Below are positions 1-64,000 of a stretch of DNA of 64,000 bases, piece after piece (positions within the stretch are counted from its first letter, which is position 1; every line of letters begins with the position of its first letter). Origin of the DNA: Vulcanimicrobiota bacterium (GTDB lineage: Bacteria > Vulcanimicrobiota > JAJTBE01); assembly GCA_021107945.1 (NCBI GenBank), contig JAIORV010000069.1, forward strand, positions 1-64,000, given 5' to 3'. Below the pieces are notes generated by a model, which did not search any database, had not been told where the DNA came from, and saw only the letters and a list, made by a program, of their open reading frames with translations. The translations under genes and the position numbers were made by a program.

Positions 1-274
1 TACCTCCAATGTCTTCCACAGCGAAGGATCTCTACCCACGACAAATGATCCTCCTACAGGCAATTATTCAAGAGATTCTTCGCTATGTAAATCTCCGTAG
101 ATCAAGAAAATCCCGTCTTTGAGAAAATCATTGGAGTAAAGAAACTCATTCTTGATCCGCTCAGAATGACAATTGCGTAAGTCCTGTTATATATATCTTT
201 GCGTTCTTTGCTTCTTTGCGGTTTATTTAAAATTCCTCCTTATAGAATGACAAGCATTTCATGAGGCTGAATAA
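1..274. repeat. Intergenic dispersed repeat, copy 1
   Basis: No gene is visible here. About 155 bases (roughly 20-175) recur in inverted orientation at about 11738-11895 with high similarity; both share the phrase around TTTGAGAAAATCATTGGAGT. Positions 194-226 carry a second repeat type of the form 'ttgcgttctttg...tttgcggttta', a degenerate element found between many genes in this window. The first base is an arbitrary cut, so a feature crossing the left edge would be missed. Confidence 0.7.
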
Positions 275-1009
275 TCACTTCTTCTTTCCCACAATTGCAA
301 TCCTGCGGGAAAACTTTTTAAGATTATTTTCTCCGTCCCCGAATGTCTTTACAACTTCAAAACCATGCCTTTCAAACATACCCACAAGCTCATGGGGACA
401 GTACATCCGGTGATCAAGTTGCCGTTCAACAATTTGTCCTTCTGTTGAAATAAATGTGTGGACTGCGTTCATTCTGCTTGTCAGGGGATCAAATTTGCGC
501 TCCTCCAGCAACAAGCCTCCGTCGGGCAGTCTGTTTATATTGCATGGCTGAAAACTTTTCAGAACGCCGTCCCTGTTTACCATCTCAATAAGCAATAGCC
601 CCCCGGGCTTCAAAGCTCTGTGGAAGCCTGCCATCGTCTTTTCATTTTCTTCGCTGTTAAAATATCCGAAACTTGTGAAGTAATTAAACATCTTGTCATA
701 TCTATTTTCATGGGAAATGTCCCTCATATCCGCCTGAATTATGTCAAATGTGGCCTTTTTTTCGACCATGATTCGCATGGCCATGTCAATCTGCGGGTAG
801 TTGTATTCCATCCCTATTACATGGTACCCCCTCTTTGTCAGTTCAATCGAGTGGCGGCCGAATCCACATGGAATGTCCAGGATCAGATCATCCTTTTCAA
901 GCTCCAGCACTTTTTCGATAAAGTCTGCTTCCCTTGCCGTTCTTTCCCAATTAAGGTGAAGATATGTCTTGTTGTAATTCTCGTCAAAGAAATCCTTATA
1001 CCAAGGCAT
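275..1009 (-). CDS. Class I SAM-dependent methyltransferase
   Basis: A 244-residue protein with a Rossmann-type S-adenosylmethionine-binding motif at residues 42-57 (LILDIPCGFGRHSIEL), followed by an acidic strand end (IGMEYN) and a motif II-like stretch (FDIIQADMRDI). The region after the phrase FTSFGYF resembles small-molecule methyltransferases of the UbiE/Methyltransf_25 group. Substrate cannot be told. The ATG at 1009 follows a clear AGGAGG site. It stands alone on the minus strand with repeat-filled gaps on both sides, so no pathway is suggested by neighbours. Confidence 0.85.
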   Translation of the reverse strand: MPWYKDFFDENYNKTYLHLNWERTAREADFIEKVLELEKDDLILDIPCGFGRHSIELTKRGYHVIGMEYNYPQIDMAMRIMVEKKATFDIIQADMRDISHENRYDKMFNYFTSFGYFNSEENEKTMAGFHRALKPGGLLLIEMVNRDGVLKSFQPCNINRLPDGGLLLEERKFDPLTSRMNAVHTFISTEGQIVERQLDHRMYCPHELVGMFERHGFEVVKTFGDGENNLKKFSRRIAIVGKKK

Positions 1010-1100
1010 GTTTTGCCTCCTTTGAAAAATGATTACTATTCAGACCGGTTACTCTTTAGTAGTCCGGCAGCAAAGTATTTAAGTGTTTCTTGATAAGACA

Positions 1101-1225
1101 TCCCATTGTAGGAGAGGCTTCCAGCCTCGATTTCAGGGCAGGCTCCACCCAAACATAATATTGCCAAAGGCATTAAATTCACTTTAAACTCTGCGTCCTC
1201 TGCGAACTCTGCGGTGAATGGTAAA
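1101..1225. repeat. Dispersed intergenic repeat elements
   Basis: Two repeat types lie in this gap. One reads 'gtaggagaggcttccagcc...' (1107-1155) and resembles other 'gtaggag' elements in the window. The other reads 'aactctgcgtcctctgcgaactctgcggtgaat' (1188-1220, split here as a description), the commonest short repeat of this window. Neither shows a coding pattern. Confidence 0.6.
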
Positions 1226-1340
1226 AATAAAACCCGCAAAGGGGATGAATATAGCCAACAGGAATAAGATTTCTATAAAAGAGGTGCTCAAATCCTGCTT
1301 TAGTAATGAATTGATTCGATGTACAGCGAAGATAGAAATT

Positions 1341-1376
1341 AAAAACACGGCGGAATTAATACGCCGCCGTGTTTTT
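1341..1376 (-). terminator. Rho-independent terminator (bidirectional in form)
   Basis: A perfect 13-base-pair hairpin: arm AAAAACACGGCGG at 1341-1353 pairs with 1364-1376 around a 10-base loop. Read on the minus strand it ends in a run of T just downstream of the glycine-zipper gene that stops at 1407. The A/T tracts on both sides would allow function in either direction. Confidence 0.85.
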
Positions 1377-1406
1377 ATTAATAAACTTTGGATTTTTATA
1401 GGGTTG

Positions 1407-2234
1407 TTATTTTGTTATTACCTTATGAATTAAGGCCACGACTCCGCCGATTGTCGCTCCCACAGCCGCTCCGGCAAGAGCTCCTACAGTCGCCGCGCCT
1501 GCTCTTCCCAGTTGCCACATTGGAGAGGAATGTTTGGGAACAATCTGGATAATCCTGTCCATGTAATCGTGTTCCTTCAGCCCGAATTTATCGACAAATG
1601 AGTCAATCGCCCCGTTCGGGTTGTCTGTGCGGTTCTGAAGGGCGCGGAATTCGAAGTAAGCTTGATCGGGTGTGATGCCGGATTCATTTTCCAGGACGGA
1701 TCCGATAACCTGCAATGTTTTGTATGTCTCGCCGGGAGAGCTTGAGTGGGACTGAACGCTGTCATAAATCTGTCCCCAAGTTGACGCCCCCTCGTTGGGT
1801 CTTGTCTCGGCAAGGTATGCCATGAATTTCATTGCTTTTTCATTATCCAGGGACGGTCCCGAGCCGCCTTTCATATATTCTCCAAGGATTCTTATATCAA
1901 AACGGGTGAATACTTTCCCCGGGTCAGGAGGATTGGCTTCAACCATCAGGACTTCCTTTGAATCGTAGTGCATAACAACGGTATCGTCAGCGACCGATTT
2001 TTGCGCCAGGTACCCGCCCGTGCCTGCTCCGGCAACGGTCAGTCCGGCGGCGGCTATTTTTACGCCGTAGTCTCCTCCAGCGTTTTCTTCACCGTCTTTC
2101 ATCTGCCCGGCGAACCAGTCCTTCGCCCTCGTCATGACCGATTTATCTTTTTTATCTTCTTTTTTAGAAACGCCCTTATTGTTGACAACAGGAGCGGGAG
2201 TTTTTACCGTAAAATCTGTTTTTTTAATAGTCAT
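1407..2234 (-). CDS. Hypothetical protein with glycine-zipper hydrophobic segments
   Basis: 275 residues; family not recognised. The N-terminal 55 residues are Lys-rich and probably disordered. A small-residue hydrophobic stretch at about residues 59-77 (AAAGLTVAGAGTGGYLAQ) is followed by a soluble middle domain (about 90-240). The C-terminus (about 243-272) is a Gly/Ala zipper (GALAGAAVGATIGGVVALI) of the kind that packs helices in membranes. There is no signal peptide. The ATG at 2234 has a strong AAGGGGG site. A second, shorter protein with a similar architecture and an N-terminus starting MTI lies at 49330-49728. A strong terminator follows. Confidence 0.7.
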   Translation of the reverse strand: MTIKKTDFTVKTPAPVVNNKGVSKKEDKKDKSVMTRAKDWFAGQMKDGEENAGGDYGVKIAAAGLTVAGAGTGGYLAQKSVADDTVVMHYDSKEVLMVEANPPDPGKVFTRFDIRILGEYMKGGSGPSLDNEKAMKFMAYLAETRPNEGASTWGQIYDSVQSHSSSPGETYKTLQVIGSVLENESGITPDQAYFEFRALQNRTDNPNGAIDSFVDKFGLKEHDYMDRIIQIVPKHSSPMWQLGRAGAATVGALAGAAVGATIGGVVALIHKVITK

Positions 2235-2349
2235 TCTATCTACCCCCTTATAAAGATTCTACACTGAATTAAAAAAAAAGTAAATTAAAAAATTGTTAAT
2301 TGAGGGTGTTTCATGTTACTTATTTGTAAACATTCAAATGGAAAATTGG

Positions 2350-2400
2350 TAACCATTCACCGCAGAGGACGCAAAGGGCGCAGAGTTATAACGGAAGCTG
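2350..2400. repeat. Dispersed 'accgcagaggacgc' repeat
   Basis: A copy of the commonest short intergenic repeat of the window (ATTCACCGCAGAGGACGCAA and onward). The rest of the gap from 2235 to 2477 is AT-rich and shows no gene. Confidence 0.6.
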
Positions 2401-2477
2401 ACACTTTAGATGAAAACCTATGAATTTGAAGGTATGTCTAAATTCCTCCAAATTTAATACGAAATGTAGCGACATAA

Positions 2478-2975
2478 TCAGATTATATCATCAATAACAT
2501 CTGAGAGGGTTGATCCACATTTTTTTATTATAATGAACCTATGATCCTTGCAAAATCTGATCTTGTTCCTTTTTTGTCTGAACCTTCTTATTTCCACCGT
2601 TTTGACTCCCTTGTGAAGAAGAACCGGATAGTATTCAATCTCCTCAAGTCTATTCACGGATTGCTTCACTAATTCTCTTGCAAATTTGAGACTGTTCCGA
2701 TGTTTTTCGACAATATCACCGGCGTCAATATCCCTATTCTTTAATTCAGCTATTACAAGGAAGCACTTTCCTTTGCGAATGAGAATTATACAATCACACA
2801 TTTTTCTATCCTTGTATATCTCGTCACCCTTTAAAATGATATAATTTCTCTTTTTTGTAATTCCTATGGAAAGCTTGCAGTCCCTTTCTTCGCATTTATC
2901 CTTATTAAACCTGGCAAATTTTTCCCTGGCAAATTCGATTATATCAGTTTTCTTCTTTTTTCTTCTCTTCATCAT
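2478..2975 (-). CDS. PD-(D/E)XK nuclease-like protein, partner of SMC-like ATPase
   Basis: 165 residues, very basic at the start (MMKRRKKKK). A candidate PD-(D/E)XK nuclease core is visible: an Asp in KMCDCIIL, then about 15 residues later the strand FLVIAELKN carrying E-x-K, followed by a helix region (DAGDIVEKHRNSLKFARELV) as in many such folds. The gene overlaps the 3' end of the upstream ATPase gene by 32 bases, which implies translational coupling. ATPase plus small nuclease pairs are common in anti-phage defence, but this pair does not match a system I can name. DNA here is more AT-rich than flanking genes. Nuclease activity is inferred from motif spacing only. Confidence 0.55.
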   Translation of the reverse strand: MMKRRKKKKTDIIEFAREKFARFNKDKCEERDCKLSIGITKKRNYIILKGDEIYKDRKMCDCIILIRKGKCFLVIAELKNRDIDAGDIVEKHRNSLKFARELVKQSVNRLEEIEYYPVLLHKGVKTVEIRRFRQKRNKIRFCKDHRFIIIKKCGSTLSDVIDDII

Positions 2976-4401
2976 TCACTGCTCTTTGTATTTTAACCAT
3001 TTGATTATATAAAGATTCGGTTACCTCCATGAATTCATCCTCGGAAATCCCGTCTTCTTCATCTGTTTTAATCATTTTAGTCTTGAATGCCCCGCTACGT
3101 TTATCATATCTAAATACATTGACTGAAACCTCATCGGGGGTAAGGTAGTCATCTTCCGACAGGTCGTATTTCTTAACCCGGGCTTCAGGCTCAACCTTAC
3201 TCATCATTATAAAGTTGCTCAACTGTTCCAGGAGAAATTCACTATGGGTGGTTATGAGGATTTTCACTCCATTTCTGACCAGCCTTACAAGCAGTTGAGC
3301 CATCAATCTCTGGTTCTCAGGGTGAAGATGAGCTTCCGGCTCTTCAATAACAAGAAGATCCCCGGGGTTAATCAGGTATTTCAGAAACAGGAAAAAAGAA
3401 GCCAACTCCGTTACAGTGGAGGACGTCCTGTAAAGAGGTATTTGAGTATTTTTGAGTTTATACCTGATATCCGGGAATCGAATATTATCGGAGCCTGACA
3501 ATATAATATTTCCTCTTGTTATTTTCTCTTCAAATTCGGTTGCAAGTTCATACAACTCCCTTGGTATATCCGGAAGTTTTATTATATTTGATAGAAAATC
3601 CGCGATTACACCCGTGAAAACTGGAGTGTTGCCTCCTCTCATTCCCATGAAGGGGAGCTCCTCGGTTATATTTGCCAATAATAACTTGTGATGAAGCAGT
3701 ATTCCCGATTTTGCAGATGGAAGATAATATATTTCCCCTCCTGAGCCTTTCGTAATACTATCGAAAATATTCTTTATGATTTTTTTATGAATTTTCTTGA
3801 TTGCAAAGATATTTATTTCTTCCTCGGACAGTCTTGTGCTTTTGTCAGAGCTTTTTTTCCCAAGAATCCTATTCCTTGCAAATTGAATCTCTTTAAGAGG
3901 ATTGATTTTAATACCAATTTTTCCAGGAATAAGGTTCTCAATACTTAATTTGTCTTTTCGCGATCTCAACCTGACTTCACAAAATGAAAATTTAAGACTG
4001 ACTGAAAAACTTTTTTTTCCTATCCTCACAAGCTGATCTATAGGAGATGCAAAAGATTTCTCGATTTCGTCCTTTAATACCACTCCAAATAATAACTCGA
4101 ATATATTTTGGAGAATTTCCCTGATTATTTCCGGCGGCACGTCTATGAATTTGTCTTCATCAGATTGTTTGATTACATCCTGAAGCCATTTGCGCTCGTT
4201 TTCAGGAGAAATGTGTGTTAATGTCGAAAAATACTCTAAATACCTCAAATATCCTTCTAATATCTTGTGAATTGAATATGTAAGAATTGATAGATAGGAT
4301 TTGCCTGAATTATTCGGGCCTATAAAAATTGTAAGAGGTTTTAACACAGGATCCGCCTTATACAAGGGACCAAAGTCTTTAGCTGTTATCTTTATATCCA
4401 A
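2944..4401 (-). CDS. AAA/SMC-like ATPase (OLD/ABC-type)
   Basis: 485 residues. Walker A is at about residues 28-36 (GPNNSGKSY) in the context KPLTIFIGPNNSGKS typical of AAA_15/AAA_21 ATPases related to RecF, OLD and SMC heads. The C-terminal half holds a signature-like helix (STVTELASFFLFLKYL), Walker B (DLLVIEEPEAHLHPENQ) and the switch THSEFLLEQL. The central part is the usual variable insert. No TOPRIM domain follows Walker B, so it is not a full OLD nuclease; the overlapping downstream gene encodes a PD-(D/E)XK-like protein that could supply cleavage. Start is a TTG at 4401 behind a GGAG site. Possible mobile defence module. Confidence 0.8.
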   Translation of the reverse strand: MDIKITAKDFGPLYKADPVLKPLTIFIGPNNSGKSYLSILTYSIHKILEGYLRYLEYFSTLTHISPENERKWLQDVIKQSDEDKFIDVPPEIIREILQNIFELLFGVVLKDEIEKSFASPIDQLVRIGKKSFSVSLKFSFCEVRLRSRKDKLSIENLIPGKIGIKINPLKEIQFARNRILGKKSSDKSTRLSEEEINIFAIKKIHKKIIKNIFDSITKGSGGEIYYLPSAKSGILLHHKLLLANITEELPFMGMRGGNTPVFTGVIADFLSNIIKLPDIPRELYELATEFEEKITRGNIILSGSDNIRFPDIRYKLKNTQIPLYRTSSTVTELASFFLFLKYLINPGDLLVIEEPEAHLHPENQRLMAQLLVRLVRNGVKILITTHSEFLLEQLSNFIMMSKVEPEARVKKYDLSEDDYLTPDEVSVNVFRYDKRSGAFKTKMIKTDEEDGISEDEFMEVTESLYNQMVKIQRAVNDEEKKKEEN

Positions 4402-4540
4402 GTATTCTCACTCCACTATTCTTATGTATCTTTTTTTTACCAAATGGAATTCAATCCCTTCAAAGATATTAAATGGTTTGAATTTAATAAGAATAAATCG
4501 TCATCTTCCCGTCTTTTTTATATGGAAATGCAGTACACCC

Positions 4541-6421
4541 TTACAAACAATCGACCGCTAATGCTAGGGACAAACCGCTTCTCGTTACCGTCAATCCTTC
4601 TTCCCCAAACTCATCCAGGACGGATTTGATTTCATCTTCCGATACTTCTCCATACTTTTCGGGAAGTCTTCTTTTTATGGAAGAGGGGTTCCGGGGTCTG
4701 TTCATGCACAAGATATATATCTCCGCCTTCATTCCTTCAAACACATATTCCATGGGCTTTCGCGGGGATTTTCTGCCGTCGGTTATTATGATTTTATTTA
4801 GGTCGCCGTTCCTGTCCCTTTCCTCTTTTAATGTGAGGAAAGGTATTTCGCCAATCCCCGACCACATCTTCCGCCATCTTGCAATACACTGCATTGACCT
4901 CCTGTAAATGTAAAGAAGGTGGGGTGTGTCGGTTATGTAATCGGCGGTGTATTCGAATGCGATTTTCTCAATGTCAATCTCCTTCGGATATATGTGCCTG
5001 TAAAACCTGTCCGGTTGAAGATTCTTAAGATTGTGCCTTTCCGGACTGAGGTAATAATCCGAGAAACGGACAAGGGACAATGGCATGGGGTATGGCGGAT
5101 CAAGGTGTGGGATTAGCTTAATCACATCAAGTTGACCTTGCAATTCTTCCATTGTGGCATCGGGAATCCCAAGGATGATATTATATGAAACCCTTATATC
5201 GTATTTACGACACCATTTCAGGAAAAGCAGGTTTGAAAAAAGCGTAACACCCTTGTTGATTTTTTTCAGAAGTCCGTTGTCGAGGCATTCGATCCCCGGT
5301 TGTATGAGATTAACTCCGGCGGACTTCATCATCTTTATATGCTTTTCTTTCACATTCGCGCGAAGCTCAAGGAACGGAATGTCTATCTTTCTTCCGGATT
5401 TGCTCAAGACCGGGAATACATTCTCTATCATCTCCGGCGTGACTGCAGCATCTACGATGTATATTGACCCGGAGTTATTTGTATCGATCTGTTTGTTTAT
5501 TTCGCTTTCAATTTTTTCCGGGGATTTGGGGCGGTAGTCTCTGCAGGGGTAAAATGCGCAAAATGTGCAGGGTTTGTGTTGTCCCCATATACATCCCCTC
5601 GACATCTCTATGGGCATATATCGCCGATGGTGAAACCTCTGTCCGTATTCCAGGGAGCGGTAAAGCTTGAAATACGCTGCATAGTCGGGCGCGGGTGATT
5701 TGTTCATGTCCTGAAGAAAGCTGACCCCGCCGGTTGTCTTGATCTCCCGGTTGTTCCTGTAAAATATTCCGGGGAGATCCGGTACCGGCACATCCTCGAT
5801 AATACTTTTAATCAACGGCGTTATTACAGGCTCCGCGTCGCCAAGGACGAAGTAGTCGATGAAGTCGAACACACGCATGAATTCAGGACAGCTTTCATCG
5901 TGAATCTGTGAGAACGCTCCGCCGAATATTGTCTTGATGTGTGGGTTGACTTCCTTTATTCTCCGTGCAACGGCAAACGAGGCATTTATCTGGGCATAGC
6001 TCAATGTGAAACATGCCGCGGAATACTTCGTCCAGTCGTTTTCATCGACGACCTTCCCGATAAATCGGGGGACGATTTCCTCTTTTATCTGGAAGAGCTT
6101 ATCCATTGTGATTCCAGTTGCCGAGGCGAACGCTTCCAGCCTGGAATATGCTTCAAAGTTGAATATCCCCTTCTTTTGTGAGAACGGGACGGGTGAAAAG
6201 AGCCACTCGGAAACAAGCGCCGGAAGTGTGGAGTTGTAAATATTATGACAACCATTTTTTTTCAACTCGTGGAAGAATTGTATGTTGAAATAAAAATCAT
6301 CGGACAGGAAGCCCGCCTCCTGAAGACAACTCTTCAAAAGTCCCATTTGTATCGACGGCCCCTCCGACGGGGCGAATGGGGTTGTTATGATGGCGGTTGT
6401 GGGGGTGTTTGATTTGTTCAT
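4541..6421 (-). CDS. B12-binding radical SAM protein, RiPP-maturase type
   Basis: 626 residues when begun at the ATG at 6421; an upstream in-frame TTG at 6448 adds nine residues. Its N-terminal ~230 residues look like the cobalamin-binding domain of radical SAM methyltransferases. The cluster is C277-x7-C285-x2-C288 within SRGCIWGQHKPCTFCAF. This spacing and the C-terminal winged-helix-like tail ending LSLALAVD resemble the RiPP maturation radical SAM protein 1 family (TIGR03975). Such enzymes C-methylate or otherwise modify ribosomal peptides. No precursor peptide is obvious next to it; the closest small genes are 6777-6989 and 7174-7581. It follows a decayed DNA methyltransferase. Confidence 0.75.
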   Translation of the reverse strand: MNKSNTPTTAIITTPFAPSEGPSIQMGLLKSCLQEAGFLSDDFYFNIQFFHELKKNGCHNIYNSTLPALVSEWLFSPVPFSQKKGIFNFEAYSRLEAFASATGITMDKLFQIKEEIVPRFIGKVVDENDWTKYSAACFTLSYAQINASFAVARRIKEVNPHIKTIFGGAFSQIHDESCPEFMRVFDFIDYFVLGDAEPVITPLIKSIIEDVPVPDLPGIFYRNNREIKTTGGVSFLQDMNKSPAPDYAAYFKLYRSLEYGQRFHHRRYMPIEMSRGCIWGQHKPCTFCAFYPCRDYRPKSPEKIESEINKQIDTNNSGSIYIVDAAVTPEMIENVFPVLSKSGRKIDIPFLELRANVKEKHIKMMKSAGVNLIQPGIECLDNGLLKKINKGVTLFSNLLFLKWCRKYDIRVSYNIILGIPDATMEELQGQLDVIKLIPHLDPPYPMPLSLVRFSDYYLSPERHNLKNLQPDRFYRHIYPKEIDIEKIAFEYTADYITDTPHLLYIYRRSMQCIARWRKMWSGIGEIPFLTLKEERDRNGDLNKIIITDGRKSPRKPMEYVFEGMKAEIYILCMNRPRNPSSIKRRLPEKYGEVSEDEIKSVLDEFGEEGLTVTRSGLSLALAVDCL

Positions 6422-6431
6422 TTTAATTGTA

Positions 6432-6743
6432 TTACGATTGCATATCAACTCGAAACTTTATGGGGTTTAAGTGACTCCAAGATTCCACATTTCCACTTCT
6501 TCTGTACAACTTTCCATTATTATTTTCTTCATAATATTCATATACTCTGACGCATTCATGAAATAGATTGCATAGTCTGTTAATATACTACTTCGAACTG
6601 TCTTCATTTCCCGTTCCGCCTCCATAGTCCCTTCGTTCATAGTATGGAGGGGAATTTATTATCCAATTTACCGACCTGTCCGGAATCTTTTTTATCAATA
6701 AAAAGTTATTATCACAAATTATTTTGTTTACAAACTCATTCAT
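6432..6743 (-). pseudogene. DNA methyltransferase remnant (5' fragment, in-frame TAG)
   Basis: An ATG at 6743 with an AGGAG site opens a 51-codon frame that ends at TAG (6588-6590). It reads like the start of an N4/N6 DNA methylase: KIICDNNFLLIKKIPDRSVN, then the catalytic motif IV INSPPY and RRDYGGG. Reading on past the TAG in the same frame gives YINRLCNLFHECVRVYE, which continues the usual family pattern (a helix after motif IV). The likely ancestral codon was CAG. The frame then loses similarity and stops at 6432, so the S-adenosylmethionine-binding half is missing. It is not the same gene as the intact methylase at 55746-56825. Confidence 0.7.
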
Positions 6744-6776
6744 ATTTTCACTCTCCTGGTATTAAAAACGGCAAAG

Positions 6777-6989
6777 TCAATACCTGTCATGAACCTCAAT
6801 AAGGCCGATGTTTTCAAACGGAATTGCATATTCATAATATCCGTTTGCGGAATCCTGCCTCAGGACGAAAAAGTTTTCACCAACTTCCAGGACTTTCCCG
6901 AATACTTGCGCATGATAATGCTTTTGGCTTACCGTTATTTCCATCTCGTTTGCTTTCTTGCTTAACAGGTATAATCTGATGTTTTGCAT
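6777..6989 (-). CDS. Small Sm-like (Hfq/LSm-type?) protein
   Basis: 70 residues from the ATG at 6989, chosen over the GTG at 7016 because a GGAGG/GAGAGG site sits just before it. The pattern of short beta strands (MEITVSQKHYHAQVFGKVLE, NFFVLRQ, YYEYAIPFENIGLIEVHD) suggests a small Sm-like barrel as in Hfq-related proteins. The match is by pattern only; the Hfq-specific residues are not clear. An RNA-binding role would be inference. Confidence 0.45.
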   Translation of the reverse strand: MQNIRLYLLSKKANEMEITVSQKHYHAQVFGKVLEVGENFFVLRQDSANGYYEYAIPFENIGLIEVHDRY

Positions 6990-7173
6990 GTTGCCTCTCT
7001 CCCTCCAAGAAGTCACGATCCGGCTTATCTCTGTATGTTCTTCAATTTTATCCCGATTATCTTTTGTCGTAACATGAATTTATTCCTCTGTTTCATCAGG
7101 AATGTAATTGTTTAGTCTTTATCGTTTTTCATTGCAGAGTACACGGAGGATCAGGGAATACAGTGAACGCATC

Positions 7174-7581
7174 CTACTCGTCAGCGGAATCCTTCTCCAG
7201 AATCGGCAGGTATATGATCCCATGGAGCTTATCGTTCAGGATAATCTCAAAGGTGAACTCTCCGGATTCATTAATTTCCAGGTCAAGGGAAATAGCGCTC
7301 AAATACTCAGCTCTTCCGTATTCATCCGTCTCAAACGGGCAGATTGTCTTCTCGGGCTCTTTCGCACCCGGTGGGGTAATTCTTATATCCATCTTGTACC
7401 TGCTGTCGTCCAGGTTGCTCCAGTCGAAGAATATCTGTATGGGAATGGTTGCGGGAAACTCATCCAGGACGATTTGTTCGAAGACTCCTTCGATGTTGTA
7501 CAATCCGGGTGATGTTTCATAGGCATTTGCACAGAATAAAAAAGCTTTAAGGAACGGTTGAACCTGATGGGGTAAAACCAT
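7174..7581 (-). CDS. DUF6941-like hypothetical protein
   Basis: 135 residues. The start LPHQVQPFLKAFLFCANAYE followed by NIEGVFEQIVLDEFPATIP, and the later beta-rich part (RYKMDIRITPPGAKEPE, SGEFTFEIILND), recall the DUF6941 family of small beta-sandwich proteins found in Planctomycetes and related bacteria. Function is unknown. The ATG at 7581 has an AAAGGAG site. It is followed by about 185 bases without a gene, then the small Sm-like gene. Confidence 0.55.
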   Translation of the reverse strand: MVLPHQVQPFLKAFLFCANAYETSPGLYNIEGVFEQIVLDEFPATIPIQIFFDWSNLDDSRYKMDIRITPPGAKEPEKTICPFETDEYGRAEYLSAISLDLEINESGEFTFEIILNDKLHGIIYLPILEKDSADE

Positions 7582-7841
7582 GGTTGTTCTCCTTTCTATG
7601 AATTTATTTTAGGACTTACGCATTATTAAGAAAAAACGGCTTGAATTCGTCCCTGAAATGAATTGGGCATAGATTTTGGAATGACTTTTGCGTAACTTCT
7701 ATTATTATTAAATGTGAATGACGATTGTCCTTCGCAGCAATTTTGGACATTTTTACTAAGTACTACGAAGTACCATAAAAAATGGATTATAGTCATTATT
7801 ATAATAAATATCCATTTCTCCATATCCCCCATAACAATATA

Positions 7842-7868
7842 GGTGGCTGCGGCGTTTCGCCGCAGTTC
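7842..7868. repeat. Palindromic 'ctgcggcg...cgccgcag' repeat
   Basis: The stretch GTGGCTGCGGCGTTTCGCCG and its end form a hairpin. Related copies lie at 8939-9014 and 20201-20306. The gap from 7582 to 7903 holds no convincing gene. Confidence 0.65.
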
Positions 7869-7903
7869 AAAAAGGATAATATTTATTAGAAATAGCTTAA
7901 CTG

Positions 7904-8401
7904 CTAAAATGAAAGGTTTCTCAAATCCGTGACACCGGGCTTGTATTCCACTTTTCCGTTTCTGCTGTCATAACGGGGGTAGTTGGGAGGAAGTCCGGCG
8001 TCTTTGTGATAATCGCCGCCACAGTAAATAATAAAGTGTTTTCCGCCCCCGTAAACCCTGTATGATTGGGAATATGTGTCTTTACCCCCGGCGGCGTGAC
8101 ATGTGGGAATTTTTCGCAGATATTTACCCACAAGCACTCTGAGTGACGGAGGATAACGCTTGTTGTCGGTCTTGTACATTTTAACAGCGGTTTTGATGTT
8201 CTTTATGTTGGAGGCGCATGCCACCAATTGCATCAGGATTTGCCTCTTGCTCTTGACTGCCACTTGATTATCGGACGCAATAGCCAGGTTACAGGGAGCG
8301 GAACCATTCCCCACAAAACAGAACGGTACCGCCAAAAGAAGGAAGATGAAGATTAATGTTCCTGATATTAATTTTGGATAAGATGGAGTTTTGTTAAGCA
8401 T
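7904..8401 (-). CDS. Secreted pseudopilin-like (type II secretion G-like) protein
   Basis: 165 residues. An N-terminal signal or membrane segment (GTLIFIFLLLAVPFCFVGN) is followed by a major-pseudopilin-like globular part: NIKNIKTAVKMYKTDNKRYP then SLRVLVGKYLRKIPTC, the pattern seen in pseudopilin-like proteins of several candidate phyla. It lacks the canonical prepilin cleavage site GFTLIE, and its helix lies after the signal segment, so it may be an exported pilin-like protein rather than a fibre subunit. Two cysteines (ACASN and PTCHAA) could form a disulfide. A CGGAGG site precedes the ATG at 8401. Confidence 0.6.
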   Translation of the reverse strand: MLNKTPSYPKLISGTLIFIFLLLAVPFCFVGNGSAPCNLAIASDNQVAVKSKRQILMQLVACASNIKNIKTAVKMYKTDNKRYPPSLRVLVGKYLRKIPTCHAAGGKDTYSQSYRVYGGGKHFIIYCGGDYHKDAGLPPNYPRYDSRNGKVEYKPGVTDLRNLSF

Positions 8402-8459
8402 TTTGATACCTCCGTTTTTTTTTATACCAATTTGCAGTCAAAATTATTCTACCTGTTAA

Positions 8460-8514
8460 GCCGCTGAAGCGGCTCAAGGAGAGAAGACGTTACGTTAAGA
8501 CGCTTCAGCGTCTT
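8460..8514. repeat. Two short palindromes of the 'cgcttcagcg' type
   Basis: GCCGCTGAAGCGGC (8460-8473) and AAGACGCTTCAGCGTCTT (8497-8514) are perfect or near-perfect hairpins with the core CTTCAG/CTGAAG. Related elements sit at 28080-28160, 39390-39490 and 52895-52935. They lack a properly placed T run for a minus-strand terminator. Confidence 0.65.
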
Positions 8515-8536
8515 AAAAAGAACGGTCGCCGTCCCT

Positions 8537-8899
8537 CTATTCCCCATGATAATCCCTGGTCACGGGTATTATTATCGAGGAAATCCCATTCCAGAAACTA
8601 TTCTTTGAGAATTTCCTGAAACTCGATGTCCCGGTCTTTTTTCCGGCAATGACCCTGAAAAGATAATTCACGTTAGGCTTCACATCCGGAATTCTTGCAT
8701 AGTAAATACCCCGGTTGTCTTTTTGAATGGATGAACATGAATGGTGATATTGTCCATTTTTGTAAACTCTGACCCTAAAATTCCCGTAATGTCCTCCATC
8801 GGACTTCCTCGCAAATACTCTGACGGTTCCGGCATGTGCAATAACCGGGCTGAGGAGAAAGGTAATTATAAGGATTAATAATAATGTGTTTTTTTTCAT
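8537..8899 (-). CDS. Small secreted protein of unknown family
   Basis: 120 residues from the ATG at 8899, preceded by GAGGAAAGG; an earlier in-frame start at 8920 lacks a good site. A clear Sec signal peptide (KKNTLLLILIITFLLSPVIA, cleavage likely after HAG or AHA) leads into a short beta-rich domain (TVRVFARKSDGGHYGNFRVR, then YKNGQYHHSCSS). This could be a small beta-sandwich of carboxypeptidase-regulatory type, but no family is recognised. It lies between palindromic repeats and probably stands alone. Confidence 0.6.
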   Translation of the reverse strand: MKKNTLLLILIITFLLSPVIAHAGTVRVFARKSDGGHYGNFRVRVYKNGQYHHSCSSIQKDNRGIYYARIPDVKPNVNYLFRVIAGKKTGTSSFRKFSKNSFWNGISSIIIPVTRDYHGE

Positions 8900-8938
8900 C
8901 GGCCTTTCCTCTTTTCGCATTAGTTCAACATGAATCCC

Positions 8939-9014
8939 GGTGGCTGTGGCGTTCCGCTGCAGTTACCAACATTGTTATAATGGTGGGGGTGGCGTCTCGC
9001 CGCCCAAATAACGC
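8939..9014. repeat. Dispersed 'ggtggcgtctcgccgcc' repeat
   Basis: Holds two hairpin-forming GC-rich segments separated by 'caacattgttataatggtgg', the same arrangement as at 20201-20306. Confidence 0.65.
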
Positions 9015-9021
9015 AAAATCA

Positions 9022-10032
9022 CTAATTGCCCAACTCTTCGAGATAATATCCGAATATCTCCTTCAAAGCCGGAAGCTTGATTGACCTGAATATTATACAC
9101 AGGGGAGGCTCACCTTCGAGTATTCCAAGAGCCTTTCTCAGCGCAGACCTTGCCCGTTCATAATCGCCTTCCTCGCGGGATATGATAAAATCTTTTATTA
9201 TTTCCCTGAAATCCCTTGTAACAGGATGAACCTTCACGCCCCTTTCCATCAGGTCCAGGTACTCCCGGTAAAAAGGCTCAATCTTCTCTCCGGTAAGTTT
9301 CTCGTCAAAATACGCATCCAGGAGCATTAGCAGATGCTCATAATGCAGGAACAACTTCAGGTAATGTGGCTCGTTCCACTTCTCAAAAAGATTCAGGCTT
9401 CTCTCGATATAGCTTCTTGCTGTCGCCTTGTCTCCCTTTCTCAGGTACAGTATTGCGAGGCAAAGCCCCACGTCGATGTAATCTCCATATAACACCAGCC
9501 CGAGTTTCAAGGCCTCTTTAAAACACTCCAGGCTTTTTTCCAGGTCACCCTTTTGTAAGAACCAGGTGGCCTCGACAACCTTTATCTCGCCATCGTCAGG
9601 ATTCATCTCAATATATTTATCAAGAATATCCCTCGATTTTTTCAGGGCATTCTCCCTGTCCTCTCCCGATAGATTTGACACCGATATATCCCATTGATAC
9701 GTGTCTGCCTTCACCATGAGAAACCGGGGATCATCAGGAAACTTTTTCTCACCCTCCCTACAGGTTTCAAGTGTAGCGGGAATATCATACTTCATCAGGT
9801 TAATCTCGGATATCCAATAGACATTTTCCGGGTCATCCGGATCAAGCTTGTGGGCTTTCCTGAAGTATTCAATAGCTTCTTTCAACCTGCCCATTGTCTC
9901 ACACAGGATTCCCTTTGTCGTATAATTTTTCGATTTTAATGGGTTACGTGCAATTTCCCCGTCGATAAATTCCCGTGCTTGTTTGAATTTCCCGGACTTG
10001 AGGTTTTCTTCGAATGAGGTCAGATTTTTCAT
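9022..10032 (-). CDS. TPR-repeat protein
   Basis: 336 residues with tetratricopeptide repeats through most of its length. Examples are AREFIDGEIARNPLKSKNYT, LKEAIEYFRKAHKLDPDDPE and DLEKSLECFKEALKLG. There is no signal peptide or membrane segment, so it is probably a cytoplasmic scaffold. The stop of the preceding gene abuts its start (TAAATG at 10030-10035), so it forms an operon with the 98-residue protein and the PaaK-like ligase. The partner protein is unknown. Confidence 0.8.
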   Translation of the reverse strand: MKNLTSFEENLKSGKFKQAREFIDGEIARNPLKSKNYTTKGILCETMGRLKEAIEYFRKAHKLDPDDPENVYWISEINLMKYDIPATLETCREGEKKFPDDPRFLMVKADTYQWDISVSNLSGEDRENALKKSRDILDKYIEMNPDDGEIKVVEATWFLQKGDLEKSLECFKEALKLGLVLYGDYIDVGLCLAILYLRKGDKATARSYIERSLNLFEKWNEPHYLKLFLHYEHLLMLLDAYFDEKLTGEKIEPFYREYLDLMERGVKVHPVTRDFREIIKDFIISREEGDYERARSALRKALGILEGEPPLCIIFRSIKLPALKEIFGYYLEELGN

Positions 10033-10329
10033 TTATTGTAATGCTCCAACTTTTTTAATTCTTTTTCGCTTATAATGTTCAACTCTAACTTTCAGGGGAA
10101 ATGAATCCATAAATGTAAGATAAGTCACAGGCAAAGCAAGCAATTCTTCTTCAACAGGTATTAAACAAACAATTCCGGTAATGTCCTTTGAATCAAAAAC
10201 ATCTTTCACTTCATGAGCATATTCCGGGTCTATCTCGATCCCTTTATCCTTGAATTGATCACATACACTTTGATATATTTTCACCTTGAAAGGCAAGCTA
10301 CTTTTAAGAGCCTTAGCAAGATTCAACAT
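10033..10329 (-). CDS. Hypothetical 98-residue protein
   Basis: No family recognised. The first 45 residues look helical (NLAKALKSSLPFKVKIYQSV) and the rest mixed (DITGIVCLIPVEEELLALPV), ending in a basic tail (KRKRIKKVGALQ). Its start overlaps the stop of the upstream ligase gene by one base (TAATG) and its stop touches the next ATG, so translation is coupled on both sides. In the context of a peptide-modification locus it could be a small accessory protein or, less likely, a substrate peptide; nothing in its sequence proves either. Confidence 0.55.
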   Translation of the reverse strand: MLNLAKALKSSLPFKVKIYQSVCDQFKDKGIEIDPEYAHEVKDVFDSKDITGIVCLIPVEEELLALPVTYLTFMDSFPLKVRVEHYKRKRIKKVGALQ

Positions 10330-11654
10330 TATGACACCTTCTTTCGCTTGTCCCGGAACTTCCTGGGCTTTACCCGTTTCTCTGAATACCAGACCGATTC
10401 TATGCTCTCACGGGTATCCAAACTTACCCGGGGGGTGATGAGCGTTCTTGATTTTACCCTTTCCGTTACTTCTTCCGGGGCGTTTTCAAGATCGGGATCC
10501 GGGGCTATTGTGATATTAAGTTGCGCCTGTCCGTTCTCGTCATTCACAACCTCTATAAAATGAGCTTTTATTCCCTGAACAGAAAGGACGGCTTCCTCCA
10601 CCTGCAGGGGGAATGCAAGAGTGCCTTTTATCTTCAGCATCTGATCGCGCCTTCCCACTATCGCCATAATCCTGGGATTTTTCCTCCCACAGGGGCATTC
10701 GTCAATCTCCAGGGATGTAATATCCCCGGTTCTGTACCTGACCAGGGGCATCGCCTCCCTGCCCATCGCGGTCATGACAAGCTCGCCTCTTTCACCGGGA
10801 GAAAGCGTCTTTCCCGTATCGGGATCAATTATCTCGGCAATAAAATAATCCTGGTGCACATGATGTCCGTTGCGGGCGGGGCATTCCCAGAAACCGGTGT
10901 TCAGCTCGGTTGATCCCAGGATCGAATAGTAAGGTGCGCCCCATATTTCCGAGACTTCCCGATGAAGGGCGGTGGGACTCCAGCGGGAATGGTATATGGT
11001 TGAGCCTGTGGATATGAGGAGTTTAAGGTCAAGTTCCTTTTTGGGATCAAATTCATATTTATCGAGACTTCTTCCCAGGGATTGCAGGTATGTTGATATT
11101 CCGAACAAAACATCAGGCTTCAGATCCCGCATTAACTTCACCTGCCGCTCCGTTCCCACGGGGCCGACACGCAGGGCAAGACTTCCAATCTCGAACTGGA
11201 ACATGTAAGTCATAATTTTCGTCGGCTGAAGCAGGTTGTCCGATGTGAGCATAACCTGCACGGTGTCATTCCTGTCAATCCCCAGGGAATATGCTCCCCT
11301 GGCGCAGATGCGTGCAAAAAGTATGAGATCGTTTTTCGTCATGGGGAAATATATCGACTGCCCCGTCGTGCCGGATGTGGGGCATATATCAATCCACTCT
11401 GACCGGGGGACGCAGACCATTTCATCGGAGAGATTCGCCAGGTGATCCCTTGTGATAAAGGGTAACTTATTTAAATCATCCAGTGATTTTATATCTTCCG
11501 GGGATATTCCGTTTTCGATATAATATCGCCGATAAAACGCAGAATTCCGATACACATATGAAACGGTGTCAATCAGCCTTCCCGATTGAATCCCCCGAAT
11601 TTCGTCACGGGATATATATTCGATATTTGGGTTGTTTTTTGGATTGATTTTCAT
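10329..11654 (-). CDS. PaaK-like adenylate-forming ligase
   Basis: 441 residues of the phenylacetate-CoA ligase type. The phosphate-binding motif TSGTTGQSIYFPMTKND lies near residue 94, the adenylate-binding segment LGSTELNTGFWECPA in the middle, and ARNGHHVHQDYFIAEIIDPD, RYRTGDIT and IVGRRDQMLKIKG follow in the expected order. It probably activates a carboxylic acid as acyl-AMP and may pass it to CoA or another acceptor. Aromatic acid degradation partners are absent; it heads an operon with a 98-residue protein and a TPR protein, and lies beside a PqqD/radical SAM locus, so a biosynthetic role is possible. Start codon ATG with a weak site. Confidence 0.85.
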   Translation of the reverse strand: MKINPKNNPNIEYISRDEIRGIQSGRLIDTVSYVYRNSAFYRRYYIENGISPEDIKSLDDLNKLPFITRDHLANLSDEMVCVPRSEWIDICPTSGTTGQSIYFPMTKNDLILFARICARGAYSLGIDRNDTVQVMLTSDNLLQPTKIMTYMFQFEIGSLALRVGPVGTERQVKLMRDLKPDVLFGISTYLQSLGRSLDKYEFDPKKELDLKLLISTGSTIYHSRWSPTALHREVSEIWGAPYYSILGSTELNTGFWECPARNGHHVHQDYFIAEIIDPDTGKTLSPGERGELVMTAMGREAMPLVRYRTGDITSLEIDECPCGRKNPRIMAIVGRRDQMLKIKGTLAFPLQVEEAVLSVQGIKAHFIEVVNDENGQAQLNITIAPDPDLENAPEEVTERVKSRTLITPRVSLDTRESIESVWYSEKRVKPRKFRDKRKKVS

Positions 11655-12068
11655 AGGTATCTATTCACCGCGACCTTTCGATCTTTTTTTATTGTTCTAA
11701 TCCAATGGAAGATGCCCTTCCTTATTGAAAAAAGAAGTGCAAATTGTCATTCTGAGCGATATAAGAATGAATTACTTAACTCCAATGATTTTCTCAAAGA
11801 CGGGATTTTCTTGCGTCCGTAGATTCACATAGCGAAGAATCTCCTGAATATTTGCCTGGAAGAGATCATTCGTCGTGAGGTGAGATCCTTCGCTGATTAA
11901 TACATCGGAGTTAAGTAAAACCCGTTCTTGCCAGGGTTTATTCAGTAAAGTGAAAGATCATATTCCGCTCAGAGCCTGTCCTTGAACCCTTCGCTCCGCT
12001 CGAGGGCAGGCTCCGTGAAGGAATGACAGTTTCACACATTTCTTCCCTGTAAATTCGTAAGTCCTGCC
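11655..12068. repeat. Repeat-filled gap; inverted copy of the 1-185 element
   Basis: About 11738-11895 is an inverted copy of the element near the left edge (20-175), sharing long identical runs such as ACTCCAATGATTTTCTCAAA. It is followed by 'cctgtccttgaacccttcgctccgctcgagggcaggctcc' type sequence (11970-12010), which can fold. No gene is seen. Confidence 0.75.
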
Positions 12069-13322
12069 TTATTTATCTTCCTTTATCAACCGCGCAAGGC
12101 ATGCCTGAAAATGCTCATCACCAGGGAATTTTTTCAACGACCAGGTATAATGTCTGAGCGCTTCATCCTTCCTGCCCGTTCGCTCTAATAGTGTGCCGAT
12201 ATTGCAGGTTGTATCGTAATGCGACGGGGCAATTTCCATCGCTTTGTTGAATAGTTGCTCCGCTTTTTCGTTTTCACTTTTCTCCATGAATATCACGCCA
12301 AGGTTATTGAGAACATCAGGATCCTTCCCGTTTATCTCTCTTGCTTTCTCAAGTTGTTTCAGGGCGTTTTCCGTGTCTTTCATCGTGAGATACAGAAGTC
12401 CCAGGTTCTTGATTGCCTTGTAATTTTCAGGCTCTATCTCGACAGCTTTATTATAATCTTCCATCGCCTTTTCATATTCACCGAGCTTGTAATATGCCCA
12501 TCCGCGGTTGATATACGGCGGCACGAAATCCGGGGAGACATCAATGGAGCTCAAATACTCCTCCAGGGATTCCCGGTATTCTCCCCTGTCGCAAAGAGTA
12601 TTCCCGATGATATTGTAAGCTTGCGCCGATATCTTGCTGTTTCTGCGGTCTATGTCCAGGGCGAGGCGAAGGTGGAGAATTGCTTCGTCTCCTTCTCCCT
12701 TTTGTCTTAAAATCTCGCCGATATCAACCCTGGAAATTGCACGCGTCGGATCCAGGGCGGCCGCCTGCCTGAAGAGATCAAGCGCTTTCTCCGTCTTACC
12801 GTTGTGATAAAGGTCATAGGCGTTTATGTGCAGTAGCTCAGCATCGGCTTCCGCATTCTTATCATCTTCATTGAACTTTTCTTTCATCATTTCTCTGTGG
12901 AATATCCCCATCCTGTACGATACTTCCGCCATCATACGGGAGAATGTTTTATATGGCTCATCTTCGAGGAAAATCTTTGTGCCGTCTGCTCTCTCAATTG
13001 TCGTTACCTTCCCCTTTATATCGGATTTTGTTATAGGCTTGTCGAGAGAATATCTGTTGTCTCCTTTTGTAATTATCTTATCCCCATCCAAAAATACAAC
13101 CCTATGCAAGAAAGTGCCTTTTTCGCCCTCTCTTTTGAAATGGATGATATCGCCAATCTCAAATTCCTTTTTTCTGTGATCTATAATGACCCTCTCTCTA
13201 TTCATGATAAAAGGCTGCATGCTGGTGCCGTCAATTTCGTAGTAGCTTATCGTGCCTGCCTTTTTCATCGCCGACATAAGCTTTGCCGCTATATGTGGCG
13301 GCAGTGATTTTTTTAGCGCCAT
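12069..13322 (-). CDS. S26 signal-peptidase-like domain fused to TPR array
   Basis: 417 residues from the ATG at 13322 (GAGGTG site; an in-frame GTG at 13331 is less likely). Residues ~20-110 match the S24/S26 signal peptidase fold: the nucleophile motif DGTSMQPF with Ser at ~34, VIID, FEIGDIIHFKREG, FLHRVVF with His ~73 and IITKGDNR. The His in the second position is as in archaeal/SipW-type enzymes. No membrane anchor is seen. Residues ~160-417 hold about seven TPR units. S24/S26 peptidases accompany PqqD and maturases in some RiPP clusters, where they may remove leaders. It follows the radical SAM gene by 5 bases, so both are one operon. Confidence 0.8.
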   Translation of the reverse strand: MALKKSLPPHIAAKLMSAMKKAGTISYYEIDGTSMQPFIMNRERVIIDHRKKEFEIGDIIHFKREGEKGTFLHRVVFLDGDKIITKGDNRYSLDKPITKSDIKGKVTTIERADGTKIFLEDEPYKTFSRMMAEVSYRMGIFHREMMKEKFNEDDKNAEADAELLHINAYDLYHNGKTEKALDLFRQAAALDPTRAISRVDIGEILRQKGEGDEAILHLRLALDIDRRNSKISAQAYNIIGNTLCDRGEYRESLEEYLSSIDVSPDFVPPYINRGWAYYKLGEYEKAMEDYNKAVEIEPENYKAIKNLGLLYLTMKDTENALKQLEKAREINGKDPDVLNNLGVIFMEKSENEKAEQLFNKAMEIAPSHYDTTCNIGTLLERTGRKDEALRHYTWSLKKFPGDEHFQACLARLIKEDK

Positions 13323-13327
13323 ATTTT

Positions 13328-14686
13328 TCACCTCGTATGTCCCATCATTTTTATATGAAAAGCTTGTTTCGGTATAAACCCGCCTTTTTTCATCGCCATT
13401 TCCCCCGCCTTGTCGGTGAAGTATTTAAAAAGCCTGAGCGGGCCCTCCTGTAATTCGCCGGCGGTCATTTTATTGGGCTGGAAATTTACATGCGTCCAGG
13501 TATAATGATTCCAGTTTTCCGATATGATTCTCCCCTGCGACTTGAGCTTCCTGTAAAGAGGAGTTCCCGGCATCGGTGTCATTATTGCAAAGTCTATTTC
13601 CCGTATCCTGTTTGATATGATGAATTTTTTCAGGCGGTTGAAAACACCGGGGTCGTCGCCGTCGAATCCCGCCATAAACATCGCCATCACCGGGATTCCC
13701 GCAGACTGGATTTTCTTGATTGACCGGGGATAATTCACAACTTGGTTGTATTTCCAGGCATCAACATTTCGCAGGTTCTCCGGATCAAGCGTCTCAAACC
13801 CAATCTGTGCAAGCTTGCAATTTGACTTTGCCATTAGCTCCAGGAGAACATCATCCCCGGCTATTCCGATATCACAGTAGCATTCCCAGGGAATATCCAG
13901 ATCGATAAGTGCGCCAACCAGTTCCCTCGAATATTCCCTGTCCGCAAGCATATTCTCGTCGGAAAAGGATATAAACGGTCTGGGGTGGAGTTTTTTTGCC
14001 GATTCGATCTCTGCGATTACCTGTTCTACCGGTTTGTGCCGATATTCTCCGTGATATGCCACGGGGAATATGCAAAAATCGCAGGAATGCGGACACCCGC
14101 GAGTTGCGATGAGTGGGATTTTATTGTACATGGGGAAATTTTCTATGATATCGAACCGTGGCGGCGGCGAATCTGCAAGATCAACAGGCTTCTCCGATAC
14201 ATAGTATTTCTTCGCCTCGCCTTTTTTGAAATCTTTCAGAAATTGTTTGAATGTATATTCAGCCTCTCCAATGAAGACCGAGTCAACTTGTTGTGCCGCC
14301 TCTTCGGGGATTCCACTCACATGAAGACCGCCCATTATGACCGGAATATTTCTCCTCCTGTACCGGCGGGCGATTTCGTATGCCCTGAACGCCTGGGGAT
14401 TATATGCGGAAAGGCAGACAAGGTCGAAGTCCCCGCGAAAAACCTTCTCCTCAACCATGTCCAGGGGGATATATTCTTCGTCGATGTATTCAAGCTCCAC
14501 ATCATCGGGAAGGAGGGACGCAATTGTGAGGAGCCCCAGGTGTGGGACAAATTCGGTGTCATCACCGATAAGCACGATATCGTCCCTTATATCAGGGAAA
14601 ATATCCTGCATTATCAGATCCTGATTACACCTCTCCGCCCCTTTCGGATTGATGAGGGCTATTTTTTTCAATTTTTTTGATTTCAT
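13328..14686 (-). CDS. B12-binding-type radical SAM protein
   Basis: 452 residues. The N-terminal ~170 residues have the cobalamin-binding-domain layout (LGLLTIASLLPDDVELEYID, VIMGGLHVSGIPEEA, VFIGEAEYTFKQFL), and the radical SAM cluster is C198-x3-C202-x2-C205 in TRGCPHSCDFC. Later motifs (FSDENMLAD, QIGFETLD, PMPGTPLY) fit the BchE/methylthiotransferase-like group often annotated as B12-binding radical SAM. Such enzymes methylate or rearrange unreactive carbons. Together with the upstream U32 peptidase and PqqD genes and the S26-TPR gene, a role in peptide modification is suggested but not shown. Confidence 0.85.
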   Translation of the reverse strand: MKSKKLKKIALINPKGAERCNQDLIMQDIFPDIRDDIVLIGDDTEFVPHLGLLTIASLLPDDVELEYIDEEYIPLDMVEEKVFRGDFDLVCLSAYNPQAFRAYEIARRYRRRNIPVIMGGLHVSGIPEEAAQQVDSVFIGEAEYTFKQFLKDFKKGEAKKYYVSEKPVDLADSPPPRFDIIENFPMYNKIPLIATRGCPHSCDFCIFPVAYHGEYRHKPVEQVIAEIESAKKLHPRPFISFSDENMLADREYSRELVGALIDLDIPWECYCDIGIAGDDVLLELMAKSNCKLAQIGFETLDPENLRNVDAWKYNQVVNYPRSIKKIQSAGIPVMAMFMAGFDGDDPGVFNRLKKFIISNRIREIDFAIMTPMPGTPLYRKLKSQGRIISENWNHYTWTHVNFQPNKMTAGELQEGPLRLFKYFTDKAGEMAMKKGGFIPKQAFHIKMMGHTR

Positions 14687-14699
14687 GGTTGAATCATAT

Positions 14700-14805
14700 T
14701 CTCAGTAATTATTCACCGCAGTATCAATTCACCACGAAGACGTGAAGTTCACGAAGAATTTAGATTAAAAACTCTGTGTCCTCTGCGCTCTCTGCGGTAA
14801 AAGAA
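14700..14805. repeat. Dispersed 'caccgcag / ctctgcggt' repeats
   Basis: The gap between the radical SAM and PqqD genes holds three degenerate copies of the common short repeat, including 'caccacgaagacgtgaagttc'-like and 'tcctctgcgctctctgcggt'-like forms. No small precursor ORF was found here. Because this gap is only 132 bases, the two genes may still be co-transcribed. Confidence 0.6.
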
Positions 14806-14818
14806 ATCTTCCCGTTTC

Positions 14819-15106
14819 TCATTTCCCATTTCCCGGATCTAAAATAAGTAGTCCCTGTTTTTCGAGCTCCTCGACAAATTCTTTTACGTCGGACAGAACC
14901 GATTCGTCCTCGGCTTCAAAGTCTTCTTCAATAATCTTCGCTATCTCTTCGACGGTCCGGTTGCCGTCAGACAACTCCCATATTGACGCGCCGGTTTCGT
15001 TTAATATGTGAACATTGCCCTGGCTGGGATCATACAGGATCGACTCCTCATCCGCGTCGGTGAGCGTCACACCTTCCATTTGCCTGGGCTTTATGGTTAA
15101 GATCAT
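14819..15106 (-). CDS. PqqD-family RiPP recognition element protein
   Basis: 95 residues, a typical size for a free-standing PqqD/RRE domain. The winged-helix pattern is clear: EESILYDPSQGNVHILNETG, ASIWELSDGNRTVEEIAKII, then a C-terminal helix (DVKEFVEELEKQGLLIL). PqqD proteins bind leader peptides and present them to radical SAM maturases. The ATG overlaps the U32 peptidase stop (ATGA), with an AAGGAGG site inside the preceding gene. It lies directly upstream, in reading direction, of a radical SAM gene, the usual arrangement of RiPP maturation genes. Confidence 0.85.
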   Translation of the reverse strand: MILTIKPRQMEGVTLTDADEESILYDPSQGNVHILNETGASIWELSDGNRTVEEIAKIIEEDFEAEDESVLSDVKEFVEELEKQGLLILDPGNGK

Positions 15107-16044
15107 GCATTTACCTCCTTTACATATTCGGATCCCGATGTTTTGAAATAGTAGCCGTTACAGAAACCGTTACTGTTGAAACGGGATAATATATCCATAT
15201 ATTCTCTTGTTTTTACATCATATTCTTCTTTATCCGGTCCGGGAGCTTTGATTAATTCAAGAGCCTGTCTATATAATTTCCCTGCGGTGTTAAAATAATC
15301 CGCTTCACTCACGAAGTCGTCAATGCGGAAATATCCAAATCCCTTCTCTGCAAGAAGGGGCATATGCTCCATCATGCAAACATCCTTGCCGCTCATCGTA
15401 ATCCTGCCACGGACAGTAAGGTTCATCCTCTCGGATTCGAGATCAATTATATTTGTGCATTGGGATGGTTTTTCCTCGTTCTCCTTTGAATCCGCCTCTA
15501 CATTCCACCAAATGGCCGGGCATTCCTCGGAAACACCAAGGATCATCCTGCCGTGGACAAGGATTTCCACTTCAACCCCGCAACGATCCTTTACAATTTC
15601 AAGCTCATCCAGGGAAAGCTCATGGTTGGGAGATACCCTTGTAACGCCGTATTCTTTCAGCAGGTTTACCGTGGAGTCGGTGTAAATATTTGAAAGGCAT
15701 CCCATGTGGACAGGGATTCCGGGCAAGATTTCCCGTATCATTGACAGGACGCCGGTGTTATGGGCTTCAATTGCGTCGATGGGAAGCGATCTGTCACCGA
15801 TGAATTTCAATTGCCTCTCGATTGCGGCGAGATCCTTGTTGCGCGGCACTGAAAAAGTGGAGACATAAACCCTCTTGCCGGCGTTCTTCAGGATACCCGC
15901 GGTTTCTTCCAGGTCTTCGTGAGCAAAACAAAGATTCCCGGGGTAATCGGGAGCGAACGGATCGCCAAGGTATATGGCGTCGTATGGGTAGATCGAGACT
16001 TCATCGAGTCTTTGTTTTGTAAATATTCTGGTTGTAATTTCCAA
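15103..16044 (-). CDS. U32 family peptidase-like protein
   Basis: 313 residues. The fold and motifs match peptidase U32 (collagenase-like, YegQ/UbiV group): DAIYLGDPFAPDYPG, AHEDLEETAGILKNAGKRVY, PVHMGCLSNIYTDSTVNLLK, then RVSPNHELSLDEL and EILVHGRMILGVSEECP. Cysteines near the end (CPAIWW, SQCTN, KDVCMMEH, GFCNGYYF) may bind a cluster as in related U32 proteins. Some U32 members act in hydroxylation or peptide processing rather than proteolysis. Start is TTG at 16044 with a CGGAGG site. It heads the PqqD-radical SAM-S26/TPR group. Confidence 0.8.
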   Translation of the reverse strand: MEITTRIFTKQRLDEVSIYPYDAIYLGDPFAPDYPGNLCFAHEDLEETAGILKNAGKRVYVSTFSVPRNKDLAAIERQLKFIGDRSLPIDAIEAHNTGVLSMIREILPGIPVHMGCLSNIYTDSTVNLLKEYGVTRVSPNHELSLDELEIVKDRCGVEVEILVHGRMILGVSEECPAIWWNVEADSKENEEKPSQCTNIIDLESERMNLTVRGRITMSGKDVCMMEHMPLLAEKGFGYFRIDDFVSEADYFNTAGKLYRQALELIKAPGPDKEEYDVKTREYMDILSRFNSNGFCNGYYFKTSGSEYVKEVNA

Positions 16045-16840
16045 TTTAAACCTCCGGGATTTAACCTGATGATAGCAATGTGAAAAAATAGGTGTTCAGA
16101 CATTTTATAACATAAAATTTAATTTAGTGCAAAAAAGGAAATGGGAAACGGGAAGCGGGAAGTGGTTTTTTCACCGCAGAGATCGCAGAGACCGCGGAGG
16201 ATAACCGGAAGAAAAATATTGATACCTCTGTGTCCTCTGTGGTGAATGGAAGTGGGAAATGGGAAATGGGAAATAAACGAGATTTTGAGGTTTTTCGATA
16301 CCCTCGCCTCCGATTTCCGTTCTCCATTTATCGGGACGGGGACGTCCCTCCTACATGCAATGCCACTGAATTAAGGTCAGGAGTAGGAGCCTTTTCCCAA
16401 AGGCGACAAAGGCAATATTAAACGACATTAAACCAGGGTGAACAACGGTAGTCAACGGTGAACGATATTATCGGAATCAGGAAACCATTGGAAATCGGGG
16501 TTAGGAAACCCCTCCTACAGTTATAACCCGGCGCCGACACCTGCATCACCCATGTGTTAAATTCGTTAATTCATGGGTATTGCTCCTACATGCCGGGAGG
16601 CGGGAAATGAGAAGTGAGAAATTGGATCCATTCTCTGTTTTCCGTTTTCCATTTTCCATTATCCATTTTTCCTCATTTCTTCAGAGGTAAAATTCCTGAT
16701 TTCCTATATAATCCTATCTTCCTCATTTCATCGCTCCAGGCTTGATTTTGACCCCGATTTATGATATTCTAACAAAAATATTTAAATGGGATAATAGACT
16801 ATTTTTCCAATATATCAGCTTTAATCCGGAGGTAAAAAAT
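16045..16840. repeat. Long repeat-filled intergenic region
   Basis: Nearly 800 bases with no gene. It contains the 'accgcagagatcgcagag' repeat (16170-16250), a 'gggaaatgggaaa' purine-rich element, the phrase TTTTGAGGTTTTTCGATACC (16283-16302; other copies near 30341, 31876 and 59640), 'gtaggagcc' and 'gggacgtccctcctac' elements (16330-16400 and 16495-16520), and 'ttccattttccatt' runs (16640-16680). The region just before ileS (16740-16840) is AT-rich and may hold its promoter. Confidence 0.75.
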
Positions 16841-19800
16841 ATGTATAAACAGGCGGGAACACTCGATATAATCGAGATGGAGCATAAGCTCCTCAAATGG
16901 TGGGATGAGAGTGACATTTTCAATAAATTGAGAAAAAAAAATAAGAATGGTCCGCGGTGGTCGTTTCTTGACGGTCCCATTACCGCAAACAACCCTATGG
17001 GCGTTCATCACGCATGGGGTAGAACATACAAAGATCTCTACCAGAGATACCACGCGATGAAAGGCTGTCACATGCGCTATCAGAACGGCTTCGACTGCCA
17101 GGGACTCTGGGTTGAGGTTGAAGTTGAAAAGGAGCAGGGATTCAAGTCAAAAAGGGACATTGAAAAATTCGGTGTTAAGAAATTTATCGATTTATGTAAA
17201 GAACGGGTGAAGAAATACTCGGCCATACAGTCTCAGCAGTCAATCAGGCTGGGATACTGGATGGACTGGGATAATTCATATTATACTATGTCCGATGAAA
17301 ACAATTACACAATATGGCACTTCCTGAAAAAATGCCACGAGAACGGCTGGATATATAAGGGAGCCGATGTGATGCCCTGGTGCTGGCGTTGTGGAACGGC
17401 ACTCTCGGAGCATGAAATTGTCACAGAGGGATACAGGGAAATGACACATAGATCAATATTCCTCAAGTTCCCCCTGATTGGCAAGGAAAATGAATCTCTC
17501 CTGGTCTGGACAACCACTCCCTGGACGCTCACGTCAAATGTGGCGGCGGCGGTTCACCCCGAGCTTATATATGCGAAGGTGAAGCAGGGTGATGAATATT
17601 TTTACCTTCTGGAAAGCCTCCTGAATATTATAAAAGGCGACTATAAGGTCGTAAAGACTCTCCCCGGAAAGGATATGCTGGGATGGGAATACAACGGGCC
17701 CTTTGACGATCTTCCGATCCAAAAAGGAGTCAAGCACAGGATTATCCCCTGGAAGGAGATCACGGAAAAAGAGGGCACGGGAATCGTTCACATAGCTCCA
17801 GGCTGTGGTAAAGAGGATTTCGCCCTGTCGAAAGAGTTTGACCTTGCCGTTATAGCCCCCCTGGATGAAGCCGGAATATATGTTGACGGATTCGACTGGT
17901 TCACAGGGAGATCGGCGACCGAGGTGGCGGAAGACATATTCAAAGATTTGGAGAAAAAGGAAGTCCTTTATTACCTCGAGGATTATGTTCACCGTTACCC
18001 CGTATGCTGGCGATGTGGGAAAGAGCTTTTATTCCGCCTTGTTGACGAGTGGTTCATAAATATGGATACCTTGCGTCATAGAATTATGGATGTAACGAAA
18101 AAGATCAAATGGATGCCCGACTTTGGCAAGGAACGCGAGTTGGATTGGCTTCGAAATATGCACGACTGGTGTATATCAAAGAAGAGATACTGGGGACTAT
18201 GCCTGCCCATATATCATTGTGAAAAATGCGAGAATTTCGATGTAATAGGCGGCGCTGAAGAGTTGAAGGAAAGAGCCGTTGAGGGATGGGAGGAATTCGA
18301 GGGACATTCTCCCCACAAGCCTTTTGTGGATTCTGTGAAGATAAAGTGTAGTAAATGCGGCGGGGTTACATCCCGGATTCCCGATGTGGGAAATCCTTGG
18401 CTTGATGCGGGAATCGTCTCGTTCTCCACGATGAATTACCTGAGCGATCACGAGTACTGGGAAAAATGGTTCCCTGCAGACTTTATCACCGAATGTTTCC
18501 CCGGACAGTTCAGAAACTGGTTCTATTGCCTTCTTGCAATGAGCACCGTGTTGGAAAATCATGAGCCTTTCAGATGCATTCTAGGGCATGCCCTTGTAAA
18601 GGATGAAAAGGGTGATGATATGCACAAGAGCTCGGGAAATGCTATCTGGTTTGAAGAAGCCGCCGAGAAGATTGGCGTGGAGATTATGAGATACATTTTC
18701 GCTTCCCACAATCCATTTAACAACCTGAACTTTGGCTACGGACTGGGACACGAAACATACAGAAAACTCCTGACTTACTGGAATTGCTATTCCTTTTATA
18801 TTACATACGCTTCAGTTGACGGATTCGACCCAACGAAAGTCAAAGCGGAGCATATAGACGCTCCCCTCATTGACAGGTGGCTTCTATCAAAACTGAATAG
18901 CCTCGTGAAGAAATGCCACAACAGAATGGAAAACTTTGATGTCGCCTCTGTTATGCGTATGATGGAGACATTTATTGACGAGCTTTCCAACTGGTACATA
19001 CGCACAGGGAGAAGGCGTTTCTGGAAGAGCGAGAATGACGAGGACAAAACAAGCGCATACCTCACATTGTTCTGGACGCTTGACGCCATGAACAAGCTGT
19101 ATGCCCCGATATTACCTTTCCTCTCGGAGGAGATATATCAAAATCTGGTGAGATCCATCGATGATGAAGCCCCCGAATCGATACATCTTGCTGAATATCC
19201 TGACTTTGACGAAGATTTCATTCTTCCGGAGCTGGAAGACCGGATGAAGGATGTCATGGATATAGTGCGCCTGGGCAGAAATGCCAGGAATGTAGCGGCC
19301 ATCAAGGTCAGACAGCCTCTCTCGAAGATTTATGTTGCATTCAAGGGTGGCGAGAGCGAGAAGGGAATCCGCGAGGACCTGGTTTATCTCGTGCGGGATG
19401 AATTAAATATCAGGGATATAGAATACATCTCCCCGGATTCGTCTGAACTTATTGAATATAGTGTGAAACCTAATTTCGCGCTTCTTGGCAGAAAGCTACG
19501 CTCGGAGATGGGTATTGTAAAAGAGGCGCTGGAGAGCTTGCACAGCGAATTTATCAAGAAGAATATCGTGGGAAAATCTGGTTTTGTGCTGGATGCGGAC
19601 GAGAAGAAATATGAGCTTTTGTTCGAGGAGGTTATCGTCGAGAAATCCCCTCCGCCATACCTGTTCGTATCCGAAGATGACAACTGGATTGTCGCCCTTG
19701 ATACGAGAATTACGGAAGCTCTTCTCAATGAGGGGCTTGTCAGGGAATTGATTCACCGGATTCAGGATCTGCGCAAAGAAGCGGGTTACCATATCGCCGA

Positions 19801-20011
19801 CAGGATACTTATAACGTACAAGCATGAAGGTCTTTTGTCCAGGTTGATGGAGGAATATGGCGATCATATAAAGGCCGAGGTTCTGGCTGTGAAATTGGTT
19901 GGTGGAATCCCCGACAAGGCGAAATATGACATAGAGAAGGAGATATCTTTCGAAGGTCATTCAATCATAATCGCCCTTGAGAAGGTCGAGGTTTTCGAGC
20001 CTGTAGTTTGA
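16841..20011 (+). CDS. Isoleucyl-tRNA synthetase, variant class I motifs
   Basis: 1056 residues from the ATG at 16841, which has a CCGGAGG site; the longer reading frame from 16742 adds residues unlike the family. Charges tRNA-Ile. The catalytic HIGH signature is replaced by GVHH at residues 54-57 (in ANNPMGVHHAWGR), and KMSKS by MHKSS at 594-598 (GDDMHKSSGNAIW). CP1 editing-domain landmarks (LLVWTTTPWTLTSN) and zinc-type CxxC pairs (CWRCGTALS, CWRCGKELL) are present. The same GVHHAW form occurs, as far as I recall, in a distinct IleRS lineage of some bacteria. Single gene; no T-box leader is seen upstream. Confidence 0.85.
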   Translation: MYKQAGTLDIIEMEHKLLKWWDESDIFNKLRKKNKNGPRWSFLDGPITANNPMGVHHAWGRTYKDLYQRYHAMKGCHMRYQNGFDCQGLWVEVEVEKEQGFKSKRDIEKFGVKKFIDLCKERVKKYSAIQSQQSIRLGYWMDWDNSYYTMSDENNYTIWHFLKKCHENGWIYKGADVMPWCWRCGTALSEHEIVTEGYREMTHRSIFLKFPLIGKENESLLVWTTTPWTLTSNVAAAVHPELIYAKVKQGDEYFYLLESLLNIIKGDYKVVKTLPGKDMLGWEYNGPFDDLPIQKGVKHRIIPWKEITEKEGTGIVHIAPGCGKEDFALSKEFDLAVIAPLDEAGIYVDGFDWFTGRSATEVAEDIFKDLEKKEVLYYLEDYVHRYPVCWRCGKELLFRLVDEWFINMDTLRHRIMDVTKKIKWMPDFGKERELDWLRNMHDWCISKKRYWGLCLPIYHCEKCENFDVIGGAEELKERAVEGWEEFEGHSPHKPFVDSVKIKCSKCGGVTSRIPDVGNPWLDAGIVSFSTMNYLSDHEYWEKWFPADFITECFPGQFRNWFYCLLAMSTVLENHEPFRCILGHALVKDEKGDDMHKSSGNAIWFEEAAEKIGVEIMRYIFASHNPFNNLNFGYGLGHETYRKLLTYWNCYSFYITYASVDGFDPTKVKAEHIDAPLIDRWLLSKLNSLVKKCHNRMENFDVASVMRMMETFIDELSNWYIRTGRRRFWKSENDEDKTSAYLTLFWTLDAMNKLYAPILPFLSEEIYQNLVRSIDDEAPESIHLAEYPDFDEDFILPELEDRMKDVMDIVRLGRNARNVAAIKVRQPLSKIYVAFKGGESEKGIREDLVYLVRDELNIRDIEYISPDSSELIEYSVKPNFALLGRKLRSEMGIVKEALESLHSEFIKKNIVGKSGFVLDADEKKYELLFEEVIVEKSPPPYLFVSEDDNWIVALDTRITEALLNEGLVRELIHRIQDLRKEAGYHIADRILITYKHEGLLSRLMEEYGDHIKAEVLAVKLVGGIPDKAKYDIEKEISFEGHSIIIALEKVEVFEPVV

Positions 20012-20360
20012 TATTCGGAATATTAACAGCCGGTGGGGTCTTGTAGGAGCCTTTTCCCAAAGGCGACCATATTGTAGGAGCCTTTTCCTAAAGGCGACAT
20101 TTTCGCCATAGGTTCCTGTCTTATCGTGGTTAGGAAACCGCTCCTACAGCTATGCGTTATTTGGTGTTAAATTATTTATAGTGAGTATTATCCTTTTTGA
20201 TCTGCGGCGAGACGCCGCAGCCACCGACATTATTATAACCGACATTATTATAATGGCAGGAATCGACGTTGCTGTAATGGTGGGGGTGGCGTCCCGCCGC
20301 CCAAATCAAATAATGATATAAAAAGAAAATTCTTCTCTTTTACATACTTTCCCATATATT
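20012..20360. repeat. Repeat-filled gap with three repeat families
   Basis: Two near-identical units 'gtaggagccttttcccaaaggcgac' sit 31 bases apart (20041-20065 and 20072-20098), followed by a related inverted piece (20126-20150). The GC hairpin element CTGCGGCGAGACGCCGCAG is at 20202-20220 with its partner 'gtggcgtcccgccgcc' at 20286-20301. No gene is seen. Confidence 0.75.
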
Positions 20361-20384
20361 AAAACCGGCCTTTGAAAAGGCCGG
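20361..20384 (-). terminator. Rho-independent terminator of the DnaJ-TPR genes
   Basis: CCGGCCTT (20365-20372) pairs with AAGGCCGG (20377-20384); on the minus strand the hairpin is followed by TTTT and AT-rich sequence. It lies 45 bases past the stop at 20429. Confidence 0.8.
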
Positions 20385-20428
20385 AGGTAAGAGATATTAT
20401 TTTTATGGTTGTTACTCAGGTGATAATA

Positions 20429-21067
20429 TCAATAATCGTCTCTGAGGAGTTGAATCATTTTCCTTGCTTGCTGATCGTCTTTTCCAATTTGAAGAACTTT
20501 CTGGAAATTAACCTTTGCCTCTTCAAACTCACCCAGCTTGTAGCACATCAAAGCCAGGTTGTAGAAAGATTCGAGGAATTTGGGGTCAAATTTAATGGAA
20601 AGTTTAAACTCTGTCTTTGCCTGCTCGTAGAAAACTTCCTGTTCCGCCATAGACAGCCCGAGGGTAAAATGAACGTCTGCCTGTTTAAAATCAACGATAG
20701 TGTCCGAGCCAGATGAATCACTCTTCTTCAGAAAAGGCGAAAGAAGTCTTTCCAGGAGTGAAGGTTCTTTTTTAAATTTTGGTTTTCTGGCGAAATCGCC
20801 TGAGGAAAGAGCTTTCCTTCTATTTTTTTGAAATCTCCTCACCTGAAATTGTGGTTGTCTATCGTAATCCTTTCTCTTGTTAGAGTTATTCAATACGTTA
20901 TAAGACTCTACCAGCTCTTTCATTTTATCCTCAGCAATTGTCTTGAGGTGTGGATTAAGATCCGGATGATACTTTTTTGAAAGCATCCTGTATGCTTTTC
21001 TAATTTCGTCATGGGGTGCTACAGGAGCAACCCCCAGGATTTTATAATAATCCTTTTTAACGGCCAT
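20429..21067 (-). CDS. DnaJ-domain protein with TPR tail
   Basis: 212 residues. Residues 4-70 are a J domain ([20 protein letters not shown]) with the HPD motif in [10 protein letters not shown], needed to stimulate DnaK ATPase. After a basic linker, residues ~135-212 form about two TPR units ([20 protein letters not shown] and [19 protein letters not shown]). No Gly/Phe or zinc-finger region is present, so this is a type III J protein. It follows a zinc-ribbon TPR protein by 26 bases on the same strand; the pair probably forms an operon ended by the terminator at 20361. Confidence 0.85.
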
Positions 21068-21093
21068 ATTTGCTACCCTCTTTATTCCATAGA

Positions 21094-21978
21094 TTAGTTC
21101 TCTTCTTTCAATTGAGTGATAATATCCTTAATTTCTTCATTTTCAGGTTCCAATTTGAGTGCTGATTCGAACTCTGTAATAGCTTTTTCATTTTTGCCCA
21201 CTTCCAGGTATGCACTTGCAAGATTATGATGTGCCCTGAAATAATCGGGTTTTTTCAATAACGATTCCTTGAATGCGTCAATAGCTCCCTCGAAGTTATC
21301 CATACTTGCGAATGCAATTCCCAGGTTGTTCAGACAGAGTGCATCGTCGGGATAACTGTTGAGTGCCAATCTATATTCTTCCACCGCTTTTTCATGTTTT
21401 TCCTGACTGCTGTATGCATTTCCCAGATTAAAATGTGCCTTGGCATAATATGTGTTAATTTTGATAGCTTCTCCATAGTGTGAAATAGCTTCTTCGATTT
21501 CTCCCGCTATTTCATTTGCAACGCCAAGATTATTATATACGTCCGCATATCTGGGGTTGATTTTAATTGAGAGCGCTGTTTTAAATTCCCGTATTGCTTC
21601 ATCGGGTAATTGCTGATCGATGTAAATCTCACCAAGTTTTCGATGGGCTTCCACGTAATTGGGGTTGATGTGAATCGCCTCTTGTAACTCGTGGATTGCC
21701 TTTCCCACTTTTCCGTTGGCTTCAAGTGCGTTGGCAAGTTTGAAATGTACATCGGCATATTTCGGATTAACTTCCAAAATTGCCGTATAAGCTTTTATCG
21801 CCTGGTCTATAAGATTGTTAATTTCAAACCCGAATGACAATTCAAGCAACTTATGTGCTTCACCCTTTGTCAACTTTTTTGAAACTTCCTCGTTCAGGGG
21901 GTTTCCGCACCAATAACAGTATCTATGCTTAACCGGGCTCTCAGTTTCACATAGTTGACATATCAAGGTTTCCTCCAT
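21094..21978 (-). CDS. Zinc-ribbon TPR protein
   Basis: 294 residues from the ATG at 21978, which has a CGGAGG site (the frame opens earlier at 22011). The N-terminus carries a zinc ribbon ([20 protein letters not shown]). The remainder is about seven TPR units with the usual W/L/G/Y/A/F/A/P pattern, for example [20 protein letters not shown] and [21 protein letters not shown] cytoplasmic scaffold. It is the upstream partner of the DnaJ-TPR gene, which suggests a chaperone-linked assembly role. Confidence 0.85.
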
Positions 21979-22154
21979 ATATATCCTCCGATTTACTACA
22001 AGTTGATTCACTATCTATGTTTTATTTGTTATTTACCAAACTTATGATTGATTCCTTCTGAAAAAGTTATATTCGTCACCCGAAAATCATTCTGCAAATT
22101 CGCACTCATAAACGAATTAGAAGGAATAAAAATCTCATCGCAGAAACCCCTAAA

Positions 22155-22784
22155 ATGTTTCCATTTGATCTTTTAAGGATAAATAATGATTTTCGCGTGG
22201 TGGGTGAAAACTGTGTTCTGATTCCCATGTCGAAACGAGATCTTGCTCTTGTGAAAAAATGGTTCAAGGATAGAGACCTGGTTAGCTATGCCTTTGGAAC
22301 CACGGCAGAAGACAATGTGCTGGATAAGATTGCCCATGAATACACGAGAGATTTCTTCTCAAATTCGGATGAAATTATGGGAATATGGCACAATGATATA
22401 GATTTGATTGGATTTGTAAACTACTCTGGCAACGGCAGCCCCAGTGGAATTGTCAGAATCGGGGTAGTCATTGGTAGTGAAGATTACCGTTCCAGAGGAA
22501 TCGGGACAGAGGCGATGAACCTTGCCCTTTATTATCTTTTTGATTATAAGGGGATCAAGAGGATAGACCTGGACACGGTCAGCTTCAATGAGCGAGCCTT
22601 GAAGTGCTTTCAAAAATGTGGATTTAAAAAGACAGGAGAGATGACGCAAGTTAATTTCCTGGATGGTGAATTGATTCACAAAATAGAAATGTCCCTGGAT
22701 AAAAAAGAATTTTACACTACAATAGAGCGTTTTGGAAAAATGCCACATATTGAATTTTCTAAAGAAAACGGTTCCCGGAGATAA
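22155..22784 (+). CDS. GNAT-family acetyltransferase (RimJ/RimL-like)
   Basis: 209 residues. The acetyl-CoA-binding core is visible: IVRIGVVIGSEDYRSRGIGT followed by EAMNLALYYLFDYKGIKRID and the motif NERALKCFQKCGFKKTGEM. The N-terminal LIPMSKRDLALVKKWFKDRD fits the RimJ/RimL subgroup that acetylates protein N-termini or small amines. Substrate unknown. The ATG lacks a good ribosome site; a later Met (MSKRD) is possible but would lose the first strand. It ends 20 bases before the next gene, so the two are likely co-transcribed. Confidence 0.85.
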   Translation: MFPFDLLRINNDFRVVGENCVLIPMSKRDLALVKKWFKDRDLVSYAFGTTAEDNVLDKIAHEYTRDFFSNSDEIMGIWHNDIDLIGFVNYSGNGSPSGIVRIGVVIGSEDYRSRGIGTEAMNLALYYLFDYKGIKRIDLDTVSFNERALKCFQKCGFKKTGEMTQVNFLDGELIHKIEMSLDKKEFYTTIERFGKMPHIEFSKENGSRR

Positions 22785-22804
22785 ATTATAACCTGGAGTA
22801 TAAG

Positions 22805-23905
22805 ATGCACCTGACAATTAATGAGATTGTATATCTACTACATACCTGGAATGGGTGGTACCTTGTCGCCCACGATGAGAACCTCCATTCGGATTACAGC
22901 GACAATCATGTAAGAGTAAACATCTCTCCATACGATAATAGCACGATTCATGATGATGTGGCTGATGATCTCGAGGCATATACCGATGATGTGGATTTTG
23001 ATGATCCTGACAATTTTAAAATTGGTTTTTTATTTGCCGCCGCCGAGCACCAGACAAATGAGATATTCAACTCCCTCAGGCCTGTTATTGCTGGTGGAGA
23101 GGGAGCCGATATAGAGATTATTAATACCATGAAGTTTGTTGAAGAGGATCTTCCTCCTGAAGCTGAAATTGAGGAGTCATTGGATCCAAAAACAAAAGAT
23201 GCCCTTAAAAAATACAGGGCACGTATGAAAGAAAAAGAGCAGGAAGACGAAGAAGAAGATGAGGCCGGGGAAGAAAAAGCGGGAGACGAAGAGGAGATCA
23301 AGGCGGATCTTATGATTGACGGCGGTGAAGCTGAGCATGATGAAGCTGAAGAGGAAGATAGAGATGAAGATGAAGATGAAGATAAAATCAGTGAGATAGA
23401 GTTACCTGAAAATGAATTGATTATCCGGGGTACAATAACCAGGGAATTTATTGACGTCAAGGAAATTTTACACAATGGCGAGGTTTTTCCCGATCTTGAG
23501 ATTTTTCTTGAAGCCGCCAGGTTATATGAAACCGTAGCTCGCAATTTCCAGGAGCCTGAATCGAAAAAAGAAATGGGCACTTATGAATGCGCGGATGATT
23601 CCGAGGCGGCGGTAGTGAGCCTTTTTGTAAGCACGATGAGTGAGCATGGAAGTTGTAAGGTCGATAAAAAAACAATAAGGACCAATACAACGGCGGAAGA
23701 GTTGGCAACTGTTATTTCATACATTCGTTACAGGGAAAAGATGAAAATGTTCAAAAATCCCCTTGTCAATCGACTTCGTGCAAAAAAGAATATGCAAAAA
23801 AATATGATGCGCAAGATGAGTCTTAAATTCTGCTCCTGCATGTTCTATGCACTGGCGATCGTACTCCTTATCGTATTTTATTTCTACTGGATCAAGAAAA
23901 AGTAA
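22805..23905 (+). CDS. Acidic, C-terminally membrane-anchored protein
   Basis: 366 residues, no family recognised. The N-terminal ~110 residues form a globular domain (MHLTINEIVYLLHTWNGWYL, FKIGFLFAAAEHQTNEIFN). A central 70-residue stretch is almost all Glu and Asp, then a second domain (~200-320) begins NELIIRGTITREFIDVKEIL. A basic patch (RLRAKKNMQKNMMRK) precedes one transmembrane helix near residues 345-362 and a Lys-rich end, so it is tail-anchored with most of the chain in the cytoplasm. GGAG precedes the ATG. Paired with a GNAT enzyme. Confidence 0.65.
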   Translation: MHLTINEIVYLLHTWNGWYLVAHDENLHSDYSDNHVRVNISPYDNSTIHDDVADDLEAYTDDVDFDDPDNFKIGFLFAAAEHQTNEIFNSLRPVIAGGEGADIEIINTMKFVEEDLPPEAEIEESLDPKTKDALKKYRARMKEKEQEDEEEDEAGEEKAGDEEEIKADLMIDGGEAEHDEAEEEDRDEDEDEDKISEIELPENELIIRGTITREFIDVKEILHNGEVFPDLEIFLEAARLYETVARNFQEPESKKEMGTYECADDSEAAVVSLFVSTMSEHGSCKVDKKTIRTNTTAEELATVISYIRYREKMKMFKNPLVNRLRAKKNMQKNMMRKMSLKFCSCMFYALAIVLLIVFYFYWIKKK

Positions 23906-24272
23906 GTTGGGCAGATAGATTAATCTTTGGTAACTATTCAGCCCACTTTTGTATGGGAATTATAAGCCTTGATTTTACGCCGTTTTAGGCTGGTCGGAAG
24001 ACCATCCTCTGCCCAAACTTTATGTAGATTTAATAATTGTCTAAAGTATTAAATTCATTTAAACTAAACTCTGCGTCCTCCGCGTCCTCTGCGGTGAATA
24101 ATTTTGCTTGTCATTCCATTAAGAAGGAATTAAGATAAACCGCAAAGAAACAGGGAATGCAAAGAAAAGTATTGGAGTGTCAATGGTCAATAATTAATAG
24201 GCTCTGTGGTCTTTGTAGTCTTTGCGATGAATAGATGTTTTTTATCAATAAAATCGGTATCTGGAGGAGATT
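23906..24272. repeat. Repeat-bearing gap
   Basis: Contains several 'ctctgcgtcctccgcgtcctctgcggtgaat'-type units (24065-24100, 24120-24165, 24200-24235) and a unique stretch with 'ggctggtcggaagaccatcc' (23989-24010) that can fold and resembles 26015-26045. No gene is visible. The ACT gene has its own ribosome site at the end of this gap. Confidence 0.65.
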
Positions 24273-24707
24273 ATGGCAGTAACACAATTTTCTATCACCA
24301 TGGACAATGTCCCGGGCTCCCTTGCTGATATTTCCAACAGGCTGGGATACGCGGGGATTAACATCAGAGGAATATCTCTTATCAAGTCCTCAAAAAAGAA
24401 ATCGCTTTTACACCTGGTTGTGAATGATCCGGTGGGCGCCGAGAGAATATTCCGTGAAGGCGCCATCGAATATGAAGAGGGAAGAGTACTGGCGATTGAG
24501 TTGCCCAACGTCCCGGGTGCGCTCTCGGAATGCGCCAAGGCAATGGGAGACGGCAAGGTCAATATCGAGTATTTATTTCCGTTTATTTCTCGCACACCCA
24601 ATGCAATTGTAATCCTTATGACAGATAATATAGACAGGACCGAGGAGATTCTGGAGCAGACAAATATCCGAATGCTCACGGAAGAAGAACTCTACAGGCT
24701 GTCATAG
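24273..24707 (+). CDS. Tandem ACT-domain protein
   Basis: 144 residues made of two ACT domains: FSITMDNVPGSLADISNRLG at residues 5-24 and AIELPNVPGALSECAKAMG from about residue 74. The V-P-G-x-L pattern marks the amino-acid-binding loop in each. Free-standing tandem ACT proteins are usually amino-acid sensors or regulators of amino acid enzymes. No biosynthetic gene is beside it, so the ligand is unknown. The ATG follows GGAGGAG. Confidence 0.85.
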   Translation: MAVTQFSITMDNVPGSLADISNRLGYAGINIRGISLIKSSKKKSLLHLVVNDPVGAERIFREGAIEYEEGRVLAIELPNVPGALSECAKAMGDGKVNIEYLFPFISRTPNAIVILMTDNIDRTEEILEQTNIRMLTEEELYRLS

Positions 24708-24782
24708 CGCAGGCGGGAGAAAAACATGCATTAACTCGTGCCGGTGATTATATGATTCAGGTTGTTTTCACTGTTAATATAT

Positions 24783-25583
24783 ATGAAAACAGATAGATCG
24801 ATAATAAAAAGAACCCAAAAGGGCAGCTCATTAAAAATAATCTGTGTATTATTGCTGTTCTTTTTTCTCTTTTCTTCATGTGGCGACAAAAAAAAGTCCA
24901 TACAGGAGAAGTTTTCAAAAAAGATTGATCTCAAGTTCAAAGTGCCTATAGACAAGGTGATCAAATACAATCTCAGGATGTCAGGTAAGGGGGGAGTCTT
25001 TTTCAAAAACCCGGATCCCGGGAAGACTAAACATCACCCCGAAGATATCATGGAAGACTATGTTTTGTCTTTTAAAGGAATGGAGAATGGGCGAATAGAT
25101 CTCATCTGGAAATACTTTCAGTATAATCCGGATACAGGTGAGAAAATTCCCGGAAAAATGGTTTCTTTCATGGCCGATGACAGGTTGAGAACGGAAGGTG
25201 TTGACCCCGGTAATTTTGGAATATTACTCAAGATTTTATTCCCGATTCCTGACAAACCTGTTCCGGTAAATCAAATATGGAAGAAAGACCTTGGCACAAC
25301 CGGCAATGAAAAGGGCTTTATAAGATCAAGTATTATTGGCTTTGAAACACTTGGTGAGCAAAAATGTGTCAAGATCAAATCTGAATTTGACTTTCTCAGT
25401 GAGAAGGAAAGTGACTTTTTCAGGATAGAGGGTGATGGAATAGCATATTACTCTATCAGGAAAAATTGCTTTATCGATAGCAATTACAAATATTCAATGC
25501 GATCAAAATTCCTTGATAAAACCACCGGAGAAGAGTTAAGGATTGAACTTTTGGGAAGTATTGAAGCTTCTCTTGTAAAGTGA
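24783..25583 (+). CDS. Putative lipoprotein
   Basis: 266 residues from the ATG at 24783 (the frame also opens at a TTG at 24762). A basic N-terminus, a hydrophobic segment (IICVLLLFFFLFSSC) and a lipobox-like FSSC before GDKKKS mark it as a lipoprotein exported by Sec and lipidated at that Cys. The mature part is beta-rich (NGRIDLIWKYFQYNPDTGEK, SEFDFLSEKESDFFRIEGDG), similar in feel to DUF6263/outer-membrane-attached beta proteins, but no family can be fixed. Followed after 58 bases by a small membrane protein. Confidence 0.7.
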   Translation: MKTDRSIIKRTQKGSSLKIICVLLLFFFLFSSCGDKKKSIQEKFSKKIDLKFKVPIDKVIKYNLRMSGKGGVFFKNPDPGKTKHHPEDIMEDYVLSFKGMENGRIDLIWKYFQYNPDTGEKIPGKMVSFMADDRLRTEGVDPGNFGILLKILFPIPDKPVPVNQIWKKDLGTTGNEKGFIRSSIIGFETLGEQKCVKIKSEFDFLSEKESDFFRIEGDGIAYYSIRKNCFIDSNYKYSMRSKFLDKTTGEELRIELLGSIEASLVK

Positions 25584-25641
25584 TAGAAGGATAATCGGTT
25601 TTATATAAGAACTTATAAAAAAACCGAAAGGGGTTTTGGCG

Positions 25642-25977
25642 ATGAAGGTACTAAAAATTCTTCAATATTTAGTTTCACTCGGGCATCTTATTATTCAAAT
25701 TCTTCTTTATAGGGGCTGGTCCAATGGTTTTGACGCATTGGCAAGTAAAATTCCGTCAACCGCACCTGAAATGGCCTCCACTGTCCTGAGCGGTACTTTT
25801 GTCGAGTTAAGTAGGCATAGTTTTACATTTGTAATGTTAAGTATTTTTACCCTTGCTTTTTACCTTACTGTCACCGCACATATCTCGTTGTGGAATGGTG
25901 AAACAATTCTCGAGGAGACTATAAGCGAGGCAATCCACAAGCAATTTCCCGAAAAAGAGGAAAAAGCAAGAGGGTGA
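25642..25977 (+). CDS. Small membrane protein
   Basis: 111 residues from the ATG at 25642 (two codons inside the TTG-started frame at 25636; AAAGGGG site upstream). A hydrophobic helix at residues ~6-25 (LQYLVSLGHLIIQILLY) and another at ~65-90 (FTFVMLSIFTLAFYLTVTAH) give a two-helix membrane protein with a soluble middle loop and a charged tail (KQFPEKEEKARG). Family unknown. Confidence 0.6.
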   Translation: MKVLKILQYLVSLGHLIIQILLYRGWSNGFDALASKIPSTAPEMASTVLSGTFVELSRHSFTFVMLSIFTLAFYLTVTAHISLWNGETILEETISEAIHKQFPEKEEKARG

Positions 25978-26111
25978 CAGTAGCGGCCTTAATATTCAGG
26001 CCAATCCACGGTTTGGATGGAGGCCGGTCGGGAGACTATCCCGAAATAGGCATGTAATGAGGGTTGGAAAACCCATCATACAGGACGGATTTGAATAAAA
26101 ACAATAAAATT

Positions 26112-27902
26112 ATGGCAGAAGATAAAATTAATAAAGTAATTATTGAAAAAATCAAAATCGACGACGAGGAGTTCACCGCAGGTGATCTCCTCGATAATTT
26201 TAGTAGTATCCTGGATTTTTTTCGTCAGGCGCCGGTAACAACTCCGGTTATAGACAAATTCAATAAGTTTATCGATATGCTATGGAGAAGAAAGAATTAT
26301 GATTCTGCCCTGCTCGCGATAGAAGAAGCGGAGAAAAAGTTTCCCGGAGACAGGAAGCTGGTTGAAAAACGGGGAGAGATATTAATTGATGCAGGCAAGT
26401 TTGATGAAGCTCTTGAGTTGCTCCTGGAATTGATGGAAATACATCCTGATCAGCATCAATACCTTGAATACATTGGCAGGATTTACCACAATCTGGGAGA
26501 GCTTGAAGAAGCGAAAAACGCATACCTGGAGGCTTTGCAAAATTCCACGAAGGATCCGACATCGCTTATGAGTCAGTTTGACATTATGGAGCAACTGGCT
26601 CGAATATATTATGAAAAGGAAGATTACCCGATGGCGATGGAATACCTGGAGGAGATATTGGCGATACATCCCCGCTCCTCCAAGTGGAGACTTTACTTCA
26701 GGATACTGAAGAAAATGAATCTCGAACAGGAATTAGAAAAATCAAGAACAGTTTACAAGCAGATAAAAAAAGGGCGCCGCTATCATTCAAGAGCCGCTAA
26801 ATATGAGAAGCAAAACAAAATTGAACTTGCTTTGAAAAATTATAAAAAGGCGGCGGATGCAAACCCGTATGAGCCCCAGTATTATTTCTGTGTGGGCAAT
26901 GTACTGGAAAAACTTCCGGAAGATGAATACGAGTTTCAATTTGATGAAGCAACAGGATATTATAAAAAAGCGATTGAGTTATATCCCAATAATATTTTCT
27001 ATATTATGGCGCTTGTGGGAAATCTTAGTTTCACCAGAGACTGGGAAGAGGCATACGAGTTTGCTGCAGAGGCAGGGAGAAAATTTCCCGAGTTTATGCT
27101 TCCAAGTTTGAGAGAACTCTCGTTTGTACTGGGAAGAGAGTCGAATTATATGGAGCTTCTCAGGGAATACATCGGTGAGGATACGAAAAAACGAAAGATC
27201 GAGCTTCGGTCCGAGCTTGCCATTATGCTCAGGGAGAGAAAGAAAGAAGAGGCCGATGACTGGTTCAGGGAAGCCCTCGAATTATATGAGAAAAAAACAA
27301 TTCATCAGCCATATTCCTGGAGGAGCTACTGGGATATCGCTAACTGCCAACTGGAATTGGAAGAAATCGAGAAAGCAAGAGGAAATCTTGAATATGCCAG
27401 AGAGCTTTGCGGGGAATTTAACGAGGATATAGTGGAGAAACTTGTTGAGGTTTATTATCAGCTTGATCATTTTGAAAAGGCAAAAGAATTATTAATGGAA
27501 CTTATTCCCAAACATCCCGATGATTATGAATATTATGGAAAATTGGGCATGATTTTTTTGTTCGAGCTTGATTATGATAAAGGATTTGAAGCTTTCAACC
27601 GCTCTCTTCTTCTGAACCGCTATGTTCCTGAATACCTTTATGGCGCCGCAGTATGCGCCGCAAGACTGGGGAAACATTTGGACGCTATTGATATCATAAA
27701 AGACTTGCTCGAAATGGAACCGGGATTTTTACAGATAATACAGACAGAGGACACTTTCCTGGAAGTAAAGGAAACAAAAGAATTCCTCCAGATGCTTCAC
27801 AAGCATAAGGCAGATAGAAGGAAACCGGCAAAGCCTCTGGTGGAAATGAAAAAATTTATATTGAAATCGAAACAGGCTAAATTAGAAAAAGAACTGAACT
27901 GA
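26112..27902 (+). CDS. Large TPR protein
   Basis: 596 residues from ATG at 26112. In-frame TTG codons at 26064 and 26091 are possible earlier starts, the latter just after AGGACGG. No signal peptide. At least ten TPR-like helical pairs run through it, for example ALLAIEEAEKKFPGDRKLVE, DEALELLLELMEIHPDQHQY, ELEEAKNAYLEALQNSTKDP and MAMEYLEEILAIHPRSSKWR. It probably acts as a cytoplasmic scaffold. It stands alone between repeat-bearing gaps. Confidence 0.8.
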   Translation: MAEDKINKVIIEKIKIDDEEFTAGDLLDNFSSILDFFRQAPVTTPVIDKFNKFIDMLWRRKNYDSALLAIEEAEKKFPGDRKLVEKRGEILIDAGKFDEALELLLELMEIHPDQHQYLEYIGRIYHNLGELEEAKNAYLEALQNSTKDPTSLMSQFDIMEQLARIYYEKEDYPMAMEYLEEILAIHPRSSKWRLYFRILKKMNLEQELEKSRTVYKQIKKGRRYHSRAAKYEKQNKIELALKNYKKAADANPYEPQYYFCVGNVLEKLPEDEYEFQFDEATGYYKKAIELYPNNIFYIMALVGNLSFTRDWEEAYEFAAEAGRKFPEFMLPSLRELSFVLGRESNYMELLREYIGEDTKKRKIELRSELAIMLRERKKEEADDWFREALELYEKKTIHQPYSWRSYWDIANCQLELEEIEKARGNLEYARELCGEFNEDIVEKLVEVYYQLDHFEKAKELLMELIPKHPDDYEYYGKLGMIFLFELDYDKGFEAFNRSLLLNRYVPEYLYGAAVCAARLGKHLDAIDIIKDLLEMEPGFLQIIQTEDTFLEVKETKEFLQMLHKHKADRRKPAKPLVEMKKFILKSKQAKLEKELN

Positions 27903-28262
27903 TTTCGGATAACAGGATAATTTTGGCAAACAATTAATTATTGATTATAGGAAATACCCACATTTCGCACAGATGAATTTGTTAAAAAGTCATAGAATTT
28001 ATTTCAAGTGCTCAAAGGCGATAACAGATGTTTTAAGGCGATAACAGATGTTTTAAGGCGACATCAGGTATATTAAGGTATTTAAGACAGCACCACAATT
28101 TATTGTGGTGAATTGATTGTAAACCCCACCACTACAGCGTCCCAACCACTTCAGTGGTTTATCTCATCTGCGTTTTTGGCAAATTGAGTGACTTAATTAA
28201 AAGATGTCAGGTGTGCGAATTTGGGAAATAAACCTGATTATTAATAAGGAGGTCAGTTTCTA
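27903..28262. repeat. Gap with a 20-base tandem repeat and 'cactacag' elements
   Basis: The unit AAGGCGATAACAGATGTTTT occurs twice in direct tandem (28015-28034, 28035-28054), followed by a diverged third start (AAGGCGACATCAGG). Next come 'accccaccactacag', 'ccaaccacttcagtggttt' elements (28110-28160), one of which forms a hairpin with core CCACTTCAGTGG. The AAGGAGG site for the next gene is at 28246-28252. No gene is seen. Confidence 0.75.
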
Positions 28263-28751
28263 ATGAAAAAAATCCTGGTATTTGCCCTTCTGCTATCATT
28301 TGTGCTTACAATGGGCATCGCTTTTGCAGAGAAAGAGAAGAAATGTGTATGGGAAGATCCCAATACCACGAAATCCAATCTGACAAAGAAAATATCATGG
28401 GACGTACACAAATGGGAGGTAGTTCTTAAAAGCGGAAGATTGGATATTCAGATGCTGAAAAACAAGAGGAAAATCCTGATTGACAACGGCGTCAATTACT
28501 TTACAGCGGCAGGGACGGGAATAGGCCCCATAGTAGTCTATAAATGCGGAAACGAATTGCGTTATTTCCATCGCAGATTCAAGGGAGTTGAAGGACAGAA
28601 AGGGACATTCTATAAGGGAGATGTCAAGGGAAATGTCAAGAAAATCGGAATTATTGGATCCAAAGACGGAGTCTGGATTCATGTGGTTACAGCAGATAAG
28701 AAATTATATAAATATTGGATTGACGAGAAAGGTGCTACCCTCAAAAAATAA
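28263..28751 (+). CDS. Secreted protein of unknown family
   Basis: 162 residues with a textbook Sec signal peptide (MKKILVFALLLSFVLTMGIA, cleavage near FAE). The mature domain is beta-rich and Lys-rich (HKWEVVLKSGRLDIQMLKNK, GVWIHVVTADKKLYKYWID) with two cysteines (KKCVWED and VYKCGNE) that could form a disulfide after export. No family recognised. A strong AAGGAGG site precedes the ATG and a terminator follows at 28800, so it is a single-gene unit. Confidence 0.7.
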   Translation: MKKILVFALLLSFVLTMGIAFAEKEKKCVWEDPNTTKSNLTKKISWDVHKWEVVLKSGRLDIQMLKNKRKILIDNGVNYFTAAGTGIGPIVVYKCGNELRYFHRRFKGVEGQKGTFYKGDVKGNVKKIGIIGSKDGVWIHVVTADKKLYKYWIDEKGATLKK

Positions 28752-28799
28752 AGTGAAATATGGAAAACGAATATCGATATCCTTATTATAAAAGCTTGT

Positions 28800-28827
28800 G
28801 GAGGTCATCAAACCTCCTCTTTTTTTT
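28800..28827 (+). terminator. Rho-independent terminator
   Basis: GGAGGT (28800-28805) pairs with ACCTCC (28812-28817) around a 6-base loop, followed by a CT then a run of eight T. The stem is short, so strength is uncertain. Confidence 0.65.
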
Positions 28828-29022
28828 GGGGAAGAAACTTTTTCAACCCGTTTTGGTAAACCTGGGTTAGATATAAGTGAGTCCTGTTTTCCTCATTTCC
28901 TCCTTTCATAATCCTGAAAGGATATTATGTCATTGTTATAGAAAACATGATATAAATTGGACTCATTTTTCATCATCACTAAATCATTTATCACTAAAAT
29001 TGCAAGTCCGGAGGATAATAAA

Positions 29023-30240
29023 TTGGAACCGAAAGCAAATAAAGAAACATTGAATAAAATCAAAGAACAGGCAGCAACATTTATTCAGCTTACAGAGAGA
29101 AAGTATGGAGTGAAACTCGATCATTCCGAGGAATCCCTTGTCGTAGCTGATGACCTGATAACAATATTTCTGAAATTTCATAAGTCTCATTATATCAAGG
29201 CTGCAGTATATATTGGCAGCTACCTGGGTGAGGTTATCATAAAAAACCTTGGCGGCAAATGGCTGAAAGATTATTCCATAAAGAATATCGGCAATTTAAA
29301 GGGATTCGCTCATCCTATAACCCGGGCACGAAAGAGACTTGCAAACGGGATTGACGATTCAATCGTTCGCTATTACAGGAATCTCAAGTTGAGTGATTGC
29401 ATGGACTCAAACTTTGCCGGCGATCGGGAGAAATTGGATGGATATGGTGATATTTTATTGGCCGATGGTTGGCATTTGGAGCTTCTTAACCGGATTCTGA
29501 ATAACGATAATCCCCGGTATGTTCGCGAGGAGGCGGCGGAGCTTTTTGGCAGGCTTATAAAAGATGATATGAACGACGAGTTGGTGAAATTAGCTTCGGA
29601 TCCCGATCTTGTTTATTTCTCTGCAATAGCCCTGCAGGGGCATCCTGTAAAGGAAGCGTTTGAACCTCTTCTGAAAAATCTCGGGGAAACGGACTATATT
29701 CCGGTCAGACAGCAGATTCTCCTCGCACTGGGGAAACTTGGAGATACCCGCGCTTTTAAAGAGATAGTCCCGTTCCTCAATGATGGTGATGAAATCGTGG
29801 GACATTTTGCCGCGATTGCAATTGGAGAGATAGGTGGGAACTTTGCAGTTGATGAGTTGCTTAATATTATGGCGGGAATCCATCCCGGCAATCCCCTCCA
29901 TGCCATAACCGCACTGGAGATAATCGGCGATAAGAGAAGTGTGCCCGCATTGATTGAGGCGTTGTTTTCAAGGGATGAGGAAGTGAGAGAGGCGGCGGCA
30001 AGAGCGCTTCAGTATATACCCGATCAAAGCTCGTTCAAACCTCTTGTTTATTGCCTTAAAGACAGATCCAGCAGGATCAGGATATTCGCGGCCTATGCCC
30101 TGGCAAGCATTGGGAATCCGGATGCAATACCATATATGAAAAAGCTTCTGAAGGACGAGGTTCAGACGGTCAGGCTTCATGCAACTCACCTTTTGAAATG
30201 GCTCAAAAAGGGAGAGACTCCGGCGGCGAAGGTGATATAA
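29023..30240 (+). CDS. HEAT-repeat protein
   Basis: 405 residues from a TTG at 29023, chosen because CGGAGG lies 9 bases before it; the frame opens at 28957 without such a site. The N-terminal ~150 residues are helical but not repeat-like. From ~170 on, HEAT/PBS-lyase repeats are clear: YVREEAAELFGRLI, PVRQQILLALGKLGDTRAFK, DEIVGHFAAIAIGEIGG, EEVREAAARALQYIPDQSSF and SRIRIFAAYALASIGNPDAI. Such proteins are protein-binding scaffolds; some are lyases for phycobilins, which is not expected here. Confidence 0.8.
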   Translation: MEPKANKETLNKIKEQAATFIQLTERKYGVKLDHSEESLVVADDLITIFLKFHKSHYIKAAVYIGSYLGEVIIKNLGGKWLKDYSIKNIGNLKGFAHPITRARKRLANGIDDSIVRYYRNLKLSDCMDSNFAGDREKLDGYGDILLADGWHLELLNRILNNDNPRYVREEAAELFGRLIKDDMNDELVKLASDPDLVYFSAIALQGHPVKEAFEPLLKNLGETDYIPVRQQILLALGKLGDTRAFKEIVPFLNDGDEIVGHFAAIAIGEIGGNFAVDELLNIMAGIHPGNPLHAITALEIIGDKRSVPALIEALFSRDEEVREAAARALQYIPDQSSFKPLVYCLKDRSSRIRIFAAYALASIGNPDAIPYMKKLLKDEVQTVRLHATHLLKWLKKGETPAAKVI

Positions 30241-30508
30241 TCGGTTTTCAACGCAGAGAACGCGGAGAGCGCAGAGGATAAACGGAGAAAAACTAAAACA
30301 GAGGCGAGAAGCGGGAAACGAGAAAAAAGGAAAATATGGCGATCTTGAGGCTTTTCGATACCCTCATTCCCGGCATCCGATCTCCATCTTCTATTTATCG
30401 GGACGAGGACGTCCCTCCTACAGTTTATCGGGATGAGGACATCCCTCCTACACACTGGAGGGGAGAGGCGAGAAACGAGAAGCGGGATCCAACTTCCAAT
30501 ATCCGTTT
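30241..30508. repeat. Repeat-filled gap
   Basis: Contains 'aacgcagagaacgcggagagcgcagag' (30248-30278), the purine-rich 'gagaagcgggaaacgaga' element, the phrase GATCTTGAGGCTTTTCGATA (30341-30360), and two copies of 'ttatcgggacgaggacgtccctcctaca' in tandem (30395-30452). No gene is seen. Confidence 0.75.
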
Positions 30509-31486
30509 TTAATCCAATTTCATTACATGCTTTACTTCTTTTAATGTTTCCTTTACAATTGCTCTGGCTTTTTCTCCTCCCCTTTCAAGAAGGTCATACA
30601 CAATCTGCGGATTGTCTTCAAGCTCTTTTCTCTTTTCCTGGATGGGCTTAAGGAATACCATCATTTTCTCATAAAGCTCCTTCTTGTCGGCGGCACATCC
30701 CAGGGCGCCGGATTTGCAGTTCTGATCAATACAGTTGCATTTTTCCTCCGTGTTGAAAAGCTTTTGGTAATAGAAAATGGGGCATATGTCCGGGTGACCC
30801 GGGTCTCCCTTGTAAATTTTCTGTGGATCCGTCGTTGTCTTTTTTATCTTTTTCCATATTACATTGGGATCATCCGAGAGATAAATCGAGTTGTTATAAC
30901 TTTTGGACATCTTCCTTCCATCTATTCCCGGTACAAGTGCGTATTTGGTGAGCTTGGGCTGCGGCTCAGGGAAAACATCTCCGTAAAGCCTGTTGAATCG
31001 CCTCACTATTTCCCTTGCAAGCTCAAGATGGGGGAGTTGGTCCTGTCCCACAGGAACAAAATTACCCTTTACACAGATAATGTCACAAGTCATCAATATC
31101 GGGTAGCCCATGAATCCGTACGTCGCCACATCCTGCCCCAGGGCGGAAACCTGATCTTTGTATGTGGGACTCCTCTCAACCCAGGAAACGGGGGTTATCA
31201 TAGAAACAAGCAAATGTAGCTGAGCTATCTCCGGAACGTGGCTCTGCAGGTAAAACGTGCATTTTTCAGGATCAATGCCGCCGCTGATATAATCGGCGAT
31301 AACCTCGAAAATATCCTGCTTTATGGTTTCTGGATGCATATATCTTGTCGAAAGGGCATGCCAGTCTGCGACCATGAAGAAACTTTCATATTCTTCCTGG
31401 AGTTTCGCCCAGTTCTGTATTGCCCCGAAAAGATGACCCAGGTGAAGTTTTCCCGTGGGTCTCATGCCGCTTAAAATTCTGGCCAT
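30509..31486 (-). CDS. trpS: Tryptophanyl-tRNA synthetase
   Basis: 325 residues, the usual length. Charges tRNA-Trp with tryptophan. HLGH at residues 15-18 and KMSKS at 192-196 (GRKMSKSYNNSIYL) are intact, and the tryptophan-binding context (VGQDQLPHLELAREIVRRFN) is present. A Cys-rich insert near residues 245-265 (EEKCNCIDQNCKSGALGC) is unusual and may bind a metal or iron-sulfur cluster, as reported for some TrpRS such as that of Thermotoga. GAGGGGG precedes the ATG. A tRNA-Met gene lies just upstream on the same strand, separated by a terminator. Confidence 0.95.
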   Translation of the reverse strand: MARILSGMRPTGKLHLGHLFGAIQNWAKLQEEYESFFMVADWHALSTRYMHPETIKQDIFEVIADYISGGIDPEKCTFYLQSHVPEIAQLHLLVSMITPVSWVERSPTYKDQVSALGQDVATYGFMGYPILMTCDIICVKGNFVPVGQDQLPHLELAREIVRRFNRLYGDVFPEPQPKLTKYALVPGIDGRKMSKSYNNSIYLSDDPNVIWKKIKKTTTDPQKIYKGDPGHPDICPIFYYQKLFNTEEKCNCIDQNCKSGALGCAADKKELYEKMMVFLKPIQEKRKELEDNPQIVYDLLERGGEKARAIVKETLKEVKHVMKLD

Positions 31487-31515
31487 TTTAATACCCCCTC
31501 TAGATTTTGTTAAAT

Positions 31516-31535
31516 AAAAAGGCCGCTTTGCGGCC
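31516..31535 (-). terminator. Rho-independent terminator after tRNA-Met
   Basis: GGCCGC (31521-31526) pairs with GCGGCC (31530-31535) around a 3-base loop; on the minus strand the hairpin is followed by TTTTTATTT. It separates the tRNA from trpS. Confidence 0.8.
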
Positions 31536-31546
31536 TATATTGTTAA

Positions 31547-31618
31547 TAGCAGGGGGGAGATTTGAACTCCCGACAAAGAGCTTATGAGTCTCCTGCTCTA
31601 CCCCTGAGCTACCCTGCC
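31547..31618 (-). tRNA. tRNA-Met (CAT anticodon), probably elongator
   Basis: 72 bases without an encoded CCA. On the minus strand the acceptor arm is GGCAGGG pairing with CCCTGCT, the D arm GCTC...GAGC, the anticodon loop CTCATAA with CAT, and the T arm GGGAG-TTCAAAT-CTCCC. Five bases lie between anticodon and T stems. The first acceptor pair is G-U rather than the C-A mismatch of initiator tRNA, so an elongator tRNA-Met fits; tRNA-Ile2 with a lysidine-modified CAT cannot be excluded by sequence alone. Confidence 0.9.
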
Positions 31619-31994
31619 TTGTTCTCCATGTTATTTAGGAACAATTCATATTATACATTTTTCGCGGTTCTTGTCAAGAGTTATTAAGATACTTTATTAT
31701 AATGGTTTCACTATATTCACTTGAGATTAACGAACAAGTGATTTTTCACCGCAGAGGATAACCGGAGGAAAAATATTGATATCTCTGTGCCTGCGCTGAA
31801 CTTGTTTCAGTGTCCTCTGTGGGGAATGGGAAACGGGAAACGGGAAAAGGGAAACGGGAAACGGGAAATAGCCGAGATTTTGAGGTTTTTCGATACCCTC
31901 AATTCCAGACTCACTAGCTTCCGGCCTCAGTATTCCGTCATCCGTTTTCCTTATTTCCTAATTTCCTTAGAGGAAATACTCCTCATTTCCAACT
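31619..31994. repeat. Repeat-filled gap
   Basis: Holds 'accgcagaggataaccggagg' (31748-31770), 'gcgctgaacttgtttcagtgtcc', a run of 'gggaaacgggaaacgggaaa' (31825-31870, a short tandem of GGGAAAC), the phrase TTTTGAGGTTTTTCGATACC (31878-31897) and 'ttccttatttcctaatttcc' (31945-31990). The part before 31740 is AT-rich and could carry the tRNA promoter. No gene is seen. Confidence 0.75.
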
Positions 31995-32879
31995 TCACCA
32001 TCCCCTGGAAGCCAGGAGCTCCTCTTTGGGAATCAGTGAGATTTCCAATCCTTTCATCGCTTCGCCTATACCTTCTGAAACTTTTGCCAGGATTTTCGGA
32101 TCCATGTAATGTGTCGTAGCTTCTACGATAGCTTTTGCTCTTGCAGGCGGGTTGTTGGATTTGAATATTCCGGATCCCACGAAAATACCGTCGGCTCCCA
32201 ACTGCATCATAAGTGAGGCATCTGCCGGAGTAGCGATTCCTCCGGCGGCGAAATTCACCACAGGAAGTCTTCCCATTTCTTTTGTCAATTTAACAAGTTC
32301 AAATGGTGCGCCTATGTCTTTGGAGAATGTCATCAATTCCTCATCGGGCATATTCATTATGTGTCTTACCTGCCCCATCACGGTTCTCATATGCCTGACC
32401 GCTTCAACGACGTTTCCCGTGCCGGCTTCTCCCTTTGTTCTTATCATTGCCGCGCCCTCGCCGATCCTTCGAAGGGCTTCACCCAGATCTCTGGCTCCGC
32501 AAACAAAAGGTGTTTTAAAATCGTATTTGTTTATGTGAAACTGCTCGTCAGCAGGCGTGAGAACTTCACTCTCATCGATAAAGTCAACGCCCATCGATTC
32601 CAGGATCTGCGCTTCCACGAAATGACCTATTCTGACCTTGGCCATAACCGGAATGGTCACGGATTTCAGTATCTCCCCGACCTTGATGGGATCCGCCATC
32701 CGGGCAACTCCACCATGCGCTCTGATATCGGCAGGTACGCGCTCAAGAGCCATTACTGCGCATGCCCCCGCTTCCTGGGCGATTATCGCCTGCTCTTTTG
32801 TTGTAACATCCATAATGACCCCGCCCTTGAGCATCCTGGCAAGGCCCTCTTTAACCTTGAATGTGCTTTTTTCTACCAT
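31995..32879 (-). CDS. pdxS: Pyridoxal 5'-phosphate synthase lyase subunit
   Basis: 294 residues, the family length. PdxS makes pyridoxal phosphate from ribose 5-phosphate, glyceraldehyde 3-phosphate and ammonia, the last supplied by the glutaminase PdxT. Both catalytic lysines are in place: Lys81 ([10 protein letters not shown]) and Lys149 ([12 protein letters not shown]), as is the phosphate-binding loop ([12 protein letters not shown] and GIFVGSGIF). GGAGG precedes the ATG. pdxT, usually adjacent, is not in this window. Confidence 0.97.
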
Positions 32880-32916
32880 ATTATCTTACCTCCAGGGATA
32901 TAATGTTATTCCAAAT

Positions 32917-32940
32917 AAAAGGCGGGGATTTCTCCCCGCC
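32917..32940 (-). terminator. Rho-independent terminator
   Basis: GGCGGGGA (32921-32928) pairs with TCCCCGCC (32933-32940) with a 4-base loop; the minus-strand hairpin runs into TTTTATTT. It closes the gene that stops at 32957 and separates it from pdxS. Confidence 0.85.
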
Positions 32941-32956
32941 ATAATCCTTATCCTAA

Positions 32957-34114
32957 TTAATATCGCAAAACCACTCCGACTCCGCCTTTTTCCTTGAGTT
33001 TATCTGCCGCCTTGTCTTCAAGGGGAGTCACTTTGGCATTTGTTTCAAACGCAAGTTCGATCATTCTCTCGATTATATGGGGCTCAACTTCCATTCCCTC
33101 TATTTCTTCATCGCTTAGATCAACATAGTACGAGCCATCGGTATCCTTGTGTCCGCCGATATGCAGATCAGTATTGAAGAAAAGATGCCCGACACGTGCC
33201 TGTTGAAGAGCGTCGATGGAGTTCTGAACTCCAATATATGCTCTTCCACGAGCGGCGGCAGTGTTAAGTAAATCATCGACCTGCCTGGCCTCGAGATTCC
33301 TCTTCCAGTTATGTAATAGCTCGGTAGTGTTCTCCTCGATCTTGCTGATAGAAGCATTTATATAGTTCTTGTCAAGTATTCCCACAACCATGTTCTTCAG
33401 CGAATTGGAAAGATGCTCTTCCACAACGTCGGTAAACTTGGGTGATCCTGTCAGGATGATGTTTTCCCAGTTATGCATCTTGGCAAATTTTGCCATTTCC
33501 AATGCAACATTCGCCAGCTTCTTGTTAACCTGTACCTCAACCTTGTGTTTGAACCTGTCCATGGTTGAGCCGCTCAATTGTCCGACGCCTGCGCCTGAAG
33601 TAGGTTCGTTTACAAGATCCGTCTTGATCTCGATCTGAACTTCTTCCTTCTCGTCAATCAGCCCCTGCCGCCAGGTCATCACTCTTGTAAGCTCCTGCGA
33701 CAATACCGCAATCCCCATAATGGGAGCTTCATCCGTCATAGCTATGACAGGGCGAAGGAACGCCGTATTCATCCATACAAAATCATTTTCCATGGGAAGT
33801 TGAATACTTCTCCAGAATGTTTTGCCGGAATCGGCATCATAAAAATAAATCAGACTTCTCTTTTTCATCTCCTGAGGAAAGTTGACCAATTCATTATGTG
33901 CTTTTTCCGCCGCACGCTCCAGGTGTTCATTATCAGGGTAATTGTTCATCAATTTATTCAAGCCTGATTTAATGATCGTTTTCCATCGTTGATGAGCGGT
34001 CTTACCCCTGTCTTTAACATCCACATAAATACTTAATATTCCCTTGTCCGATTTCCATTTCAATAGATCCTTCAAGTCGTCTATTGATAGAAACAATTCT
34101 TTTTCCTTTACCAC
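32957..34114 (-). CDS. Bacterial aeRF1-type release factor-like protein (VLRF1/baeRF)
   Basis: 385 residues. The layout fits the bacterial relatives of archaeo-eukaryotic release factor eRF1: an N-terminal beta domain (KGILSIYVDVKDRGKTAHQR), a central RNase H-like domain (RPVIAMTDEAPIMGIAVLSQ, ELTRVMTWRQG), and a C-terminal L7Ae-like domain (QNSIDALQQARVGHLFFNTD, ELAFETNAKVTPLED). No GGQ motif is seen, though GSGAGVGQLSG-like residues lie in the expected central loop (TSGAGVGQLSGSTMDRFKHK). Members are thought to act on stalled ribosomes; the biology is little tested. GTG start at 34114 after CGGAGG. Confidence 0.65.
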   Translation of the reverse strand: MVKEKELFLSIDDLKDLLKWKSDKGILSIYVDVKDRGKTAHQRWKTIIKSGLNKLMNNYPDNEHLERAAEKAHNELVNFPQEMKKRSLIYFYDADSGKTFWRSIQLPMENDFVWMNTAFLRPVIAMTDEAPIMGIAVLSQELTRVMTWRQGLIDEKEEVQIEIKTDLVNEPTSGAGVGQLSGSTMDRFKHKVEVQVNKKLANVALEMAKFAKMHNWENIILTGSPKFTDVVEEHLSNSLKNMVVGILDKNYINASISKIEENTTELLHNWKRNLEARQVDDLLNTAAARGRAYIGVQNSIDALQQARVGHLFFNTDLHIGGHKDTDGSYYVDLSDEEIEGMEVEPHIIERMIELAFETNAKVTPLEDKAADKLKEKGGVGVVLRY

Positions 34115-34266
34115 AGCACAACCTCCGTCCTTGTTTTCAATGATAATATTAACCTATTCTTATTATAAAATCAAGTCCATTTTAAAAACATGTAACCAGT
34201 CACCGCAAAGGAGACTGAACAGTTACCATTCTTTACGCGAAACAAGTTTTCCTCTATTTTCGAATA

Positions 34267-35262
34267 TCAATCATGTAAGGTTTTCTTTCTCGTGATTATT
34301 TCCTTTTCTCTCTCAAAATTCTTTATATCGCCAAGTATGTAATAAAGAAGCAAAAGCTCCTGGTGAGGGAGTTTCTCGTCGGGATGCAACTGGGCAAGTT
34401 TTTCAAAACTTTCAACAGCGGGCACATACAATTTTCTGGATTTTTGATAATACCCCAGCATCATCATTCTCGTACATTCATCCGCTCCATTTTGTTTTAA
34501 TAATTTCAACATGTTATACATACGACTCATTACTTTTTCCCCGGCCAGGTTGAAACTCCTTATGTTGCTTACATTCTCGCGGGGGCAGGATTTTATCCTT
34601 ATATACCAGTAATAAGTCACCCCGGGTTTCAGGGTGGCTTTATCCGAAGGATACCTTACACAATTTTTTCCTGTCACATCCTCCGAGAAGAGTTTTTCAG
34701 ACTTATCATTTTCCAGTGTTAGTATAATTTCCTCGCTTGTTTCATTTATTGTATCCCAGGTGAAAATAGGGTGGGGACGAATTGTTATAAACGAAGGTGA
34801 AATTAAAGAAAAATTCTTTTTCTCTATGTCGGGTATCCCGCTGAGAATTTCATTCCTTACGGATTCACTCCTTCCCACCGAGGAAAATACTCTTGCAGGC
34901 TTAGTAAAAAAAATATTAGGTTTGATTACATCAGGATCCCGCCCCGATGCAACCTCCTGGGCAAGAATTCTCAAGGTCTTTTCGCCTTCCACAATCTTCA
35001 GGTTGCCGGAATAATAATATATGGACGCAGAAGAATTTTTGCCCACAATTAACCTGTCGCCGGTCTTAACTTCCATACCCAGGTGAGCGACCGCCCTTGT
35101 CCTTCGCATGTATCTTTGAATCAGCACATTTCCTTTGATACTGATTATGGCCGCTGAATAGTCGGCGACCTCCACAGCTTCAACCGATATAGGAATAATA
35201 AGGGAAATAAATAAGAATGAAATAAGAATTAAAATTGATGTTTTCATTAAATTATCTTTCAT
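34267..35262 (-). CDS. FecR-domain secreted protein
   Basis: 331 residues from ATG at 35262 (GAGGGG eight bases before; a GTG at 35271 is too close to that site). A Sec signal peptide (ILILISFLFISLIIPISVEA) precedes a FecR-like domain: SAAIISIKGNVLIQRY, LGMEVKTGDRLIVGKNSSAS. The middle part (HPIFTWDTINETSEEIILTL) looks like a fibronectin-type or Ig-like sheet, and the C-terminus resembles a short TPR-like helical region (LYVPAVESFEKLAQLHPDEK). Probably periplasmic or surface-exposed. No sigma factor or receptor gene is nearby, so signalling of the FecIR type is not suggested. Confidence 0.7.
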   Translation of the reverse strand: MKDNLMKTSILILISFLFISLIIPISVEAVEVADYSAAIISIKGNVLIQRYMRRTRAVAHLGMEVKTGDRLIVGKNSSASIYYYSGNLKIVEGEKTLRILAQEVASGRDPDVIKPNIFFTKPARVFSSVGRSESVRNEILSGIPDIEKKNFSLISPSFITIRPHPIFTWDTINETSEEIILTLENDKSEKLFSEDVTGKNCVRYPSDKATLKPGVTYYWYIRIKSCPRENVSNIRSFNLAGEKVMSRMYNMLKLLKQNGADECTRMMMLGYYQKSRKLYVPAVESFEKLAQLHPDEKLPHQELLLLYYILGDIKNFEREKEIITRKKTLHD

Positions 35263-35567
35263 ATTGGTCACCCCTCGTTCACCCCGGAAATCCCAACAAA
35301 ATGTTTGAATAGCATTCCTTTTTATGAAACCTCATTTCTTCCGGTTCCATTTTTCTCCTACCGGAATCTTTTATAATAAAATTGTAGATATTCACCGCTG
35401 AGTTTTAAATGAAGTTAACACTCTTAACTGCAAGGTTGAAATTGAGATTAATCACACACTTAAATATCAAGAATCTTATAGAGGGTATCAAAGGAGATGT
35501 TAGAAATAATAGGTTGGAAATTGGAGCCAACTTCCAACTTCCAATTTCCCTATGATTGAGGCTTACA
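35263..35567. other. Divergent intergenic region
   Basis: About 300 bases between divergently transcribed genes; promoters for both must lie here. It contains weak remnants of the repeat families ('ttcaccgctgag' at 35391, 'ggttggaaattggagccaacttcc' at 35513). No gene is visible. Confidence 0.5.
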
Positions 35568-36662
35568 ATGCGACCTTTATTAATATCATACCCGGGATTA
35601 AAAGAGAAACTTTCCCATATTGACCTTGGAGAATTTCCCACACCCGTGCAAAAACTGGATAATTTGGGGAGATATTTGGGAAACGACGATATCTATCTCA
35701 AAAATGACGGATTGAGCGCTCCCGTCTATTGTGGAAACAAGGTTCGTAAACTGGAGTTTCTGCTTGCGGAAGCTCTTGACGAAGGGGCGAAGGAGGTTCT
35801 TACATTCGGCTTCGCCGGCTCCAATCATGCGACGGCAACCGCATTTTACGCAGAGAAGATTGGAATCAAGAGCATCTCAATGCTCATGCCGCAACCCAAC
35901 GCAAGATATTTAAGGAAAAACCTGCTGATGAGCTATAGAGCCGGCGCAGAGCTTCATCAATATCCAGATAAAAAGTTTCTTGCCTTGGGAACAATTAATG
36001 AAATGATAAAACATATGGTGAAAAGAGGTCAATTCCCAAAGATTATCCCCGCGGGCGGAAGTTCACCACCGGGAGTCGCGGGCTTTATCAACGCCGCCAT
36101 GGAACTCAAGATACAGATCCGGGAAGGACTATTGCCCGAGCCCGATAAAATATATGTGCCGATGGGAACCGGCGGCACGGCGGTGGGGCTTATGATAGGC
36201 GTAAAATTGTCCGAATTAAAAACCAGGATTATCCCTGTTCGTGTCATCGATTCTCAGTATGCGAATGAAGATATTGTCTGCAATCTTTTTAATAAGACAA
36301 TTTCTTTCCTGCGAGAAAAAGATCCCACATTTCCCCACTTGAAAATATCAAAAGAAGAAATCGAGTTAAAAGAAGGCTTCTTCGGTCAGGAATACGCTCT
36401 TTTCACACAAGAGGGGATGAATGCTGTAAGACTTCTCGATGATAAAGAGGGAATCAAGCTTGACGGCGCATACACAGGAAAAGCCTTTGCCGGATTACTA
36501 AGCGACCTGAAAAAAGGAAAACTCAAAGACGAAGTGGTTGTTTTCTGGAATACTTACAATAACAGGGATTTATCACATTTGATTTCGAATATTGATTATC
36601 ATGATCTGCCGGAAGTTTTTCACGGATATTTTGAGGAAGATTTACAGCCCCTGGAAATATGA
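35568..36662 (+). CDS. PLP-dependent ACC deaminase / D-cysteine desulfhydrase-like enzyme
   Basis: 364 residues from the ATG at 35568 (TGAGG site). Fold type II pyridoxal phosphate enzyme: the Schiff-base lysine is in YCGNKVRKLEFLLAEA, the substrate loop GFAGSNHATATAFYAEKIG follows, and the phosphate-binding glycine loop is VPMGTGGTAVGLMIG. These match the 1-aminocyclopropane-1-carboxylate deaminase / D-cysteine desulfhydrase family. Substrate cannot be told apart by eye. It is followed after 36 bases by a large membrane protein. Confidence 0.85.
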   Translation: MRPLLISYPGLKEKLSHIDLGEFPTPVQKLDNLGRYLGNDDIYLKNDGLSAPVYCGNKVRKLEFLLAEALDEGAKEVLTFGFAGSNHATATAFYAEKIGIKSISMLMPQPNARYLRKNLLMSYRAGAELHQYPDKKFLALGTINEMIKHMVKRGQFPKIIPAGGSSPPGVAGFINAAMELKIQIREGLLPEPDKIYVPMGTGGTAVGLMIGVKLSELKTRIIPVRVIDSQYANEDIVCNLFNKTISFLREKDPTFPHLKISKEEIELKEGFFGQEYALFTQEGMNAVRLLDDKEGIKLDGAYTGKAFAGLLSDLKKGKLKDEVVVFWNTYNNRDLSHLISNIDYHDLPEVFHGYFEEDLQPLEI

Positions 36663-36698
36663 TTATAATAATTGTGAATTGTCGATCAGGAGATTTTC

Positions 36699-38576
36699 AT
36701 GAAGGATTTCATATCATCTGTCAAGCTCCGGGCAAAAGACCTGTTACACAATAAAGGAGCTATATATTTTATTCTTCTGTGTGTTTTTATTGTCCTGATA
36801 GTTATCAACAACCTGAACTGGTTAAAACTGGATAATAATATTCCCATAGATGACCAGGCGAGCCACATATATAATAGTTATTACTTTTTTCATAAGCTCA
36901 ATGCCGGTGATTTCAGGCGATTTCTTCTTGAATGCAGATTTTATTATCCACCCCTTGTATATCAATTGAGCGCGCTTTTCTTTTTATTTACTCCCCAAAA
37001 CCCGGACCTGGCGGTATTGAGCCAGATTCCTTTCTGGGCTATTCTTATTCTTTCAATATTTTTTATCGGGAAACATCTCTGGAGTTATGAGGTGGGCTTT
37101 CTTGCGGGGATTGCGGCATTCGGATTCCCTTACATGTTGACGATGTCTCAATCATACCTTCTGGATCTCCCCTGTGCCGCGATGGTATCGTTGTGCCTGC
37201 TTTTCTTGCTTTTGAGCGAATATTTTCAAAGGTCCGCATGGACTATAGCCTTTTTTATCGCTTTTGCTTTTTCCATGCTGACAAAGTGGTCTTCGATATT
37301 CTATATCTTACTGTTGTTAATTATTTACTTTGCCATATTCATAAGGAATGCATTTAAAGAGAAAAAATCTCCCTGGATGCTGGTTGTTATGCTTGTAACA
37401 ACAATTTTTTTCGCCATAATGGGTTTGCTGTGGATCAGAGTGGAGTTGGCAAACAGCACAATGATTTATGAAAATATGCTCAGGAGCTATTTCATATCAA
37501 TCGTCCCCCTCCTTGTGTTGTTTGTAATAACTTCATTTTTGCCCTTCGTGGCGAAAAGCTCGAAAAGGTTCGTGCAGGGAGTGCAACTTTTCATCATCGG
37601 AATCTGGCATTCATATGCAATAAAATTTTTCTTCTATGTCAGATATTTCAACGAAGTTACAACATCGGGGATCCAGGAGGGAGACACATTCTCAATTACC
37701 TGGTTTCTTAAACGTTTCACACTTGAAGTTCAGGGGATTCCCTGGATGTTTTTCCTTATTATCGGGATTCTATGGTACATTTTCACCCGGGACAAGAGGA
37801 ATGATCGGACCATATATATAATCGGATTTCTCGGTTCCCTGGCAATCTTATTTTGCATACAGGATAAGGAGCCGAGGTACTTTCTTCCCCTGGTGGTATA
37901 TACATCGGTGATTCTGACTTATTGGATCATACAAATAAAATGGAAACCGCTGAGGGTGTTTTTATCTTTGGTTCTGATTGTTGTTGCAATACCGGGAATA
38001 GTCGGGTGGAGACATGAGGAATTGAATGAATATGTAAGATACAATAAACAGGAACAACGATATTATAATCCAATTATTGCTGAACCTCCCCGGAAAGCAG
38101 ACTGGCAGATCGATGAAATTGTCGGTAGTCTGGATAGAAACGTGGGCAATAAAGCGACACTGCTGTTCGTGGCTCTTGAAGGACATGCGGCGGGGAGCTC
38201 CTCTCCCAACTTTATGAGAATGGCCTTGAACAGAGATTCGGAAAGGCAGGTCCTAATTCCATGGTTAGTAGGCGGTATGGAGGCTGAAGGTTTCGTTCCC
38301 GATCAAAGAAGAAGGTTTAAATTCTTCATTATCATTCCCGATTTCGAAGGTGATTATATTTTTGATTCCGTATTGATCTTATATTTCGAGGATAAATCCA
38401 AAAAAGTCGATAATAAATTATATTTCAGGGATATACTTTCAGCCCGTGGGTTTACAGGAAAACTCAGAGAAAAAAGCAAGTTGAAAATGCCTGGAAATAC
38501 AGTACTGCATTTCATTGAACTGAAGATAGAACCGCCGATGTGTATGCAGGAGATTAAAGAGGGCATACAGGATTGA
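36699..38576 (+). CDS. GT39/ArnT-like membrane glycosyltransferase
   Basis: 625 residues with about ten hydrophobic helices between ~18 and ~430 and a C-terminal soluble part of ~200 residues. The first periplasmic loop carries DDQASHIYNSYYFF, the acidic motif region of GT-C enzymes, and later helices contain SYLLDLPCAAMVSLCLLFLL, the typical dolichyl/undecaprenyl-phosphate-sugar transferase (PMT_2, GT39) pattern. It would move a sugar from a lipid carrier to a lipid or protein outside the membrane. Acceptor unknown. AGGAG precedes the ATG. Confidence 0.75.
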   Translation: MKDFISSVKLRAKDLLHNKGAIYFILLCVFIVLIVINNLNWLKLDNNIPIDDQASHIYNSYYFFHKLNAGDFRRFLLECRFYYPPLVYQLSALFFLFTPQNPDLAVLSQIPFWAILILSIFFIGKHLWSYEVGFLAGIAAFGFPYMLTMSQSYLLDLPCAAMVSLCLLFLLLSEYFQRSAWTIAFFIAFAFSMLTKWSSIFYILLLLIIYFAIFIRNAFKEKKSPWMLVVMLVTTIFFAIMGLLWIRVELANSTMIYENMLRSYFISIVPLLVLFVITSFLPFVAKSSKRFVQGVQLFIIGIWHSYAIKFFFYVRYFNEVTTSGIQEGDTFSITWFLKRFTLEVQGIPWMFFLIIGILWYIFTRDKRNDRTIYIIGFLGSLAILFCIQDKEPRYFLPLVVYTSVILTYWIIQIKWKPLRVFLSLVLIVVAIPGIVGWRHEELNEYVRYNKQEQRYYNPIIAEPPRKADWQIDEIVGSLDRNVGNKATLLFVALEGHAAGSSSPNFMRMALNRDSERQVLIPWLVGGMEAEGFVPDQRRRFKFFIIIPDFEGDYIFDSVLILYFEDKSKKVDNKLYFRDILSARGFTGKLREKSKLKMPGNTVLHFIELKIEPPMCMQEIKEGIQD

Positions 38577-38643
38577 AGGGAAATTATTATTACTATAGAA
38601 TTTTTAAATCCTGAAAAAATTATTATTATGAGGAGGCACAAAG

Positions 38644-39285
38644 GTGAGGAAAAGATATTTTTTGTTTGCTGTAGTGGTTTTAATCTTGCTCAGCATTGCT
38701 TTAACTTTGCCCAACGCATATGCAAAGACAAAGAAGCCCCCGCCGGATTATATGCCGATGGCCGTGGGGTACTGGTGGAAATATAAGATGGTGGAGAATA
38801 AACAGGAATTTACCATCAAGGTAATTGGCAAGGAAAAAGTTGGCGACGTTATGTGTTACAAACTCGAGACCCTTGCAAGCAATGGCAAGGTAATGATGGT
38901 CGAGTATTATTCCAAGCAACCGGGAAAGGTGATGTGGCATCGCGAGAAGTATGTAATGGCAAAACAAACCGTCGATTTCAAACCTCTGAGAACATTTATC
39001 CTCAACCCCCTGTATAAAGGTGCGAAATGGTCATGGAAGGGTAAGGGGATGATGGATGTTGACATCGAAGAGTCGGCGATAGTAACCGGTTTTGAGAAAG
39101 TCGAAGTTCCTGCGGGTAAATTCGGCACAGCAAAGGTTGATATAAAGATAATACAGGGTGGACAGGAAGTACCGAAAACATACTGGTACGCTCCAAATAT
39201 CGGAATGGTGAAGTCGTTAATGAAGACTACTGTTGGAGATAAAAATGTAGTACTTATAAAGTATAATTTGAAGAGGAAAAAATAA
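38644..39285 (+). CDS. Secreted beta-rich protein
   Basis: 213 residues starting at GTG 38644 behind AGGAGG. A Sec signal peptide (YFLFAVVVLILLSIALTLPN, cleavage near AYA) leads to a beta-rich domain: DYMPMAVGYWWKYKMVENKQ, FTIKVIGKEKVGDVMCYKLE, VEVPAGKFGTAKVDIKII, TYWYAPNIGMVKSLMKTT. This 'YWxY...VGxVK' layout occurs in many small exported beta-barrel-like proteins (DUF3108-like in feel). Function unknown. A strong terminator follows. Confidence 0.65.
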   Translation: MRKRYFLFAVVVLILLSIALTLPNAYAKTKKPPPDYMPMAVGYWWKYKMVENKQEFTIKVIGKEKVGDVMCYKLETLASNGKVMMVEYYSKQPGKVMWHREKYVMAKQTVDFKPLRTFILNPLYKGAKWSWKGKGMMDVDIEESAIVTGFEKVEVPAGKFGTAKVDIKIIQGGQEVPKTYWYAPNIGMVKSLMKTTVGDKNVVLIKYNLKRKK

Positions 39286-39314
39286 CTTCTTATCTATATT
39301 TCTGAATTTTTAGG

Positions 39315-39344
39315 AAGCAAGAGGCAAACGTCTCTTGCTTTTTG
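39315..39344 (+). terminator. Rho-independent terminator
   Basis: AAGCAAGAG (39315-39323) pairs with CTCTTGCTT (39332-39340) with an 8-base loop, then a T run to 39343. It lies 30 bases past the stop codon of the secreted protein gene. Confidence 0.85.
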
Positions 39345-39616
39345 TTTGCGGTTTTTATTTCAGACCTGCGTTACTCATATTTCCCCATCGGGAAGCCACT
39401 GAAGTGGCTGAAAAAGTAAGAAAAGGGGGGATTTCTCTATTTCCCCCGGTTAAAACCGGGGGTTAATCTCATGGGAGGTTTAAAAACCTCCGCTACCCAA
39501 CCTCCGGGGTCCGCCATTATTCATTTTCTTCGTGTTCTCCGTGGCTTCGTGGTGAAAATAAAAACCCTTTGCGAACTCTGCGTTCTTGGCGGTTAAAATA
39601 ACATTTTACATTGTAT
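39345..39616. repeat. Repeat-bearing gap
   Basis: Contains AAGCCACTGAAGTGGCT (39392-39408, hairpin of the CTGAAG-core family), 'cccccggttaaaaccggggg' (39444-39463, a further hairpin), 'gaggtttaaaaacctccgctac' and 'gtgttctccgtggcttcgtggtg' type units up to 39600. No gene is seen. Confidence 0.7.
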
Positions 39617-40507
39617 TTACATTGTAACACTCTTTGCGAGGGCGATGGCTCCCAGGACACCCGACCTCTCACCGAGTCCCGGAGGGACAATATACCTGTC
39701 TATATGCTCAAGTATCTCAGGGGACTGTATGTAACCGTTTAACAGCTTCAGTACTTTTTTCCTGATTTTTGGGAAAAGCTGTGACTGTTTCATTACTCCA
39801 CCCCCCATAATTATTCTCCGGGGAGAGAGGGTGCATATCAGGTTATGCAGTCCCAGGGCGAGGTAATGAGCCTCAAGGTCCCAGGCAGGATGATCGGGGG
39901 GAAGTGTATGTGCTTTTTGCCCCCATCTCTCCTCGATGGCGGGGCCGCATGCAAGTCCCTCGAGACAGTCCCCGTGATACGGACATTTTCCTTGATACGG
40001 ATCTTTTTCCCGGTCGTGGGGGATTCTCATATGCCCCATCTCAGGATGGATAAGGCCATGTATTAGCTTTCCCCTGACCATGCCGCCCCCGCCAAGTCCT
40101 GTGCCGATCGTAAGATATATGAATGTATCAAGTCCCCCGGCGGCTCCCCATATATATTCACCCTGCGCCGCCCCGTTTACATCGGTGTCAAAACCCACAG
40201 GCAAGTTTAATGCTTCTTTTATGTTACCTGCGAAATCCGTATTTCTCCACCCGGGTTTGGGAGTTGATGTGATGTAACCATATGTCGGCGAGTCAGGATC
40301 GGGATCGGCAGGGCCGAATGTTGCAATGCCAATAGCTTTTATATCTTCTTTTTTCATTTGCTCTTTAAAGAATTCTATTGTCTTGCCCAGGGTTTCTTCC
40401 GGGGTTGTGGTGGAAAATTGCTCCTGCGCTCTTATGTCATCGGGTCCTGAACCCACAGCACATACAAACTTGGTTCCCCCTGCTTCTATACCGCCAAATA
40501 CATCCAT
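39617..40507 (-). CDS. ROK-family sugar kinase (fructokinase-like)
   Basis: 296 residues. The ATP-binding motif [15 protein letters not shown] opens the protein; [17 protein letters not shown] with its catalytic Asp and [12 protein letters not shown] follow; the zinc-binding ROK cluster is HPEMGHM then [14 protein letters not shown]. This matches fructokinase/ScrK-GmuE type ROK kinases, which phosphorylate fructose or a related hexose. ATG start behind GAAGGGAG. No sugar transporter or glycosidase lies beside it. Confidence 0.9.
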
Positions 40508-40891
40508 GGCAATCTCCCTTCAAGATAATTTTCGGTAAATGATTCCTTAAAATACCTTCTTATCTTGTTCACTTTCTCCTCCAGTGCCCGGCTAGATTCG
40601 GATAGTTATGGTGGTTTTGACTTGATTTTTTTTTGAACTAAAAAATCTGTTAATAGAAGATCGGATTATATTTTTGATAAAAACATGTTATTTTTTTTAT
40701 TCTCGCAGGTAAATTAGCAAAAAAATAGAATACTATCTATATATTTTTAACATGGCATGGCTTCAATAAATTCAATATTAATTCAGCATTCGGGGCAGGT
40801 TTGGAGGAGTGGAGTTTATTTAAATCTTATATGATTTTTTTAACATTACACTCTGTCCTAATCGACTCGATTTTGAAATGGAGGTATGGAA
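40508..40891. other. AT-rich divergent gap
   Basis: About 380 bases between divergent genes with low GC content and several T and A runs (for example 40625-40640 and 40676-40700). No gene or repeat-family member is obvious; promoter regions for both sides probably lie here. Confidence 0.5.
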
Positions 40892-42031
40892 ATGGTTGAA
40901 ATAACTGAGGTACAGGAGATTGGTAACTCCACAGATGAAGAAAAAGTATCTGGCAAAGTCGAGATTAAGAAGAAGTCTCTCAAGTCCAGGAAGAGAAAAA
41001 AGAAAGCCGAGAAAGCAGGCAAGAGACTATTAAAGCAGATCTACACGCTTGACACAAAGCATCTCATTGCCAAGGTAGGCTTTATCCTGAATCAGATACC
41101 CCGGACAAGGGATAATGACAAGCTTCTTACGGTAGAGATCTACAAGACTTTCTATAGGGATTTTCTTGTCGATGGTGATAAAATAAAGTTGGATGATCTC
41201 CTTACTCTGCCTAAAAGTTACGAGATGCAGCGATACAGGGCTCATATACAGAATGTGCTGGGTCTTTTCAGGGCTTCCCCGGATGTTCAGAAAAGAAGGA
41301 AAGTCCGCAGAAAAGAATGGCGTGAGGATGAAGGCTCGATCCTTTCACCCCCTGTCGAAGTTTTCACTACAGAATGCGGTTCCGACTCGCCACACCTGGT
41401 GGTTGCCAGTTTGTGGATATATGACAGGCTTAAAAATCACTCCATACTAAGTGAATTCAGAGATTTTAAGGAGAAAAAAGTCAAAAACCACAGACTTATA
41501 TTCTCAAACACCACAAAACGAAATATAGAAATGGCAAATGAATTTTTCGATTTGATACTCAAGTTTTCCGATTTCATTGGTTTTAAAGCGCATATCTTCC
41601 ATGATTACAAGGAAAAAGTTGATAGTGTGCATGAAGCCTATCTTGAGCATGTTCTTGAATCAATGGATGATGAAGTTGAACGTAACAACATCAAATTACC
41701 CAAGTCTTTGTCAATAATTAAAAGCTCGTCAATAGAGGACGAGGGCAATATACTTGAGCATGTTCGCAGTCATATGAACAAGATTATGTCAGGGAAATAT
41801 GACAACAATGTATTTATCGATCAGTTTTTCTCCATTGACACCGAGAGCTCACCCCTGCTACAGATAACGGACTTCTTTGCCGGATCTCTCCATTACCTTT
41901 ACGGAAATAAAACCCCGGGCAAGAAACTAAAGGATAAATTAGCTTGTGAGATAATGAAAAAACTGAAGATTTCCACGAGAACCTGCACTCCCAAGAGAGG
42001 GAGTAAGAAAACCAGGATAACAATTATTTAA
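40892..42031 (+). CDS. DUF3800-like protein with basic N-terminal extension
   Basis: 379 residues from ATG at 40892 (GGAGG seven bases before; an ATG at 40886 is too close to that site). The first ~50 residues are Lys/Arg-rich (KSLKSRKRKKKAEKAGKR). From ~165 on it resembles DUF3800, a predicted RNase H-like fold: VFTTECGSDSPHLVVASLWI, and near the end IDTESSPLLQITDFFAGSLH, the family's usual LLQ-x-x-D-x-x-A-G signature. The opening D-E-S-G motif is altered to T-E-C-G, so activity is doubtful. DUF3800 proteins are often in defence or mobile regions. Confidence 0.5.
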   Translation: MVEITEVQEIGNSTDEEKVSGKVEIKKKSLKSRKRKKKAEKAGKRLLKQIYTLDTKHLIAKVGFILNQIPRTRDNDKLLTVEIYKTFYRDFLVDGDKIKLDDLLTLPKSYEMQRYRAHIQNVLGLFRASPDVQKRRKVRRKEWREDEGSILSPPVEVFTTECGSDSPHLVVASLWIYDRLKNHSILSEFRDFKEKKVKNHRLIFSNTTKRNIEMANEFFDLILKFSDFIGFKAHIFHDYKEKVDSVHEAYLEHVLESMDDEVERNNIKLPKSLSIIKSSSIEDEGNILEHVRSHMNKIMSGKYDNNVFIDQFFSIDTESSPLLQITDFFAGSLHYLYGNKTPGKKLKDKLACEIMKKLKISTRTCTPKRGSKKTRITII

Positions 42032-42160
42032 TAGGATTTTTTAAACATATTAATAATCCGGATAAATGTGCTGTTTTCTTGCGGGGCTATAAAGCAGGTT
42101 GGGAATTATGAGAAATCAGGGTTCTCTCGGAGTTTTTTCTGCAAGGCGGTATCTCATAGG

Positions 42161-45100
42161 ATGAATAAAAAGGGCATAAATGTTTTACTGATAGAGGATA
42201 ACCCTGATGACGCGCGGCTTATAGAAAAATTGCTTTCCATATCAGGGGGTACTGAAATTGAAGTAGAGTGTGCTTCTTGCCTCACAGCAGGCATAGATCG
42301 CCTTGTAATAGATGATGTCAGTTTAATATTGTTGGATCTCTGGCTTCCGGAAAGCCAGGGATTCGAAACACTCGATATAGTGCGTTCCCAGGCACCGGAA
42401 ACTCCCATAGTAGTCCTGACTGCATTTGAAGATGAAAACAGTGGAATTAAATCATTGCAAAAAGGTGCACAGGACTATCTTGTCAAGGGAAAATTAGATG
42501 GAAACCTGTTGGTGAGGGTTATACATTATTCCATCGAGCGGCAAAAAATTTTGAAACGGCTGCAACACCAGATTTTAGATGGTGAGCGAATCCGGGAAGA
42601 TTTGCGAAGAAGTGAAGAGAAATACCGCAGCATTTTTGAGAATATACAGGATATTTATTATGAAGTGGATTTTGCCGGAAGAATACTTTTATTGAGCCCT
42701 TCAGTGGAGCGAATATCAAAATACAAGAGAGAAGAATTAATCGGGAAATCATTATATGAGATATATTCAAACCCTGAAGACCGAAAGAACCTTTTGAGAG
42801 AAATCAAGAAGAATGGATATGTTTACGATTACGAGATACTTCTGAAGGATAAGAACGACACTCCTGTCCCCTGCTCCGTAACCTCGAAGGTAGTACTTGA
42901 TAAAAAAGGCAAACCTCTGAAAATCATAGGCACAATGCGAGATATCACCGAGCGCAAGCGGATGGATGAGGAGTTAAAAGCCAGCAGAGCCGGCTTTTCC
43001 AATATTGTGGAAAAAAACATGGATGGTATTGTTGTTTTAGATCGGGACAAAAGAGTGCGTTTCGCCAATCCTGCCGCTGAATCTTTTTTCCGCTGGAAGA
43101 CTGATGAAATTTCGGGAACACTAATCCGTTATCCTTTTAATGTTTATGAAGCCAAAGAACTTCCCATAATCCGTCCCAATGGTGAAGCAGGCATTGCCGA
43201 AATGCGCTTTACGAAAACGCAATGGGATGGAAAAGATGCCCATCTTGCACAACTTCGCGACATAACAGAGCGCAAGCAAGCGGAAGAGAATCTCAGAAGA
43301 TATAAGTATATGGTTGAATCCGCTAACGATGCAATATTCTTTAAGAATCTGAAAGGCCAGTATGTTATCGCCAACGCCAGGACTTTTGAAGCTTTTGGTT
43401 TACCGTCCGAGGAAGTAATAGGGAAGAATGATTATCAGTTAATGCCCGATGAAGAGGAGGCAAGGAAAAATACAGAAGATGATCAGGTTGTTTTCAAAAC
43501 GGGCAAACCCAAGGATGTTATTAAACAAATGACCGGTGCGGACGGGAAAGAACATTGGTTTCAGGCTATAAAGGCTCCACAATTTAATGAGGAAGGAAGC
43601 ATTATCGGGCTTGTTGGAATTGCAAGAGATATAACTGGAATCAAGCAGACGGAGGCAAAACTCCACCTCCTCAGTTCAGTCATTGAACAGACGGCTGAAG
43701 CTGTCGTAATAACCGATCTGGATGGTTCAATTCAGTATGTAAATCCCGAGTTTGAGAAGATTACCGGTTATTCAGCGGAAGAAGCTCTTGGAAAGAATCC
43801 CCGCATCTTAAAGAGCGGGAAGCATAATGAACAGTTTTATCAAGAATTGTGGGATACTATCAGTGGTGGGAGAATCTGGAAAGGGCGCTTTAGCAACAAG
43901 AAGAAAGACGGCACACTCTATCAGGAAGATGCGATCATTTTCCCGGTGTTGGATTCGACAGGAAGAATAACGAATTACGCGAAAGCGGCATATGACGCTA
44001 CTGAGAGAATCAGGCTCGAGAATCAATTCCTTCAGGCTCAAAAAATGGAAGCCATAGGACGTCTTGCCGGTGGTATAGCGCATGACTTCAATAATCTTTT
44101 GACAGGTATTATTGGGGGAGCTCAGTTGGCACAGATGGAATTATCGAAAAACGATCCCGTATTGGAATATATTGTGGATATAGAAAAAGCTTCCGATAGT
44201 GCCGCGGAATTGATACAACAACTTCTTGCCTTTAGTAGAAAGCAAATTGTTTCTCTAAGCGTGGTCGATCTAAACGATATCATTGTAAATATGTCGAGGA
44301 TGATTCAACGGGTAATTGGTGAAAATATTGAATTCTCAATGGTTCTGGATTCAGATATCAATTCAATAAAAGCGGATCCCACACAGATAGAGCAAATTAT
44401 TATGAATCTGGCAGTTAATGCCCGTGATGCTATACCCAAGAGAGGAACACTGTCCATCAAAACCACAATGATTGAATTTGGGGGAGAATTCCGGAAGGAA
44501 TTTCCATTTACCATACCCGGAAATTATGTTGTCTTGGAAATAAGTGATACCGGTGCTGGCATTGATAGTGAAACTCTATCCCATATTTTTGAACCCTTTT
44601 TCACGACCAAGGAGAAAGGCAAGGGCACGGGACTGGGCTTGTCAACGATATATGGTATTGTCAAACAACTTGATGGCTATATTATGGTTGACAGTGAACT
44701 GGGAGTGGGAACCTCTTTTAAGATCTATCTTCGACCGACAATGGAAGATGAAGCTATCCGTTTGCAAAGGAAACCAATTCCCATACAGGAGAAGCTTTCC
44801 GGGTCAGAGACAATACTGGTGGTCGAAGACGATTGGCTTATCAGAAAAGTCATCTGGCAGGTTCTGGAGAAGATGGGTTATGAAATGCTATTTGCAGAAA
44901 GAGGCAAAGAAGCGTTGCTTTTATGTGAGGGGATGGAGAAGAAGCCTGACCTCTTAATAACTGATATTGTTCTGCCGGATGTAAACGGGCGTGAACTTGC
45001 CATACAATTAAATGAGAAATTCCCGGGGATCAAGACACTTTTTATGTCGGGTTATTCAGAAGAGATTGCTGGACCTGAATCCATACTTGATGAAAAAGTG

Positions 45101-45169
45101 GATTTCCTTGGGAAGCCTTTCAGCCCGGATAAACTTTTGAGGAAGATCAGAGAAATATTAGACAGGTAA
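42161..45169 (+). CDS. Hybrid sensor histidine kinase with two receiver domains and four PAS domains
   Basis: 1002 residues from the ATG at 42161, where the receiver domain begins; the frame opens at GTG 42068. Order: receiver (INVLLIEDNPDDARLIEKLL, phospho-Asp in LILLDLWLP), about four PAS domains each ending near DITERK-type linkers, HisKA with the phospho-His in GGIAHDFNNLLTGI, HATPase with NLAVNARDAI, DTGAGID and GKGTGLGLSTIYGIV, and a C-terminal receiver (ETILVVEDDWLIR, LITDIVLPDVNG). No membrane segment, so a cytoplasmic sensor. The phosphate could pass between both receivers; the output partner is not nearby. Confidence 0.9.
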   Translation: MNKKGINVLLIEDNPDDARLIEKLLSISGGTEIEVECASCLTAGIDRLVIDDVSLILLDLWLPESQGFETLDIVRSQAPETPIVVLTAFEDENSGIKSLQKGAQDYLVKGKLDGNLLVRVIHYSIERQKILKRLQHQILDGERIREDLRRSEEKYRSIFENIQDIYYEVDFAGRILLLSPSVERISKYKREELIGKSLYEIYSNPEDRKNLLREIKKNGYVYDYEILLKDKNDTPVPCSVTSKVVLDKKGKPLKIIGTMRDITERKRMDEELKASRAGFSNIVEKNMDGIVVLDRDKRVRFANPAAESFFRWKTDEISGTLIRYPFNVYEAKELPIIRPNGEAGIAEMRFTKTQWDGKDAHLAQLRDITERKQAEENLRRYKYMVESANDAIFFKNLKGQYVIANARTFEAFGLPSEEVIGKNDYQLMPDEEEARKNTEDDQVVFKTGKPKDVIKQMTGADGKEHWFQAIKAPQFNEEGSIIGLVGIARDITGIKQTEAKLHLLSSVIEQTAEAVVITDLDGSIQYVNPEFEKITGYSAEEALGKNPRILKSGKHNEQFYQELWDTISGGRIWKGRFSNKKKDGTLYQEDAIIFPVLDSTGRITNYAKAAYDATERIRLENQFLQAQKMEAIGRLAGGIAHDFNNLLTGIIGGAQLAQMELSKNDPVLEYIVDIEKASDSAAELIQQLLAFSRKQIVSLSVVDLNDIIVNMSRMIQRVIGENIEFSMVLDSDINSIKADPTQIEQIIMNLAVNARDAIPKRGTLSIKTTMIEFGGEFRKEFPFTIPGNYVVLEISDTGAGIDSETLSHIFEPFFTTKEKGKGTGLGLSTIYGIVKQLDGYIMVDSELGVGTSFKIYLRPTMEDEAIRLQRKPIPIQEKLSGSETILVVEDDWLIRKVIWQVLEKMGYEMLFAERGKEALLLCEGMEKKPDLLITDIVLPDVNGRELAIQLNEKFPGIKTLFMSGYSEEIAGPESILDEKVDFLGKPFSPDKLLRKIREILDR

Positions 45170-45234
45170 CTGCTATCTGTCATAAATCGCCTTAATGTAT
45201 TTATCGATTTCTACTCCGCTCCCGGCAAAAGTTT

Positions 45235-46038
45235 CTACTCGTCCTTCTTCGATTCCTGCCATATCTCTTCCATCTCATACAAGCCCATATCCTGAAGTTT
45301 CTTGCCGTTTTCCTTTGCCGTCTTTTCGATCTTTTGAAATCGTCTTGTAAATTTTTTGCCCGTTCTTCTCAATGCTTCCTCCGGGTTTATGCCAAGCCAC
45401 CTTCCGACATTAACAAGGGCAAAAAGCAGATCCCCCAGCTCATCGGTCATCTTATCCCTGTCGCCTGATTTTATAGCGTCCCTTAACTCCTCCGCTTCTT
45501 CCTCGAACTTGTCGATTACGCCATATATATCCTCCCAATCAAATCCGACTCCCGCCGCTCTCTCCTGCAGTCTCTTAGCCTGAAGAAGTGCCGGAAGTTT
45601 GCCGGGAATGCCGTCCAGAAGAGATTTTCGGGGAGTTGCCGACTTCTCTTTCATTTTTATCTCTTCCCAGTTTTTCAGAACTTCTTTTGAGGAGTTGACC
45701 TTCACATTTCCGAATATATGCGGGTGTCTTCTTATCATCTTTTTATTAATTGAATCAAGTACATCACCGATTGAATATTCCCCGTCCTCCTTGCCGAGCC
45801 TGGAGTGGAAGACTATCTGGAGTATGAGATCGCCAAGCTCTTCCGCTGTTTTTTGGGGGTTTTCCTCCTCCACGGCCTCGACAACCTCGTAAGTCTCTTC
45901 AATTAAGTATGGAAGCAGACTTTTGTGATCCTGCTCCATATCCCAGGGGCATCCGTTCTCACCCCGCAAGGTGTCCATGATGTCCAGGAGACGGACAAAT
46001 TCTTTTGCATATTTATTGTTTGGGGATTCAGATTTCAT
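45235..46038 (-). CDS. mazG: Nucleoside triphosphate pyrophosphohydrolase MazG
   Basis: 267 residues from ATG at 46038 (AAGAAGG site); the frame opens at 46170 but the extra residues are unlike the family. Hydrolyses non-canonical or all NTPs to NMP and pyrophosphate. Two MazG domains are clear: GCPWDMEQDHKSLLPYLIEE with EETYEVVEAV and EELGDLILQIVFHSRL, then DKFEEEAEELRDAI and DELGDLLFALVNVGRWLGI. It converges with the sensor kinase gene and is preceded by repeats. Confidence 0.93.
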   Translation of the reverse strand: MKSESPNNKYAKEFVRLLDIMDTLRGENGCPWDMEQDHKSLLPYLIEETYEVVEAVEEENPQKTAEELGDLILQIVFHSRLGKEDGEYSIGDVLDSINKKMIRRHPHIFGNVKVNSSKEVLKNWEEIKMKEKSATPRKSLLDGIPGKLPALLQAKRLQERAAGVGFDWEDIYGVIDKFEEEAEELRDAIKSGDRDKMTDELGDLLFALVNVGRWLGINPEEALRRTGKKFTRRFQKIEKTAKENGKKLQDMGLYEMEEIWQESKKDE

Positions 46039-46221
46039 GTATATACCTTCTTTCAAAACCGTTAATTCATTCGGGGATGTCTCTTCAATCGATTTCCCCT
46101 TTTTCATTGATAAGATGTCACTCCAAAAAAAATATACCCATATACTAAAACAGATATTATAATCAGTCAACAGGTAGGGTGGGGGTTGAACTCATGAAAT
46201 CTCTGCGCCTGCGGTGAATAG

Positions 46222-47049
46222 TTACTGTTTCCTTAAAATATTCAATATCTCCCTGAATTCCGGGGAGTCCCTTTCTTCTGCAATTATTAAAGGTGTCTTA
46301 CCTTTCCTGTTTTTTATATTTACATTTGCGCTTCTATAAACAAGAATCTCAACTATCTGTTTATTGCAGGACATCACGGCATGATGTAGCGGTGTGTTTT
46401 CATCCCTGTCCCGGGCGTCTATCAAGTCAGGGTGTTCATCCAGCATTTTCCTCACGTTCTCCGGGTTATTATCCCTTATCGCCTCTTTTAAATATATGAG
46501 CAATTCCGGCGACAGGGGCTTCCCCAAATCAGGAGTTATTGCAGGCTCAGGTTTCATCGTCGGAGTGGCACTGCCGAATGTTTCATTGGGCTTCCCGGTT
46601 TCCACTTCCCGGGATTTTGTGATTTTACTTGATTTTATGATTTTCACCTCAAGAACACTCAGGCAATATATGTATGCCGACACTACGACAAGCATAACTA
46701 TGAGCATGACACAAACAAAACTCAATGCTCTTCTCCTGATGCCGGTGGTGAAGGTTTGCTCGGATTGTCTATCGGTGTACAGATATTCTCTGGCAATGGG
46801 AGAGGTGAAATCCCCCTCCAACTCATCGGTTTCTTCTTTTACATCTCCGTCTTCCGGGAATTCGTCGGGATTGTGGATTGGGTCAGTCAGCGGGGTTTCT
46901 TCACTGTCTTCATCCTTCCCTTGAGGTTCCTGCGCTTTATCTCCCTGCAATTCCTTGAAAGTGTTGTTTTTTAATTCGAAACTACACCCGCATTTATGGC
47001 AAGAAGTGGCGGTATCTTCATTTTCTGTACCGCAGGACGAACATTTCAT
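46222..47049 (-). CDS. Zinc-ribbon, single-pass, ankyrin-repeat protein
   Basis: 275 residues. An N-terminal zinc ribbon (MKCSSCGTENEDTATSCHKC) is followed by an acidic linker, one transmembrane helix near residues 107-129 (SFVCVMLIVMLVVVSAYIYC) and a C-terminal ankyrin domain of about three repeats (IDARDRDENTPLHHAVMSCN, SANVNIKNRKGKTPLIIAEE). The zinc ribbon should be cytoplasmic and the ankyrin part outside. The next minus-strand gene upstream starts with the same kind of zinc ribbon, with 29 bases between them, so a functional link is likely. GGAGG precedes the ATG. Confidence 0.75.
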   Translation of the reverse strand: MKCSSCGTENEDTATSCHKCGCSFELKNNTFKELQGDKAQEPQGKDEDSEETPLTDPIHNPDEFPEDGDVKEETDELEGDFTSPIAREYLYTDRQSEQTFTTGIRRRALSFVCVMLIVMLVVVSAYIYCLSVLEVKIIKSSKITKSREVETGKPNETFGSATPTMKPEPAITPDLGKPLSPELLIYLKEAIRDNNPENVRKMLDEHPDLIDARDRDENTPLHHAVMSCNKQIVEILVYRSANVNIKNRKGKTPLIIAEERDSPEFREILNILRKQ

Positions 47050-47078
47050 AACATACCTCCATTAACAGGCCTGTTTAT

Positions 47079-49061
47079 CTATGCAAACGCCACCAAATGG
47101 CCTGCGCTTGATACCAGGTATAATTGGTTGTGAGCGATCATGATCTGGGATACCGTGCGGTGACTCATTCCCATAATATGCCGGTCCTTTCCGGTGAAAG
47201 AGTCAATACTCCTCAGGTTTCTGCGGGAATCTACCATGTATATCATATTTGCTCCCAGGCAGAATGGGAATTCGAAATCCTTATCTTTCAACTCTTTTTC
47301 CCATATCGTATGTCCTCGTGCAGGATCAAGAGCTGTGAGCTTTCCGGTTCTTGTGACAAAGTATATCATATCCATGGTTGCCCGGACCGACTGTGTGATT
47401 GATCCCCTGAAATTCCTTGTCCAGATAGGGTCTCCCGTCTCGATATTAACGGCGCAAAGTGTGCCGTCGTGACTTCCCACAAATATAATATCGTTAACAA
47501 GGGTGGGCGATGCCGAGAAACCCGTTTCCGATTCATATTGCCATAATAACTCCTCGGAGTCAATATCTATGGCGCATATCATCTTCTTGAGAGAAGTTAC
47601 ATACAATATATTTTGATATACAATGGGAGATGATATAATATTTCCGTCGATTTCATAAGTTGTTAGAATTTCACCTTCAATCGCGTTTATGGCGAGTATC
47701 TTGCCGTTATAAAGCGGCACAAAAAGGATGTCATCATAAAGTGTGGGAGATGACATTGTAGAAGATTCAAGTTGGAGGTTCCAGTTGAATTCGTTCTTAC
47801 CCCTCTCGATTGAAACGAGAGTCAGTTTCGGAGTTATATAATACAGGGTATCGTCGGATGCAATCCCCGGTGTTGTCAGATTCTTACATATAAAGTATTT
47901 CCAGTCCACCTCTCCCGTTTCGTGATCGACGCAATAAATAATACCTTCCTTCTGGGTGGCATAAACAAAATCGCCGGCGGCAGTCAGAAAATATTTCTCG
48001 CCGGGTTTCATCTTGCATTTCCACTTCACATGAAGGGGAGGCTTTGGGGGGAGCCCGATACAATTTGTTCTGGCTTCGTTGCACAGGAGCATGCGCCATT
48101 CTGTCTTTTTTGTGCCTGCATCCTTATTCACAAAGTCCGAATAAAAATCAAAAGCGCGTAATGGCAGGGGAGAAACTTTTTGTTGTAAATCCCGCTTCAT
48201 ATCCCTCACATCATTGTAAGCGGAACGGAAATTTTTGCCGATGGCTTTTGTGACTATCTCCGACATTTCGTCCGATATATCGGGACGTATAGTTTTTAGC
48301 GGCGTGGACAAATCTAACGGCGATTGTATTAAATCTAAACCCGTCAGCAGATAAAACATAAAATTACCCAGGCAGAAAAGATCCCATGCTACCGTGTCAG
48401 AATGCCCTCCGGATTTACGGAAAGCCTGGAAATCCTCAGTTATCAGGTAGTGGGGACCCAGTATCTGCAACAGGACGGTCAGTCCCATATCTATAAAAAC
48501 AATATTTTCATCTTCCTTGCGAAACACAACCCCGGCAGGCTTGAAATCGGACAGGAAGAACGGCTCGTCATAGCTATGATGCAGGTATTCCATCAGGTCG
48601 CACATCTGAAGAGTCCAGAAGCTGACAAGCTTTTCGGGATAGCCGGTTCCCAGGAATATCTTGTGAGCTTCAAGGTACTTGGTCAGATCCAGTCCGTTTA
48701 TGAATTCATATACAACATAGAAATAATTGCCCTCAACAAAATAATTGGTAATTCTTGCGAGGTTTTTATGCGACAATTCCATGTATTTTGACATTGTGGA
48801 CTCAAAGTGACTCTGCAATATCACCTTCTCGGCGGCTGTCGTAAACTGGGGAAGAAACTCACGAACTGAATATACCCGGTTATTATCCTGGATATCCTCG
48901 GCCTCAAAAACCGCCCTGAAACTGGAAAAAACATAAGGCCTCGTCATCCTGTATCTTCCATGGATCAGAGTGGCGGACTCGGCGAGGGGGAATTCGCAAC
49001 CGGTACAGAATTCCGCTTCGTCTTCATTTTTATCTCCACATCTGGGGCAAACTATAGACAT
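47079..49061 (-). CDS. Zinc-ribbon pseudokinase-like protein with PQQ-type beta-propeller
   Basis: 660 residues from ATG at 49061 (GAGGGAG site; a TTG at 49073 is less likely). Zinc ribbon (CPRCGDKNEDEAEFCTGC), a kinase-like domain (~30-310), then an eight-or-so-bladed PQQ-like propeller (~330-660) with blades such as GTLCAVNIETGDPIWTRNF. Kinase motifs are degraded: no G-x-G loop, the ATP lysine position reads SVREFLPQ, HRD becomes LSD (FLSDFKPAGV, Asp and Lys kept) and DFG becomes DMG (FIDMGLT). It may be a pseudokinase that senses a ligand via the propeller. No membrane helix is seen. Confidence 0.7.
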   Translation of the reverse strand: MSIVCPRCGDKNEDEAEFCTGCEFPLAESATLIHGRYRMTRPYVFSSFRAVFEAEDIQDNNRVYSVREFLPQFTTAAEKVILQSHFESTMSKYMELSHKNLARITNYFVEGNYFYVVYEFINGLDLTKYLEAHKIFLGTGYPEKLVSFWTLQMCDLMEYLHHSYDEPFFLSDFKPAGVVFRKEDENIVFIDMGLTVLLQILGPHYLITEDFQAFRKSGGHSDTVAWDLFCLGNFMFYLLTGLDLIQSPLDLSTPLKTIRPDISDEMSEIVTKAIGKNFRSAYNDVRDMKRDLQQKVSPLPLRAFDFYSDFVNKDAGTKKTEWRMLLCNEARTNCIGLPPKPPLHVKWKCKMKPGEKYFLTAAGDFVYATQKEGIIYCVDHETGEVDWKYFICKNLTTPGIASDDTLYYITPKLTLVSIERGKNEFNWNLQLESSTMSSPTLYDDILFVPLYNGKILAINAIEGEILTTYEIDGNIISSPIVYQNILYVTSLKKMICAIDIDSEELLWQYESETGFSASPTLVNDIIFVGSHDGTLCAVNIETGDPIWTRNFRGSITQSVRATMDMIYFVTRTGKLTALDPARGHTIWEKELKDKDFEFPFCLGANMIYMVDSRRNLRSIDSFTGKDRHIMGMSHRTVSQIMIAHNQLYLVSSAGHLVAFA

Positions 49062-49329
49062 TTTCTCCCTCAAAATCTGATATTAAGTATAAAAAAGAAT
49101 TTCAAAGAATACAGGCAAAATCCTCCATGAATGATAGCGTTCACTTACGGCTGGTTTTTGTCTTTTTCGGAACCGGAAAACCCGATGAAATCGTGTTGGT
49201 CATAACCCGAGCATGCCATAAATGAACGGTCTCTTAACAATATTGTTACATTCAGTTTATTGATATTTATTAGCCAAACTGTTAAAATTAGATTAGAAAA
49301 GCAACTTATCTTACAAGGGGACATTGATA

Positions 49330-49728
49330 ATGACAATTAGAAATATTAATCCAGGTAATTTTAGTACATCAATGAAAATCAATGGAGAAGCAAAGGAAGA
49401 GAACAAAAGCTTTACAACATCAATCAAAGACGAACACAAGCCTTTGGTTCCCGAACCTGAGATTCATGGCATAAAGGATTATCTTAAAAATATGAGATCA
49501 TCCGTTAAACTGGGCGCTATTGGTGGAGCAATCAAGACCGGTGAATTCGTTAATGGATTCATGCCTTCTTATGACGGACTGGATAATTTTGGAATGCACC
49601 TTCTCTGTGCAGTTCCCCCAATAATTGCCGGTGTTGCCGGTGGTATCGTAGGTGGAGGAGTCGGATTGGTTCTTGGAATCGTTGGTAAGAATATCGGAGC
49701 CCAGATGTCAGAGCAAACACTTCGCTAA
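49330..49728 (+). CDS. Small glycine-zipper protein
   Basis: 132 residues from ATG at 49330 (AAGGGG site; a TTG at 49324 is less likely). The N-terminal ~60 residues are polar. Hydrophobic small-residue stretches follow: SVKLGAIGGAIKTGEFV and AVPPIIAGVAGGIVGGGVGL, the latter a Gly zipper able to pack into or across a membrane. Similar in plan to the 275-residue protein at 1407-2234, with both starting MTI. No signal peptide. A strong terminator follows. Function unknown. Confidence 0.65.
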   Translation: MTIRNINPGNFSTSMKINGEAKEENKSFTTSIKDEHKPLVPEPEIHGIKDYLKNMRSSVKLGAIGGAIKTGEFVNGFMPSYDGLDNFGMHLLCAVPPIIAGVAGGIVGGGVGLVLGIVGKNIGAQMSEQTLR

Positions 49729-49747
49729 TTTTTATCAATTAAGTTAA

Positions 49748-49779
49748 AAAAAACCGGCTTTGTCAAGGCTGGTTTTTTT
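49748..49779 (+). terminator. Rho-independent terminator
   Basis: AACCGGC (49752-49758) pairs with GGCTGGTT-type sequence (49768-49774, one G-T pair), and the stem can extend into the loop; a run of T follows to 49779. Confidence 0.8.
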
Positions 49780-49895
49780 GTTCGTTTGCCCGGCATGTTT
49801 GCCGAGAACGGCATAAAATCGGAAGCCTGCCCTGAACTTGTTTCAAGGTTAGGTAACCCTCCTGCAGGATGGGTCTGAATATATAAAAAATTTCA

Positions 49896-50942
49896 TCAGG
49901 ATAATATATCGTGTTTATATCCCCTCAACAACCTGTCAAGCTTTTTTGTGTCAGAGGCTGATTTCATGAATTGACCGGCTATGCCGGCAAATGTGCCTCC
50001 TCCGAATATAAGCTTATCTATTAAGCCACACGCGGTTTCCTGCGAGATGAGACCTTCGGTTTTTGCGAACACTATATCCGATGCAAGCTTCGAGCGGTGA
50101 TCGTTTATCTCCACGAGTCTCTTGTTGTAATCCTTCTCCCTGCCGTCAATAAGTATGATATTATAATATCCCTCAACGCCAAGGTTAAACCGGGATGCGC
50201 CGTTAACCGCCTCCAGAATCGCTATCATTCCCTCGACACGGTCAATTTTGCCTCTTTCCGGTATTGTTTTCCTGGAAAAGTAATCTGAAAGATGCAGGCT
50301 GGTAAGGTCGCGCCCCGAACCGTCAACGATAAATGCCGCCTGAACAGGTTCGTGAAAACATTCAATCATTGAGTAATGGAAAAGGCGGAATCCCTCCGAT
50401 TCTTCATATCCTGCGAGAATCCCCGCGTTAAGAAAGATCGGCGTGACCTCGTCATGCATATCCTTCCATGTGAGGAATTTCTCGACTTCCCGGATCACAT
50501 CTTTATCCTTTATCTCAATCTTGCGGCCGTCTCTCTCGTATGATCCCTGAACAAACTCCGGAGTATCAAAATTATACCTGCCCTTCAACTGGTCATTAAT
50601 GTGAGTATGCTTGAGATTCATTATCACCTGGAAAACAAGGTCTGAAATCTCCTCAAGGGTCATTAATTTATCGGGAATCTTACCCTCTTTTTCCGTTATC
50701 TTTTCAAGTTTCTCCAGAATTTTCTTCTGAATTGTCCACTTTATCTCGTCTCCCACCGTCGATGTGCCGGTGTTTCCATAAGCGGCAACAGTGCCGTACT
50801 TCCGGATCACCTCTTCAGGGATGCAGGGTTTGACTTTCTCGGCGGTATAAATCTTCATGTTTTCCTTGTTCCAGCATCTCGCTTCGTCGCATACACATGC
50901 ACCGGAATAGTCGTCAAATTTAATGGCGTTGATTGATGTCAT
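49896..50942 (-). CDS. Proteasome-like Ntn-hydrolase family protein, candidate catalytic subunit
   Basis: 348 residues. The ATG is followed by ACA, so Met removal would expose Thr as residue 1 (MTSINAIKFDDYSGACVCDE), as in HslV and proteasome beta chains. Asp19 and Lys36 sit near the catalytic Asp17 and Lys33 positions when counted from that Thr. Further family-like segments: ILAGYEESEGFRLFHY (175-190), VDGSG (206-210, compare the conserved G-S-G) and VEGYYNIILIDG (256-267). The usual D-x-x-S near the end is not conserved. It has an insert at ~80-165. Overlaps the paralogue's stop by 4 bases (ATGA). Similarity seen by eye only. Confidence 0.55.
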   Translation of the reverse strand: MTSINAIKFDDYSGACVCDEARCWNKENMKIYTAEKVKPCIPEEVIRKYGTVAAYGNTGTSTVGDEIKWTIQKKILEKLEKITEKEGKIPDKLMTLEEISDLVFQVIMNLKHTHINDQLKGRYNFDTPEFVQGSYERDGRKIEIKDKDVIREVEKFLTWKDMHDEVTPIFLNAGILAGYEESEGFRLFHYSMIECFHEPVQAAFIVDGSGRDLTSLHLSDYFSRKTIPERGKIDRVEGMIAILEAVNGASRFNLGVEGYYNIILIDGREKDYNKRLVEINDHRSKLASDIVFAKTEGLISQETACGLIDKLIFGGGTFAGIAGQFMKSASDTKKLDRLLRGYKHDILS

Positions 50943-52024
50943 TCTTCCTCACCCCGCTTTACAAGCTCAACTTCCTCTTGCCTCAAATTCCCCGGATCAA
51001 TCTTGTATCCCCGGAGGATGTATTTGAGAATCGCCGGGTTTTCTGCCTCCCGGAAAAATTCATCCTCCAATTCATCAAGCATGCCTTCGCCGGGCGGGTT
51101 ATCCTTAAACAGGATTTTTTCGACAAGAGATCTTGTCTTGTCCATCCCCAGCAATCTCTTGAGGTTCGCGGTAACCACTTCGCTTGCAAGCTTGACTTTT
51201 TGGGGATCAATATCGATGTACTTCTTCTCAGGATTCTCCTCATTACCGTTTATATAAGTCAAGCTGAAATATCCGCCTATGTCGATGAAGTAATTGCGGG
51301 CCTCTATGATTGAGGAAAGAAGGAGAATCATGCCGTCAACCGGATTGAATCCCTCACGCCTCTCACAATGAAACTTGTTGTTGAATGTCCGGGCGAATGT
51401 AATCCCCGCTCCGTATTTGCCGCTGCCGATGGATTCAAACCCCGTGAGGAAAGACAGGACGGTAACATCACCGGAGATGTGATATGCCTGGAAGCCCTCT
51501 TTTTTGTCATACCCCATGACTGCCGCTTTATTCTCGAAAATGTTTTTCAACGGTTCGGATTTATCTGCAAATGAAGCGATATCCCGAGCTTTCTTCTTGA
51601 CAGAATCCTGTTTGATATCGAATTTCTTGCCGTCTTTCTCGAAAAATCCCTGGTTCAACTCGTCGAGATTGAAGCCGAAGTAAAACATCAGCTTGTCATC
51701 AATCCGTCTGTGGATAACCGACCGGAGACATTTGAGCGTCTCCCTTGCCACATCTTCAAGAGTAAGACTATCCCTGTCTTTTGCAAGCCGGTTTATCGCT
51801 TTTCTCGCCTTTCTTACAACCTCGTAATGAAACGGCGGATAGCCCGCGCCTCCATAGGCGGCTTCGATATCAAATTTCTTCGATATCTCCGGTTCGAGAA
51901 GATTCCGGATATTCTCATCGAAATGAGTCCTTCTCCTCTCCAGGTACGCGGATTCCTCGTCGCATATCATCGCGCCCGATGATTTATCGAATCTGAGCAT
52001 GTTTACAATTCCCAGAATAATCAC
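50939..52024 (-). CDS. Proteasome-like Ntn-hydrolase paralogue, candidate non-catalytic subunit
   Basis: 361 residues from GTG at 52024; the longer start is supported because GIVNMLRFDKSSGAMICDEE lines up with TSINAIKFDDYSGACVCDE of the next gene. Gly sits where that protein has Thr, and no Lys is seen at the Lys36 position, so this copy is probably inactive. Family-like segments: VMGYDKKEGFQAYHI (169-183), ESIGSGKYG (197-205) and DIGGYFSLTYING (248-260), all in the order found in proteasome-type folds. Both paralogues share the insert motif Q-G-x-x-E-x-D-G-x-K-x-x-I-K. The pair is translationally coupled. Confidence 0.55.
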   Translation of the reverse strand: MIILGIVNMLRFDKSSGAMICDEESAYLERRRTHFDENIRNLLEPEISKKFDIEAAYGGAGYPPFHYEVVRKARKAINRLAKDRDSLTLEDVARETLKCLRSVIHRRIDDKLMFYFGFNLDELNQGFFEKDGKKFDIKQDSVKKKARDIASFADKSEPLKNIFENKAAVMGYDKKEGFQAYHISGDVTVLSFLTGFESIGSGKYGAGITFARTFNNKFHCERREGFNPVDGMILLLSSIIEARNYFIDIGGYFSLTYINGNEENPEKKYIDIDPQKVKLASEVVTANLKRLLGMDKTRSLVEKILFKDNPPGEGMLDELEDEFFREAENPAILKYILRGYKIDPGNLRQEEVELVKRGEEE

Positions 52025-52076
52025 CTCGTATTATTTATGTATTTATGCAGGAGAAGCTTCCAGCCTCGATATTATT

Positions 52077-52439
52077 TTAATATGCTCCCCCACCGGCTTC
52101 ATAGGCGGCTCTAATGACGAATTTCAATTCCTCGGTATCCAGCCAAATTCCCTCGCAAGCGAGACATTTATCAATGATAACCTTCTTTTTCCCCGAATAA
52201 TATACAGGATCCATTTTCACATCGCCGCATCTTGGGCAAAGGAGACTCTGTCCCGGAGGCCTGTCCTTGAGGTCTTTCGGTTTAACCGGTTCTCCGCCAA
52301 GAATATCCTTGTTCACGCCCACAATTCTTCCAAGCTCTCCCATGTCGAGCCATGTTCCGTCGCAATATGAGCATGAGTCTATAATTACGCCACAAAAATT
52401 TTCACTTTCCAGTTTTTGTCCGTCTCTGGGGCATCTCAT
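52077..52439 (-). CDS. Double TFIIB-type zinc-ribbon protein
   Basis: 120 residues from ATG at 52439 (AAGGAG eight bases before; GTG at 52448 is less likely). Two zinc ribbons of the zf-TFIIB (PF13453) type: MRCPRDGQKLESENFCGV with DSCSYCDGTWLDMGEL, and LLCPRCGDVKMDPVYYSG with DKCLACEGIWLDTEEL. The pattern C-x-x-C-x-G-x-W-L-D is diagnostic. Small cytoplasmic protein of unknown role, 52 bases upstream of the proteasome-like pair on the same strand and so probably in their operon. Confidence 0.85.
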   Translation of the reverse strand: MRCPRDGQKLESENFCGVIIDSCSYCDGTWLDMGELGRIVGVNKDILGGEPVKPKDLKDRPPGQSLLCPRCGDVKMDPVYYSGKKKVIIDKCLACEGIWLDTEELKFVIRAAYEAGGGAY

Positions 52440-52995
52440 CAAGATCACTCCTTGTTTGATATTAAATTGTCAATAAGTTTTTCAATAGCATAACCCCAAA
52501 ATCCTCCGGGAAATTATGTAAGGAAAATTGTATTTATTCACCACAAAGACCACAAAGGATAACGGAGAACAGAGGTCAGATGACGGAATTGTAGGAGGGA
52601 CGTCCCCGTCCCGATAAACGAATAATGCGGGCCGGCCTTGTAGGAGGGGTTTCCCAACCCCGATAAACAGATAGTGCAGGATGTACGTATTTTTTCACCA
52701 CGAAGCCACGAAGAACACGAAGAATAAAATAGATTACGGATGCCGGATTTCCATATAAAAAACTCTGCGTTCTCCGCGAACTCTGCGGTGGATAATCAAT
52801 CGGGAAAAGAGATGTCCGGGTTCAGGCTGATTATCTGCACTTTTTTTGCGGGAAGGATTACCGGGAAGGAAGAGGAAAATTAAAAAATGGAGGACTTCAG
52901 TCCTTCATGCAAAGGAAAGCTGAAGCTTTCCGCTACCGGCATTTGAGGATAATGTAACATTGTCAAGATAATCAATGTTGAAGGAGGGAGTAATT
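52440..52995. repeat. Repeat-filled divergent gap
   Basis: About 550 bases with no gene. It carries 'caccacaaagaccacaaagg' (52540-52560), 'gtaggagggacgtccccgtcccgataaa' (52591-52618), 'gtaggaggggtttcccaaccccgataaa' (52640-52667), 'caccacgaagccacgaagaac' (52697-52720), 'actctgcgttctccgcgaactctgcggtgg' (52762-52792) and 'ggaggacttcagtccttc' / 'gctgaagctttccgctacc' (52890-52938). Promoters for the flanking divergent operons must be among these. Confidence 0.75.
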
Positions 52996-53523
52996 TTGGA
53001 TAATCTTCGTGAGAAAATAAAGGGAGGCGAGAACTTCCTTGAAAAACTGATGCGGAAGATTCCCGGTTTCCAGGGATATAAGAACCGGGAGCAATCGCGA
53101 ACTGCGGATCAGATCCAGAGAAAATTCATGGCAAAGGAGCTTATGCAGCACAAGGGACACCTTACCGAGGTGGGACAGGAGATGATTCGATCCGGTAATT
53201 TATCACTTATAGCGGAAGTCGATAGAGTTACAAAAATTATCGACAAGGTTAACGACAGGATTGAGCATGCCGCATACGGCTATTCAGGACTTTTCGATGC
53301 CGTGAGAATCGGTGAAATGGAACTTGATACTCTTTATGAATACGATATGGAAATGGTAAGTAACATCTCCTCGATTGGCGAAGCTATCGACGCCCTGGAA
53401 TATTCCATTGACGATGAAGATAAAAGTAAGCCAAAAGCAAAACTTCGTGATGTTGAGAAAGCTGTCAAGGCTCTCGACAAGAAAGTAATGGATCGCAAGA
53501 AAATTCTGATGGGGGTGGAGTAG
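52996..53523 (+). CDS. Helical protein paired with SPFH protein
   Basis: 175 residues from TTG at 52996, which has AAGGAGGG upstream; the frame opens at 52975 inside that site. Mostly alpha-helical, with a likely coiled coil in the middle (LSLIAEVDRVTKIIDKVNDR) and C-terminus (KLRDVEKAVKALDKKVMDRK). No family recognised. It stops 3 bases before the SPFH gene, so translation is coupled and the two products probably work together. Confidence 0.65.
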   Translation: MDNLREKIKGGENFLEKLMRKIPGFQGYKNREQSRTADQIQRKFMAKELMQHKGHLTEVGQEMIRSGNLSLIAEVDRVTKIIDKVNDRIEHAAYGYSGLFDAVRIGEMELDTLYEYDMEMVSNISSIGEAIDALEYSIDDEDKSKPKAKLRDVEKAVKALDKKVMDRKKILMGVE

Positions 53524-53526
53524 TAA

Positions 53527-54726
53527 GTGCAGAATAAGAGAATAATTGACATAGTTGAATACGGAACGATGGGACCCACCGAGATGGTGCATAAATTCCC
53601 CGAGTCCGGCGTGGGCGACATCAGATGGGGAGCCCAGCTTATTGTCCGCGAGACTCAGGCAGTCGTATTTTTCAAAGACGGTAAAGCTCTGGACACATTT
53701 GAACCTGGGCGATACACTCTCACGACAAATAATATTCCATTTCTTGCAGGCCTCGTTTCCAAGATAACACAGGGTGGCAAGACCCCATTCCAGGCGGAAG
53801 CATATTTCGTTAACACCAAGATATTCCATGACATGAAATGGGGCACTCCCCAGCCCATTGATTTGCAGGATCCCGATCTCGGATGGGTTTCTTTAAGAGC
53901 ATTCGGGACATACTCCATCAAGGTTACTGATCCTCAGTTGTTTGTAAATACACTGGTAGGCACCGAGGGGATGTATGACACACAAACCATCCAGCGTTTT
54001 CTGAAGGGAAGCATTCGCACTCACTTTAACGATCTTATCGGCACGACTTTCAAGTCATACGGCAAGATTCGCAGTGAATTCGAGGAACTTTCAGCCGCTA
54101 TGAAATTCAAGGTGAAAGAAGACTTTGAGAAATACGGTCTTGAGGTTCGTGATTTCTTTCTCCAGGATATTTCCGTTCCCGAGGAGATACAGGATGCGTT
54201 CAAGGAAAGAGCCCGCATGGGCGCGCTGGGCGATATGGGCAAATTTATGCAGTACAAGACCGCAACCGCAATCGGCGATATGGCGACCAAACCCGCGGGA
54301 GGCGGCGGCGACCCCATGAACGCCGGTATGGGACTGGGAATGGGTATGATGATGCCCCAGATGATGGGTCAGGCAATGACAGGGGCAATGGGCGGACAGC
54401 AGATGGGACAGACACAACAGCAGGTTCAACCGGGGCAACCACAGCCTGTTCCTGCGGCGGCTCCGCAACAACAGATGATGGCTTGTCCCCATTGCAATGC
54501 GCAAATAACCGCCGGGACAAAATTTTGCCCCAATTGTGGAAAACCCGCCGCTCCACCCAAACCGAAATGTCCCAAATGTCAGGCGGAAGTTGAGCCCGGC
54601 TCGAAGTTCTGCCCAAGTTGTGGACAACCGATGGCGCAACAGCAGCCAAAATGTTCCAAATGTCAGGCGGAGTTAAAACCGGGAGTGAAGTTCTGCCCCA
54701 ATTGCGGTACAAAAAGTGAGGGGTAA
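53527..54726 (+). CDS. SPFH/Band 7 protein with C-terminal zinc ribbons
   Basis: 399 residues from GTG at 53527. Residues ~25-250 are an SPFH-domain protein of the 'virion core protein-like' type (MVHKFPESGVGDIRWGAQLI, LIVRETQAVVFFKDGKALD, FEPGRYTLTTNNIPFLAGLV, KYGLEVRDFFLQDISVPEEI). A Gly/Met/Gln-rich linker is followed by three zinc ribbons (ACPHCNAQITAGTKFCPNCG, CPKCQAEVEPGSKFCPSCG, CSKCQAELKPGVKFCPNCG). SPFH proteins form membrane-associated ring or lattice assemblies. Middle gene of a three-gene operon. Confidence 0.8.
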   Translation: MQNKRIIDIVEYGTMGPTEMVHKFPESGVGDIRWGAQLIVRETQAVVFFKDGKALDTFEPGRYTLTTNNIPFLAGLVSKITQGGKTPFQAEAYFVNTKIFHDMKWGTPQPIDLQDPDLGWVSLRAFGTYSIKVTDPQLFVNTLVGTEGMYDTQTIQRFLKGSIRTHFNDLIGTTFKSYGKIRSEFEELSAAMKFKVKEDFEKYGLEVRDFFLQDISVPEEIQDAFKERARMGALGDMGKFMQYKTATAIGDMATKPAGGGGDPMNAGMGLGMGMMMPQMMGQAMTGAMGGQQMGQTQQQVQPGQPQPVPAAAPQQQMMACPHCNAQITAGTKFCPNCGKPAAPPKPKCPKCQAEVEPGSKFCPSCGQPMAQQQPKCSKCQAELKPGVKFCPNCGTKSEG

Positions 54727-54801
54727 ACCGGAAGGATAAGAGAATTATATATAGGATATTTTTGTGTATTTTGGTGGAAAAAATAAAGCGAGGTGAGGAA
54801 T

Positions 54802-55656
54802 TTGAAAGGTTCACGAATTATCGGCATCGCCATCGTTATCATACTGGTAGTAGTAGTCGGTTACCTGGGAATCAGAGGGTACATGTATTATAGCGAAACC
54901 GGTGAGATGGACATTCCAATGGCTCTCATGGGAGAGAGATACTCCGGTAACGTGGTGGAATTTGACGAGGAAATAGTGAAAATTGAAACTACCGATGGGA
55001 ATTTAGAACAATTTGTAATCACTAAAGAAACCAAGAAAGTATTGGGTGACAAGGGTCTGGGAAAAGGCCTTTATGTGATGATCATCTACAAGCCTATAAA
55101 GGTTGAAGGTAAGATCCAGAGACTCGCCAAGGTCATCAAGATTGTAAAGGGAGGACCGGAGAAAACTCCAATAGAACCGGGGAAAGAACCGGAACCCGAC
55201 AAGACAGAACCTGGCAAGGAGCCCGTTGAGCCCGGAAAAGAACCAGTTGAACCTGGCAAAGAACCTGAGCCCGGAAAAGAACCCGGTAAGACAGAACCTG
55301 GCAAGGAGCCACCAAAGGCCGAACCTGGAAAAGAACCTGTTGAGCCCGGAAAAGAACCCGGCAAGATAGAACCTGGCAAAGAGCCTCCAAAAGCCGAGCC
55401 TGGAAAAGAACCTGTTGTGCCCGGAAAAGAACCCGGCAAGATGGAACCCGGCAAGGAGCCCGGAGGAGAACCGCCGCCGGTGGAACCTCCAAGAGTTGAC
55501 AAAGGAAAAGCTCCTGAAGCCGATATCAAAGCTCCTGAAGGAAAGACAGAGCCGCCTCCAGGCGATGTCAAACCTCCTGATGAAAAGAAAGCGGACGAAT
55601 CAGGCGTTAAGAAGATTACCGATGAGGAGTTAAAGAAACCGGGAACGATACAGTAA
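54802..55656 (+). CDS. Single-pass membrane protein with GKEP repeats
   Basis: 284 residues from TTG at 54802 (GAGG eight bases before; a GTG at 54793 is too close to it). One transmembrane helix near residues 5-26 (RIIGIAIVIILVVVVGYLGI), a small beta domain (SGNVVEFDEEIVKIETTDGN) that may be OB-like, then over 100 residues of low-complexity repeats built on P-G-K-E-P (for example EPGKEPVEPGKEPGKIEPGK). The repeat tail is highly charged and extended, as in spacer or wall-spanning regions. Third gene of the SPFH operon; a terminator follows. Confidence 0.65.
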   Translation: MKGSRIIGIAIVIILVVVVGYLGIRGYMYYSETGEMDIPMALMGERYSGNVVEFDEEIVKIETTDGNLEQFVITKETKKVLGDKGLGKGLYVMIIYKPIKVEGKIQRLAKVIKIVKGGPEKTPIEPGKEPEPDKTEPGKEPVEPGKEPVEPGKEPEPGKEPGKTEPGKEPPKAEPGKEPVEPGKEPGKIEPGKEPPKAEPGKEPVVPGKEPGKMEPGKEPGGEPPPVEPPRVDKGKAPEADIKAPEGKTEPPPGDVKPPDEKKADESGVKKITDEELKKPGTIQ

Positions 55657-55690
55657 TTTAAACTATGAAGTTAAATCAACTTAAATGATA

Positions 55691-55720
55691 AAAGGGACGC
55701 GGAACTACGTGTCCCTTTTT
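55691..55720 (+). terminator. Rho-independent terminator
   Basis: AAAGGGAC (55691-55698) pairs with GTCCCTTT (55711-55718) around a 12-base loop that can itself pair partly; T run follows. It ends the SPFH operon, and read on the minus strand could also serve the methyltransferase gene. Confidence 0.85.
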
Positions 55721-55745
55721 ATACAAAGATAATTTGAGATTATTA

Positions 55746-56825
55746 TCATTCTTTAATTAACATGTCAAATATATTGTCTATTGAATTATCCGCTTCAAAT
55801 TCAATTCTTTTAATTATCTCCCTATTATGGTGTTCTTCAGGAAAAGCTCTTGACTTTAGAGAAGGTATGCTTCCTTTTCTCTGCCTTGTGAATTTATATG
55901 TTGAGACATCGTTGACACCCTTCTTTTTAGCGTATTCCCTTAATGTCTTTAAATTTGGAAAATTAAGATTTGAATCAGGTTGACAAGAAATTCTTTGATT
56001 GGCTATCGAAACATATTCCTCGTTTATTTCAGCACCACAATAGAATCGATTTAATCTTTTAGCTACTACTGCTGTAGTTCCAACACCCATAAACGGGTCT
56101 AATACTATGTCCCCTGGAACAGTTGTGCATAGAATTATTCTTCTAACCAGATCCTCTGGAAATTGTGCAGGGTGAACTGTGTCTTCCTCGTGATTATGCC
56201 TGACATTTCTAAATGCCCAAATGTCTCCAGGATTCTTCCCAAGTGGATCACAAGACAATTCCCCCTTTTTTTCTCCTTTCCAATATTTCTTGTTTGAATA
56301 TTTTTGTGGAACTTTTATAGGATCCAAAAAAAAATTATAGTTCATTGTTTTTGTAAACCATAATATTGTCTCATATCTCCCTGAAAATTTTAATTTGGCA
56401 TGAACTCCATGTGGTCTTATCCATACTATTCGATTTCTTGGAATCATTCCCAGGGATTCTAATATTGGGAAGAAACGTATATCCAAAGGTATGTGATATT
56501 TGTTGTTATCAACATAAGTTCCAACCTGCCAGAAAATTGAACCTTTTGACTTTAGAGTCCTGTGGCATTCAGCAAGAATATTTTTTTGCCAATTGAGATA
56601 GGATTCAATTGGTTTTCTATCATTCTCAACTTTACCGATATTATAAGGAGGCGAAGAGACAATAAGATCAACTGACTCATTTGGCAGGTTTCGTAATAGT
56701 TTAAGACAATCGCCACAAGAAATATTATTCAATAAATTATTAGAGATATTCTTTGGTGATGAAATTATTTGCTCTTCTTCTAATCCAAAATGATTTGCTA
56801 AATCGAAAAATGTGAGTTGCTCCAT
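55746..56825 (-). CDS. Type II DNA methyltransferase, beta class (N4-cytosine or N6-adenine)
   Basis: 359 residues. Catalytic motif IV is SPPY at residues 58-61 (DLIVSSPPYNIGK) and the AdoMet-binding motif I comes near the C-terminus (DPFMGVGTTAVVAKRLNRFY); this order marks the beta class. SPPY is the form usual for N4-methylcytosine enzymes, as in M.BglII-type methylases. It protects host DNA from the neighbouring BglII/BstYI-like endonuclease. Order C-R-M on the minus strand, with a perfect 34-base palindrome in the gap before it. The region is AT-rich compared with neighbours, suggesting acquisition. Confidence 0.9.
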   Translation of the reverse strand: MEQLTFFDLANHFGLEEEQIISSPKNISNNLLNNISCGDCLKLLRNLPNESVDLIVSSPPYNIGKVENDRKPIESYLNWQKNILAECHRTLKSKGSIFWQVGTYVDNNKYHIPLDIRFFPILESLGMIPRNRIVWIRPHGVHAKLKFSGRYETILWFTKTMNYNFFLDPIKVPQKYSNKKYWKGEKKGELSCDPLGKNPGDIWAFRNVRHNHEEDTVHPAQFPEDLVRRIILCTTVPGDIVLDPFMGVGTTAVVAKRLNRFYCGAEINEEYVSIANQRISCQPDSNLNFPNLKTLREYAKKKGVNDVSTYKFTRQRKGSIPSLKSRAFPEEHHNREIIKRIEFEADNSIDNIFDMLIKE

Positions 56826-56846
56826 TAAGATTCATCCTTTATGAAG

Positions 56847-56880
56847 ATATTAAATGATACTAATAAGTATCATTTAATAT
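56847..56880. promoter_or_regulatory. Perfect 34-base palindrome upstream of the methyltransferase gene
   Basis: ATATTAAATGATACT (56847-56861) and AGTATCATTTAATAT (56866-56880) are perfect 15-base inverted arms around AATA. It lies between the endonuclease stop and methylase start. The half-site AGTATCA also occurs at 57816-57822, just before the controller gene start, and AGTATC at 57875-57880, so it may be a controller-protein operator. A hairpin/attenuator role is the alternative. Confidence 0.55.
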
Positions 56881-56922
56881 CACATCAATTTCTCCTTCTT
56901 TATAAAGATATGACCACTCCTA

Positions 56923-57588
56923 TTAAATGACTTCAATTGAAAAAATTTTACTTCGCTTCCTCCTATTAATTTCTATAACTATATCTTTCTGTTTTGAAAT
57001 TTTTCGAGAATATCTCTTCGAAGTATATTTTGTCCATATAGCTGGAATTCTTTTATTTGTTTCTTCAAATAGCCCAACCAGTCTTATTGGAACCGCAAAA
57101 AGGGCGTTTTTAGCCATAGCGTTTAATTGGTGCTTTGCTTGTTCGTAATAAAGAGTGCTATTTGAAGATGGAAACATATGTGCTTTTGTCACTATAATAA
57201 CAACTTTGGTCTCAATATCTCCCACCTTAAATTTACTCTTAAACAGTAGTTCTGAACGTAATGTATTATTTAATAAGAAAGGATAATTTGAGAACTGAAC
57301 CTCCAAGAGTGCTCCCGATTTTCCAAAATCAATATCAGTTCCTAAAAAACTATAATTGGATGGAATTGGTATTGAATTTATCCAACCTTTTTCAACAAGC
57401 TTTTCTTTAATGAAGTTGTTAGTTCCAACAACATCAAAAATCGGAGTTCCTTGTTTGCCTTTTTGGTCTGAAGCTTTTAAATGAAGAGGAAGATTAACAA
57501 GCACTTCATTTAATTCATTCCATTCATCCTTTAGAAACTCATTAATGACTTTTGAAGAAGAATTATAGTCTGTTGTCGTAACTATCAA
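56923..57588 (-). CDS. Type II restriction endonuclease, BglII/BstYI-like
   Basis: 221 residues from a TTG at 57588, three bases after the controller stop, with GGAGAG upstream. The active-site segment GTDIDFGKSGALLEVQ has Asp87, Glu96 and Gln98, the same 9- and 11-residue spacing as Asp84, Glu93 and Gln95 of BglII. The following FSNYPFLLNN and RSELLFKSKFKVGDIETKVV fit the same fold. BglII and BstYI cut AGATCT and RGATCY; the exact site here cannot be read from sequence. Length (about 220) is close to BglII (223). Confidence 0.75.
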   Translation of the reverse strand: MIVTTTDYNSSSKVINEFLKDEWNELNEVLVNLPLHLKASDQKGKQGTPIFDVVGTNNFIKEKLVEKGWINSIPIPSNYSFLGTDIDFGKSGALLEVQFSNYPFLLNNTLRSELLFKSKFKVGDIETKVVIIVTKAHMFPSSNSTLYYEQAKHQLNAMAKNALFAVPIRLVGLFEETNKRIPAIWTKYTSKRYSRKISKQKDIVIEINRRKRSKIFSIEVI

Positions 57589-57591
57589 ATT

Positions 57592-57813
57592 TTACTCTCC
57601 ATTATAAGTAAATTCAAATAAATTTATAATATTTAGATCCAGCGCGTTTGCGATCTTCTCGATATTTAGAAGTGAAATATTTCTTTCTCCTCTTTCAACC
57701 CCGCCTATGTAAGTACGATCAAGAAAAGCTTTTTCTGCCAGCTTTTCCTGACTTAATTTTCTTTCTTTTCGCAATCTCTTTATTTTTAATCCAAATCGTT
57801 TTTTAATATTCAA
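57592..57813 (-). CDS. Restriction-modification controller (C) protein, XRE-type HTH
   Basis: 73 residues from TTG at 57813 (AGGTGAT site). A single helix-turn-helix of Cro/C1 type: IKRLRKERKLSQEKLAEKAF followed by LDRTYIGGVERGERNISLLN. This size and position just before the endonuclease gene are typical of C proteins, which first allow methylase build-up and then activate endonuclease expression. It is the first gene of the C-R-M set. Operator half-sites AGTATC occur near its own start and in the R-M gap. Confidence 0.85.
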   Translation of the reverse strand: MNIKKRFGLKIKRLRKERKLSQEKLAEKAFLDRTYIGGVERGERNISLLNIEKIANALDLNIINLFEFTYNGE

Positions 57814-58040
57814 TCAGTATCACCTTTTTACAATAATATTTTAATAAATGGTGACAATAAATCTACGGATTATAAGTATCTTTTTTATTATTTGTTATAG
57901 GTGTAATTGGAATAATAGGTGGGTATTGGCAAATCCTGCAAATATATTCATGATAATTAATTGTGGGGATCGAAATTTAAGAAAATACTGCTTGCTATTT
58001 TCGATAATTAATGTCGTTTTTATTGGAATTTTGATAAAAC
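57814..58040. other. AT-rich region upstream of the controller gene
   Basis: AT-rich DNA likely to hold the promoter and operator of the C-R-M set; an AGTATC half-site is at 57875-57880. A short plus-strand frame (57848-58090) with a hydrophobic stretch exists but has no good start signal and is not called. Confidence 0.5.
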
Positions 58041-58075
58041 CACAAAAAAGCAAAGAACCCCGGCCTTCGCCAGGG
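58041..58075 (-). terminator. Rho-independent terminator of the ybeY-DgkA/PAP2 genes
   Basis: CCCCGGC (58058-58064) pairs with GCCAGGG (58069-58075), one G-T pair on the minus strand; on that strand the hairpin is followed by TTCTTTGCTTTTTTG. Confidence 0.7.
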
Positions 58076-58153
58076 CATGCGCAAAGATAATTATTATTGA
58101 TCTTTATGGTCCCTGAAACGAGTTCAGGGCAGGCTTTTGCGGTGAATAGTTAG

Positions 58154-58903
58154 CTAAAATTTAGACAACAGTTCCTTTATCGCACCTATAATCTGCTCCG
58201 GGTAAAATACATGATATATCAACAGACTCGTTGATATGCCGATAAGCGCGCCCAGCACAACCTCGAACCATTGATGAAATTTGGCTTCAATCCTTGATTG
58301 TGCGACAAGAAGGGCAAGAAAGAAAGCAAGTGATGTTGCAAATATATTTTTAGTTGCCAGCAATATAGCGGTGGATACCCCGAAAGCTACCGCCGCGTGA
58401 CCGCTTACAAGTCCTCCCTGGGTGAAGGACCCCTTTTTGCCCAGCGCCTTCCCAATTGCAACAATCAGGATTGTTATAAATATTATGATTATCGAAATAT
58501 GCACCCATGACTCCCTCGCCTTCTTTATCACCATCTCCAGGATGGGCTTTTTTATGGCGGAGAATATTATGAGATAACTCACTACGAGCGCGTTTATTGC
58601 TGCGATAAGTACCCCGCCGGCGGAAACGTCTTTGGATATACGGGCGAGGGGATGGTGGGATAATGTCAGTAGATTGACAAAAGCTTCAATCGCTGTGTTT
58701 ATCATCTCTGCAACAATTACAAGGGAGATGGCGAAGAATACCATTACCACCTCGAGGCGGGAAAGATCCAATACAAGGCAGACAGCGAGAACCAGGATTG
58801 TAATGAGAAAATGTATCTTAAGATTTCGTTCCGTTTTGAACGCGTAAATAATTCCATCAACAGCGTGATCGATACTGTTGGAAAATTGTTTCAATCGTTT
58901 CAT
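58154..58903 (-). CDS. Diacylglycerol/undecaprenol kinase fused to PAP2 phosphatase
   Basis: 249 residues. Residues ~1-120 are a DgkA-type kinase (SIDHAVDGIIYAFKTERNLK, then VIVAEMINTAIEAFVNLLTL with the catalytic Glu motif), with three membrane helices. Residues ~130-249 are a PAP2 phosphatase (KKGSFTQGGLVSGHAAVAFG, AQSRIEAKFHQWFEVVLGAL). The fusion joins phosphorylation and dephosphorylation of a lipid alcohol such as undecaprenol. Such fusions are known beside ybeY. It starts 17 bases after ybeY stops, in one operon, and ends at the terminator at 58041. Confidence 0.9.
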   Translation of the reverse strand: MKRLKQFSNSIDHAVDGIIYAFKTERNLKIHFLITILVLAVCLVLDLSRLEVVMVFFAISLVIVAEMINTAIEAFVNLLTLSHHPLARISKDVSAGGVLIAAINALVVSYLIIFSAIKKPILEMVIKKARESWVHISIIIIFITILIVAIGKALGKKGSFTQGGLVSGHAAVAFGVSTAILLATKNIFATSLAFFLALLVAQSRIEAKFHQWFEVVLGALIGISTSLLIYHVFYPEQIIGAIKELLSKF

Positions 58904-58919
58904 CTTAATAACATCCGGT

Positions 58920-59417
58920 TTAATAACATTCGGTTATCCGTTCCGGTTTTTTCCCTCCCTTTTCCAGTACAGAAAGGATTCTTTTCTCTTCCACTCTCAT
59001 CTTCTGTGCAATTTCCCCGGAAACATTCTCGTGGTCATATCCATATAAATGCAAGAGCCCATGAATCAGTAAAATGTTTAACTCCCTTTCCAGAGAATGA
59101 TTCATTTCCTTCGCCTGTCTCTCGGCGGTCTCCACAGATATGATAATATCTCCGATAAGAGGAATGTAATTTTCATCATCGGGTACGGGCATCTCCAATC
59201 CCTCGGACTGGGGGAACGAAAGCACATCGGTGGGGGCTTCGATATTGCGATAAGTTTTATTAAGCTCCAATATACCCTCATCATTCATGAATGTAACCGA
59301 TAATTCACCATTATCCTTCAACTTTGCTATAAGGAATAGTTGACGAATTATTTCCTCGATTTTCTCAGGTGAGATGAGTTTGAAATCCTGCGGGTTGTTT
59401 ATGTTTATTAGAGGCAT
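58920..59417 (-). CDS. ybeY: Endoribonuclease YbeY (rRNA maturation)
   Basis: 165 residues, normal length. Single-strand endoribonuclease acting in 16S rRNA 3' end processing and ribosome quality control. The zinc-binding signature is LLIHGLLHLYGYDHE (H-x-x-x-H-x-x-x-x-x-H), preceded by LSVTFMNDEGILELNKTYRN and TDVLSFPQSE. AGGAG precedes the ATG. Operon with the DgkA-PAP2 fusion, a common arrangement. Confidence 0.95.
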   Translation of the reverse strand: MPLININNPQDFKLISPEKIEEIIRQLFLIAKLKDNGELSVTFMNDEGILELNKTYRNIEAPTDVLSFPQSEGLEMPVPDDENYIPLIGDIIISVETAERQAKEMNHSLERELNILLIHGLLHLYGYDHENVSGEIAQKMRVEEKRILSVLEKGGKKPERITECY

Positions 59418-59918
59418 TTTTTTCTCTCCTTTTATCTACCTTATATCTAATATTACTGTTATATTGCCCCTTTTCCTTCAAGGAAATCAGGAATAAGGAA
59501 TAAGTAAGATAGAAAGTTTTCACCTCTAAGGAAATGAGGAAATAAGGAAAACGGATTACGGATGCCGGAAGCCAGAAGCCGGAATAAGGAATGCAGGAAA
59601 ATAAGGAAAATGGATTGCGGAGCCCGGAGGTGAGGGTGTCGAAAAATCTCAAAATAACGGTTGTTTCCCACTTCCCACTTCTATCTACCACAGAGAAAAC
59701 ATTGATATCTCTGCGCCCTCCGCGCCCTCTGCGGTGAATTTAAAATTAAGGTCTCCGTGTCCTTCGTGTCTTCGTGGTGTATTCATATTTCTTCGACGGC
59801 TTCACCCTTCATTTTCTAACTTCCATTTTCATGAAGGTTTTTTACGATCGCTCCAAAAGACTCTTACCGTTCTGACAAGTGTAATATGTGATATACACAA
59901 ATAATTGGAGGTATTGTT
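59418..59918. repeat. Repeat-filled divergent gap
   Basis: 500 bases with no gene. It carries 'ttccttcaaggaaatcaggaataagg' type purine-rich DNA (59470-59620), the inverted phrase GGTGTCGAAAAATCTCAAAA (59635-59654, a copy of the element at 16283), 'tctgcgccctccgcgccctctgcggtgaat' (59710-59740) and 'tccgtgtccttcgtgtcttcgtggtg' (59753-59780). The hutH ribosome site GGAGG is at 59907-59911. Confidence 0.75.
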
Positions 59919-61445
59919 TTGGATATTATTAGAATTGATGGCGATAATCTCACTCCTGAAATGGTTCACAAGGTTGCCAGGAATTATATTTATGTTGAAA
60001 TTGACGAGTCAGCTATAAAGAAGATAGAAGAATCCAGAGATTTTATAGAGAAGATATTGACCGAAAAGAAGACGCATTATGGTATTAACACGGGGTTCGG
60101 TGCTTTTGAGAGCATAAGGATTCCCCCGGAGGATCTGCAAAAACTCCAGGTTAACCTCATAAGAAGTCACAGCGCAGGCGTTGGCGAGCCTCTGCCCACA
60201 GATGTCGTCAGGGCGATGATGTTGCTACGCGCAAACGCCCTTTGCAGGGGACACTCCGGGGTAAGGTTGGAAATCGTCAGATTACTTGTTGATATGCTGA
60301 ATAAATGTGTTCATCCCGTTGTCCCATCCCGGGGATCCGTCGGTGCCAGCGGCGACCTCGCTCCTCTTGCGCATATTGCGCTTTCGATGATTGGGGAGGG
60401 AAAGTCAGAATATAGAGGGGAGATTTTACCCGGGGGAGAAGCTCTTCAGCGCGCCGGTTTAAAACCCGCCATTCTATGCGAAAAAGAAGGACTTGCGCTG
60501 ATAAACGGAACACAGATGATGGCAGGGATAGGAACCCTTATTCTGCGTGATATGGAAAAGCTGATCCTTGTGGCAGATGCCGCCGGCGCTCTGTCAACGG
60601 AAGTTCTCATGGGAACCGACAGGGCATTTATTCCCGAAATACAGGAAGTCCGTCCTCACATGGGACAGATTGAGTCCGCGGGAAATCTTTTAAAATTTAC
60701 CGAGGGAAGCGAAATGATAAAGTCTCATGGAAATTGTCCCAGGATTCAGGATGCATACTCAATTCGCTGTATCCCGGCAGTGCATGGGGCATCGAGGGAA
60801 AGCTGCAAGTTTGCGAGGAGGATTCTTTGCGTCGAGATCAATTCGTCGGTTGATAATCCTCTTGTTTTTCCTGATATCCAACAGATTGTATCGGGAGGAA
60901 ATTTCCATGGAGCGCCTGTCGCCCTTGTGCTGGAATCAATGGCACTGGGACTGGCGTTTATTGCAAATATCTCGGAAAGACGAATCGAGAGAATGGTCAA
61001 CCATCATTACAGTAACGGGCTTCCGCCGTTTCTCTCCCCGGAGGCCGGGCTCCAGTCCGGCATGATGATTGCACATTACACAGCGGCCGCACTTGCATCC
61101 GAGAATAAGGTTTTATGCCACCCGGCATGTTGCGACACAATCCCCACATCCGCCGGGCAGGAAGATTGTGTAAGTATGGGATCCATATCGGCGTTAAAAT
61201 TAATGAATATATTCAATAATACTGTAAATATCGTGGCTATTGAGCTTTTATGTGCATCTGAGGCGGTTGAACACAGAAGCCCCCATCAACCGGGCAGAAT
61301 TACAGGAATCATATATCAAAAAATAAGAAATGAAATCCAACCGCTCTCTTGTGACAGGCCTTTATCGGAAGATATTGAAAAAGTAGCTGAACTTATTAAG
61401 CATGAAGGATTTATTGGTGAAATTGAAGAAACAATGAAAGCCTGA
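59919..61445 (+). CDS. hutH: Histidine ammonia-lyase
   Basis: 508 residues from TTG at 59919 with GGAGG seven bases before. Converts histidine to urocanate and ammonia. The MIO cofactor forms from Ala143-Ser144-Gly145 in RGSVGASGDLAPLAHIALSM; the substrate and proton-transfer segments YGINTGFGAF (53-62), INGTQMM and DNPLVFPDIQQIVSGGNFHG are intact, so it should be active. The HutH group also holds aromatic aminomutases and tyrosine ammonia-lyases; the sequence here fits HutH best. No hutU, hutI or hutG lies in the window. Confidence 0.9.
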   Translation: MDIIRIDGDNLTPEMVHKVARNYIYVEIDESAIKKIEESRDFIEKILTEKKTHYGINTGFGAFESIRIPPEDLQKLQVNLIRSHSAGVGEPLPTDVVRAMMLLRANALCRGHSGVRLEIVRLLVDMLNKCVHPVVPSRGSVGASGDLAPLAHIALSMIGEGKSEYRGEILPGGEALQRAGLKPAILCEKEGLALINGTQMMAGIGTLILRDMEKLILVADAAGALSTEVLMGTDRAFIPEIQEVRPHMGQIESAGNLLKFTEGSEMIKSHGNCPRIQDAYSIRCIPAVHGASRESCKFARRILCVEINSSVDNPLVFPDIQQIVSGGNFHGAPVALVLESMALGLAFIANISERRIERMVNHHYSNGLPPFLSPEAGLQSGMMIAHYTAAALASENKVLCHPACCDTIPTSAGQEDCVSMGSISALKLMNIFNNTVNIVAIELLCASEAVEHRSPHQPGRITGIIYQKIRNEIQPLSCDRPLSEDIEKVAELIKHEGFIGEIEETMKA

Positions 61446-61496
61446 TTCTCTGAAGGTAAACTATTAAAATTCGCATACTGGTGAAGGGGTGGAAAT

Positions 61497-64000
61497 ATGA
61501 GTGACGAGTCTCTGAAAAAAGAAGTAATTATTGATATTGAAGCTAAAGATGAAGAAGTAATTGCTGATGCTGATGTTGAAGATGAAGATGATGTTGAAGA
61601 TGAAAAGGAAACAATCGAGGTTGATCTTGAATCTGCCGGACTTACAAGAAAAAGCACAGGTGATGTTGATATAGCGGATGAAATGAAAGATTTCTCTGCC
61701 AGAATTGAGGATCTTGAAGAAGAAAAGGAAGAAATCGTACGGCGAGTATCAATGTCTATAGGCGATTCAAAGCTGGCTCTTGAGAACTCGGATCGCTCTC
61801 TCAAAGATATCAAGCGTTTGAAAAAAGAAGTAAAGAAGACGATTTCAAAATTCGAGAATAAGGTTGAAGAGTTTATCGAGAAAAGTTCCGATGGCGGAGA
61901 AGCATTGAAGGGAATCGAAAAGCTTGAGTCGGACATAGCGACCATGAAGAATAATGTGTCGGAGCTCGAAGAGGGCATGGGGAAAAACGAAGGAATAGTT
62001 GAGATAAAGAATGATTTTGAAGATCTGAAAGAATCATATAAGGATAAATTTAGCATAACCGAAGATAAAATGGCCGAGTTGAAAGGGTTCCTTGCCATGA
62101 ATCTTGATGAGCTTGAGCAAAAGTTTGGCGGGTTCAGAGAAGATATAGCGGAAAGATTTGAAAAAGTCGATGAGAGAGTCGATGAAAATCTATCGGGTAA
62201 GGTGGATGAACTTGAAGTTAAATTCAAATCCGTGGTGGAGGACTTCAGGAAAGACCTGGAAGAATTACAACAAGTCAGGGAAAAAGCTGACCTTGCCGCG
62301 AATAAAATAGAAGAAATCGAGCAAAAGGAACTGGGGCAGGAAAGTAGGATTGAAGACATATCAAGTTCTATTGATCAACTGGAAGATAAATTTAATACCA
62401 AGATCACCGAACATGAGGAAGAGTTTAATCTAAAGTTATACGAACATGAAGAAATAATCAAAGAAACCACCGAAAAAATCAATAAAATCATCACGGAGAG
62501 GATTGATGAAATAGACAATCGCCTTGGTCAAGTCAAGGAAAAGATGGAGAAGGAAATTCACGAAAACCTTGAGCCTCTTCGTAATGAAGTAAAAGATATA
62601 TCTGGTGATCTCGATGAAAAATTGCAACCTTTCAGGGATGAGATCGAGACTGCAAAAACACACTTAGAAGAGGAATTGATAAAAGTGAAAGATTCCTGGA
62701 AAAAACTTGATGAAGTTGTATCTGATTCCGGCGGGGCGATGGAAATCGCTCAAAAGGCGAAAGAGAGTCTCCACAGGATGGAAGAGGAGATTACTTCCTC
62801 GATTGATAAAATTGATAAACTGATGTTCGGTATCAAGGAGAACACACTCAAGACAGATTCAAACTACGAGAAGATAAACCTGACTGTAAAATTGATAGAC
62901 GAGGCCCGTGAAAGAATCAAGGGAATCCAGGCTCCTTCACCGCAAGCCCTGGCAACCGTTGCCGCAGGGGTGACGGAATTGGATGGGGAATTGTTCTTCA
63001 CAACAAAAGAGATAATGGTGGCACCGGACACCTCGGAATTGGGATTTGATTTGGACGATTTACTCCAGGTTATGATAAAGCACGAAGCTTCCGACTTGCA
63101 CCTGAAATCGGGATCACCTCCAACAGTCAGAATGGAGGGCGAATTGATCCCCGTCGGCAGTCAGATTTTGACAGATAATGATTGCAAGATGCTGACCCTC
63201 TCAGCGATGAATCAACACCAGCGAAAACAGCTTGCAAAAAGGATGGAAGTTGACTTTGCCTATGCAATACCCACGGCGCGATTCCGTGTGAACGCATTCC
63301 TTCAGAAACAATCGGTCAGCGCATCGTTCAGACTTCTGCGTACCGATATTCCCACGGTGGAAGAATTAAATCTGCCTGAAACACTCAAGAAATTATGTGA
63401 GAATAATCACGGACTTATACTTGTTACAGGACCTGCCGGATCCGGTAAATCCACTACGCTTGCCTCCATGATAAACTATATTAACGAAACCAAGAAAATG
63501 CATATTATTACTATCGAAGATCCCATCGAATTCGTTCACCAGGATAAGATGAGTATAATTACCCAGAGAGAGGTAGGCACTGATACGGAATCATTTCCCG
63601 TCGCGCTCAAACAAGCACTCAGACAGGATCCCAATGTCATACTCATCGGAGAAATGAGAGATCCCGAAACAATTATGACAGCAGTTATAGCGGCGGAAAC
63701 AGGACACCTTGTGCTTTCAACATTACATACACCCAATACAATTCAGGCAATTAACCGAATTATCGACGTTTTCTCCGGCGATATGCAAAAACAGTTCAGA
63801 CTTCTTCTCTCCAACACATTAAGAGGCGTCGTCTCACAAAGACTTCTCAACAGAACCGATGAGGGCGGACGTATTCCCACGGTCGAAGTGATGGTAGTTA
63901 CTCCAACGATAGCAAGTCTCATGTTGGAAGAGAAAACAAATGAGATATATACGCATATGGTTCAGGGCGGAACAGAAGGCATGCAGACATTCACACAATC
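61497..64000 (+). CDS. PilT-type twitching ATPase with long coiled-coil N-terminus (partial)
   Basis: 834 codons are visible from the ATG at 61497 (GAAGGGGTGG site); the 3' end lies beyond the window. Residues ~1-45 are acidic, ~60-490 are a long coiled coil (for example LEEEKEEIVRRVSMSIGDSK, LDELEQKFGGFREDIAERFE). The PilT ATPase starts near residue 510 (FDLDDLLQVMIKHEASDLHL) with Walker A GPAGSGKST near 642, the Asp box ITIEDPIEFVHQD, Walker B VILIGEMRDPET near 714 and His box GHLVLSTLHTPN near 737. PilT retracts type IV pili as a hexamer. Typical PilT is ~350 residues, so this is a large N-terminal extension. Confidence 0.85.
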   Translation, partial: MSDESLKKEVIIDIEAKDEEVIADADVEDEDDVEDEKETIEVDLESAGLTRKSTGDVDIADEMKDFSARIEDLEEEKEEIVRRVSMSIGDSKLALENSDRSLKDIKRLKKEVKKTISKFENKVEEFIEKSSDGGEALKGIEKLESDIATMKNNVSELEEGMGKNEGIVEIKNDFEDLKESYKDKFSITEDKMAELKGFLAMNLDELEQKFGGFREDIAERFEKVDERVDENLSGKVDELEVKFKSVVEDFRKDLEELQQVREKADLAANKIEEIEQKELGQESRIEDISSSIDQLEDKFNTKITEHEEEFNLKLYEHEEIIKETTEKINKIITERIDEIDNRLGQVKEKMEKEIHENLEPLRNEVKDISGDLDEKLQPFRDEIETAKTHLEEELIKVKDSWKKLDEVVSDSGGAMEIAQKAKESLHRMEEEITSSIDKIDKLMFGIKENTLKTDSNYEKINLTVKLIDEARERIKGIQAPSPQALATVAAGVTELDGELFFTTKEIMVAPDTSELGFDLDDLLQVMIKHEASDLHLKSGSPPTVRMEGELIPVGSQILTDNDCKMLTLSAMNQHQRKQLAKRMEVDFAYAIPTARFRVNAFLQKQSVSASFRLLRTDIPTVEELNLPETLKKLCENNHGLILVTGPAGSGKSTTLASMINYINETKKMHIITIEDPIEFVHQDKMSIITQREVGTDTESFPVALKQALRQDPNVILIGEMRDPETIMTAVIAAETGHLVLSTLHTPNTIQAINRIIDVFSGDMQKQFRLLLSNTLRGVVSQRLLNRTDEGGRIPTVEVMVVTPTIASLMLEEKTNEIYTHMVQGGTEGMQTFTQ

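Follow-up and report, generated by a model that had tools for sequence, protein, structure and literature searches.

At least three bacterial lineages carry a pair of paralogous genes for proteasome-like proteins, one (A) with a complete N-terminal-threonine active site and the other (B) without its nucleophile. A two-part protein-cutting machine like the alpha/beta proteasome may have evolved twice, a proposition that we regard as no more likely to be right than wrong; activity and assembly are both inferred. The pair lies on the minus strand of the window (the whole stretch of 64,000 nucleotides analysed here), with the following genes and signals:

49896..50942, minus strand: A, a proteasome-like subunit of 348 aa with a complete N-terminal-threonine active site (open reading frame, AlphaFold2, Foldseek, residue conservation)
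50939..52015, minus strand: B, a paralogous subunit without the nucleophile, the Lys or the Ser129 equivalent (AlphaFold2, Foldseek, start-codon comparison)
50939..50942, minus strand: ATGA overlap of 4 nt, joining the stop of B and the start of A
52021..52027, minus strand: Shine-Dalgarno-like GAGGTGA, 5 nt before the likely CTG start of B (sequence)
52077..52448, minus strand, as B: zinc-ribbon protein (PF13453; Pfam E 5.5e-21) of 123 aa, 52 nt upstream of B

The original prediction described two overlapping paralogous genes here that share motifs, with Thr after the start of A, Gly after that of B and no lysine in B to match that of A, as well as a TFIIB-type zinc-ribbon gene just upstream in the same direction. 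All of these claims held, as did the claim that the window has no AAA unfoldase, none being found among the window proteins scanned. We set the zinc-ribbon gene aside as a partner; no such gene lies beside the other pairs examined, and its membership in the system is doubtful.

Two further inferences rest on the sequence alone. Translation of A is likely coupled to that of B via the ATGA overlap, and the true start of B is likely the CTG at 52015, not the GTG at 52024 with which the mechanically called reading frame begins (50939-52024, minus strand, 361 aa). The CTG is preferred because the GTG falls within the Shine-Dalgarno-like GAGGTGA and because it yields (M)GIVN, in register with all other B starts. 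It places Gly at residue 2, a position occupied by Ala, Ser or Gly in all 29 B proteins compared; a thirtieth B starts (M)ALVN. Taken by itself, the segment 52013-52027 (minus strand) is a case of an apparent CTG start with a 7-nt Shine-Dalgarno-like match, at a position where relatives have ATG, GTG or TTG.

Structure prediction shows the proteasome-type Ntn fold in both proteins. AlphaFold2 models, computed from input alignments of family members only, have pLDDT values of 88.1 (A) and 87.9 (B) and a pTM of 0.85 each. In Foldseek searches of the PDB, the best match of A is the mycobacterial 20S chain 7pxa (E 2.8e-10), followed by further 20S subunits, nearly all of them bacterial (TM by target of about 0.65–0.77 for bacterial 20S chains below the best match, with 3hfa and 1q5q at 0.75–0.77), and Anbu 5nyw is within its top 50. 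For B, a T1A-mutant bacterial proteasome beta chain comes first (E 5.8e-9) and an archaeal alpha chain is at rank 3. The fifty best PDB matches listed for each model are proteasome subunits or Anbu, and a sequence-only profile search of the PDB returned 31 weak matches, every one a proteasome subunit. The modelled order of strands and helices in A is that of a beta subunit, with long H1 and H2 helices (residues 61–86 and 96–123), an added module of helix, beta hairpin and helix at about 124–172, and about 50 additional helical residues at the C-terminus. The B model retains every core element of this fold and is comparable in length; it begins at strand S1 and lacks the N-terminal gating helix H0.

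Sequence comparison with family profiles gives only weak matches to the pair. No Pfam, NCBIfam or PADLOC family recognises A or B at its cut-off, and the curated cut-off of PF00227 is not reached (best member E of 0.02 for alignment A4 and 0.16 for A3). In HMM-HMM comparisons with beta, HslV and alpha profiles, the best value for the pair is 3.5e-4 (A with beta) against 0.1–0.6 for unrelated controls, which is suggestive only; the pair is no more similar to the HslV profile than to those controls. Among PHROGs, the commonest match is an HslV peptidase family, at a weak E of 0.006, and the top viral match is a phage protein annotated as HslV. A role in defence was considered and rejected, with only weak single-member matches in PADLOC (best E 0.009).

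The active-site positions were compared across 35 A and 29 B proteins, of which 34 A have the Asp281/Ser284 region:

50937..50939, minus strand: Thr2 codon of A, Thr1 after Met removal (Thr in 35/35 A and in no B)
50886..50888, minus strand: Asp19 of A, the Asp17 equivalent (Asp in 35/35 A and 29/29 B)
50835..50837, minus strand: Lys36 of A, the Lys33 equivalent (Lys in 35/35 A and 0/29 B)
50316..50318, minus strand: Ser209 of A in G-S-G, the Ser129 equivalent (Ser in 35/35 A and 2/29 B)
50091..50102, minus strand: D281-H-R-S284 of A, the Asp166/Ser169 equivalent (Asp in 33/34 A and 14/29 B)

These computed comparisons show that A has the full Thr1/Asp17/Lys33/Ser129/Asp166 set at an exposed N-terminus and that the nucleophile, the Lys and the Ser are missing from B. 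The position of Ser284 is more variable (Ser in 19, Ala in 14 and Thr in one of the 34 A), and Gly56 of A, which aligns with the oxyanion Gly47, is Gly in 32 of 35 A, although this is an alignment position only. Because Thr immediately follows the initiator Met in every A, no propeptide is needed. Five B proteins have Ser at residue 2; a second active site built on that Ser is unlikely, since all five lack both the Lys and the G-S-G Ser.

Most of what had been predicted for the two proteins is borne out. The Ntn-fold check on predicted structures was passed, the best PDB matches of both models being proteasome subunits, as was the check on conservation of Thr2. The residues behind the proposal that A exposes Thr after Met removal, with Asp19 and Lys36 near catalytic positions, are conserved throughout the A set. 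The shared extra insert proposed at about residues 80–165 held only in part, with 61–123 forming the ordinary H1 and H2 and only about 124–172 being extra. The claim that the terminal D-x-x-S is not conserved failed for A.

The pairing itself is conserved. In all 28 B genes examined, B lies immediately upstream of A on the same strand, with gaps of −4 to +99 nt: 12 pairs have the 4-nt overlap seen in the window, four overlap by 1 nt, and the rest are no more than 33 nt apart, except for the one at 99. The B-A arrangement is repeated in three further genomes. Three A genes come without their own B (L007 and L004, which stand alone, and L066, an extra A behind a B-A pair), and all three keep the invariant A residues, so some A may act alone; no B without an A was found among the B genes examined. 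At one locus (L091, contig C154 of genome G060, 11201-14437), B is followed by two tandem A genes, the second of which has the longest branch in the tree.

On the phylogenetic tree, A and B form reciprocal clades (support of 100/99), which points to one duplication before the spread over these lineages. The distances of the two clades mirror each other over 27 pairs (r=0.78), the best of 5000 shuffles reaching 0.30. When partners were swapped only within genomes, the best of 5000 was 0.72, still below the observed value, and partners have therefore stayed together without exchange between the pairs of one genome. The A and B profiles are much closer to each other (E 2e-83) than to alpha or beta, and the active/inactive split is therefore most likely independent of that in the 20S proteasome. 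Tree and HMM-HMM comparison agree that A and B are not orthologous to 20S alpha and beta, and the pair derives from a duplication inside its own family. The reading of A and B as an active/inactive pair, already put forward before this analysis, is thus supported by residues, by adjacency in three lineages and by mirrored trees; activity, association and a ring have not been shown.

The family is carried by 16 genomes, from the window's phylum, the phylum CSSED10-310 and the Ignavibacteria class. Relatives in CSSED10-310 and in Ignavibacteria/Bacteroidetes metagenome-assembled genomes (MAGs) emerged when the A-type alignment was scanned against the genomes of 84,980 species; a scan of genome contigs with a single sequence found none, and the alignment was required. 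The host genome has five members (the window pair, a second pair on contig C14 and a lone A on C42), and nine members (four pairs and one lone A) occur in one other genome of its phylum. No members were found in 56 other genomes of that phylum, profile search included. Seven of eight CSSED10-310 genomes have two to nine members; of 294 genomes sampled from the class to which the Ignavibacteria MAGs belong, 7 have exactly one pair each; in the sampled wider phylum of those MAGs, one genome in 396 has a member. The MAG JAKJGF bears the depositor label Bacillota, and its contigs match those of G003, grouped in the window's phylum. No relatives were found in the collections of viral contigs, phages and plasmids searched; as far as these collections show, this is therefore not a mobile or phage gene.

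PF00227 proteins, mostly HslV, occur in 10 of 14 genomes searched, and the host genome likewise encodes a true HslV (L001); four CSSED10-310 genomes have no PF00227 match. Two loci of the CSSED10-310 phylum (L105 and L106, in G059 and G464) have proteasome alpha and beta genes followed by an apparent Pup-ligase-type gene.

The pair has no universal partner gene, and apart from the pair itself no gene family occurs in more than four loci. Three CSSED10-310 genomes carry an M20 peptidase gene 18–30 nt upstream of one pair subtype, and two of these three encode a circularly permuted ATP-grasp protein, with Pfam scores just under the cut-offs, 51 nt downstream of it. The M20 and ATP-grasp genes are adjacent in a fourth genome (L101), with no pair between them:

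L086:7062-11935, L095:7029-11875, L089:10481-11725 and L101:1895-4735 (L101 without the pair): CSSED10-310 run of M20, B, A and circularly permuted ATP-grasp genes

Another pair has an M29 aminopeptidase gene 60 nt downstream, and a role in peptide breakdown, inferred from gene context, would be compatible with these M20 and M29 neighbours. Each genome has dozens of AAA domains, none consistently adjoining the pair. No hslU was recognised beside the pair in the flanking genes examined, and a Pfam scan of flanking genes recognised neither alphaE nor transglutaminase. Four pairs (the one in the window and those at L016, L019 and L090) have a kinase or kinase-propeller gene nearby, but no partnership is proposed, these being common genes at differing positions.

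Several other window genes are worth recording in their own right. A 664-aa protein (47079-49073, minus strand) combines a zinc ribbon, a kinase-like domain and a PQQ/BamB-type propeller. An SPFH/Band_7 protein with several C-terminal double zinc ribbons (53527-54726, plus strand) starts about 1.1 kb past the zinc-ribbon gene and is followed by a protein with many tandem EPGKEP-type repeats (54793-55656, plus strand). A probable site-specific DNA methyltransferase with an SPPYN motif (55746-56825, minus strand) adjoins a 221-aa reading frame (56923-57588) that could be its restriction partner, a suggestion with no search behind it.

On balance, we lean toward a mixed proteasome-like particle built from A and B, with amide bonds cut by A alone; assembly and activity are both inferred. 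In this view, methionine aminopeptidase would trim Met to expose Thr1 of A, and B, made first in coupled translation, would assemble with A, either alternating within a ring or stacked, and would shape the entrance, the chamber or allosteric control. A would hydrolyse peptide bonds of unfolded or specific substrates, and cytosolic aminopeptidases and the M20/M29 peptidases would finish the products. With no dedicated unfoldase gene linked, the particle may take peptides or already unfolded proteins as substrates, or rely on a general AAA chaperone, and genomes with two to four divergent pairs would have several such particles with differing substrates. Against a mixed barrel, the insert at 124–172 sits at the pore-loop site, where PMI and PHI inserts have been argued to clash with closed rings (PMC8665760); a classical barrel is therefore not assured. 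No peptidase activity was seen when Anbu, which has the same triad, was offered standard substrates (PMC6376114). The A genes without their own B, the lack of a consistently linked AAA gene and the weak HMM-HMM similarity to beta subunits also count against this view.

A bolder reading, on which we find the case evenly poised and which stands only as a joint claim, is that the pair is a second, independent two-subunit (active plus structural) proteasome-like protease, descended from an ancient duplication in a divergent family. Its pairs would be obligate, two to four of them co-evolving per genome, each with its own particle and substrates, in bacteria that mostly also keep HslV.

Four alternatives deserve consideration. 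The one that survives best, though we would wager against it, is that the pair falls within one of the 22 proteasome homologs of 2021, most likely in the PMI/PHI range, so that only the pairing is new; this is compatible with a mixed particle. Against it, paralog, operon and tandem are absent from the main text of that study, which states that no genomic context suggested a function; clusters there were screened for conserved active-site residues that B does not have, and its table has no separate entry for the lineages found here (PMC8665760). A less likely possibility is that A, with B, is a connectase-like transpeptidase, ligase or amidase with a narrow substrate, which B binds or presents. 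Connectase is an example of a ligase with a proteasome-like fold and the same triad (PMC8665760), and an ATP-grasp gene adjoins the pair in two CSSED10-310 genomes, as one does in the Anbu operon (PMC6376114). However, A keeps H1 and H2 without the insertion that connectase has between S3 and S4, the ATP-grasp link is limited to those two loci, and the M20/M29 neighbours fit peptide breakdown better. It is unlikely that A works as a homo-oligomer and B is a separate pseudoenzyme (an assembly chaperone, inhibitor or substrate adaptor) rather than a stoichiometric subunit. The three A genes without their own B speak for this; the absence of any B without A speaks against it, and the full length, shared fold and mirrored tree of B fit an integral partner. 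That the proteins belong to another Ntn-hydrolase branch, or resemble proteasomes by accident, is all but excluded: no family database recognises them at cut-off, but at the level of predicted fold this reading is refuted by the top structural matches to proteasome and Anbu, and the HslV-annotated viral match also opposes it, as does a T, D, K, GSG and D series that is ordered and conserved as in the proteasome.

Two long-standing questions are what catalytically dead subunits do for a proteasome and how a single kind of subunit split into two; the pair bears on both. Essentially one prokaryotic case of the split into active and dead subunits is known. With about 30 pairs of very unequal age, a second case would be an independent replicate, in which one could trace the first residues to go in the dead partner, the surfaces that are retained and whether coexisting pairs stay private. 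We found no reports of such active/inactive pairs in the open-licence literature searched. The pair also adds a protease-like family unseen by Pfam, in uncultured lineages known from metagenome assemblies.

Among known systems, HslV shares Thr1/Asp/Lys and G-S-G with A, but it is homomeric, about 180 aa long and adjoins hslU, whereas A and B are about 350 aa long, paired and without hslU. Connectase is likewise a distant proteasome relative with Thr1 and no propeptide; unlike A, it has no H1/H2 and carries an insertion of two helices between S3 and S4. Anbu resembles the pair in its Ntn fold, in Thr1/Asp17/Lys33 and in the ATP-grasp gene near some pairs, but is one gene in a four-gene operon (with ATP-grasp, alphaE and transglutaminase), in contrast to the two genes here. 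Of the 22 new proteasome-like families described by Fuchs et al. 2021 (PMC8665760), some have an insert after H1/H2; PHI and PMI-3/PMI-4 resemble the pair in this insert, in their divergence from the proteasome and in having neither propeptide nor linked AAA gene, but they are single families with active-site residues, and no active/inactive pairs are reported for them. By the criteria of that study for a proteasome-like family, A qualifies with its predicted Ntn fold and invariant Thr1, Asp17 and Lys33, whereas B, having lost Thr and Lys, fails on residues. The actinobacterial 20S proteasome (prcB/prcA, PF00227) differs from the pair in that A and B stem from a duplication inside their own family with an independent division of labour, A has no propeptide, B has no H0, the gene order is inactive then active, there are an extra module after H2 and extra C-terminal helices, and PF00227 misses the pair. 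Like the pair, it combines two homologous subunits, one with Thr1 and one without, on the same core fold, and its bacterial beta chains are the best structural matches of A and B.
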